Position numbers and translations under genes: made by a program. Of a stretch of DNA of 42,774 nt, positions 1-42,774 are shown one piece after another. Within the stretch, counting starts at the first letter, position 1; every line of letters begins with the position of its first letter. Source of the DNA: Dehalococcoidia bacterium (GTDB lineage: Bacteria > Chloroflexota > Dehalococcoidia > GIF9 > AB-539-J10); assembly GCA_030665785.1 (NCBI GenBank), contig DAOUZA010000004.1:1-42774 (forward strand). Direction: 5' to 3'. The notes under the pieces were generated by a model that ran no database searches, was not told where the DNA came from, and saw only the letters and a program-made list of their open reading frames with translations.

Positions 1-1
1 T

Positions 2-622
2 ACTCACCATCATTTTGACCACACACGGGATTTAGTCACTCTTGGTTACAATGCTGCTTTATGGGATGGTCAAGTTAAAGTCTATGCTCTATCTGAAACA
101 CTAAACGTTGTTATTCCATGCCTTCTTGATGGCAAGATATATGCTAATCTGCTTGAATATCCCTCTAAAAAAAGACCCGCACTTCAGTTCGAGACTATTG
201 AGCCATATAAGGAAGCGAATATTCAAGGGTACAAGATTTTGGCATTACCGGTGAAACATAATACCCCCACCGTTGGTTATCAAGTTGCCTCTCCTGAGGG
301 AAAGAAATTGTTTTATACCAGTGATACCGGTCCCGGGCTATCTGATTGCTGGGAGCATATTTCTCCAGATTTACTTATCTGCGAGTCTTCCCTTCCAAAT
401 ATGTTGGGAGATTTTGCCAGGAAAGCTGGGCATCTTACTCCACAACTGCTGAAAGACGAGCTTATCCAGTTCAAGCAGCTTAAAGGTTATTTGCCAAAGG
501 TCATCGTTATTCATATTGCTATTTCCTATGAACAGCAGCTTAGAGAGGAAGTGGCCCAGGTAGCTAAGGAGCTGGGAGCCGATATAAACCCGGGCCACGA
601 AGATATGAGGGTGGTGTTATAG
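2..622 (+). CDS. MBL-fold metallohydrolase (RNase Z-like), 5' truncated by window edge
   Basis: Frame of ORF 239..622 stays open to base 2 and encodes THHHFDHTRDLVTLG, an HxHxDH metallo-beta-lactamase motif; downstream FYTSDTGPG and AGHLTP are consistent. Confidence 0.8.
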   Translation, partial: THHHFDHTRDLVTLGYNAALWDGQVKVYALSETLNVVIPCLLDGKIYANLLEYPSKKRPALQFETIEPYKEANIQGYKILALPVKHNTPTVGYQVASPEGKKLFYTSDTGPGLSDCWEHISPDLLICESSLPNMLGDFARKAGHLTPQLLKDELIQFKQLKGYLPKVIVIHIAISYEQQLREEVAQVAKELGADINPGHEDMRVVL

Positions 623-623
623 A

Positions 624-1985
624 TTAGCCTACCTTTGGTAGCTCAGCCAGCGCCTCCTCTATTTTTTCATCAGGATAGGCATAATCCTGGAGTTTACCTG
701 AGAAGTAAGCATCATAAGCAGCCATATCAACATGACCATGGCCGCTATGAGCTATCAGGATGGTTTTTGACTCACCTGATTCCCGACATTTCAACGCTTC
801 ATCAATTGCCACTTTAATGCAATGATTTGTCTCCGGTGCGCTGATAATACCCTCAGTGCGGGCGAAAGTCACTCCCGCTTTGAAGGTATCAAGCTGATGC
901 TCAGCCCTGGCTTCAACAAGACCCAATCTATTCAGGTGGCAGATGATGGGTGCCATTCCATGATAGCGCAATCCTCCAGCATGGATTGGAGGTGGAATAA
1001 AGCCATGCCCCAGGGTAAACATTTTAATCAGGGGAGTTAGGCCAGCTTCATCACCGAAGTCATAGGCGTATGGGCCTTTGGTCACGGTAGGACAACTTGC
1101 AGGCTCGACATTGATGATGCGTAAGTCCGGCTTCGTCCCATCAATTTTATCCTTGACAAAGGGCAAAAACAGCCCGGCGAAGTTCGAGCCACCGCCAATA
1201 CAGCCGACGATAATATCGGGGTAGGCATCCGCCTTCTCCATTAGCTTTTTCGCCTCCAGCCCATTGACAGTTTGATGCAGCAGAACGTGGTTGAGCACGC
1301 TGCCCAGGGAATAATGAGTATCATCACGAGACACGCAATCCTCTACAGCCTCACTAATGGCAAGACCCAGGCTGCCGGGACAATCGGGGTCCTTTGCCAG
1401 CATATCTCGCCCTACCTTGGTATCCTCACTCGGACTGGGTACACATTTAGCGCCCCAGGTCTCCATCATCACTCTGCGGTAAGGCTTCTGGTCATAGCTA
1501 ATCCTGACCATGTAAACTTTGATCTCGATGCCGAAGCAAGCGCCGCCGAAGGATAGAGCACTTCCCCACTGACCGGCTCCAGTCTCGGTGGTGATGCGAT
1601 TTACCCCCTCTTGCTTGTTGTAATATGCCTGGGCTACAGCAGTGTTGGGCTTATGGCTCCCCGGGGGACTCACACCTTCATATTTGTAGAAAATCTTGGC
1701 CGGCGTGTCCAGAGCCTTCTCTAATCGGTGTGCCCGAAATAGTGTTGTCGGTCTCCATAGCTGGTATATATCGCGCACCTCCTCGGGTATTTCAATCCAC
1801 CGCTCAGTGCTTACCTCTTGCTTGATTAACTCCATGGGGAATAGAGGTGCCAAATCATCAGGGGTGACTGGCTTTCCAGTAGCTGGGTGCAAGACTGGTG
1901 GCAGTGGCTCGGGCAAATCAGCCTGGATATTGTACCAGTACCTTGGTATCTCCTCTTCATCAAGGGTAAACTTTGTTCTTTCCAT
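624..1985 (-). CDS. trpB: TrpB-like PLP-dependent enzyme (tryptophan synthase beta, TrpB2 type)
   Basis: 453 aa; [11 protein letters not shown]-lysine region, [22 protein letters not shown]; strong SD GAAGGAGG before ATG; Trp T-box upstream. Confidence 0.92.
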
Positions 1986-2034
1986 TTTTACCTCCTTCGT
2001 TTAGTTAATTTAGTTGTTCGTTAATTTTTACTCT

Positions 2035-2067
2035 TCATATTCGGCGCCATGTCTTAATATTAAACAT
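2035..2067 (-). other. Micro-ORF (MFNIKTWRRI) between T-box terminator and trpB-like gene
   Basis: AAGGAGG SD seven bases before ATG; 10 sense codons including one TGG; stop about 50 nt before the trpB start. Confidence 0.4.
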
Positions 2068-2095
2068 AATCAAACCTCCTTCAGCATATATAAAA

Positions 2096-2122
2096 AGCCT
2101 CTCGCCAAGGGGCGAGAGGCTT
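2096..2122 (-). terminator. Intrinsic terminator of the T-box leader
   Basis: Near-perfect GC-rich stem followed by T-run immediately after the T-box sequence. Confidence 0.9.
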
Positions 2123-2385
2123 AACTTTCGCGGTGCCACCCTATTTCAGTCTTACGACTATCTCTTTTCAGGTACGGCTCAACTTAAGAGCGATACCCTG
2201 AGCTTTTAACGGTGCTCTACCGGCAAAGCCTACTCAGCTTCATGTCCTTTCGGTTTGCAGCTCCCAGGTCCATTCTAGCCTTGCGCAAGTATCGGTTTAC
2301 ACCTTACCCGACTCTCTGAACTCCACCTCAGGCTATACTAATCCTGTTCCTAGCCTTTCACCTATTCAATTCTATTTATTATTCT
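2096..2385 (-). promoter_or_regulatory. T-box leader, predicted tRNA-Trp-responsive
   Basis: Minus strand has AGAGAG...GGTG...GAATGGACCTGGGAG (specifier TGG at 2270..2272), T-box sequence AGGGTGGCACCGCGA (2128..2142), and terminator GCCTCTCGCCccttGGCGAGAGGCTTTTTAT. Confidence 0.95.
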
Positions 2386-2485
2386 ATTTGTTGGGTTCAC
2401 CTTTGTCAAGGGGACCTGATTGACAGGTTCGGGGATTTTAGGTAGAGTGTCTGAATATTGAAATAGGGGGTGTGATATTAAAACA

Positions 2486-3862
2486 GTGAAAGTAGGCGGG
2501 TGTGGCATGATGTGGGGTGACCTTATCCAGCCTTCAGTTGAGATGGCTGAGAAGGCTGATGTGCACTATCAATGTTACGATTTCCTCGCTGAATTTACTA
2601 TGTCACAGCTTTATCGTTTGAAACAAAGAAGTCATTTCTTGGGTTACCCCACCGACATTGTGGAGTGGAATAAGCAGCTTTTGCCTATCATCAGTAAGAA
2701 AGGCATCAAGCTCATTTCCAATGGTGGAGGAGCTAATCCAGAGATAGCTGCTGATGCGATATTGATGCTAGCCCAACAATTGAAGGTGCCCCTAAAGCTG
2801 GGAGTCGTTACTGGCGACGATGTGCTTGATACTATAAAGAGGCTTCGCTCGGAGGGACTTAAATTCCCCAACACGGATACCGGGGAGGAGGATATTACCT
2901 CCATCGAAGATAAGTTGATGGGCGCTTATGCCTATATCGGTGCTGACCGGATTATCGAGGCTCTTAAGGAGGGATGTGATGAGGTAGTGGGGGGTAGGTT
3001 CTCTGATAATGCTTTATGCGTTGGGCCAATGATGTACGAGTTTGGCTGGGAATATAAGGAACCTTACTGGAATAAGATTGGTGCCGCCATAACTACGGGA
3101 CACATAATTGAATGCTCCCAGTTATGTTGCGGTGCAATGAGCAGCATATGGCGGGAGATTCCTGAGCCGTGGCATCCCGGTTATCCTATTATCGAGATGA
3201 ATGAGGATGGCACTGCGGTAATCACCAAGACGCCTGACACGGGTGGTTTGGTGAACCGCCAAACAATCAGGGAGCAGCTGGTCTACGAGATTCTCGACCC
3301 ACAAAATTATATAATGCCCGATGGAGTTGCTGATTTTACTACTTTGCACCTTGAGGATGCAGGTCCGAACAGGGTAAGGATTACCAACATGACCGGAAAA
3401 CCAAGACCGGACAAACTGAAGGTAGGGATAGTCTTTCACGGTGGTTTTCTGTTCGACGTAACTGTCCATATTATCTGGCCTGATGTTCTGGAGAAGGCGA
3501 GGTTGTGTAAGAAGCATTTTCAGGAATGGCTTAAGTGGGCTAATATGCATCCTATAGAATGGGAGATTCAGATTAACGGTGTTGATATGTGTTTAGGTCC
3601 CACTGTTTCCATAGACGAGATAGAGGAAAAATATGGGAAGGATATTCCTGAAATAGGGCTAAGGTTTGCTACCAAGTGGCAGACTCGTGAAGAAGCGGAG
3701 TTCTTCAAAAAGGATTTTGGAAGGGTTTGGTCAATTTTCCCTGGTTCCCCATTCGGACAACACCTTCCCACCAATCCGATTCGAGCAGTAGCGTTCTGGC
3801 CAACGCTTATCCCTGGGAGCGAAGTTCATCCTGTATTGGCTATAAAGGAAAGTAAGCTGTAG
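2486..3862 (+). CDS. AtuA-like (DUF1446) acyclic terpene utilisation family protein
   Basis: 458 aa, GTG start; GGCGMMWGD, SNGGGANPE, GADRIIEAL resemble the DUF1446/AtuA domain. Confidence 0.8.
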   Translation: MKVGGCGMMWGDLIQPSVEMAEKADVHYQCYDFLAEFTMSQLYRLKQRSHFLGYPTDIVEWNKQLLPIISKKGIKLISNGGGANPEIAADAILMLAQQLKVPLKLGVVTGDDVLDTIKRLRSEGLKFPNTDTGEEDITSIEDKLMGAYAYIGADRIIEALKEGCDEVVGGRFSDNALCVGPMMYEFGWEYKEPYWNKIGAAITTGHIIECSQLCCGAMSSIWREIPEPWHPGYPIIEMNEDGTAVITKTPDTGGLVNRQTIREQLVYEILDPQNYIMPDGVADFTTLHLEDAGPNRVRITNMTGKPRPDKLKVGIVFHGGFLFDVTVHIIWPDVLEKARLCKKHFQEWLKWANMHPIEWEIQINGVDMCLGPTVSIDEIEEKYGKDIPEIGLRFATKWQTREEAEFFKKDFGRVWSIFPGSPFGQHLPTNPIRAVAFWPTLIPGSEVHPVLAIKESKL

Positions 3863-3874
3863 GAGTGAAGTAAA

Positions 3875-4219
3875 ATGGCAGTAGAGATACCGAAGACGGG
3901 CAAGGTGCAGCTAAAGGATATTTGTTATGCACGCTCTGGAGATAAGGGAGATAAAAGTAATATTGGCTTACAAGCTATTGATTTTGACGAAAAGGTCTAT
4001 GAACTTATAAAGAAGAAGGTGACCCCAAAGGCGGTCCAAGCACATTTCAAAGGATGGAGCAATGGTGATGTGCATATCTATCCCATGGATAACGTAAAGG
4101 CTTTGAACATTGTTCTTGACCACGGTCTTGGTGGGGGGATGACCATCACCCTTCGCTGGGATGGTACCGGGAAGGCGATGTGTCAGGCCTTGTTGCGGAT
4201 GTATATTGATGTTGATTAA
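3875..4219 (+). CDS. AtuA-like C-terminal domain protein, separate subunit
   Basis: 114 aa; YARSGDKGDKSNIG is typical of the small AtuA C-terminal domain; 12 nt after the previous CDS. Confidence 0.75.
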   Translation: MAVEIPKTGKVQLKDICYARSGDKGDKSNIGLQAIDFDEKVYELIKKKVTPKAVQAHFKGWSNGDVHIYPMDNVKALNIVLDHGLGGGMTITLRWDGTGKAMCQALLRMYIDVD

Positions 4220-4250
4220 TAGGTTGTATCGCAGGCAGCAGGAGTTCTTC

Positions 4251-4290
4251 AGCCTGACAAAGGAATTCCTTTGCCAGGCCGTTTTTTTGA
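4251..4290 (+). terminator. Rho-independent terminator
   Basis: GCCTGaCAAAGGAATTCCTTTGcCAGGC followed by GTTTTTTT. Confidence 0.88.
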
Positions 4291-4361
4291 GCTGGGAGTT
4301 GTAAATATTACCTGGTTAGATTTATTATTTAATTAGAATTTCGAAATTTACGAGAACGTCA

Positions 4362-5312
4362 ATGGCGGTAACAGAGGAAAAGAAATTAAATATACAATCA
4401 ATTACCGAAGGTAAGTTGACCTGGGTTTATATTGAAAAGCCCTCTAAGGATGAGGTTGAGTTTCTGAAGCAGCATTTCAAATTCCACCCCCTTAATCTGG
4501 ATGATGTTCTCAGCCGCATACAGCGCCCTAAAATCGACGAATATGATGACCATTTATTTATCGTGCTGCATTTCCCGGTATTTGATAAGGAAAATCGAAT
4601 AACGAGGCCGAGCGAAGTAGATGTTTTCATCGGAGAAAATTACGTCGTTACGGTGCATTGCTCTGGTGACCTCAAGCCATTGGCTAAGTTCTTCAGGGAG
4701 TGCCAGCTTAGCGAAGAGAAGCGCCGAACTTATCTGGGACGAAGCTCGAGTTTTCTGCTCTACCATATGCTCGATAGGTTGGTTAACTATTGCTTCCCCA
4801 TTCTTGGTAAGATTACCGAGAGCATTGATGATATAGAGGATGTTATCTTCGCTAAAGCTGTTCCAGAGACAGTTCACGAGATCTCCATGATTCGGCATGA
4901 CCTTATCTCTTTTCGCCGAGTTATCCATCCTCAAATACCGGTAATTGAGATGCTGGAGAGGGAGGAATATCCTTTCTTTAAAGAAGACCAGGAAGCTTAT
5001 TTTGGTGATATTGCTGACCATACTCGTAAAATCTGGGATGGACTTGAGGATAGCAAGGAAGTCGTAGATGGGTTTGCTGAGACTAGCAATTGGTTAACCT
5101 CAAATCGGATTCAGGAAATAATGCGTGTTTTAACTATTATTATGGTAATCATAGCACCAGCTACATTGGTGGCTAGCATTTATGGCATGAATATCCCCTT
5201 ACCAGGTGGAGTGGAGTCAGGCAGTCTTTTACCTTTAGGCATTTTGCTTTCGGTTATGGTACTTATTGGCGTAGGCATGATTGTTTACTCTCACCGCCGA
5301 AAATGGTTTTAA
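4362..5312 (+). CDS. corA: CorA-family Mg2+/Co2+ transporter
   Basis: 316 aa; C-terminal YGMN motif followed by second TM segment and basic tail HRRKWF. Confidence 0.92.
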   Translation: MAVTEEKKLNIQSITEGKLTWVYIEKPSKDEVEFLKQHFKFHPLNLDDVLSRIQRPKIDEYDDHLFIVLHFPVFDKENRITRPSEVDVFIGENYVVTVHCSGDLKPLAKFFRECQLSEEKRRTYLGRSSSFLLYHMLDRLVNYCFPILGKITESIDDIEDVIFAKAVPETVHEISMIRHDLISFRRVIHPQIPVIEMLEREEYPFFKEDQEAYFGDIADHTRKIWDGLEDSKEVVDGFAETSNWLTSNRIQEIMRVLTIIMVIIAPATLVASIYGMNIPLPGGVESGSLLPLGILLSVMVLIGVGMIVYSHRRKWF

Positions 5313-5360
5313 GTTATCGGTTAATTATCAGCTAATTTAGGCTTTTTATCTTCCAAGCCG

Positions 5361-5834
5361 ATGAAGTTCATCGCAGATAATAATGTTGGTAAATTAGCCA
5401 AATGGCTCAGGATTGTTGGCTATGACACCTTGTTTTTTGATGAAAAGGACGATGGTAAACTGATTAAAATTGCGGTTAAAGAGGGCAGGACGATTTTGAC
5501 CAGAGACACCCAAATTATGGAACGGCGGTTGATTGCCAGTGGCAATCTGAAAGCTATATTGATTAAACAAGATGACCCCAAAGCTCAATTACAAGAAGTG
5601 GTTACCAAATTAAATTTAGATTATCATCGTAAACCTTTCTCTCTTTGTCTGGAATGTAACCAACCACTAATGCCAAAAAGCAGGGAGGAAGTGCAGAGCT
5701 TAGTTCCGCCTTATGTATTTAAGACACAGGACCACTATATGCAATGCCCAGTATGCCACCGTATCTACTGGCAGGGCACTCACTGGCAGAGGATGCATAA
5801 GGAACTGAATGAGCTTGCCAGGGAAGAGAAATGA
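5361..5834 (+). CDS. Mut7-C RNase-domain protein (PIN-like with zinc ribbon)
   Basis: MKFIADNNVGKLAKWLRIVGYDTLFF start, ILTRDTQ, and C-terminal CLECN / CPVCHRIYW. Confidence 0.88.
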   Translation: MKFIADNNVGKLAKWLRIVGYDTLFFDEKDDGKLIKIAVKEGRTILTRDTQIMERRLIASGNLKAILIKQDDPKAQLQEVVTKLNLDYHRKPFSLCLECNQPLMPKSREEVQSLVPPYVFKTQDHYMQCPVCHRIYWQGTHWQRMHKELNELAREEK

Positions 5835-7393
5835 AAATCGTTACCGCTGACCAGGTGCGGGGAATTGAAAGTCAAGCTGTCGCCCGGGGCATTTCATTAG
5901 AAGTGCTTATGGAAAATGCCGGCAGGGCTGTAGCTACACAGGTTAGTCAAGTATTACCTGGCGCTATTGGTAAAAGGGTGTTGGTTCTGGTTGGTCCGGG
6001 CAATAACGGTGGCGATGGTCTGGTAGCTGGTCGTTATCTCCGTGACTGGGGGGCTAAGGTCGATATTTGCCTTTGTGCTTCCAGAGCGCAGGATGATAAA
6101 AACTTTAAATCAGCTATACAACATGGGATACCCATTATCCATGCTTATGAAGGTGGGAATCTGGCTGAGGTGGGTGCTGCCATATCCTCGGCTGATGTCA
6201 TCATTGATGCTCTTTTTGGCATTGGGAAAATCCGTCCTATTGAAGGGATATTCAAGGAAGTATTGCAAAAAGTTTCTATGGTTAAGGGAAGGAAGTCAAA
6301 GCCTGTCCTGGTGGCTGTTGATTTACCCTCAGGGCTCAACTCTGATACCGGCGAAGTAGACCCGAGTTGCCCATACGCTGACATCACGGTTACCTTTGGT
6401 TTTCCCAAGGTCGGATTATTCAATTTTCCTGGCGCTGAGAAAGTAGGCAAGCTTATTATTGCTGACATTGGGATTCCGCAAGATTTAGCTCAGGATATAG
6501 ATGTGGAATTGATAACCGAGCAGTGGGTAAGGGAAGCTTTGCCCGAGCGTCCTTTGAATGCCCATAAAGGTAGTTTTGGGAGAGTGTTGGTGGTTGCTGG
6601 CTCGATCAACTACATTGGCGCTGCTTATCTTGCCTGTATGGGTGCTGCCAGAGTGGGTGCTGGACTGGTGACTCTGGCTACTGCTAGCAGCCTTCAACCC
6701 ATCCTGGCGTCTAAATTAACCGAGATAACCTACATCCCGTTACCTGAAGCTAAGGCAGGGGTGGTTGGTTCAGAGGCAATATCTACTCTACAATCGGAGC
6801 TTGGCAATTATGATGTATTGCTTCTTGGCTGTGGATTGGGACAGCATCCTGAGACGGTAGAATTCATTAAGTCTTTGCTAACTGATAGCTCTCAGCTGTC
6901 AGCTGTTAGCTGTCTAATTCTGGATGCTGATGCCGTGAATACCTTAGCTCAAATACCTCAGTGGTGGCGAAGATTAAGGCGAGATGCTATCCTTACGCCA
7001 CATCCCGGGGAGATGGCGAGATTGTTGGGAATTTCGACAAAAGAGGTTCAGGAAAGCAGGTTATCAATAACGCAACACTCAGCGAGGAAATGGGGGAAAA
7101 CCGTTGTGCTTAAAGGAGCTAACACGGTTGTGGCTGTTCCAAATGGGACGGCTGAGGTAAATAATGCTGCAAATCCTGCTTTAGCTTCAGCGGGGACCGG
7201 GGATGTCCTCAGTGGGGTAATAGCTGGATTAGCAGCACAAGGGCTTTCTCTTTTTCATGCTGCTGCTTGTGGCGTGTATCTTCATTCCCGGGCGGGGGAG
7301 ATTGTCGCAGAGGAGCTGGGTGATGCCGGGGTAATTGCCACTGATTTGTTGCCCGCCTTGCCCAAGGGAATCAAGGCATTGAAAGAGGGTTAA
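5831..7393 (+). CDS. nnr: Bifunctional NAD(P)H-hydrate epimerase / ADP-dependent dehydratase
   Basis: 520 aa; GPGNNGGDGLVAGR (epimerase), LTPHPGEMARL and NPALASAGTGDVLSG (dehydratase). Confidence 0.94.
   Translation: MKIVTADQVRGIESQAVARGISLEVLMENAGRAVATQVSQVLPGAIGKRVLVLVGPGNNGGDGLVAGRYLRDWGAKVDICLCASRAQDDKNFKSAIQHGIPIIHAYEGGNLAEVGAAISSADVIIDALFGIGKIRPIEGIFKEVLQKVSMVKGRKSKPVLVAVDLPSGLNSDTGEVDPSCPYADITVTFGFPKVGLFNFPGAEKVGKLIIADIGIPQDLAQDIDVELITEQWVREALPERPLNAHKGSFGRVLVVAGSINYIGAAYLACMGAARVGAGLVTLATASSLQPILASKLTEITYIPLPEAKAGVVGSEAISTLQSELGNYDVLLLGCGLGQHPETVEFIKSLLTDSSQLSAVSCLILDADAVNTLAQIPQWWRRLRRDAILTPHPGEMARLLGISTKEVQESRLSITQHSARKWGKTVVLKGANTVVAVPNGTAEVNNAANPALASAGTGDVLSGVIAGLAAQGLSLFHAAACGVYLHSRAGEIVAEELGDAGVIATDLLPALPKGIKALKEG
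6878..6915 (+). repeat. AGCT/CAGCTGTCAG-rich tract in frame within nnr
   Basis: CTAACTGATAGCTCTCAGCTGTCAGCTGTTAGCTGTC resembles the core of the elements at 8170..8311 and 35066..35180. Confidence 0.45.
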
Positions 7394-7398
7394 CTGTT

Positions 7399-8181
7399 AT
7401 GTTACTGGCTATTGATATTGGAAACAGCAGCATCGCCATAGGTATATTTGATGGCGAAAAACTTAAGGCTACCTGGCGATTAGCCACAACGATACGGCGT
7501 GAGGCGGATGAATATGGTGCTTTGGTACTCGCCTTTTTTAAGCAACAAAAGTTGCCTATTTCGAAAATCACCGGGGGAGTGATGTGCAGCGTTGTCCCAC
7601 CGGTGGTCCCTGTTTTCCAGGAGGTGTGCCGGAAATACCTGAATATTCTCCCTTTGATAGTTGAAGCTGGGGTTAAAACAGGGGTACGCCTTTCCGTAGA
7701 TAACCCCCGAGAACTTGGCCCTGACCGAGTGGTGAATGCTGTTGCTGCTCATCATCTTTACGGAGGTCCGGCGGTTGTTATTGACTTTGGCACTGCTACT
7801 ACTTTTGATGTTATTTCTAAGGAAGGTGATTATTTAGGCGGAGCCATTTCACCGGGGGTCACCATTTCTACTGAGGCGCTATTCTCCCGCACTGCCATGT
7901 TACCCCGTGTAGAGTTAGTTCGCCCCACGCAAGTTGTTGGCAAGAATACAATTTCTGCGATGCAATCAGGTATAATATTTGGATATATCGGGCTTGTTGA
8001 GGGTATGATTAATCGTATAGAACAGGAATTAGGGAGTAAAGTGAAGGTGATAGCTACGGGGGGATATGCCCACCTTTTGGCTAAGGCAACGTCACGGATA
8101 AAGGTAATAAATCCTGATTTGTCGTTAGTCGGGCTGCGTTTTATCTATGAAATGAACAGAAGAGAAAACTCGAAATCCTAA
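7399..8181 (+). CDS. coaX: Type III pantothenate kinase
   Basis: MLLAIDIGNSSIAIGIFDG, ELGPDRVVNAVAA, VIDFGTATTFDV, GGAISPGV. Confidence 0.95.
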   Translation: MLLAIDIGNSSIAIGIFDGEKLKATWRLATTIRREADEYGALVLAFFKQQKLPISKITGGVMCSVVPPVVPVFQEVCRKYLNILPLIVEAGVKTGVRLSVDNPRELGPDRVVNAVAAHHLYGGPAVVIDFGTATTFDVISKEGDYLGGAISPGVTISTEALFSRTAMLPRVELVRPTQVVGKNTISAMQSGIIFGYIGLVEGMINRIEQELGSKVKVIATGGYAHLLAKATSRIKVINPDLSLVGLRFIYEMNRRENSKS

Positions 8182-8311
8182 ATCCGAAATACTAAACAAT
8201 ATGAAAAAGCAGTCAGTAATCAGCAGTCAGCGGTTAGCTAACGACTGAAGGCGGATAGCTGAAAGCTGATGGCTACTAAATTGAGCTTAGAATTTAGGAT
8301 TTCAACTCTGA
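8170..8311. repeat. Imperfect palindromic dispersed repeat, copy 1
   Basis: Ends GAAATCCTAAAT ... ATTTAGGATTTC; core GGATAGCTGAAAGCTGATGGCTACTAAATTGAG matches the reverse complement of the 35 kb copy. Confidence 0.8.
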
Positions 8312-8374
8312 GATTGTTTCGAATAGTCGTTATTTGTCATATCACCATCCGATGGTTTAAAATACATTGTTCAA

Positions 8375-8707
8375 ATGGGTGCTTTTGAAGATTTCGTCGA
8401 TATAATCAGAAAGACAGAAGCGATGCAGGAGCTTCTCAAGAGTCTGGCAGATGAGCCGGCAAAGTTGCTAGCCAGCATTTGTGAGGAATATGAAACCACC
8501 AGTAAACCCGTCCCTGACCATCATCTCTTTTTAACAGGACAAGTTGGGGAGACAGCGGTGAAAGTGCTTCTATCGGCAAACATGATCACCAAGGAAACTG
8601 GAGAATTCTCCCTTTATACCTACGAGCCTACCGAGCTGGGTCTCAAGTATTATAAAAAATTGCAGGCCGAGCAAAGACGTCCTGAAGAGCAGCCTGAAGT
8701 TGTATAA
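8375..8707 (+). CDS. Hypothetical protein, 110 aa
   Basis: Open frame overlapping tatD by 8 nt, colinear with neighbours. Confidence 0.6.
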   Translation: MGAFEDFVDIIRKTEAMQELLKSLADEPAKLLASICEEYETTSKPVPDHHLFLTGQVGETAVKVLLSANMITKETGEFSLYTYEPTELGLKYYKKLQAEQRRPEEQPEVV

Positions 8708-9599
8708 CCTCATCGATACTCACGCCCACCTGGACGAATTGGAAAACCTCCAACAAGCAATTGATGATGCTCGCCGAAACGGCGTCATTGCTATAGTGGC
8801 TGTCGGCTCGGATTATCACTCAAATATAAAAACTCTGGAGATTTCCCATGATTATCCCTCTTTCGTCTTTCCCGCACTTGGATTACACCCCTGGCAATTA
8901 GGCGAGCTCAGCCCTTCCCAAATCGATGATGAATTAGAATTCATTGAGCAAAATATTACCAGTGCAATTGCCATCGGTGAAATAGGCTTGGACTACCATA
9001 AAAGGGTGGTGAAAAGAGCATCTAAGGAATTCCAAAAAGAGGTGTTAGCACGCCTTTTACAGTTAGCCAAAAAATATGATAAGCCTGTGAGCCTTCATAC
9101 CAGATACGCCTGGAGAGATGCACTACAATTAGTTCAGAATGTTGACATAGCCAAAGCTGTTTTTCACTGGTTTACTGGATTTTCCAGCGTTCTCAGGGAT
9201 ATAATTAACGCTGGCTATTTTATCTCCGTTACTCCTGCTGCTGAATATCACGAGGAGCACAGGAGAGCGGCTAAGGAAACGTCAATGGATAAGTTGCTTC
9301 TAGAAACCGACTGTCCGGTGTATTATGGCCGGGGAACAAAATATCGCTCTGCCCCTGCCGATGTAACCAGAAGTTTAGGTGCTGTAGCTCAGCTCAAAGG
9401 AGTTGACCAAGTTACAATTGCCAAGCAGACAACAAGGAACGCTATTGAGCTTTTCTCTTTGCCAATTGCCATCGTTAACTCCGCTGTCGCTGTGAACCCC
9501 GACTCTCATTGCGAGCCCCCCACTGTCATCGCGGTGAGCCAAAGCCCTGAATGTAGTGAAGGGGAAGCGAAGCAATCTCAATCCCAGGAGGAGGAATAA
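8700..9599 (+). CDS. tatD: TatD-family metal-dependent hydrolase
   Basis: LIDTHAHLDEL, GEIGLDYHK, LHTRYA, LLLETDCP; C-terminal extension appears repeat-derived. Confidence 0.88.
   Translation: MYNLIDTHAHLDELENLQQAIDDARRNGVIAIVAVGSDYHSNIKTLEISHDYPSFVFPALGLHPWQLGELSPSQIDDELEFIEQNITSAIAIGEIGLDYHKRVVKRASKEFQKEVLARLLQLAKKYDKPVSLHTRYAWRDALQLVQNVDIAKAVFHWFTGFSSVLRDIINAGYFISVTPAAEYHEEHRRAAKETSMDKLLLETDCPVYYGRGTKYRSAPADVTRSLGAVAQLKGVDQVTIAKQTTRNAIELFSLPIAIVNSAVAVNPDSHCEPPTVIAVSQSPECSEGEAKQSQSQEEE
9505..9590. repeat. Palindromic repeat of TCATTGCGAG...GAAGCAATCTC type inside tatD 3' end
   Basis: TCTCATTGCGAGccccc ... GGGGAAGCGAAGCAATCTC has complementary ends (CATTGCGAG / GAAGCAATC-like). Confidence 0.65.
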
Positions 9600-9925
9600 T
9601 GACACAAGCAATAAACGGCGAAACTGACTTCCAAAAAAATGTTTTGCAAGCAAAAGTGCCGGTATTAGTGGACTTCTGGGCAGAGTGGTGTGCTCCCTGC
9701 CTCGCTGCCGCCCCCATTTTGGAGGAACTGGCTAAGGAATATCAGGGGAAAATAAACTTTGCCAAACTCAATGTGGATGGAAATAGCTCCATCGCCGCCA
9801 ATTATGGCATTGCTGCCATCCCCACCATGCTCGTTTTCCAGAATGGTCAGCCGGTTCAACAAATCGTGGGCTTAAGGCAAAAAAGAGAGCTCAAACAGAT
9901 AATAGATAGTCTCTTAGAAGGCTAA
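9599..9925 (+). CDS. trxA: Thioredoxin
   Basis: 108 aa; VDFWAEWCAPCLAAAP active site, GIAAIPTMLVFQNG. Confidence 0.93.
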   Translation: MTQAINGETDFQKNVLQAKVPVLVDFWAEWCAPCLAAAPILEELAKEYQGKINFAKLNVDGNSSIAANYGIAAIPTMLVFQNGQPVQQIVGLRQKRELKQIIDSLLEG

Positions 9926-9977
9926 GCGGCAGAAGTTACTCCCTATTACAAAATTCCTCGCCCTTGACGGGAGAGGA

Positions 9978-10475
9978 TTAAGGTGAGGGTGAAAAGAACC
10001 CTCCAATGAAGTCAAATTCCTCAGGAAGAAGCGCTAATAGCAACGGGAATCCCTTCATCACTGTTGCTGCCACCGTAGACTGTGCCACAGCAGCTTCCAC
10101 GCCGGGCATATATTTGCACAAAATGGCAAGCACGGCAGCACATAGCATACTGCCCATAAAAGCGCCCAGAATAAACCCGATTACCCTGTCCACCCAGCCA
10201 AAGGGCAAAGCATGAACCATTTTAGCCACAACCCAGCCAACCACACTGGCGACAATTATCGTGACTAACAGGATAATGGCATAGGCAGCTATTACTGACC
10301 ATGTAGCGCCTTCCGCGGAAAGCTTTAACGCAAGCCCTTGATAAAAATGCCCCGCTAGGGCTATCCCCCCTACCAACCCCGCAATCCCGAATAACGCCTT
10401 GATAAATCCTTGCCACAACCCTAACAGCCCAAACAAGATGGTGACAGCTATAATGGCTATATCAACCCAGTTCAT
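9978..10475 (-). CDS. CvpA-family membrane protein
   Basis: 165 aa, N-terminal MNWVDIAIIAVTILFGLLGLWQGFI and WVDRVIGFILG are CvpA-like. Confidence 0.82.
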   Translation of the reverse strand: MNWVDIAIIAVTILFGLLGLWQGFIKALFGIAGLVGGIALAGHFYQGLALKLSAEGATWSVIAAYAIILLVTIIVASVVGWVVAKMVHALPFGWVDRVIGFILGAFMGSMLCAAVLAILCKYMPGVEAAVAQSTVAATVMKGFPLLLALLPEEFDFIGGFFSPSP

Positions 10476-10499
10476 TGCTTAGATTATAACAGCACCCAA

Positions 10500-10528
10500 G
10501 GCAACTGTGTTATACCCGCGAAACGCAC
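10500..10528 (+). repeat. Short direct repeat DR1, left copy
   Basis: GGCAACTGTGTTATACCCGCGAAACGCAC, matches 13003..13033. Confidence 0.65.
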
Positions 10529-10662
10529 GTATGCTCCTTTAGATATTTTGCCTAACGCTCCAAGCGTATCCAAAGCCGCTGAAGAAGATTTGGACGAGGG
10601 CATGAGCCTAAATCCTAAAGACACTATTAGGCAGAAGTGACAGGCTTGCTTCATTCAACACA

Positions 10663-11070
10663 TCATGTCAATCTTTTCAACACCGCCTTTTGAATTACAG
10701 AAAATCGGTCTTTAACTCCAAAGGCCTTATACAGACTTTCCGTTAGAGAACCCTGTGGATAGTTTGTTTTCTCCTGTATTGCCATAAGCTCTGTCACTAC
10801 AAGTAAAAACTCTACAGTGAATTCTCCGACTTTATCTAAGTCTTTAAATGGTTCGATATGCTCCGGTTTGAAAAACTGAAGAGTTGGCGGAAATGAATCT
10901 ATGGGTTTTATTTGGCTGAGCATTGTTAAGATATGGTCTTTCAGCTTTAAGGCTAACGAAGGGTTATGAGCATACTTGACATACATCTCTATAATTAAGT
11001 GAACATGTGCGGGTGTGCGCTCCCTCTTATTTGGCTCTCTGAATTTCACCCCCGATATTATCTTCTTCAC
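10663..11070 (-). CDS. Hypothetical protein, 135 aa, last gene of the overlapping cassette
   Basis: Overlaps the preceding ORF by 44 nt; no family recognised. Confidence 0.65.
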   Translation of the reverse strand: MKKIISGVKFREPNKRERTPAHVHLIIEMYVKYAHNPSLALKLKDHILTMLSQIKPIDSFPPTLQFFKPEHIEPFKDLDKVGEFTVEFLLVVTELMAIQEKTNYPQGSLTESLYKAFGVKDRFSVIQKAVLKRLT

Positions 11071-11224
11071 CAGAAATTTCTGTCATCAATCCTGATATTT
11101 CGTTCAAAACCCATTTGCGACCACACTCACAATCTCCTCGATATTCATTCTGATACTGACCTCCGTAGACTTCGAGTTCAACTTCTTTTCCACACATACA
11201 TCTAATTGTCATTTTTTGCTCCAT
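11027..11224 (-). CDS. Small Cys-rich (zinc-ribbon-like) protein
   Basis: 65 aa with CMCG ... CECG pairs; starts 7 nt after the nuclease stop. Confidence 0.6.
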   Translation of the reverse strand: MEQKMTIRCMCGKEVELEVYGGQYQNEYRGDCECGRKWVLNEISGLMTEISGEEDNIGGEIQRAK

Positions 11225-11231
11225 ATTTCCT

Positions 11232-12209
11232 TTACCCTCTTAACGGCAAAAGTTGGAAATTCGACTTTAACTCCTCAAAAGAATATTCCTGTGTTTTATC
11301 AGTTTGACCAAAGGAATATACCAAACACTTTATTCCCTTGTTCTCGGCCTCCTGCTGAACTTTTTTAGAAAAATCTTGAGCTATCAAAATCCCCAATACA
11401 CATTCTTCGCCTATTTCATACACATAGTTCCCTAATTGTTCAATATCTTGAGGTTTGGCACTTCCAGTTTTAACCTCCACAATGATTTTTCTGGCGTAAC
11501 CAGTAGGTATACAATCTTTGATGAGAATGTCTATATGTCCTTCAGCTAACGCTTTTTCACCAAGAACTTCAAAATCTTTTGCTTGAAGATTATTCAAACC
11601 AAAAGAATCAAATAAAGCTTGGAGATCTGCATTTTGGGATAAGTGTTGCCTTATTAAAGATTGAAGAATAAATTCTTGAAAATGGAAGACCTCTGGTGAG
11701 GATGCAAGGCTTCTGTTCCAAGTGAGCATAGGAGTGAACATCTCGTAGTTATTGATTGTTAAATTATCCACGGGCCTCTTGTAAAGAATTCCCATCTGAG
11801 AGACTGATTGAAGGGTAGTTTGATCTGCTTGGAAATGAGTTTTCCTATAGCCACCCCTTAAAAGTAAATTCTCAGCCACGTAAGCAAATTCGGGTCTAAC
11901 CATAGACTCGATAAACTCACGAAGTGGCTTTAGATGAACACGAAAAGGGAAATAATAAGTTTTGCCTGACATCCTAAAGGTTACAGAAGGCCAGGGGGGA
12001 ATTGCCTCCGCATTCTTTATAGCATCCTTTTTAATAACTTCGTAAAGATTAAAAACTTTTGCCCCATATAGAAATGAAATAAAATCACCTTCCTGAATCT
12101 CCACAAATGTCCACAATCCATTTATACTATTAGTGAAGCCTGCCAGTGCATATTTAATGCATAAATCTAAATTTATTTTATTTGAAACTGAAATTAGGAA
12201 ATATGCCAT
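11232..12209 (-). CDS. PD-(D/E)XK endonuclease with N-terminal PUA/EVE-like domain
   Basis: 325 aa; C-terminal EGHIDILIKD...KIIVEVKTG...QLGNYV nuclease core; N-terminal segment (GLWTFVEIQEGDFISFLYGAKVFNLYEV) resembles EVE/PUA-like folds. Confidence 0.7.
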   Translation of the reverse strand: MAYFLISVSNKINLDLCIKYALAGFTNSINGLWTFVEIQEGDFISFLYGAKVFNLYEVIKKDAIKNAEAIPPWPSVTFRMSGKTYYFPFRVHLKPLREFIESMVRPEFAYVAENLLLRGGYRKTHFQADQTTLQSVSQMGILYKRPVDNLTINNYEMFTPMLTWNRSLASSPEVFHFQEFILQSLIRQHLSQNADLQALFDSFGLNNLQAKDFEVLGEKALAEGHIDILIKDCIPTGYARKIIVEVKTGSAKPQDIEQLGNYVYEIGEECVLGILIAQDFSKKVQQEAENKGIKCLVYSFGQTDKTQEYSFEELKSNFQLLPLRG

Positions 12210-12871
12210 GATAAATCACCTTCTTTAGAATCAGTATAATGGATAATGTTTGCGTAAGGAGGATGAGCACAGATTAGATCAATGGAGTTATCTTCTATAA
12301 AAGATAACTCTCTAGCATCGCCAACTGACAACTCAGGCTCATAAATTTGAAGGTGCTTTTCCCCATCAGTAAAGGTGAGTTGTTGCGACAACGCATTAAA
12401 ATCTACATTCCTTTTTGCCAACTCAATAGATTTATCATTTATGTCAAAGGCTATGCCCTTTCTGCCCAAAAGTTTACATTCTACAGCAGTCGTTCCAGCA
12501 CCACAGAAATAATCTAAAACCAATTCGCCGACGTTTGAATATTTGAGGATCACGTTCCGAGGGATATAAGGCGACCAGTTCCCCCTGTATTCTCCACTAT
12601 GAGTTGCCCAATCCCCTCTTTGCTTGAAACTCCAAACTGTGGTTTGTTCTTCCTTAAAATTTTTGGGATAGAGTGTCTTTATTTCTTTAGAAACCTTCAA
12701 GGCGCTAATATTGAGCCCTTGTGATCTGGTAATAAGTCGCTCAATATATCTAAATGTAACCCCGTATTTCTGACCAATTTCTAAATCGGGAGTTCCTCTT
12801 GCCTTTTCCTGCAAGATTGCTTCTTGGATTTCTCCTTCAGTTTTGAAGCTTACTTTTTGATTGCTCACCAT
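12194..12871 (-). CDS. DNA amino-methyltransferase (N4/N6 type), possibly C-terminally truncated
   Basis: DYFCGAGTTAVECKLLGRKGIAFDI (motif I) and DLICAHPPYANIIHYTDS (motif IV); ends shortly after motif IV. Confidence 0.78.
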   Translation of the reverse strand: MVSNQKVSFKTEGEIQEAILQEKARGTPDLEIGQKYGVTFRYIERLITRSQGLNISALKVSKEIKTLYPKNFKEEQTTVWSFKQRGDWATHSGEYRGNWSPYIPRNVILKYSNVGELVLDYFCGAGTTAVECKLLGRKGIAFDINDKSIELAKRNVDFNALSQQLTFTDGEKHLQIYEPELSVGDARELSFIEDNSIDLICAHPPYANIIHYTDSKEGDLSWHIS

Positions 12872-12945
12872 ATCTTCTTTTTGCTGAGCTCACCGCTTCG
12901 CCTGATTTCGGTATATGCGAACTTATTTCCCATGTTCTCTGCCAA
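12865..12945 (-). other. Micro-ORF MAENMGNKFAYTEIRRSGELSKKKIW (TTG start)
   Basis: Lies partly in repeat copy A; similar to the micro-ORF at 13897..13968; stop overlaps the methyltransferase start (ATGGTGA). Confidence 0.3.
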
Positions 12946-13000
12946 CCCTATTATATCAAAAAGCCTCCCCTCCAAGGCTTCGCTAAATCTCCACTCATTC
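12911..13000 (-). repeat. Long direct repeat LR, copy A
   Basis: Aligns along its length with 13931..14014 (both GCGAACTTA/ACGAACTTA ... TTCGCTAAATCTC.AC.CATTC). Confidence 0.75.
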
Positions 13001-13002
13001 AG

Positions 13003-13033
13003 GGCAACTGTATTATACCTCGGAAACACGCAC
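13003..13033 (+). repeat. Short direct repeat DR1, right copy
   Basis: GGCAACTGTATTATACCTCGGAAACACGCAC, few differences from 10500..10528. Confidence 0.65.
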
Positions 13034-13069
13034 AGGCATTGTATATACCATCAGGATGGTAAATCATAT

Positions 13070-13888
13070 CTATGCACGAAGAGCAGCTCGGACCAGATTT
13101 TCAGAGGAGAACTGCCCATCTGTAACTTGAGGGAAAAGACCTTCTTCCCCAAGAAGTTCATCTTGAATAGCAGCTATCGAGAGACCCTTCTTCTCAAGCT
13201 GCTTCGCTCTTTGCGACAAGTCCTGGAAGTACTCAATACAGGCTCGAAGGGCCTTGCGACCATCCTGTACCACACTGCCTGGGGCGGTAAATAGAATAAG
13301 TCTGTCAGTCTGGAGAGCAACGAGCTTTTTCATTGACCTTATAATCACCGCGATATCCTCCTCTGGTCGGATAACCTTTGGCTTTTCCGAAATAAAAAGG
13401 TCTCCCGAAAAGCACCACCCTTTTTCAGGTTCCACTAACGCCACGTGTCCGTTACAATGCCCAGGAGTCTCTACTACATCAAAGTGAAAATGGTCTGTGT
13501 CTATTTCCTCGGGCAAGCAATCCACTTCAGTGGGCTCTGGATAACCCCAAACTGTCTCCTGATATGGGTATAACTTGGGAACCTGGTTGATGAGAGGAAC
13601 CGATTCACGAGGTGCAAGTATCTCGATGCCAAATTTATGCTTCAGAAGATAGTTGGCACCGATATGGTCTTCATGATAATGCGTGTTTACGGCGAACTTG
13701 AGATTTTGTCCCTCCAGAAATTTGACCAGCTCCTCAGCCGTATGCTTACAGCCAGTATCAATAAGGAGTCCGTCAACAAGATACGCCGCAACCCAGTAAA
13801 GTGGTTTCCCTTCAAACTCACGGCTCATCTTGATTTGAATAACTTCCTCAAACTGATTGACTTCAATCATGCTGCTTTTCACCCCCAC
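13070..13888 (-). CDS. MBL-fold metallo-hydrolase
   Basis: 272 aa; NTHYHEDHIGANY, ETPGHCNGHVAL, FSGDLFI. Confidence 0.9.
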   Translation of the reverse strand: MGVKSSMIEVNQFEEVIQIKMSREFEGKPLYWVAAYLVDGLLIDTGCKHTAEELVKFLEGQNLKFAVNTHYHEDHIGANYLLKHKFGIEILAPRESVPLINQVPKLYPYQETVWGYPEPTEVDCLPEEIDTDHFHFDVVETPGHCNGHVALVEPEKGWCFSGDLFISEKPKVIRPEEDIAVIIRSMKKLVALQTDRLILFTAPGSVVQDGRKALRACIEYFQDLSQRAKQLEKKGLSIAAIQDELLGEEGLFPQVTDGQFSSENLVRAALRA

Positions 13889-13896
13889 TTTTAGTC

Positions 13897-13968
13897 TTAC
13901 CCGCCAACAGTGGCATGGTAAATAACCTCGATATATACGAACTTACTATTTTCTGCATTCTCTGTCAC
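13897..13968 (-). other. Micro-ORF MTENAENSKFVYIEVIYHATVGG (GTG start)
   Basis: Within/after repeat copy B; similar N-terminus to the 12865..12945 micro-ORF. Confidence 0.3.
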
Positions 13969-14014
13969 CCCTTATTTTATCGAAAGCCTCGTTTCGCTAA
14001 ATCTCGACGCATTC
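13931..14014 (-). repeat. Long direct repeat LR, copy B
   Basis: See copy A; overlaps the last codons of the CDS at 13997..15337. Confidence 0.75.
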
Positions 14015-15337
14015 GTCTCTGTACTCACAGTAGCGGCACATCCATGAAGGGCATCTCGGAAGCTGGGCTACTGAAGTCGCCTTCTCCAGAAGTTCTATGC
14101 GACGTATTGCTTCAGCCTTTATGTCACCCAGGTTTCTGAACGAAACATCGTAGACCATCATCTTGGCATTCTCCTCGGAGACATTAGCATAGTAAAGGAA
14201 CAACCTGCCTTTAGGATGGTCTGTTAGGGCACAATCAAAGCCCAGGCGATAAAAATAATGAGGAAACGCTGAAGGTAGCCGCCCCCGTTCCACAAGCGAT
14301 TGAAATTTCGGGGTTCGCACCATAGTGGGCAAGCCCTGGCGGAGTCGAACCAAATCGCTGAGCGAAGCATATTGAACGGGCATATTCTCCACCTCGCCAG
14401 GAGAACCATAGCGTATAATATCCTTCAGAGCGCTTATGAAGCCTGCCTCATCTATTGAGCGGAGATATTCTCCCTGTTCCTCAGCCACTTTCCCCTCCGA
14501 CACAGTTTCCACGGATTTGCGACGCTCGAAATATGCCTTCCTGGGGAAGACGAGGTCATTAGCGTGAAGCTGCCGAGGTGGCTTTGGCTTGCCAAGCATG
14601 TCCAGCAGTCGCTGGCGGGTAACCTCATCAACTTGAACCTTTCCGGCTAACTCAGCAATCTTGTGTGATGAGGACACCGAGCTGGTGCTGCAATCACACA
14701 CTGCGGAATAGTCACATCCTCTGCCAAACCAGGCACAAACCGGTAAGTTGCTCGGGTCGTCGGAGATGAGCGCCTGAATCAATAAGTCTCGCCGGTGACG
14801 CATTTCCTCCCGAACCGCTTCCAGGTCGGGAAAAGCGACATGATAAGCGGTAAGGGGAACCGTACCCGATTCCTCCGCACCCTGTCGTTCGTAAATGACA
14901 ATCTCTCCCTCACCAACATTGACCATAGCACAATACATGCCCACCTGTTCAATATAAGTTGGCCTTTGCTGAAGTAGGCTCCTTCCTCTCGCCAATGCTG
15001 AAGTTGTCTTAACTTCCACCGGAACATTTTCATAGATGTCAATCTTGCCCACCACACCTTCAGCCTCCACAAATTGCTCCAGATACTCCTCGCGGGATAC
15101 AGCGAAACCAAAAATCTTATGAAACCCGGTCCCCTTCCACATAAGCTGTTGCTTTTCCAGAGGAGGGGTGATTTCAGGATGCTTCCTCTTAAAGTAAGCT
15201 TGCTTCAAATTGGTCAAATCAGTCACTGTAACACGATATGGAGGACGCCGACTCCTCAACTTTTCCATCACGGCGTCCTTAATCGAGCGATTAGCCTCGA
15301 TGTGGGATACATAAGGTGCAATATTAAACTCAGGCAT
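13997..15337 (-). CDS. Two-half Cas4/RecB-like PD-(D/E)XK nuclease with two Cys clusters
   Basis: 446 aa; GKIDIYENVPVEVKTTSA...YIEQVGMYCA nuclease core; CAWFGRGCDYSAVCDC and CPSWMCRYCEYRDEC clusters. Confidence 0.78.
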   Translation of the reverse strand: MPEFNIAPYVSHIEANRSIKDAVMEKLRSRRPPYRVTVTDLTNLKQAYFKRKHPEITPPLEKQQLMWKGTGFHKIFGFAVSREEYLEQFVEAEGVVGKIDIYENVPVEVKTTSALARGRSLLQQRPTYIEQVGMYCAMVNVGEGEIVIYERQGAEESGTVPLTAYHVAFPDLEAVREEMRHRRDLLIQALISDDPSNLPVCAWFGRGCDYSAVCDCSTSSVSSSHKIAELAGKVQVDEVTRQRLLDMLGKPKPPRQLHANDLVFPRKAYFERRKSVETVSEGKVAEEQGEYLRSIDEAGFISALKDIIRYGSPGEVENMPVQYASLSDLVRLRQGLPTMVRTPKFQSLVERGRLPSAFPHYFYRLGFDCALTDHPKGRLFLYYANVSEENAKMMVYDVSFRNLGDIKAEAIRRIELLEKATSVAQLPRCPSWMCRYCEYRDECVEI

Positions 15338-15394
15338 CTTGCTGTCTACTATATCTAAATCTTAGGCCCAAATCTTATCCTTAAGATACAAACA

Positions 15395-15829
15395 TCAAAC
15401 CGGGATGGTTGTGTATTCTCCGCTAAGGCATACCGGAATCAGACCACCTGCCAGACCGACCGTTGCCTTTATAGGCCTTATTGCATGAGGAATCCCTTTG
15501 GGGATATAAACAGCCCCTGGTGTAGCTACTTCATAAAACTCATCATCCAGCATTACCTCAAACGTTATCGCATCTTTTTCACCTATCATCAGATACATTT
15601 CATCAAAATCATGCTTATGTGGCGTAGCCTTTCCAACTGTATCCATGGCATCTATCATCTCCTGGGTGATTTCTTTTATGAACACATATAAAGCCCATGC
15701 CTTTGCCTCTGGAACCAGGTCTTTGCCCATAAGAACGGGAAACGGGATTACACTGCCCAGTTCATGACTGGGTAATTCATTTACGTTTATTGGCCTTCTT
15801 ACAATAAGATGCTCGTTTCTTTTACTCAT
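15395..15829 (-). CDS. Cupin-domain protein
   Basis: 144 aa; ATPHKHDFDEMYLMIGE and GAVYIPKGIPHAIRP cupin motifs. Confidence 0.8.
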   Translation of the reverse strand: MSKRNEHLIVRRPINVNELPSHELGSVIPFPVLMGKDLVPEAKAWALYVFIKEITQEMIDAMDTVGKATPHKHDFDEMYLMIGEKDAITFEVMLDDEFYEVATPGAVYIPKGIPHAIRPIKATVGLAGGLIPVCLSGEYTTIPV

Positions 15830-16234
15830 AATTGACCTCCTTATAATTTATGAACTTTAAATTTTCTTTCACAGAAATTTGCGAGAGCACTTATCTAGAT
15901 GAGCATTCCTCCGTCGTAGGGAGCATGACATAGCATTGACCTGAGTATCCTGGTTGGGCTGGAGTAAGTTCGAAATTCATGCTGAATGCCTCTCCAGCAG
16001 CCCATCTTCTTTCCTGTGGTGCTGATGAACCCATATTAAATCAGTTTACCTTTTTTGCAACTTCAGTTCCAGCCCAGACCTCAGATATGTCACCAGACCA
16101 AAAGGAGCATAGAGGATTTTGTAGCATCCCTTGCCATCTTATCCCCGAGGCAACAACAAAAGTCAATCAGGTATGTTGGGCTTTCCAGTAGAAAGCCTCT
16201 CAAGAACAGCTTACGGGATATTTAAGAGCTCGTT

Positions 16235-17326
16235 CTACTGCCATGCCTTCAGGCGCTTGAAAGCCTCCAGCTTCTCTCTATCGCCGATTTTGGCTTTGTC
16301 CAGAGCCTGAGCCAGAAACTGGATGCTGCTATCGTAAGTTTTCCTGTCTACAGGGTAAGGATGGCCATCCTTACCGCCATGGGCAAAACTATAGCTTGCC
16401 GGGTCACGCAGGCTTACCGGTGTGTCATAAATTAATTCCGAAATAAGGCTTAAGGCACGAAGTGTCTTTGCTCCTACCCCTTCAAGCCCGAGCAGTGATT
16501 CGAAATTCTGCGGCTGGTGCTCATAAGCAATAGTGAAAATCTTACCCAGCCTGTCAGGGTGAATGTCCTCCAGTGTGATGTAAGGTCGCCGGGGCAGGTC
16601 CAATGTCTTCAACCTGTTTAGCTGGGTCACAATTTTATATGGTTTCTCCTCGGTGGCAACCTGAGCGATGACATCTCTTGCCTTTGTGCTCTCTGAGGCT
16701 ACCAGATTCAACGTCTCGCCTCTACCCTGAGAGCAAATAGCAGACTGAGGCTCGCAAACAAAATCGGTAACTCGCTCCCCCAGCCAGTGATATCGCCGCG
16801 CATAGCGGTTAACCTCGTTCATCCCCTGCTGAACAACTGCCCAGGAGCCATCTTTGGTAAAGAAGAAAGTATGATGATAAAGCTGGTAGCCATCCTGAAG
16901 AGCTGAGCTATCCACTTTAGCTGACATCCGACTGGCATAAACCAGAGGGGATGGATTTATCTTTAACAGATGTCCGAAACCCTCTATCTCAGCAGGGGTC
17001 TTTCGTGAAGTCCTGCCCTTGCCGCCGGCAACGAATAGGCCAAGTTCTTTCTCCAATCCTCTCATTCCTTCCTTTAAAGCGCCGCAAACTGTGGTGGTGA
17101 CGCCGCTGGAATGCCAGTCATAACCCAGAACACAACCAAAGGCTTGAAACCAGAAGGGGTCGGAAAGACGACGAAGCATCTCCTCAGCACTAAATTCATC
17201 AACGATGACAACAGTAATCTCTCGAGCAAGTTGGGACATCCGTCCGAACAGCCACGGCGGCACCTTGCCATAATGCAGCGGCAGATTAGCAATCCCGGTT
17301 CTTTGTGCTGAGCCAGACATTTTCAA
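16235..17326 (-). CDS. DUF763-family protein
   Basis: 363 aa; GIANLPLHYGKVPPWLF, GYDWHSSGVTTTVCGALKEG, LLGLEGVGAKTLRALSLISELIY, ASYSFAHGGKDGHPYPVDRKTYD. Confidence 0.85.
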   Translation of the reverse strand: MKMSGSAQRTGIANLPLHYGKVPPWLFGRMSQLAREITVVIVDEFSAEEMLRRLSDPFWFQAFGCVLGYDWHSSGVTTTVCGALKEGMRGLEKELGLFVAGGKGRTSRKTPAEIEGFGHLLKINPSPLVYASRMSAKVDSSALQDGYQLYHHTFFFTKDGSWAVVQQGMNEVNRYARRYHWLGERVTDFVCEPQSAICSQGRGETLNLVASESTKARDVIAQVATEEKPYKIVTQLNRLKTLDLPRRPYITLEDIHPDRLGKIFTIAYEHQPQNFESLLGLEGVGAKTLRALSLISELIYDTPVSLRDPASYSFAHGGKDGHPYPVDRKTYDSSIQFLAQALDKAKIGDREKLEAFKRLKAWQ

Positions 17327-17405
17327 GGATATTATACGCCAGTATCGCCAAGCGATTCTTGGGAGGATCCACCTGTATCAATAGGTTGCTGAACAAAAAA
17401 CGAAT

Positions 17406-17429
17406 TTCGTATATACTAAGTTATACGAA
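17406..17429. promoter_or_regulatory. Palindromic candidate operator upstream of TA module 1
   Basis: TTCGTATA-TACTAAGT-TATACGAA, perfect 8-bp arms, about 35 nt before the antitoxin start. Confidence 0.6.
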
Positions 17430-17462
17430 CTCAATTACTAAGAATCTAACAGGAGGATAAGC

Positions 17463-17654
17463 ATGGCAAAATTTCAAGAGCAATATGTTGTAGATGAAAA
17501 AGGAAAGAAAACAGCAGTGATCATTCCGGTTGAGGAATATGAGGAGCTTCTAGAGGATATCCGCGACCTTGCAATTATCGCCGAACGTCGAGATGAACCT
17601 ACTATACCCTTTGAGGAGCTCAAAAAGAAGTTAAGGAAAGATGCGCTCTTATGA
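17463..17654 (+). CDS. Antitoxin (Phd/RelB-like)
   Basis: 63 aa; YVVDEKGKKTAVIIPVEEYEELLEDI; AGGAGG SD; overlaps the toxin gene. Confidence 0.82.
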   Translation: MAKFQEQYVVDEKGKKTAVIIPVEEYEELLEDIRDLAIIAERRDEPTIPFEELKKKLRKDALL

Positions 17655-17904
17655 GATTCAATGGAAACACTCAGCAGAGCGGGATTTACGGAACATTGAT
17701 CCACAACAGATTCCTCGGATTATCCAAGCCGTTGAGTCCCTTGTAAATAATCCACTTCCATCACAATCCCGTAAGCTTCGAGGCTCGGAACAGGATTATC
17801 GAATTCGCGTTGGGGATTACAGAGTAATTTACCAGGTAGATATCAAAGCGAAAGTGGTGACCATCTATCATGTCCGCCACCGTAGAGAAGCATATCGCAA
17901 GTGA
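17641..17904 (+). CDS. RelE/ParE-superfamily toxin
   Basis: 87 aa; YEIQWKHSAERDLRNID ... YRIRVGDYRVIYQVD...VRHRREAYRK. Confidence 0.88.
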   Translation: MRSYEIQWKHSAERDLRNIDPQQIPRIIQAVESLVNNPLPSQSRKLRGSEQDYRIRVGDYRVIYQVDIKAKVVTIYHVRHRREAYRK

Positions 17905-17957
17905 TGAGACCATTGTTTAACTTTGCTTAACACAACTAATAAATAGTACTACTCAGC

Positions 17958-18992
17958 ATGATAACCATAGATGGTGGTACCAAGTCTGGGAGTGGAACCA
18001 TAGTCCGCTATTCTGTGGCGCTGGCTAGCCTGTTGGGCAAAGAGATAAAGATACAAAATATCAGGGCGAAGAGGGATAAGCCGGGACTGAGGGCGCAACA
18101 TCTCAAGGCTATTCAGGCTTGCCGGGAGATGTGTCACGGCGAAGTAGAGAACGCCGCAGTTGGCTCTAAAAAGATAACTTATATCCCGAGAGAACGATTT
18201 AACGGTGGGGAATATGAGTGGGATATAGGAACGGCGGGCTCAACCACCATGTTCGCCCAGGCTCTGTTACCTCTGGCTTGCTTCGCCAAAAAGCCATCCA
18301 GATTCAGATTAGAAGGAGGGCTATTTCAGGATTTCGCCCCCTCAGCTTATCATATGAAATTTGTCCTTCTTCCGCTGCTCAAACAAATGGGTATCCAGGC
18401 AGAACTGGAAATAATCCGCCCTGGCTATGTACCCAAAGGTGGAGGCATTATCGAAATCCGGGTCGAGCCGATAGAGAAACTACAGCCCTTGAACCTTATT
18501 GAACAAGGTAAAATTACTAACATTAACGGAATTGCCCTCTCTTCACACCTGGAGGAGAAAAAGGTAAGCCAGAGGATGGCACAGGAATGCCAAAGAATAT
18601 TAAGCTCTCAAGGGTACAAAGTGGAAATCGAGGAGATTTATGACAAAAGCTCGCTTCAGGAGGGCGCCGCTCTGGTAATATATGCCGGGACAAGTTCAGG
18701 CAGCATAATTGGCTCAGATAGGGCGGGAAGACCGGGAAGAAGGTCGGAGTCCATCGGAAGATATGTAGCGCAAAATTTTATGGAGGATGTTAACACTGGT
18801 GCTACAGTTGATAGGTATATAGCTGACCAGGTTATAATTTATGCCGGGTTAGCTGAGGGAATTAGTCGATATTCAATTCCCAGAATTAGCGAACATGTTG
18901 AGACAAACTTGTGGCTAATCGAGGAATTCCTTGGTGCCAGGACAAAAATTAGTGATAATCTTATAATAGAAATAGAAGGAATTGGCTTTTGA
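17958..18992 (+). CDS. rtcA: RNA 3'-terminal phosphate cyclase
   Basis: 344 aa; DGGTKSGSGTIVRYSVALASL, GLRAQHLKAIQA, GGLFQDFAPSAYHMKFVLLPLL. Confidence 0.9.
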   Translation: MITIDGGTKSGSGTIVRYSVALASLLGKEIKIQNIRAKRDKPGLRAQHLKAIQACREMCHGEVENAAVGSKKITYIPRERFNGGEYEWDIGTAGSTTMFAQALLPLACFAKKPSRFRLEGGLFQDFAPSAYHMKFVLLPLLKQMGIQAELEIIRPGYVPKGGGIIEIRVEPIEKLQPLNLIEQGKITNINGIALSSHLEEKKVSQRMAQECQRILSSQGYKVEIEEIYDKSSLQEGAALVIYAGTSSGSIIGSDRAGRPGRRSESIGRYVAQNFMEDVNTGATVDRYIADQVIIYAGLAEGISRYSIPRISEHVETNLWLIEEFLGARTKISDNLIIEIEGIGF

Positions 18993-19834
18993 TGGAGGAA
19001 CTGATTAACCGTGCTGCAAGTGACCTGGTAGAAAGCAAATATGCTATTGCGTTAACCGGCGCCGGTATGTCCACTGAGTCAGGAATGCCCGACTTCAGGG
19101 GACCAAAAGGGCTCTGGACCAAGCATCCTGAGGCGGAAAAAAGAGCTTATGAGATTTATGGGAGGTTCCAGCAGAATCCAAAGGAATATTGGGAAGAAAG
19201 ATTGAGCGGCCATTCCTTATTAGGAGACCTATTAGGAGATCTAGGAAAAGTAGCACCAAATCCTGGTCATTACGCTTTAGCTGAATTAGAAAAGATGGGA
19301 TTTTTAAAATGTGTGATTACTCAAAACATTGATAATTTGCATGAAAGGGCAGGAAGCAAAAGCGTCCTGGATTATCATGGCAATGTCTTCAAACTCAGGT
19401 GTGTTTCCTGCAATGCTAGATATGATTTGGAAGAATATGATTTGCAAAAGCTAAGAGATGAGGGTAGATTGCCGCCCCTTTGTAAAAAGTGTGGGGGAGT
19501 AGTAAAGGATGACGTCGTCCATTTTAGAGAGCCAATACCTTTAGATATCGCAGAGGAGTCGGAGGAAGAAGCATTAAAATGCGACACGATGCTTATCTGT
19601 GGGACATCAGCAGTGGTCTATCCCTTTGCCAATCTACCCCTGATAGCAAGATTTCGCTCTGGAAGGTTACCTTCAGGCGTATACGCCAGGGGATACGGAA
19701 CCACTGTGAAAATAATCGAGGTGAATGCAGAGCCAACACCGCTTACTCAGGAGGGCATCTCAGATTACTTAATCCAGGGAAAGACCGGCGAGATATTGCC
19801 TCGAATAGTGGAACAGGTAAAGAAAGCTTCCTAG
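18989..19834 (+). CDS. cobB: Sir2-family NAD-dependent deacylase
   Basis: 281 aa; ALTGAGMSTESGMPDFRG, TQNIDNLHERAG, YHGNVFKLRC..C...C..C zinc site, ICGTSAVVYP. Confidence 0.93.
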   Translation: MMEELINRAASDLVESKYAIALTGAGMSTESGMPDFRGPKGLWTKHPEAEKRAYEIYGRFQQNPKEYWEERLSGHSLLGDLLGDLGKVAPNPGHYALAELEKMGFLKCVITQNIDNLHERAGSKSVLDYHGNVFKLRCVSCNARYDLEEYDLQKLRDEGRLPPLCKKCGGVVKDDVVHFREPIPLDIAEESEEEALKCDTMLICGTSAVVYPFANLPLIARFRSGRLPSGVYARGYGTTVKIIEVNAEPTPLTQEGISDYLIQGKTGEILPRIVEQVKKAS

Positions 19835-19909
19835 CCGCAACAACTTTCCTGCCGATAAGCTCCCAGGTAACGATAACCGCTTCTTTAACATTTGTGCTAT
19901 AATTTAGCT

Positions 19910-20707
19910 ATGGCAGACGTGGTTGAATTGCAAAATGTCATACTCGAGAAGAACGAGGGAATTGCCAGGATAACTTTAAACCGCCCTGATGTTATGAATG
20001 CCTTGAACGGCGTACTCACTGATGAATTGTGGACAGCCACTGAGGATGTGCGAGTTGACCGTGACATAAAGGTAGTTATCATAACTGGTGCCGGCAAGGC
20101 ATTCTGCACTGGATTGGACCTCAGCTATGCCGAGGAACTGGCCGAAGGACCCATGCTGGAAGTTGGTACGCTTCTGCGTAAGCTGCAGGCGGCTTTCAGA
20201 TTGGAACGGCTGGAAAAGCCGGTAATAGCAGCGATAAATGGCTTTGCCTTGGGGGAAGGATGCGACCTCGCCTTAGCTTGTGACTTCCGCTTAGCTTCGA
20301 AAAGGGCACGACTCGGAATGACATATACCCAGCTAGGCTTAGTCCCCGACGCTGGTGGGGCATGCCGGTTAATTCAACTCGTTGGTTTATCTAAAGCGAA
20401 GGAGCTTATTTTCTTCGGTGAGCCGATAAACACAAAAGAAGCCCTGCAGATAGGCATGATAGATAAAGTAGTCCCTGCTCAAGATTTAGACGCTGCTGCC
20501 CTTGAGCTGGCAAGAAGGTTAGCAACAAAATCACCCGGAGCTCTGGGGTTAGCCAAGAGAGCGATAAATACTTCACTTGAGGTTAGTCTAAAAGCAACCA
20601 TGGAGTTTGATTTGCGTGCTCAAAGCAGACGCTTTCAATCAGAAGATGCCCGTGAAGCTATAAAAGCTAGAATTCAGGAATTGAGAGCAGCTCCCAAAAT
20701 CGAGTAA
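19910..20707 (+). CDS. Enoyl-CoA hydratase/isomerase family protein
   Basis: ITLNRPDVMNALN, AINGFALGEGCDLALACDFRLAS; ATG at 19910 preferred over 19892. Confidence 0.9.
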   Translation: MADVVELQNVILEKNEGIARITLNRPDVMNALNGVLTDELWTATEDVRVDRDIKVVIITGAGKAFCTGLDLSYAEELAEGPMLEVGTLLRKLQAAFRLERLEKPVIAAINGFALGEGCDLALACDFRLASKRARLGMTYTQLGLVPDAGGACRLIQLVGLSKAKELIFFGEPINTKEALQIGMIDKVVPAQDLDAAALELARRLATKSPGALGLAKRAINTSLEVSLKATMEFDLRAQSRRFQSEDAREAIKARIQELRAAPKIE

Positions 20708-20746
20708 AGGTTCCCTTTAATCCATTTTAGTTTTGGCTGAATCAAT

Positions 20747-20908
20747 TCAATGTTCCTTGATCCACTTAACTAAATCTTCCTTCAGGAATACCTTTCTCCG
20801 CGCTATCTTATGAGACGGTAAACCTTGACCCATAAGCTTGTATAGCGTTTGATGACTGATGCCCAGGAACTCCTGCGCTTCCTGAAAGGTAAGAAATATC
20901 CGCTCTAT
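20747..20908 (-). pseudogene. Excisionase-like helix-turn-helix fragment, no standard start codon
   Basis: Frame reads IERIFLTFQEAQEFLGISHQTLYKLMGQGLPSHKIARRKVFLKEDLVKWIKEH*; no ATG/GTG/TTG found in the open frame just upstream. Confidence 0.6.
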
Positions 20909-20971
20909 GTTTTCTGCCTTGCGTGGCGTTCTAGCGATAAAGTTGATATAATTTATGAACGAGGAAGCAAT

Positions 20972-21184
20972 ATGAAAGTCAAAGACCTTAGCGTTGAGGA
21001 GCTTAAGTTCTTAATTGAAGAAGCTGTGGAAGAGAAGCTTGAGGAAATCCTTGGTGACCCTGATTCGGGGCTTGAGCTCCGAGAGGAGGTCAAGGAAAGA
21101 CTTAGACGCTCTTTGACTGCTATGGAAGCTGGGGAAGAAGGGATTCCCCTTGAGCAAGTAATCAGCCAAGCTGGATTGAGCTAG
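20972..21184 (+). CDS. Putative antitoxin of TA module 2
   Basis: 70 aa MKVKDLSVEELKFLIEEAVEEKLEEIL..., SD GAGGAA; TATAAT at 20947..20952; directly precedes a RelE-like gene. Confidence 0.75.
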   Translation: MKVKDLSVEELKFLIEEAVEEKLEEILGDPDSGLELREEVKERLRRSLTAMEAGEEGIPLEQVISQAGLS

Positions 21185-21185
21185 T

Positions 21186-21452
21186 ATGTCCTACCAAGTA
21201 CAGCTCATGCCTGAGGCTGCTAAGGCTCTATATCGTCTTGATAAGCCCGTCACCTACCGCATTGTAAACAAATTAAAGTGGCTATCACAGAACTTTGAAC
21301 ACATTACTCCTGAGTCACTTACTGGCGAATTCAGAACGCTATATAAACTCAGGATAGGCAGCTATCGAGTTCTATACACAGTGAACCGAGATAAACATGC
21401 CCTGGTAGTTCATCTTATTGGGCATCGGCGTGATATTTATGGTCGACCATAG
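21186..21452 (+). CDS. RelE/ParE-superfamily toxin
   Basis: 88 aa; YQVQLMPEAAKALYRLDKP ... LYKLRIGSYRVLYTVNRD...IGHRRDIYGRP. Confidence 0.88.
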   Translation: MSYQVQLMPEAAKALYRLDKPVTYRIVNKLKWLSQNFEHITPESLTGEFRTLYKLRIGSYRVLYTVNRDKHALVVHLIGHRRDIYGRP

Positions 21453-21634
21453 AAATAAGTTCTGAGGCTATCAGGTTAGCCAAGGAGACAATAAACACCG
21501 CAGTTGATACCGACCTGAAGACCACTCTGGAATTTGACGCAAAGGCACAGCGCCTGTGCTTTCAATCAGAAGATGCCCGTGAAGCTATAAAGGCTAGAAT
21601 TCAGGAATTGAGAGCAACCCCCAAAATCGAGTAA
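21452..21634 (+). pseudogene. C-terminal remnant of a second enoyl-CoA hydratase gene
   Basis: Encodes EISSEAIRLAKETINTAVDTDLKTTLEFDAKAQRLCFQSEDAREAIKARIQELRATPKIE*, homologous to the end of 19910..20707. Confidence 0.88.
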
Positions 21635-21718
21635 ACGTTCCCTGTGGCAAAAGGTTGTAGTTGACAAGAGCAGGGGAATTTTGAAGAGAACCTTAAACCA
21701 TCATAGAGTCTACAAAGC

Positions 21719-22519
21719 TCACATCTCGGCACTTTCGCTCGATGTATTTTCAATGTCTGGCTCTTGACTCGGCCCTCGCCACCTCAGCCACAGAGCAGTC
21801 GCCAGTATTGCTGCAGCTAATACCGAGCAATAGATTTCAAGCTGCACCACGGTGAACACCTGGGCAGCGAGCAACAGAACACTATAGTTCAGTATGATGT
21901 GCAGGAATGCCACCAGGAGGTAGAATTGCCAGCCTTTACCCTTATTCCAGCCATAAATTGCCAGGGCAGTAGCTCCGATGTGAAAGCCAACAGCGCTAAA
22001 TCTCTCCCAGAACGGAATGAGTGCCTGCCATCCCTGGAGTTGCACCGTAGCCCAGGTAAAACCTGAAGCGAAGACGGTATTAAGAACCCAAACTGCCTCA
22101 AAGATGCCAAAACCAGCTCCAGCTACAGCTCCAAGGATAAGAGCATCTCGATTTGAAATAGGCTGCTTACGTTCCATATAGACGAGTGCTGGCATCAGCT
22201 TCAATCCTTCCTGAACAAGCCCGGTAAATAGTAGTGCTGGTATTCCAGCAAATAGCAGATGCTGCTGCAATGTTGCTTGGTCCCAGAAGTGGAGCAGTGC
22301 CTTGTTTGCTCCAAACTGCAACGGAACTTGAATAAAGGCGATGGTGGGACCAAAGAGGATGGCTCCACCAGCTAGAACCGCCCACAGCCAGGGCCTCTTA
22401 TGAATTGGCGGTGCAAAGGCGCCAAGCCAGATAGCGCCCAGAGCAAGGGCAATGCCAATGCCCCAGCCGCCGGGATTGCTATAGAAGGATACAAATAACT
22501 GCCATATATTTACCCACAT
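21719..22519 (-). CDS. Multi-pass membrane protein, possible PrsW/YhfC-like intramembrane protease
   Basis: 266 aa, many hydrophobic helices; LVQEGLKLMPAL, GAGFGIFEAVW, HIILNY. Confidence 0.6.
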   Translation of the reverse strand: MWVNIWQLFVSFYSNPGGWGIGIALALGAIWLGAFAPPIHKRPWLWAVLAGGAILFGPTIAFIQVPLQFGANKALLHFWDQATLQQHLLFAGIPALLFTGLVQEGLKLMPALVYMERKQPISNRDALILGAVAGAGFGIFEAVWVLNTVFASGFTWATVQLQGWQALIPFWERFSAVGFHIGATALAIYGWNKGKGWQFYLLVAFLHIILNYSVLLLAAQVFTVVQLEIYCSVLAAAILATALWLRWRGPSQEPDIENTSSESAEM

Positions 22520-22537
22520 CGGTTATCTCCTTTTAAG

Positions 22538-23242
22538 CTACTCCATTATCTCCTGCAGCAAAATGATGCTCTGCCCGTTGTCATACTTTACCAGGTAGTG
22601 AGGGCTATCCACGCTGTACCACATATATTGCTCCTGCCCAGCTGCGCTGAGTTCAAGCTTCCAGCAATCGAAAACTCCTGCTGGAGTTTCCACTGGCTCC
22701 TTTCCAGTTATAGCTACGGTAATTTTAGGCTTTTGGGCAGCTGCGGCAACAACATTGGTATAGGTAGCTTGATAGCCTTCCTCAAAGGGAAGCGCTCTGA
22801 GTAAAAATAATACCTCATCGTTATCATAAGCATCGTCAGGAACATCTATCTCAGCAGTTTGGTTTCCTTCCGGGGTTTCAGCTTCTATCTTGAGTTTGCT
22901 ATCACTATAAGTGGCGTTAATTTTGAATTCGCCTTGTGGACTTACTATGGTTTGGTTTCCACTGATAGGCTTGAGGTCATCGCTTGCTACCTTAATGGAG
23001 ATGGTTTGCTTCACCTCCCCTACTTCCCAGTACTGCCCTAGAATATAGCTTTCTCCTTCTTTAGCAATGGTCAAGTTGCCACTACCTATCGTATTTGCTT
23101 CCTGGTCTTGAATAATATAGCTGGTCTCTTCTTCATCAGCCCAGGGGATTGCAGAAATTACTATGCTTTCTTTTGGAGCACAACCTGCCAGGGCGATACA
23201 GAAAACAAGTGTTATGGCTAAAGGCATCAGCAATCTTTTCAT
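22538..23242 (-). CDS. Putative lipoprotein
   Basis: 234 aa; signal peptide with lipobox LAGC. Confidence 0.7.
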   Translation of the reverse strand: MKRLLMPLAITLVFCIALAGCAPKESIVISAIPWADEEETSYIIQDQEANTIGSGNLTIAKEGESYILGQYWEVGEVKQTISIKVASDDLKPISGNQTIVSPQGEFKINATYSDSKLKIEAETPEGNQTAEIDVPDDAYDNDEVLFLLRALPFEEGYQATYTNVVAAAAQKPKITVAITGKEPVETPAGVFDCWKLELSAAGQEQYMWYSVDSPHYLVKYDNGQSIILLQEIME

Positions 23243-23316
23243 TTTTCTCTCCTCTTCCTCTTAATATCGTGGATAGTCAAGAAGATGAACTTGAGCTCTT
23301 CGAGACATTTACTACC

Positions 23317-24861
23317 TTACATCACCCTCTTCAACCTGGGGTTTGGGGTGATGCCAGGCATTCTGCCCCTTTTGGCAATGGGCTTGCCCTCTACCTCGTG
23401 AAGGTCAGCAGTGAAATCAATGGGCGGGGCATCGCTGATGCAGCTGCCCACGGCGAAGATGTCAACGGGGGCTCCTTCGTTTATAAAATATCTAATTCGC
23501 TCCGGGTTAAGTCCACCACTGACCACAATTTTCACCTGTTTAAATCCCTCAAGGTCCAGCCACGCTCTCACTTCCTTGACTAAATCGGCAGTGACCCTGC
23601 CTCTCTCCGAGGGAGTATCTAATCTCACGCCCTGCAACTTTCCTTGCATTGCCTTGGCGACAGTTACACTTTCCCTGACCTCATCCTCAAAAGTATCCAC
23701 CAAAGCAATGCGGGGCACTTCAGGAGAGACATGCTTATCAAAGGCAAGCGTAGCCTCAGCAGTGCTTCCCAGAATAATGATGAGGGCATGGGGTATAGTT
23801 CCTGTAGGTTGAATACCAGCAAGTTTTGCCCCACTTGTGCTGGCACAACCAGTGCAGCCTCCCACGATGGCGGAATACTCCATAACACCAACCACCGAGG
23901 GATGAACATGGCGAGCACCGAAGCTAATCACCGGAATGCCTTGAGCAGCATTAACACATTCTCGGGCAGCAGTTGCCCAGCCACTGCAATGGGCAAGAAT
24001 TCCTAGATAGGTAGTCTCGTAAGCTCCATAGCTCTGGTAAGGAGCTTTTATCCGCAGGACTACTTCCTTTCTGTCAAAGGATTCGCCTTCACATAATGCC
24101 CAAACTTCGTTGCGAGCAAAGCGTGGCAATCTATCTTGGGGAAGCACCTTTTGCAGCAGAGCTTTAACCTCCCTCATTCCACAGAGAATCCCTCCCCCTC
24201 TGGGGAACACCTCCATAGTAGCTATGGGGTTTATTTTCTCCTTTTTAAGTATTTCCACAGTGCGGGGAAAATAAATATCGGCGGTTTCCCCACTGAGCCA
24301 GGACTCAGGGATTTCAAATTTCGGTTCAGGCAACTCGACCTCGAGGCGAATTACATTGGCTCCAAGCGTCTTTCCCATGTGCTCCAGGGCAAAGAAGTGA
24401 GCTTTGTTATCAAAGGAGGCAACGCAATCAACAGGAATTTCAACTTCATACCCTCTATTTCGGGCATCAGCCACGGTGTGCAACACACAGATATCAGTGC
24501 AGACACCACAAACAACGATAACCTCGGGATTTAACTCCTTCAACTTCCTCTCCAGCGAGGTATCATAAAAAGCACTGAAGTGCCTCTTAGGTATTATCTC
24601 GCCGTGATATTGGGAAAACTCAGGGATGAGTTCAGCTTCAGGCGTTCCTTCAATGCAGTGAGGAGGGAATAGCTTGAATTCGAGGTCATCAGGCTTGTGA
24701 TGGTCACAGGGATAAAACACCTTCGCCCCCTGTTTTAGCTCCTTTTCCAGAAGTCTCTGGATGTTAGGGATAATGTCTCGGGCTTTGGTACCACAATAAA
24801 GGGGGTGTCCTTCCTCCAAAAAGCCACGAACCATATCTATTACTAATATCGCTTTAGCCAC
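23317..24861 (-). CDS. Fusion: nicotinamidase (isochorismatase fold) + nicotinate phosphoribosyltransferase
   Basis: 514 aa; N-terminal AILVIDMVRGFL, VVCGVCTDICVLHTV; C-terminal YLGILAHCSGWATAA, SFGARHVHPSV, VDTFEDEVRES, VSGGLNPERI. Confidence 0.88.
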   Translation of the reverse strand: MAKAILVIDMVRGFLEEGHPLYCGTKARDIIPNIQRLLEKELKQGAKVFYPCDHHKPDDLEFKLFPPHCIEGTPEAELIPEFSQYHGEIIPKRHFSAFYDTSLERKLKELNPEVIVVCGVCTDICVLHTVADARNRGYEVEIPVDCVASFDNKAHFFALEHMGKTLGANVIRLEVELPEPKFEIPESWLSGETADIYFPRTVEILKKEKINPIATMEVFPRGGGILCGMREVKALLQKVLPQDRLPRFARNEVWALCEGESFDRKEVVLRIKAPYQSYGAYETTYLGILAHCSGWATAARECVNAAQGIPVISFGARHVHPSVVGVMEYSAIVGGCTGCASTSGAKLAGIQPTGTIPHALIIILGSTAEATLAFDKHVSPEVPRIALVDTFEDEVRESVTVAKAMQGKLQGVRLDTPSERGRVTADLVKEVRAWLDLEGFKQVKIVVSGGLNPERIRYFINEGAPVDIFAVGSCISDAPPIDFTADLHEVEGKPIAKRGRMPGITPNPRLKRVM

Positions 24862-24871
24862 AATTATTCGC

Positions 24872-25276
24872 CTAACTTACCAGTTTCCCCGCATCAGGCC
24901 CGGGGGTAATTGAATAAATCGACTTTACTTTTACAATAACCACAGCCCTGGGAGTAAGCTTTGGCTCTACAGCCTTTACTATTCTAACGCCTTCATCAAA
25001 ATTACTCCCTGAGGTTTCAATCCTGACATCACCCTTAAATTGATATCCTTTGGAATCACCTGCCTTCCAAACTGAAACCGCCGCCTTGGGATTCGCCTTT
25101 AAATTTTCCATTGTTTTCTTCATAAAGTTATCCACGAGCAGAATCTCATCTTCAGAAAGCATCTTGCCAAAGGCGATAGGAACTACATTAGGTTCGCCAT
25201 CTTTATTAGCTGTCGCTACGGCAAACACCTTCGCCCCCTGGATAACCTCTTTCATCTCTTCAGTAATCTTTGCCAT
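24872..25276 (-). CDS. Pyridoxamine 5'-phosphate oxidase-like FMN-binding protein
   Basis: 134 aa; VFAVATANKDGEPNVVPIAF. Confidence 0.85.
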   Translation of the reverse strand: MAKITEEMKEVIQGAKVFAVATANKDGEPNVVPIAFGKMLSEDEILLVDNFMKKTMENLKANPKAAVSVWKAGDSKGYQFKGDVRIETSGSNFDEGVRIVKAVEPKLTPRAVVIVKVKSIYSITPGPDAGKLVS

Positions 25277-25317
25277 CTTTACCTTCCTCCCAAAATATTC
25301 ATTACCTCTTCAGGTCA

Positions 25318-25638
25318 TTAATAGGTAGGGCGCTCCACCTCATAGTGTTCCTTCAGAAAAGAAATATACTCCTCAAGCAAGGAAGTCGCCTTATCATCGT
25401 TACCATTTTTTAGAGCCTCTACAGCGTCTTGCAAAATGCCAATTTCTATTTCTATCGACCCTGTTATACAACAACATCCTCCAGCACAAGAACCAACATC
25501 AGCCCGCCACAGGTGAGACTGCTTTATTTCTATCATATGCTCTATATCGGTAAGGCATTCCCCTTTCTTTGCAGGGTTAGCTAGCTTCCGCTTAATATCC
25601 ATCGCATTTTCCATAGCTTCCTTGCTCATCATAAACAT
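25318..25638 (-). CDS. Hypothetical protein with Cys cluster
   Basis: 106 aa; GSCAGGCCCITG; plausible start and spacing. Confidence 0.6.
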   Translation of the reverse strand: MFMMSKEAMENAMDIKRKLANPAKKGECLTDIEHMIEIKQSHLWRADVGSCAGGCCCITGSIEIEIGILQDAVEALKNGNDDKATSLLEEYISFLKEHYEVERPTY

Positions 25639-25651
25639 TATCCACTTCCTA

Positions 25652-25682
25652 AAGTTTAGGATTTAGAGTTTAGGATTTCGTG
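25652..25682. repeat. Partial copy of dispersed-repeat terminus
   Basis: AAGTTTAGGATTTAGAGTTTAGGATTTCG shares TTTAGGATTT with the 8.2 kb and 35.1 kb elements. Confidence 0.55.
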
Positions 25683-25692
25683 CTTGTCCATG

Positions 25693-27216
25693 TCAGTGCC
25701 TGAAATGGCGAATACCGGTAAACGCCATAGCAACATTACACTTGTTAGCCAATTCGATTACCTCTTTATCTCTTATCGAGCCACCAGGCTGAATAATAGC
25801 GGTAACTCCTCCCTGGATTGCCAATTCAGGACCATCGGTAAACGGGAAAAAAGCATCGGACGCAAGAACGCTTCCCTTGGCTCTATCACCAGCTCTTTTC
25901 ATAGCCAGCTCAACGCTCACTACACGGCTTGGCTGCCCCGTTCCCATTCCCAATAGTGTTTTGTCCTTAGCAACAACTATGGCATTGGATTTTATCCCCT
26001 TTACCGCTTTCCAGGCAAAGAACAAATCTGAGAGTTCCTCTCTTGTTGGCTCGCGATTGGTAACCGAGCGAGGCTGGAACTCCTCCTCAGCCAGGAAATC
26101 CATTGTTTGTACCAGGAAGCTACCACCAACATAGCGGAAATCAAGCTGTTTCTGGTCCGTTTCCAACATGGGCACTTTAACCAGACGCAAGCTCTTTTTC
26201 CGTCCCAATAACTCCAGCGCTTCTGCAGCGTAATCTGGAGCCAGTATAGCGTCATAATGAGTTTTGTTTATCTCCTCGGCAGTAGTCAAATCTATAGCTC
26301 GATTGGCAGCGACCACGCCACCAAAGGCAGCCAGAGGGTCTCCAGATAGAGCCCTTCGGTAAGCCTCAGCTAAATCATCGTTGCTAGCAAGTCCACAGGA
26401 GTTGGTATGCTTCATCACGGCTATAGTGGGTTCAGAGAAGTTCCCAAGTATGTTCAAGGCAGCATTGAAATCGAGCAAATTATTAAACGAAACTTCAGGG
26501 CCGCTAAGATGCTCTAAAAAAGCTAAACCAGCCTCTCTCCGCCTTACATTCTGCTCAGTATAGAAAACAGCCTTCTGGTGTGGGTTTTCGCCGTAACGAA
26601 GCTGGTAAGCTCTCTTCAAGGCGATGGTCATCTGCTCCGGAAAAGTTTCTTCATTGAGGTATTGAGCGATGGCGGTATCGTAGATAGCGACATGCTGAAA
26701 GGCTTTCTGAGCCAGCCGTTTCCGTTCCCTTAAATCTACATTGCCCTGATGCAGCCTGGATAAAACAGGTTCATAATCCTCGGGGTCAATTACCACCAGG
26801 ACGGAGGGGAAATTTTTGGCTGCCGAGCGAATCATAGTCGGTCCGCCAATATCAATATTCTCCAGCGCCTCGTCCAAAGAAACATCACCGCGGGTTACCG
26901 TCTCAACGAAGGGATACAAATTTACCACCACGATATCAATAGCCTCGATTTGATTCTTAGCTAATTCAGCCAGATGTTGAGGCAAATCACGCCTGGCGAG
27001 AATTCCACCGTGAACTGCAGGATGCAAAGTTTTCACCCTACCATCGAGAATTTCAGGGAAGCCGGTAAGTTCGGAAATACCATGGACCTTTATCCCGGCA
27101 GCCTCCAGCGATTTCTTCGTCCCCCCGGTGCTGAATATCTCAATGCCCAGTTCTTGTAAGCCTCGGGCGAAATCAGCTATTCTTGTCTTATCCGAAACGC
27201 TAATAATGGCGCGCAT
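25693..27216 (-). CDS. purH: AICAR transformylase / IMP cyclohydrolase
   Basis: 507 aa; MRAIISVSDKT, STGGT, LDGRVKTLHP, LRYGENPHQKA. Confidence 0.97.
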   Translation of the reverse strand: MRAIISVSDKTRIADFARGLQELGIEIFSTGGTKKSLEAAGIKVHGISELTGFPEILDGRVKTLHPAVHGGILARRDLPQHLAELAKNQIEAIDIVVVNLYPFVETVTRGDVSLDEALENIDIGGPTMIRSAAKNFPSVLVVIDPEDYEPVLSRLHQGNVDLRERKRLAQKAFQHVAIYDTAIAQYLNEETFPEQMTIALKRAYQLRYGENPHQKAVFYTEQNVRRREAGLAFLEHLSGPEVSFNNLLDFNAALNILGNFSEPTIAVMKHTNSCGLASNDDLAEAYRRALSGDPLAAFGGVVAANRAIDLTTAEEINKTHYDAILAPDYAAEALELLGRKKSLRLVKVPMLETDQKQLDFRYVGGSFLVQTMDFLAEEEFQPRSVTNREPTREELSDLFFAWKAVKGIKSNAIVVAKDKTLLGMGTGQPSRVVSVELAMKRAGDRAKGSVLASDAFFPFTDGPELAIQGGVTAIIQPGGSIRDKEVIELANKCNVAMAFTGIRHFRH

Positions 27217-27226
27217 AAACCCTCCA

Positions 27227-28249
27227 TCAATCTATCCTTATCCTTTCTTCTCTTACTGCATTAACTATTTCACCAATGGCTTTAGCCTGGGGCAAAACTT
27301 CGATAATTTTTGGTGCGTCCTGGCTGGTGCAGATAACCACCATGCCTATCCCCATATTAAATACCCGATACATCTCCGCTTCGTCAACATTCCCTTGCTG
27401 TTGAACAAGTTTAAAGATAGGGGGTATATCCCAGGAACTTTTACGAATATGAGCAGCAAGCCCTTCGGGCAAGGTGCGTGGTATATTTCCCTCAAATCCA
27501 CCACCAGTAATATGAGCCAATCCCTTAATTAATGGCAGAGCTGGCTTGAGTTCACGGTAGTAACAGCGATGCGGCATCAATAATTCCTCTCCTAGTGTTT
27601 TCCCTAACTGAGGATAAAATTTATGTAAACAGGAGGGGTCATCATCTATTCCGAAAACTCGCCGCACTAATGAATAGCCGTTGGTATGTAATCCAGATGA
27701 AGGCAAACCAAGCATTATGTCACCTGAAGTTATGGAGCCGCCATCAATGATATTTTTCTTTTCTACCACTCCAACGATAAAGCCCACTAAATCATAAGTC
27801 CCTTGGGAATAAATACCAGGCATCTCGGCAGTTTCACCACCAACGAGAGAGCAGTTAACTTCCCTACAGGCACGAACTATGCCGGTAACAACGCTTTTTA
27901 CCTGTTCAGGCTTCAGCTTATCCATGGCGATATAATCCAGGAAGAAAAGTGGGGAAGCACCACAACAAAGAATATCGTTAACACAATGATTAACGATATC
28001 GATGCCTACAGTGTCATTTTTAGCTAATAAAGAAGCGATTTTGAGCTTAGTGCCTACCCCATCAACACTGGAGACCAATATCGGCTCTTCATATCCTTTG
28101 AGCTGGAACATGCTACCAAAAGAACCAAGATTCAACACTTGAGGGGAAATAGTAGATTTAACTTGCTTGGCGATTAGCTTCTTTATCTCATTAGCTGTCT
28201 CGATATTAACCCCAGCAAGAGCGTAAGTCTGCTTATCTTTGGCTTGCAA
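27227..28249 (-). CDS. purM: Phosphoribosylformylglycinamidine cyclo-ligase
   Basis: 340 aa; VSSVDGVGTKLKIA, LVGGETAEMPGIY, HITGGGFEGNIPR. Confidence 0.96.
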   Translation of the reverse strand: MQAKDKQTYALAGVNIETANEIKKLIAKQVKSTISPQVLNLGSFGSMFQLKGYEEPILVSSVDGVGTKLKIASLLAKNDTVGIDIVNHCVNDILCCGASPLFFLDYIAMDKLKPEQVKSVVTGIVRACREVNCSLVGGETAEMPGIYSQGTYDLVGFIVGVVEKKNIIDGGSITSGDIMLGLPSSGLHTNGYSLVRRVFGIDDDPSCLHKFYPQLGKTLGEELLMPHRCYYRELKPALPLIKGLAHITGGGFEGNIPRTLPEGLAAHIRKSSWDIPPIFKLVQQQGNVDEAEMYRVFNMGIGMVVICTSQDAPKIIEVLPQAKAIGEIVNAVREERIRID

Positions 28250-29648
28250 CCATTTCCTCTTTAAATTTTGCTTCCAAGGCTAGCTTATCCATTCCCATTT
28301 GCACCGGGATAGGATAGTCGCCGGTAAAGCAAGCAAGACAGAAGATATCCTTGGGCAGGGCAACAGCTTTAATTAAGCCATCAAGACTGAGATAGCCAAG
28401 CGAATCAGCACCAAGGTAATCCCTGATTTCGGGGACACTCTTTTGAGCGGCAATGAGCTCCCACTCCCGTGCCATATCCACTCCTAAAAAGCAAGGGTGG
28501 CGAATAGGAGGAGCACAAATACGAAGGTGAATTTCCCTGGCACCAGCTTTCCTGAGCAAACTGACCACGTGTGGGGTAGTAGTGCCACGCACAATGCTAT
28601 CATCAACAACAACCAGACGTTTCCCGCTAATAATCTCAGCAAGAGGATTGAATTTTAGTTGAACTCCGAGTTCCCGTAATCTTTGGTCAGGTTCAATGAA
28701 AGTGCGCCCTACATAACGGTTTTTCATTACTCCTTCACAAAATGGGATACCTGAAGCATTAGCGTAGCCACTGCCAGCAGCGGTAGCAGAATCGGGAACA
28801 CCCATAACAAGGTCAGCATCAACTGGATACTCCTGAACTAGCATCTCCCCCATGGCTTGCCTTGCTTTGTAGAGCAACCTGCCTTCAATGATGCTGTCGG
28901 GACGAGCAAAATAAATATACTCGAAGATACATAGCGCCTTTCTGCTGCCTTCCTTCTTGAAGCTTTTCATCCCGTCTCGATCAATAATCACAATTTCACC
29001 AGGTTCTATATCCCTTAAAAATTGCGCCCCTATATGGTCTAAAGCGCAGCTCTCCGAGGCAATAACCCAGTCACCATCAATGGTGCCTAAACAAAGGGGG
29101 CGCACGCCCATAGGGTCACGAACTCCCATAAGGGCATCCGGAGTCATAATCGTTAAAGAGTAAGCTCCTTGAAGACGTGCCATAGCATGCCTGAGCTTTT
29201 CCTCCCAATTTTTGCCCGGGGAGGCTAAAATCAGATTGCCAATTACTTCTGAATCAGTGAAGGTATTGAAGCCATAACCACTTCCCCGAAGTTCATCATA
29301 AAGAGGCTCAGTATTGAGGATATTGCCATTATGGGCTAAAGCAAGCGTCAATTTTTCTGTTTTTACAATGATAGGTTGAGCATTGGCTGGTTGGCTGGAA
29401 CCGGTGGTGGAATAGCGGTTATGCCCAATGCCAATATAGCCTTTAAGTCGGGCAAGGTCATCTTCGGTGAAGACCTGGGAAACCAGCCCCATTTTCTTAT
29501 GTATTATTATTTCGTGTCCATCGCTAACAGCGATGCCAGCACTTTCCTGCCCACGATGCTGAAGAGCAAAAAGAGCGAAAAAGATAAGCCGAGCTATATC
29601 TACCTGTGAAGAATAAACCCCAAAGACGCCACAACTTTCATGTAGCAA
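28233..29648 (-). CDS. purF: Amidophosphoribosyltransferase
   Basis: 471 aa; CGVFGVYSS, LQHRGQESAGI, VVVDDSIVRGTT. Confidence 0.97.
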   Translation of the reverse strand: MLHESCGVFGVYSSQVDIARLIFFALFALQHRGQESAGIAVSDGHEIIIHKKMGLVSQVFTEDDLARLKGYIGIGHNRYSTTGSSQPANAQPIIVKTEKLTLALAHNGNILNTEPLYDELRGSGYGFNTFTDSEVIGNLILASPGKNWEEKLRHAMARLQGAYSLTIMTPDALMGVRDPMGVRPLCLGTIDGDWVIASESCALDHIGAQFLRDIEPGEIVIIDRDGMKSFKKEGSRKALCIFEYIYFARPDSIIEGRLLYKARQAMGEMLVQEYPVDADLVMGVPDSATAAGSGYANASGIPFCEGVMKNRYVGRTFIEPDQRLRELGVQLKFNPLAEIISGKRLVVVDDSIVRGTTTPHVVSLLRKAGAREIHLRICAPPIRHPCFLGVDMAREWELIAAQKSVPEIRDYLGADSLGYLSLDGLIKAVALPKDIFCLACFTGDYPIPVQMGMDKLALEAKFKEEMVASQR

Positions 29649-29824
29649 AATCGTCTTCCTCAGCTAAATTATAATTGCCTTTATCCCCTCTAGTCAATCC
29701 ACCAAGATAGCTGCTGAATCCCGCCTTTGAAAAACTTGTTGCTCTTGACATTTGTATTTCGTATAATAACGTTTTATATTTTGATACTCTGATACAATGA
29801 GTTAATATTTGCAAGGAAGTGTAA

Positions 29825-30091
29825 ATGGCAACGAAAGAAACGAAAGAGAAAATTATCACACAATTTAAACGTAAAGAGGATGATACCGGCTCTGCAGAAG
29901 TCCAGGTAGCGTTGCTTACCGAAAGGATAAAAGAACTAACAGAGCATCTCCAGGCGCATATTAATGACCAACATTCCCGACGTGCCCTTCTTAAATTAAT
30001 CGGACAACGCAAAAGGCTATTAACGTATCTTAGCAAGACAAACCCTGAACGATATCACTCTCTCATCGCTGAGCTAGGTTTAAGGAAATAA
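29825..30091 (+). CDS. rpsO: 30S ribosomal protein S15
   Basis: 88 aa; [36 protein letters not shown]. Confidence 0.97.
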
Positions 30092-30092
30092 C

Positions 30093-32279
30093 GTGCCTTA
30101 TACAGTAAAACAGGTAATAGCAGACAGGAATCTCATCATTGAATCGGGAAAGCTCGCTCAACAAGCTGATAGCTCTATTACCGTTCGCTATGGAAATACC
30201 GTTACTCTGGTTACTGTTTGCGCTAAAAACGAACCAGAAGAAAACAAATTAGATTTTATACCCTTGACAGTAGATTATGAAGAAAAGCTTTACGCCGCTG
30301 GTAAAATACCAGGTAGTTTTTTCAGACGAGAAGGTAGGCCCAGCGAGGAGGCAATATTAAATAGTCGGCTTATTGACCGCTCCATACGCCCGCTTCTTTC
30401 CAAAGATTTTAACCACCAGGTGCAGGTCATCGCTGCAGTGCTCTCCGCGGATAGGGAAAACAATCCCAATACCTGCGCTCTCATTGGCACTTCAGCAGCC
30501 TTAACTATTTCAGACATCCCCTTTTATAAACCAATCTCAGGAGTCCATGTTGGCTATATAGATAATAATATGATATTGAACCCTACATTTACCCAGGTTG
30601 AGGACAGCTTGTTTGATGTGATTGTTGTCAGTAGTAAAGATGCAATAGTAATGGTGGAAGCAGGTGCCAAGGAGGCTCCTGAAGACCTTATAATGGAGGC
30701 GATTAAATTTGGGCATGAAGCTAACCAAGAGATTATCAAGCTCCAGGAAGAGCTGGCGCAGGCTTGCGGCAAGCCAAAGATAGAACCCGAGACAAGGGAA
30801 GTTGCCCCTGAATTATTAACTCAGGTTTCCCTATTGAGTGAGGACAGATTAAGTCAAATTTTGGAGCAAACGAAGGAAAAAACACAACGAGAACAAGCTC
30901 TAACCCAGATAAAAGAAGAATTAAAACAAAAATTAATTGATTCCTTCTCCGAGAAGGAAATCAACTTAGCTTTTGAAACCGAGCTCAGCACAATGGTAAG
31001 AAAAACTATCCTGGATAAAAAACAACACTTAGATGGTCGCCAGGCTGACCAGATCCGCCCTATCAGCAGTGAAGTCAGTCTTCTGCCACGCACTCATGGT
31101 TCAGCATTATTTACTCGAGGAGCAACACAGGTATTAACAGTCACTACCCTGGGCTCCGTTGGGCAGGAACAACTATTGGATGGTCTGGGGTTAGAGGAAA
31201 CCAAGCGATTCCTGCATCACTATAACTTCCCTCCATTCTCCACAGGAGAGGTAAAGCGGGTAGGTACACCGGGAAGGCGAGAAATTGGACATGGCGCTCT
31301 GGTAGAACGAGCCATCGCACCGATACTACCTAAAGAAGAAGATTTTTATTATACTATTCGTTTAGTTTCCGAGGTTCTCAGCTCTAGCGGGAGTACCTCC
31401 ATGGCAAGTGCTTGCGCCTCATCTCTATCACTAATGGATGCCGGCGTGCCCATTAAAGCGCCCGTAGCTGGAATAGCCATGGGACTCATTACTGGCGAAA
31501 ATCAATACGTCCTGCTAACTGATATAGAGGGGATAGAAGATGCCTATGGCGATATGGATTTCAAAGTTGCCGGCACAGCTGAAGGAATCACCGCATTACA
31601 ACTTGATATCAAACTTAAGGGGATAGAACATCATATTCTGTCCGAGGCATTGGAACGAGCACGACAGGCTCGCCTGGAAATACTAACCAAGATGCACGAG
31701 ACGCTGAGTGCCAGTCGCTCCGAACTTAGTCCATATGCCCCAAGGATGCACCAGATGACCATCGACCCAAGCAAGATTGGTAGCGTCATTGGCACTGGAG
31801 GCAGAACCATCAGGTCTATTATCGAGGAGACCAAGGCAACCATAGATATTAAGAACGATGGCACTGTGCTTATTGGTTCTCTTAGCGAAGAGGCAGCCCT
31901 AAAAGCAATGGACAGGATTAAGAGTTTAACCCAGGAAATAAAGGTGGATGAGATATATACTGGCAAAGTAACCCGGGTGTTGAACTTCGGGGCTATGGTG
32001 GAAATTACGCCTGGTAAAGAGGGATTGGTGCATGTTAGCGAACTTGCTTCTCACTATGTCCCCAGCGTAGAGGATGTGGTTAAGGTTGGCGACGAGATAA
32101 CGGTCAAGGTAATTCAAATTGATGATTCAGGTAGGATAAATCTATCCCATAAAGCGGTGCTCCAAGGACCTTCCCAATCACCCGACAGTAGGACAAAATC
32201 CCCTTCACCCTCAAAACGATATGGGCAAAGAGAACCGAGGCAACACTATTCCGGGCGGCACGAAAAGGATAATATATAA
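30093..32279 (+). CDS. pnp: Polyribonucleotide nucleotidyltransferase
   Basis: 728 aa, GTG start; FFRREGRPSEEAIL, KH domain IGSVIGTGGRTIRSI, S1 domain. Confidence 0.97.
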   Translation: MPYTVKQVIADRNLIIESGKLAQQADSSITVRYGNTVTLVTVCAKNEPEENKLDFIPLTVDYEEKLYAAGKIPGSFFRREGRPSEEAILNSRLIDRSIRPLLSKDFNHQVQVIAAVLSADRENNPNTCALIGTSAALTISDIPFYKPISGVHVGYIDNNMILNPTFTQVEDSLFDVIVVSSKDAIVMVEAGAKEAPEDLIMEAIKFGHEANQEIIKLQEELAQACGKPKIEPETREVAPELLTQVSLLSEDRLSQILEQTKEKTQREQALTQIKEELKQKLIDSFSEKEINLAFETELSTMVRKTILDKKQHLDGRQADQIRPISSEVSLLPRTHGSALFTRGATQVLTVTTLGSVGQEQLLDGLGLEETKRFLHHYNFPPFSTGEVKRVGTPGRREIGHGALVERAIAPILPKEEDFYYTIRLVSEVLSSSGSTSMASACASSLSLMDAGVPIKAPVAGIAMGLITGENQYVLLTDIEGIEDAYGDMDFKVAGTAEGITALQLDIKLKGIEHHILSEALERARQARLEILTKMHETLSASRSELSPYAPRMHQMTIDPSKIGSVIGTGGRTIRSIIEETKATIDIKNDGTVLIGSLSEEAALKAMDRIKSLTQEIKVDEIYTGKVTRVLNFGAMVEITPGKEGLVHVSELASHYVPSVEDVVKVGDEITVKVIQIDDSGRINLSHKAVLQGPSQSPDSRTKSPSPSKRYGQREPRQHYSGRHEKDNI

Positions 32280-32312
32280 TCTGGTGAAATAAAGCATTAG
32301 TAAGGTAAGAAA

Positions 32313-33107
32313 ATGGAACCAATAAGAGTGGTAGTCAACGGTGCTCTGGGTAGGATGGGACAGGAGGTAATTAACGCTATCGCCAAACAGGATAACATAG
32401 CGCTAGTAGGCGCTGTAGAGAAAGAGGTAACTCAAAAGTATCTTCCTATAGTTGACATGGTGGTGCATTTTTCGGTTGATCTGGATTCTCTTTTGGAGGT
32501 ATGTGATGCCAATGTCGTGGTAGATTTCACCACCGCCGAAGCATCCATGGCAGCAGCCCGTATTGCTGCTAAAAGAAAGGTTAATTTAGTTATCGGCACC
32601 ACCGGGCTCTCAGAAGAAAACATCGCCGAAATTGACCAGTTATGCCAGAGTTATGACATCGGGGCGGTTGTGGTGCCTAATTTCTCCTTATCAGCTGCTG
32701 TTTTAATCAAGTTAGCAGAACTGGCTGCCAGGTTTTTCGACCACGCTGAAATTATCGAAATGCATCATGATAAAAAAACCGATGCCCCTTCGGGAACAGC
32801 GATAAATACGGCAAAGGCTATGTTGAACGCACATGGTAAACCTTTCATCTACCCAGAAACAAAAACAGAGATAATTCCTGGTACCAGAGGAGGACAAATA
32901 GAAGGCATAGCCATTCATAGCTTGAGGTCACCAGGGTTTATGGCGGGGCAGGAGGTTATATTCAGCGGAGAGGGACAAACATTAAGTCTGCGTATTGAGA
33001 CGATAAGTCGTGAGGCATATATGCCAGGCGTCATCCTTGCCATCAAAGAAGTAGTAAAGCGAAAAGAATTAATTTACGGCTTAGATTCGTTGCTAGAAAA
33101 ACTGTAA
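32313..33107 (+). CDS. dapB: 4-hydroxy-tetrahydrodipicolinate reductase
   Basis: 264 aa; VNGALGRMGQEV, EMHHDKKTDAPSGTA. Confidence 0.96.
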   Translation: MEPIRVVVNGALGRMGQEVINAIAKQDNIALVGAVEKEVTQKYLPIVDMVVHFSVDLDSLLEVCDANVVVDFTTAEASMAAARIAAKRKVNLVIGTTGLSEENIAEIDQLCQSYDIGAVVVPNFSLSAAVLIKLAELAARFFDHAEIIEMHHDKKTDAPSGTAINTAKAMLNAHGKPFIYPETKTEIIPGTRGGQIEGIAIHSLRSPGFMAGQEVIFSGEGQTLSLRIETISREAYMPGVILAIKEVVKRKELIYGLDSLLEKL

Positions 33108-33118
33108 GGGGCTTTATT

Positions 33119-34156
33119 ATGGAAGGATTCAATATAGCTGTTGTAGGTGCAACAGGGCTTGTGGGACAGGAATTTATCAATATACTCGAACAACGAAAGT
33201 TTCCCGTGGGCGAATTGCGCCCCTTAGCCTCTGAGCGCTCGAGTGGCACGGAGATTTTCTTTCGCCATCGTCAAGTCGAGGTGCAGGAGGCTGCCTCAGA
33301 GACTTTTCGTGATATCAATATTGCCTTTTTCTCCGCTGGCACCGATGTTAGCCGACAGCTATGCCCTATAGCTGCTAAAGCTGGGGCGGTAGTCATCGAT
33401 AATAGCGCTGCTTTTAGGTTGGAGCCTTCAGTCCCCCTGGTAGTCCCTGAGGTAAATCCTGAGGATATAAATCAGCATAACGGGATAATCGCCAATCCAA
33501 ATTGTTCCACGATTCAGCTGGTAGTGGCTCTCTATCCGCTCCATAAAGTTAACCCGATAAAACGAGTCATCGTAAGCACCTACCAATCGGTATCGGGGGC
33601 CGGCTTCGCCGCTACAAATGAACTAACCAGGGAAACAAAGCTAGTCTTAGAGGGTCGTAGTGTATGCCCCCACGCCTTTGCTCACCAAATAGCATTTAAT
33701 GTTCTCCCCGAAATAGATGTCTTCCTGGATAATGGCTACACTAAAGAAGAATGGAAGATGACGGAGGAAACACGAAAAATAATGCATGCAAAGGATATAG
33801 TTATCTCAGCCACTTGTGTCAGGGTCCCTGTCTGGTTTGGGCATAGCGAAGCAGTGAATGTGGAATTTACTTCACCTATCTCTGCCAAAGAAGCAAGGAA
33901 AATACTAACCCGCTCACCTGGAATCAGTGTGCTCGATGACCCCAGCGTTAGTCATTATCCATATCCTTGGGCAGCAGCAGGGTCAAACCATGTATTTGTA
34001 GGCAGAATTCGAGAAGATATTTCCTGCCCTAATGGTCTGGTCATGTGGATAGTGGCTGACAATTTACGCAAGGGAGCTGCTTTGAATGCTGTTCAGATTG
34101 CTGAAGAAGGGATAAACAGAGGATGGATAGCGTCTAAAAGGAGCATAGCGGCTTAA
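33119..34156 (+). CDS. asd: Aspartate-semialdehyde dehydrogenase
   Basis: 345 aa; VVGATGLVGQEF, IIANPNCSTIQLVVAL. Confidence 0.96.
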   Translation: MEGFNIAVVGATGLVGQEFINILEQRKFPVGELRPLASERSSGTEIFFRHRQVEVQEAASETFRDINIAFFSAGTDVSRQLCPIAAKAGAVVIDNSAAFRLEPSVPLVVPEVNPEDINQHNGIIANPNCSTIQLVVALYPLHKVNPIKRVIVSTYQSVSGAGFAATNELTRETKLVLEGRSVCPHAFAHQIAFNVLPEIDVFLDNGYTKEEWKMTEETRKIMHAKDIVISATCVRVPVWFGHSEAVNVEFTSPISAKEARKILTRSPGISVLDDPSVSHYPYPWAAAGSNHVFVGRIREDISCPNGLVMWIVADNLRKGAALNAVQIAEEGINRGWIASKRSIAA

Positions 34157-35083
34157 ATGAATAATCCCGGGCGCTTACTTACCGCGATGATCACTCCTTT
34201 CACTGCTGAGGAAAAGGTTGATTATCAGCAAGCTCGGAATTTGGCTCAAGCTTTGCTTGATTCTGGCAGCGATGGAGTAGTGGTCTCTGGCACCACTGGC
34301 GAATCTCCCACCCTCTCTACTGAGGAGAAACTCCGCCTTTTTGCCGAGGTTAAATCGCAGATAGTTAACAAGGGGACAATTGCCGCTGGTACCGGTAGCT
34401 ACAACACCAGGGAAAGCCAACAACTAACCAAGGAGGCTGAAAAAATCGGCGTCGATGCTTGTCTGCTCGTAGTTCCTTACTACAATCGACCAACTCAGCA
34501 AGGTTTATTCGAACATTTCAAAGCTATAGCTTCAGCTACCACTTTGCCCTGCATCCTTTATAACGTTCCTTCTCGCACCGTTACCAACATCACCGCTGAT
34601 ACCGTAATCAAGCTAAGCCAGATTGACAATATTGTCGGTATAAAGGAAGCTAGTGGCAATCTTAGTCAGGTTGCCAAGATTATCCAGGGAACGAAAGACG
34701 ATTTCCTGGTTTACAGTGGTAACGATAGCGATACCCTTTCTATACTAACCTTGGGAGGATACGGCGTTATCAGCGTTGCCTCTCATCTGGTGGGAAACCA
34801 GATAAGGGAAATGATGGAAAAATTCCTGAACGGCAGCAACAAAGAAGCAGCTAGTATCCACCGAAATTTACTGCCTTTAATAGAAGCTTTGTTCATTGTT
34901 TCCAACCCTGTGCCGGTTAAATATGCCTTGAATTACCTGGGGTTTCCCGTAGGCAAGCCACGATTGCCTCTTGTCGAGCCAGATAAAAAAACAGCCGAGA
35001 TTATTCAAGCAACTTTGAAAAATTACAAAATCGACCTGCCTATAACCAAAATTAAATCACAAGCACTAAAATCTAAATCCTAA
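34157..35083 (+). CDS. dapA: 4-hydroxy-tetrahydrodipicolinate synthase
   Basis: 308 aa; VVSGTTGESPTLS, LYNVPSRT, GIKEASGN. Confidence 0.96.
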   Translation: MNNPGRLLTAMITPFTAEEKVDYQQARNLAQALLDSGSDGVVVSGTTGESPTLSTEEKLRLFAEVKSQIVNKGTIAAGTGSYNTRESQQLTKEAEKIGVDACLLVVPYYNRPTQQGLFEHFKAIASATTLPCILYNVPSRTVTNITADTVIKLSQIDNIVGIKEASGNLSQVAKIIQGTKDDFLVYSGNDSDTLSILTLGGYGVISVASHLVGNQIREMMEKFLNGSNKEAASIHRNLLPLIEALFIVSNPVPVKYALNYLGFPVGKPRLPLVEPDKKTAEIIQATLKNYKIDLPITKIKSQALKSKS

Positions 35084-35180
35084 ACAAATCCCAATATCCA
35101 AATTCAAGACTGAATTTAGTAGCTATCAGCCTTCAGCTGACCGCTGACCGCTCTTTTACATTGTTTAGTATTTAGAATTC
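35066..35180. repeat. Imperfect palindromic dispersed repeat, copy 2 (inverted relative to copy 1)
   Basis: Reverse complement GAATTCTAAATACTAAACAATG...GTCAGCTGAAGGCTGATAGCTACTAAATTCAG matches 8186..8290. Confidence 0.8.
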
Positions 35181-36464
35181 CAAGAAGGTAGGCCTCACCC
35201 TTATCATTTGCTCCCGCTTTGAACCCACGGAAACCAAACTGATAGGGCAACAAAGAAGTTCCTCGAGCCTGGTTAGATAACGGCGAGCTTCTGAAGGAAG
35301 TTGTGCCAAGTCATCGATTGCGTCAACTGGTTCCTTCCAACCAGACAGCTCTTCATAGATAGGCTGGCATTCCTCCAACGTGGCGATGTCACCGGGAAAG
35401 TAATCCAGTATTTCGCCACCAAGCTTATAAGCAGTGCATATTTTAATGGAAGGAAAACCGTCAAAGGTATCAAGGTGAGTTAAAGCCAGTTCAGTAAAGC
35501 CATTTACCTCGACGCTAAACTTGCCAGCTACAGCATCGAACCAACCACACCGCCTCGGTCTCCCTGTGGTAGCACCATATTCATGAGCTTTTCTTCGTAT
35601 TAATTCCCCGACTTCGTCTTTTAGCTCAGTAGGCATAGGACCACTGCCAACCCTGGTAATATAGGCTTTGAACACACCAACAATGTGGTTGATTTCCCGG
35701 GGACTTATTCCTAATCCTGGAGACCCTCCCCCAGCCAATGGCGAAGACGAGGTAACATAAGGATATGTGCCGAAATCAGGGTCAAGCAATGTCCCCTGCG
35801 CACCTTCCAACAAAACCAGCTCATTATTCCTAATCGCCTCCCGAATTATGGAACCAGTATCTCGAATAAAAGGATGCAACTTATCCCCGTAATGGCAATA
35901 TTGCTCAAATACCTCATCCACCGACAATGGTGACTTTCCGTACACCTTGCAAAGAATAGCGTTTTTAAGTTCCAGGATTGAGCTTAGACGGTCCCGAAAG
36001 GCATCTTTATTTAGCAAGTCTCCAGTGCGTATTCCCATACGTGCTATTTTGTCACTGAATGCAGGCCCAATTCCCCTGCGTGTAGTGCCCAGAGCCTTGC
36101 CACCACGTCTTTCCTCCTCCAAACCGTCAAGAAGAATATGATAGGGCATGATAAGGTGAGCACGGTCACTTATGAAAAGACGGCTGGTATCGACACCATG
36201 TTTTTGAAGATTGTCTATTTCTTCAAGAAGAATTGGGGGATTAATCACCACACCATTGCCCACGATGCAAGTTGTATGGGGACGAAAAATCCCTGAAGGT
36301 ACAAGATGCAGCCGAAACTCGCCGTAGGGATTAATTATGGTGTGCCCGGCATTATCACCCCCCGAGAAACGAGCCACCACTTCTGCTTTCTCAGCGAGGA
36401 AATCAACCATCCTCCCTTTTCCTTCATCACCCCACTGCCCTCCCACAATGGCAACAACAGGCAT
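35172..36464 (-). CDS. purA: Adenylosuccinate synthase
   Basis: 430 aa; GGQWGDEGKGRMVD, GGDNAGHTI, TTGRPRRCGWFDAV. Confidence 0.97.
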   Translation of the reverse strand: MPVVAIVGGQWGDEGKGRMVDFLAEKAEVVARFSGGDNAGHTIINPYGEFRLHLVPSGIFRPHTTCIVGNGVVINPPILLEEIDNLQKHGVDTSRLFISDRAHLIMPYHILLDGLEEERRGGKALGTTRRGIGPAFSDKIARMGIRTGDLLNKDAFRDRLSSILELKNAILCKVYGKSPLSVDEVFEQYCHYGDKLHPFIRDTGSIIREAIRNNELVLLEGAQGTLLDPDFGTYPYVTSSSPLAGGGSPGLGISPREINHIVGVFKAYITRVGSGPMPTELKDEVGELIRRKAHEYGATTGRPRRCGWFDAVAGKFSVEVNGFTELALTHLDTFDGFPSIKICTAYKLGGEILDYFPGDIATLEECQPIYEELSGWKEPVDAIDDLAQLPSEARRYLTRLEELLCCPISLVSVGSKREQMIRVRPTFLEF

Positions 36465-36474
36465 TTAAGTACCT

Positions 36475-37071
36475 TTAGCTCCTAACTCGTCGCAAATAAA
36501 CTAATCTCTGAACCACAGTGATATAAACAAAAACCACCAAAATCCATAAGGCAATAACTACAGCTAAGTCAACGAATTGACCTACCAGCAAACCTATCGC
36601 TAATACTATAACCCTTTCCGCTCTGGTAAACAAACCAACCTTGCATTCCAATCCAAGCCCCTCTGCTCTTGCCCGTATATAGCTAACCAGGAAGGAACCA
36701 ATCAAGACAGCAAAAATAAGCAGGATTTCTAACCCGCCTGGCATATACCACACAAGGAGACCACAAAATATTGCTGCTTCAGAAATGCGGTCAACCGTAG
36801 AATCAAGAATGGCACCAAATTTTGTGGTTTTCTCGGCAAACCTGGCCAGCGCCCCATCCAGAAGGTCAAATAATCCGGCAACTAAAATTAAGATTCCGCC
36901 AAGCAAAAAATGCCCTGTGGCAATGACATAAGCGGCACCGATGTTTATCGCTAATCCTGTAAAGGTAAGCGCATCAGGCTTTATGCCACTTTTGCTTAAA
37001 ATCCCGATTACAGGATTGGTAATGCGTAATGCTAAATTTGCTCTAAGCTCTGCTAAATTTGGCGCCCGCAA
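36475..37071 (-). CDS. CDP-alcohol phosphatidyltransferase (phosphatidylinositol-phosphate synthase-like)
   Basis: 198 aa; DLLDGALARFAEKTTKFGAILDSTVDR CDP-OH-P signature. Confidence 0.88.
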   Translation of the reverse strand: MRAPNLAELRANLALRITNPVIGILSKSGIKPDALTFTGLAINIGAAYVIATGHFLLGGILILVAGLFDLLDGALARFAEKTTKFGAILDSTVDRISEAAIFCGLLVWYMPGGLEILLIFAVLIGSFLVSYIRARAEGLGLECKVGLFTRAERVIVLAIGLLVGQFVDLAVVIALWILVVFVYITVVQRLVYLRRVRS

Positions 37072-37078
37072 AAGCAGT

Positions 37079-38203
37079 TTACCCTTTAACCTCAGCTAAC
37101 CGTGGCTCAGGCAATGAGATAGGACCCTCTTGCTCCTCCCCAACAATAAATGCTTCGGTCTTTGCGCGAGCTTCATCATCAGAATACTGAATTGGCGGAG
37201 ACTTCATAAAGTAAGATGCCGGCGCTACGATGGTTCCACCTAGACCCCTATCCAGGGCTAGCTTACAACATCTTATGGCATCAATGACTACGCCCGCTGA
37301 ATTGGGACTATCCCACACCTCCATCTTTAGCTCCACATTTAGAGGAACATCGCCAAAGGTGCGTCCTTCCATTTTTATGAAGCAAAACTTGCGGTCCGCC
37401 AGCCAGGGAACATAATCACTAGGACCAACATGGATATTATCCTCACCAATATCGTAATCTAACTGCGAAGTAACAGCGTTTGTCTTGGAAATCTTCTTAG
37501 ATTCCAGACGCTCACGTTCCAGCATGTTATAGAAATCGGTATTGCCTCCAATATTCAATTGATAAGTTCGCTCCAACTTAACACCACGGTCACGAAAAAG
37601 CCTGGTTAATACCCGATGCGTGATTGTAGCTCCCACCTGAGACTTGACATCATCACCAATAACAGGCAATCCCCTCTCCGCAAAGCGATTTTGCCAGTAA
37701 GGCTCACGCGCAATAAAAACAGGTATGCAGTTAATAAAACCGCAGCCAGCAGTCAACACTTGCTCTACATACCATTTAGTCGCCTCCTCACTGCCTACAG
37801 GCAAATAATTAAGCACTACATCAGTTCCGGTATCCCTGAGGATGCTTACTACATCAGCGGTTGAACCTGGCGCCTTCTTGATAATCTGAGAAAGATATTC
37901 CCCCAAGCCATCGTGGGTCATACCACGCTCAACCTTGATTCCTGTCTCAGGCACATCGCAAAACTTAATGGTATTATTGGGCGAAGTGAAAATGGCTTTG
38001 GCTAAATCCTTGCCTACTTTGTTTCTATCAATATCAAATGCAGCTACAAAATTTATGTCGGATATATGATAGCCCCCCAGGTTGACATGCATTAAGCCAG
38101 GGACAAACTCATTCTCTTTAGCATCCTTATAATAGTAAACGCCCTGAACTAGTGATGAGGCACAATTACCGACACCAACGATGGCTACATTTATTGTTCC
38201 CAT
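37079..38203 (-). CDS. ino1: myo-Inositol-1-phosphate synthase
   Basis: 374 aa; [44 protein letters not shown]. Confidence 0.92.
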
Positions 38204-38288
38204 GGCAATAAACTCAGTAGAATGTTATGGCTGAAATCCCCAACTATATCTATTCTTTTGTTGACTTCGACAGATTTTTTACAAGACT

Positions 38289-38429
38289 TTAAGCCTTGCC
38301 AATTCTGAATACTTTTGTCCCACATACAGAGCAGGTTCCCCTGACTGCTGGTCTTCCATTCTTAAGAGTAACAGAAACTGGATCCTTAATATCCCTCTTT
38401 GCTCGACACTTAAAACAATACGCCTTCAT
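38289..38429 (-). CDS. DUF5679-like small zinc-ribbon protein (not in ORF track)
   Basis: 46 aa MKAYCFKCRAKRDIKDPVSVTLKNGRPAVRGTCSVCGTKVFRIGKA, AGGAGG SD upstream. Confidence 0.88.
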   Translation of the reverse strand: MKAYCFKCRAKRDIKDPVSVTLKNGRPAVRGTCSVCGTKVFRIGKA

Positions 38430-38524
38430 CCTGACTACCTCCTTTTAAGTTAATTACAGTCTATCTACCATATCCCATTAAATAAATCAATGTCAATACC
38501 TTGCTGTAAAAACACCAGCCTGAG

Positions 38525-38869
38525 TTATTCATCCGGGGCTTGTTCCATTAATTTGAGCAACTTTGCCCCGCGCTCAATGGAATCATCGTAATGAAAGCTG
38601 AGTTGAGGAGTGTGCCTTAGCCTTAAATGTAGCGACAGTTGTGCCTGCAAAAAAGAGCAGGCAGAGTTAAAACCAGCTATCATTTCCTTCTTATCAGATT
38701 CATTCCCTAATATGCTGACAAATACTTTAGCCTGTCTGAGGTCAGGTGAAAGTTGAACCTCAGTCACTGAGACGAGGTCCTTTAGCCTCGGGTCATTAAC
38801 CTTGCGCTCAAGCAAGGTACTGATTTCTTGCTTAATGACCTTGCCTAATCGCTGTTCCCGCCTGTTCAT
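38525..38869 (-). CDS. rbfA: 30S ribosome-binding factor A
   Basis: 114 aa; DPRL, VSVTEVQLSPDLRQAKVFVSI. Confidence 0.93.
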   Translation of the reverse strand: MNRREQRLGKVIKQEISTLLERKVNDPRLKDLVSVTEVQLSPDLRQAKVFVSILGNESDKKEMIAGFNSACSFLQAQLSLHLRLRHTPQLSFHYDDSIERGAKLLKLMEQAPDE

Positions 38870-38914
38870 AATTAGCCTTGAAGGGAAATCAATTAATCTC
38901 CAGGGAAAAATACT

Positions 38915-40687
38915 TTACTCTACTTTTTCCTTCTGGTAGAGCTCAATAATATCACCAACGGAGAAATCGCCAAAATTTTCAATACCTACACCACACTCAA
39001 ACCCGGTACCTACCTCAGTAACATCTTCTTTAAAACGCTTCAGACTGGAAATGCGAGACTCACAGAGCACTTTGTTTCCCCGCAATATTTTAGCTTGGGC
39101 GTCCCGCCATACCCTGCCTTCCCTAACATAAACACCAGCAACTTTACCTTGCCGTCCGCCGGAAAAGACAGCCCGCACCTCAGCACGGCCACCAACCACC
39201 TCTACATAAGTGGGCGCAAGCATTCCTTGCAACGCCTTCTCTACATCCTCTATTAGCCTATAAATTACATCGTAGAGCCGAATGCTTACCCCTTCAGCCT
39301 CAGCCAATTGCTTTGCTCCAGGTGATAGACTACTACTAAAACCAATGATAATCCCTTTTGAAGCTGATGCTAGAAGCACATCGCTTTCCGTGATGCTACC
39401 ACTGCCAGTATGAATAATATTAACCCCCACCTTCTCTGAACTTAGCCGCTCCAGGGAACTCCTCAGTGGCTCAATACTACCATAGACATCAGTTTTCAAA
39501 ACCACATTGAGCTCTTTTATCTGCCCTTTATCTATCTGGCGAGAAAGAGCGGTTAAGCTCAGCGGAATTTGAGGCATGGTAGCTTTCCCCCCCTTCACAA
39601 TACTTTGTGCTACGTGTTCATCGGCAACCACTTTGAAAATATCCCCCGAATTCGGCACACCACTCAACCCAAGCACTTCCACCGGGGCTGATGGTTCAGC
39701 TTTCCTGATTTGCTCGCCTTGTTCATTAAACATAGCTTTAATTTTGCCCCAGATATTGCCAGCTACTATAACATCACCTACTTCAAGAGTGCCGTTTTGA
39801 ACCAGAAGGGTAGCTAAAGAACCTTTAGTCCTATCCAACCTGGCTTCAATAACCGCACCTTCCGCAGCACGTTTGGGATTAGCCTTTAGCTCCAATATAT
39901 CAGCAACGAGGAATATGTTTTCCAATAAATCTGATATCCCCTCCCCCTTCTTCGCCGAAATAGGAACACAAACAACATCACCACCCCATTCTTCAATGAC
40001 TAACCCCAGGTCAGCAAGCTGCTGTTTCACTTTCTCAGGATTAGCATCAGCCTTATCAATCTTATTGATAGCTACTACTATAGGTACCTTAGCAGCTTTA
40101 GCATGGTCTATAGCTTCCACAGTCTGAGGCATAACACCATCGTCAGCAGCAACTACCAAAACCACGATATCAGTCGCTCGGGCTCCACGAGCCCTCATCG
40201 CAGTAAAAGCCTCATGCCCTGGAGTATCCAGAAAGGTAATTTTACGTTCATCAACTGCGCATTGATAAGCACCGATATGCTGGGTAATCTCCCCTGCTTC
40301 GTGAGCAGTCACGTTGGTTTTCCTGATGGCATCCAACAAGGTTGTCTTGCCATGGTCAACATGCCCCATAACAGTGACTACTGGGGGACGAGTTTGTAAC
40401 TTTTTCCCCTTTGCCTTGCTAACATGTGCTAGACCTTCTGGCTCTGTTTTTCGCTGAGCCTGATAGCCAAAATCTGTGGCTACTGCAGCTATAGCATCAA
40501 AATCGATAGTCTGATTGAGGTTGATCATAATGCCCTTCCTCATAAATTGCTTGATAACTTTTACTGGCTCAACCTCAAGCATATCCGCAAGCTGCCTTAC
40601 AGTGAGGGAAGATGGAACCTCAATTTGAGGCAAAGTTGGTGTTGTGCCTTTCTCTTTTCGCTCGTCTTTCGATTTCTTAGTGCTCAA
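38915..40687 (-). CDS. infB: Translation initiation factor IF-2
   Basis: 590 aa; [29 protein letters not shown]. Confidence 0.97.
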
Positions 40688-40689
40688 AT

Positions 40690-40974
40690 TTAACCTTCCC
40701 CACCAAGGCTGCTGCCATAGTTTATCAAAGTCTGGCGATTATCATCACTAAGTTTTGTTCGCAAAGCATGCTCTAAACGATTCCCCTTAAATCCTTCCCC
40801 CCAGCAATCTTTTCGAGCACATAGATAAGCACCACGCCCCGGTTTCTTTGCCGATAAATCCAGTTCAACAACCCCACTACTAGTACACACCAGGCGAATC
40901 AAATCTTTTTTATCCTTCTTTTGCTGACAAGCAATGCAAGTGCGCTGGGGTATATGTTTATTCCTCATACTCAT
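40690..40974 (-). CDS. ylxR: YlxR/RnpM-family protein
   Basis: 94 aa; RTCIACQQKKDKKDLIRLV, GRGAYLC. Confidence 0.9.
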   Translation of the reverse strand: MSMRNKHIPQRTCIACQQKKDKKDLIRLVCTSSGVVELDLSAKKPGRGAYLCARKDCWGEGFKGNRLEHALRTKLSDDNRQTLINYGSSLGGEG

Positions 40975-42337
40975 CTTCCAAGTGAGGTTTTTTCGCTTTG
41001 CCTTTAGCCTTAGCTTTAGCTTTGCCTTTAGCTTTAGCTTTGCCTTTGCCTTTGACTGCTTTCGCCTCCTCCTTCAAAGCTTCAATTTTTCGTGCATCCG
41101 GCAAAATATCCTCGGCAAAACGAATTGCCCCTTCCTCCTTGGTTGCCTCAAAGGAAACCTCAGCAGCAGTTGGAAATGAAAGCGGCTCTGATACCTGAAG
41201 CTCGTCTGCAGCCACAGGCACTTCCTCTTTTGCTTCCTCTTTAACAACCTTTTCCTGTACTAATTCCCTGGAGATGGTTTCCAGCATCTCAGCTTTTGCT
41301 GCTTCCGCCGCAGAAACACTCTTGATATCGATCCGCCACCCGGTAAGCCTTGCCGCTAGCCTGGCATTTTGCCCCTCTTTGCCTATAGCCAGAGAAAGCT
41401 GCCTATCAGGTACGATAACCGTAGCCACCTTTCCTTCCTCATTGAGTTCGATGCTGGCTACTTGAGCAGGACTAAGAGCGTTAGTGATAAACACTTTGGA
41501 GTCAGCATCCCAAAGAATTAAATCTATTTTCTCATTATTCAGCTCTTTGATAATGCTTTGTAATCTGATGCCTCGAGGGCCAAGACAACATCCTACCGGG
41601 TCAACTCCCTCTTGCGAAGTTGATATTGCTACTTTGCTTCTCTTCCCTGGCTCCCGGGTTATCCCTTCTACCCCCACAGCGCCGTTGTGAACTTCGGGAA
41701 TTTCTAGCTCAAAAAGGCGACGAAGCAAGTTGGGATGGGTCCGGGAAACTACTATCTGAGTCCCCTTACTCCCCTGAATTATTTCTAGAAGGTAGAGTCT
41801 AAGCCGCTGCCCCACTCGATAACGTTCATTGGGAATTTGTTCACCACCAGGTAATATTGCCTCCACCCTGCCTAAGTTAACATAAATCTGTGATGGACTA
41901 ATAAACTGAACCACGCCGGTGGCGATTTCTCCCTCCCTGCTGGAGAACTCTTCATAAGTTTTCTGGTGTTCTGCTTCCCTTAGCCGCTGCAAGATAACTT
42001 GCTTTGCTGCATACACTCCAATACGCCCAGCATCCATGGGCATAGTTCCCACTTCTACCGCTTCACCCACTTGAACCCCCCTACGCAACTTGCGAGCTTC
42101 GGCTAAGGAAATCTCCTGTTGAGGGTCGTTAACTGACTCCACTACGGTCTTCTGCATATAAACTTTCACCGCACCGGAATCAGGGTCCAGCTTCACCAAA
42201 ACATCCTGTTCATCATGAAAGGCATACTTCTTGTAAGCCGCGGCTAGCGCTGCCTCTACAATAGATAGCACTACTTCTCTAGATAGGTTTCTCTCCGCAG
42301 AAAGCTGATTAACCGCAGCTATGAGTTCCCTTTTCAT
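40958..42337 (-). CDS. nusA: Transcription termination/antitermination factor NusA
   Basis: 459 aa; S1 and KH domains ([40 protein letters not shown]); basic repetitive tail. Confidence 0.96.
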
Positions 42338-42355
42338 TCTCTAACCTAAATTATT

Positions 42356-42385
42356 TAATTAAAAAGGTGGGATTTCACCCACCTT
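42356..42385 (-). terminator. Intrinsic terminator/attenuator just upstream of nusA
   Basis: Minus strand AAGGTGGG-TGAAAT-CCCACCTTTTTAATT, 8-bp stem then T-run, 26 nt before the nusA ATG. Confidence 0.75.
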
Positions 42386-42774
42386 GATTCAAATAACCAA
42401 TCCCCCTTACTCGCTAAATTATCCCATACCCCAGCCAAAAAAGCAAATATTTGTACTCGTTCATATGATTGGTGACACTTCAGCTCCTGTCTTTTCTAGA
42501 TTTCATAATACCGTTGTACCTCAGGGCGTGAATAGCCCCATTCAGGTGTTTTCCAGGAGGGAAAGGGATAGGCTTAAGACACCCAAATACGGTAGCTTAA
42601 AAACAAATGGGCTAAGAAATGATAAATGATTAGGTAACCCAAATGGCGTACGTTGCACTCAAGCGGCAGGAGCGCTCAGCCTTTGCCTGGCTATCTTGGA
42701 TAACCCTGAGATACCTGTCAGACTCCTATATTCTGGTATCCTGCTATAGACATTCATAGTGCAACCACTATAGC

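Follow-up and report, generated by a model that had tools for sequence, protein, structure and literature searches.

The window analyzed here, a stretch of 42,774 nucleotides, is part of a 1.03-Mb genome assembly of 64 contigs (G000). It carries four minus-strand ORFs encoding, in the order of transcription, a 225-aa protein resembling amino-methyltransferases (MTases), a 325-aa nuclease, a 65-aa Cys-rich protein and a 135-aa protein (Table 1). A first-pass annotation had placed these ORFs at 10663-12871, where all four are indeed found, and had proposed that they form an undescribed modification-dependent or restriction system in which the two small genes would be accessory components. Do the four genes constitute such a system, and if not, how did the nuclease come to lie between its neighbors?

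Table 1. Coordinates of the features discussed in the text.
Feature	Position	Strand	Remark
Amino-MTase remnant, N6_N4 type, PDLC03376 family	12194..12871	-	codons 1 to ~221 of a 518-aa protein
Nuclease, 325 aa: predicted YTH/EVE-like reader domain and NucS/EndoMS-like PD-(D/E)XK domain	11232..12209	-	
N-terminal YTH/EVE-like domain, residues 1-165	11715..12209	-	predicted fold
Candidate m6A pocket codons	N13 12173-12171, F25 12137-12135, W73 11993-11991	-	manual alignment to YTHDC1
PD-(D/E)XK core, about residues 215-300	11311..11567	-	D227, E245, K247, Q258, Y262
PD-(D/E)XK codons	D227 11531-11529, E245 11477-11475, K247 11471-11469	-	
Cys-rich 65-aa ORF	11027..11224	-	CxCG...CxCG, zinc-ribbon-like
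135-aa ORF, 5'-truncated remnant of the MTase partner gene	10663..11070	-	homologous part 10675-11049
Replacing cassette, 1160 bp (nuclease and Cys-rich gene)	11050..12209	-	missing from intact L097

The first ORF (METHYLTRANSFERASE) is derived from an amino-MTase, as had been claimed (Pfam N6_N4_Mtase, 1.5e-16), but it lacks its 3' part. The match to the best-scoring profile, PADLOC MTase_II PDLC03376 (2.1e-48), covers only positions 3-152 of 249. The fragment keeps motif I (DYFCGAGTT) and motif IV (HPPY), and everything downstream is gone. Intact relatives were recovered from other Chloroflexota genomes, with lengths of 518 aa (L097), 297 aa (L099) and 482 aa (L100). The frame of the remnant tracks L097 up to residue ~221 (...HPPYANIIHYTDSKEGDLS) and then enters the start codon of the nuclease. 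The catalytic fold has lost its second half, which makes an active truncated enzyme unlikely. We found no sign of relaxed selection between the remnant and L097 (dN/dS = 0.06); thus the truncation is recent, the flank was renewed by recombination, or the fragment was retained for some other reason. In a related locus, L007, the remnant has decayed further, with a frameshift and two stops near the junction. The L097 MTase (1411-2967, plus strand) also has a C-terminal extension of ~200 aa that resembles a partial MTase repeat, with a second TTVW motif, and is not present in the 297-aa relatives.

The 135-aa ORF exists as described, but it is a 5'-truncated copy of a longer gene: it corresponds to residues 58-182 (81% identity), roughly two thirds of the protein at its C-terminal end, and the first ~57 codons are lost. 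In L097, L099 and L100 this partner gene lies directly 3' of the MTase, overlapping it by 4-10 nt in L097 and L099. It encodes 185 aa in L097 and 156 aa in L099, and is split by a frameshift in L100. Scans of the 135-aa ORF and its partner against Pfam and PADLOC gave no match, and a fold prediction of the L097 partner from four sequences was poor (pLDDT 52); the partner may be the original restriction enzyme or an accessory. Intact relatives of the window-type MTase also occur in operons with a D12 MTase, two of which include a DpnII endonuclease (PF04556, 3.3e-94 in L104 and 4.7e-109 in L131). In the window, a gene for a CvpA-like membrane protein (9978-10475, minus strand) adjoins the restriction remnant; in L130 it stands on the other side, and this may be a common landing site.

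Comparison with L097 at the base level accounted for both truncations. By blastn, the window aligns with L097 in two blocks, 12881-12210 (78.6%) and 11049-10675 (75.3%), with no match between them. Because only these flanking blocks align, the 1160 bp that contain the nuclease and the Cys-rich gene replace 1065 bp of L097, which correspond to MTase codons ~222-518 and partner codons 1-57. The left edge of the replacement is the nuclease start codon, homology with L097 ending at 12210. The right edge (11049/11050) falls inside the Cys-rich ORF, whose last ~8 residues are partner DNA read out of frame. The window, L007 and L019 have the left junction in common, so that a misassembly in a single genome does not explain it. 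In L135, which comes from a second species of the window's genus, the Cys-rich gene adjoins a partner remnant at the contig end. Judged by these alignments, the flanking MTase and 135-aa genes are scars and not parts of a system. The proposed four-gene defence system was therefore rejected by the comparison with L097, L099 and L100, in which MTase and partner adjoin with no nuclease between them, and a type II pair is likewise contradicted by an MTase cut at ~221 of 518 codons.

The nuclease itself stood up to scrutiny. Its C-terminal half is NucS/EndoMS-like both by sequence (NucS_C, 1e-6) and by predicted fold, in agreement with the PD-(D/E)XK assignment made at first, and it shows the catalytic signature of NucS_C (D, ExK, QxxxY). 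D227, E245, K247 and Y262 do not vary among 51 full-length relatives, and Q258 hardly does; the PD-(D/E)XK site is intact. The matches to EndoMS/NucS span only about 110 columns, all C-terminal; the N-terminal dimerisation/DNA-binding domain of NucS was not found, and this half of the nuclease matches the YTH fold instead.

An AlphaFold model of the nuclease was predicted with high scores (pLDDT 95, pTM 0.91). Among its top Foldseek matches were EndoMS/NucS, MspJI and AspBHI, together with VcaM4I and numerous YTH domains, some of them in complex with m6A. YTHDC1, Mmi1 and YTHDF2 dominated the matches to the reader domain, with E values of ~1e-3 and target-normalised TM scores of 0.5-0.62, which makes the YTH assignment a statement about fold. 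The N-terminal 165 residues had no sequence match among PDB chains at E<=10 and no YTH or EVE match in Pfam, and comparison with an EVE (PF01878) profile of 10 EVE sequences by hhalign gave a probability of 0.1%. The PUA/EVE-like N terminus claimed initially thus holds at the fold level, since YTH domains and VcaM4I, an EVE enzyme, are among the matches of the model, but not at the level of sequence profiles. Accordingly, the N-terminal half is predicted to adopt a YTH/EVE-type fold of the PUA superfamily, and its absence, which would have spoken against the earlier reading, was not observed in the model. In an alignment made by hand along the order of strands and helices, N13, F25 and W73, which are kept in 46, 50 and 51 of the 51 relatives, respectively, fall on N367, W377 and W428 of YTHDC1. 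These three YTHDC1 residues bind m6A (PMC6112328), and N13, F25 and W73 may therefore be regarded as a candidate m6A pocket in the predicted domain. Because the nuclease is joined to a domain that resembles readers of modified bases, "modification-dependent" is still the best functional reading, and m6A the probable specificity.

We then looked at the distribution of the family. A genome scan with the single protein found no relatives; a scan of genome contigs with a query alignment of five sequences recovered 68 loci, or 69 with the window. Both bacteria and archaea are among the hosts, of which many are thermophiles; several of the close relatives come from Dehalococcoidia MAGs. The nuclease is present in 5 of 84 genomes of the order and in 2 of 399 genomes of a phylum sample. 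Collections of plasmids, phages and IMG/VR yielded no match to it, and a phage or plasmid origin was rejected on this ground. In 49 of the 69 loci (e.g., L008, L009 and L017) there is no recognisable MTase sequence near the nuclease; Caldicoprobacter (L008) and Thermovorax provide examples, and the cultured carriers include Caldicoprobacter oshimai DSM 21659 and Thermovorax subterraneus DSM 21563. Since the remaining loci involve three MTase families, constant pairing with one of them was not found. The nuclease, being solitary in most loci, would thus act without a partner MTase.

The small genes were no more constant. The Cys-rich ORF is real, and its relatives adjoin the nuclease in two other loci, L007 and L013; this amounts to 3 of 69 loci with the window, and a further relative occurs without the nuclease (L134). 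Where the 135-aa ORF accompanies the nuclease (the window, L007 and L013), it is no more than a remnant. The small ORFs are therefore not conserved together with the nuclease, which refutes their proposed role as accessory components. A small co-directional gene does follow the nuclease in 26 of the 60 loci with enough downstream sequence, and these genes belong to four unrelated families (c3 in 16 loci, c6 in 5, c8 in 3 and c13 in 3). In 15 of its 16 loci, c3 (an undescribed family of ~81 aa, MKKRLFLFLTPDGVTYSS...; L028, L041 and L053 among others) begins 4 nt inside the nuclease gene, and one member scanned against Pfam had no match. Given this overlap in 15 loci and other families elsewhere, translational coupling with some small protein appears common while the family changes. 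A conserved small partner was rejected on the strength of the four unrelated families and of the Cys-rich gene found alone; the small genes are optional at most and not core parts.

If the MTase in the window is a scar, similar scars may be present beside other members of the family. We searched the 69 loci with a panel of MTases, covering 117 kb within 1 kb of the nuclease and 344 kb of farther flank. MTase sequence was detected within 1 kb of the nuclease in 20 of the 69 loci, compared with a single weak match in the farther flank. Nineteen of these 20 MTases are broken; only that of L056, on the opposite strand, appears intact. The start of the nuclease cuts the MTase at codon ~221 in the window, L007 and L019, and at codons ~39 (L015), ~83 (L022), ~110 (L053), ~243 (L028) and ~303 (L011) elsewhere, the L011 remnant having an in-frame stop as well. 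The L010 MTase is a C-terminal scrap, those of L021 and L027 lack their 5' end and lie downstream of the nuclease, and those of L061 and L065 are broken and in the opposite orientation. Three families are hit: the N6_N4/PDLC03376 family; D12 enzymes resembling DpnM (L041, L054, L066 and L073; for L054, Pfam 6.3e-17 and best PDB match DpnM 2dpm, 1.6e-15); and CcrM/DpnA-like enzymes (L020 and L071, PDLC03371 5e-19). Of the 19 loci with a broken MTase, 14 retain an intact nuclease frame, which in L015 is open to the contig end. It is damaged too in L019, L054, L065 and L073, and runs off the contig in L071. In L073, from an archaeon of the Archaeoglobi, the nuclease stops after ~70 codons, and a frame for an integrase-core-like transposase lies just behind it on the opposite strand. 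Sequencing errors could account for single-base lesions in MAGs, but hardly for the truncations.

When the presence of an MTase remnant was mapped on a tree of 51 nucleases, the label required 11 changes, at least 8 of them being forced by well-supported branches, and it was as scattered as shuffled labels. With no fewer changes than shuffled labels, the association with MTases arose many times.

Two further loci concern other nucleases. On contig 36 of the window's genome (L129, 276-2247, minus strand), an MTase without its last ~38 residues, which ends after motif I by comparison with L085, abuts a 356-aa nuclease composed of a PD-(D/E)XK domain (YhcG_C-like) and a winged helix, unrelated to the window nuclease. 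At L130/L105 (G102; 428-2070, minus strand), the MTase, closely related to that of the window, breaks off at codon ~192; next come a 296-aa protein (Forkhead-like winged-helix match, weak REase_II), a 73-aa ORF and a small gene of family c13, which is also found beside the nuclease in other loci.

Taken together, we favor, with a probability of roughly 60%, the view that the window carries a solitary, probably m6A-dependent restriction nuclease of the type IV or DpnI-like kind, which landed in and destroyed loci of adenine methylation. Its YTH/EVE-like N-terminal domain would read a modified base, most likely N6-methyladenine, and the NucS-like PD-(D/E)XK domain would then cut the modified, foreign DNA, with no need for a partner MTase. 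In the window, the cassette of nuclease and Cys-rich gene has replaced the 3' part of the MTase and the 5' part of its partner, and the same kind of displacement has happened many times and to several MTase families. As to why METHYLTRANSFERASES, the simplest account is that the nuclease attacks DNA with the mark made by the displaced MTases. A nuclease cutting methyl-marked DNA would persist only where the MTase is dead, and insertion into the MTase gene, from which recombinants would survive, would be one way to reach this state. Two of the three displaced families, D12 and CcrM/DpnA-like, are adenine MTases. A general lack of adenine MTases in the nuclease genomes, which we looked for as a sign of such incompatibility, was not seen: 44 of 50 host genomes have other DNA MTase genes above the N6_N4 cut-off, and intact D12 MTases occur in three. 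Because most carriers have other DNA MTases, an incompatibility can concern only particular motifs. Our comparisons establish the anatomy of the locus, the replacement, its recurrence and the conservation of the active site, along with a predicted fold; from these we infer m6A as the ligand, the cleavage of modified DNA and a displacement caused by epigenetic incompatibility.

The main rival holds that the remnants are nothing but a permissive landing site and that the nuclease has no conflict with the MTase. Defence genes generally cluster, and defence islands and decayed restriction loci would take up new defence genes; in the same genome, moreover, the truncated MTase at L129 has a different nuclease next to it. 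However, 19 of the 20 MTases within 1 kb are broken, three families are hit, one neighbor only is intact, and the nuclease often directly abuts the cut MTase. We thus hold a mere landing site to be fairly unlikely, though a serious contender.

It is somewhat less probable still that the enzyme is modification-dependent with a reader for 5mC, 5hmC, 4mC or a hypermodified phage base in place of m6A. The readers of modified cytosine VcaM4I (EVE), MspJI and AspBHI are also in the Foldseek list, N6_N4-type MTases can be cytosine-N4 enzymes, and EVE and YTH folds are difficult to distinguish in prokaryotes (PMC7641849). Against this, YTH structures dominate the matches of the reader domain, the N13/F25/W73 pattern of the manual alignment fits an m6A pocket, and adenine MTases make up two of the three displaced families.

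A repair or structure-specific nuclease, that is, a NucS/EndoMS-like cutter of mismatched or branched DNA with a PUA-like RNA- or DNA-binding domain and no role in defence, would explain why the catalytic half is closest to EndoMS/NucS. We consider it improbable, since the distribution is patchy (5 of 84 and 2 of 399 genomes) with transfer across domains, the gene is sited in restriction loci, and the N-terminal domain of NucS is missing. Finally, the earlier reading, in which an MTase, a nuclease and two accessory proteins would make up a working restriction-modification operon, draws on the gene order, the tight spacing and an open MTase frame with past purifying selection, but it is hardly credible with an MTase cut after motif IV, a 135-aa gene truncated at its 5' end, a nuclease mostly found without MTase, and intact relatives of both flanking genes that adjoin without it.

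Which known enzymes does the favored m6A-dependent nuclease resemble? VcaM4I (EVE-HNH), MspJI and AspBHI (SRA-like domain and PD-(D/E)XK) and the McrB of Thermococcus gammatolerans (YTH, 6mA) likewise combine a reader fold with a nuclease and, like the window nuclease in our sequence comparisons, stand alone without a cognate MTase. The window reader differs from theirs in being YTH-like by fold only, and the nuclease half is NucS/EndoMS-like and not of the HNH, Mrr or McrC type. The union of a modified-base reader with a nuclease domain, by which type IV enzymes are recognized, is therefore seen here at the fold level only. The YTH domain of T. gammatolerans McrB reads 6mA (PMC12707154), and YTH-like domains fused to PD-(D/E)XK nucleases have been noted in prokaryotes, mostly archaea, by Bell et al. 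2020 (PMC7641849). These fusions follow the same domain logic as the window nuclease and probably belong to the same broad class; NucS does not appear in that article, and in the passages covered displacement of MTases is not among what is described. As far as these two sources go, the reader-nuclease kind is already known and the window family is a variant of it. EndoMS/NucS, a mismatch endonuclease, shares the catalytic domain (NucS_C; 5gke, 2vld) and differs in N-terminal domain, genomic setting and distribution.

Streptococcus pneumoniae has DpnI, which depends on m6A, and DpnII, which forms it, as alternative cassettes (PMC12707154, PMC3573125). By analogy, an m6A-dependent nuclease and an m6A MTase may be alternatives at restriction loci here too, and the MTases displaced are DpnM-like, CcrM/DpnA-like or kin of the MTases in DpnII operons. 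However, DpnI joins PD-(D/E)XK to a winged helix, an unrelated reader, whereas nucleases of the window family sit inside truncated MTase genes in many lineages. Pectobacterium offers a documented case, that of PcaRCI and PcaRCII, in which methylation by a restriction-modification system clashes within the cell with an endonuclease that depends on methylation (PMC8989522). In that case the promoter of the nuclease is silenced, which ends the conflict, whereas here the MTase is the broken partner. A full-text literature search combining YTH, NucS and restriction returned only papers on hepatitis B.

We tentatively extend our view to the whole family, as a possibility and not as a conclusion: a widespread family of YTH-like/NucS-like, m6A-dependent nucleases in bacteria and archaea may spread by replacing adenine-MTase genes, and a nuclease abutting a decapitated MTase may be a general signature of methyl-targeting nucleases. 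This pattern also occurs with the winged-helix nucleases of L129, in the window's genome, and L130 (G102). To our knowledge, N6-methyladenine in DNA has few known readers. If our reading is true, solitary m6A-directed nucleases from a family rich in thermophiles would be useful as a tool and would also add a new component to defence. The repeated wrecking of adjoining adenine MTases would then amount to a natural experiment on epigenetic conflict, in which the target of a nuclease is predicted from what it destroys. The locus is also a caution: neatly ordered MTase, nuclease and small genes need not form a system and may be a scar.
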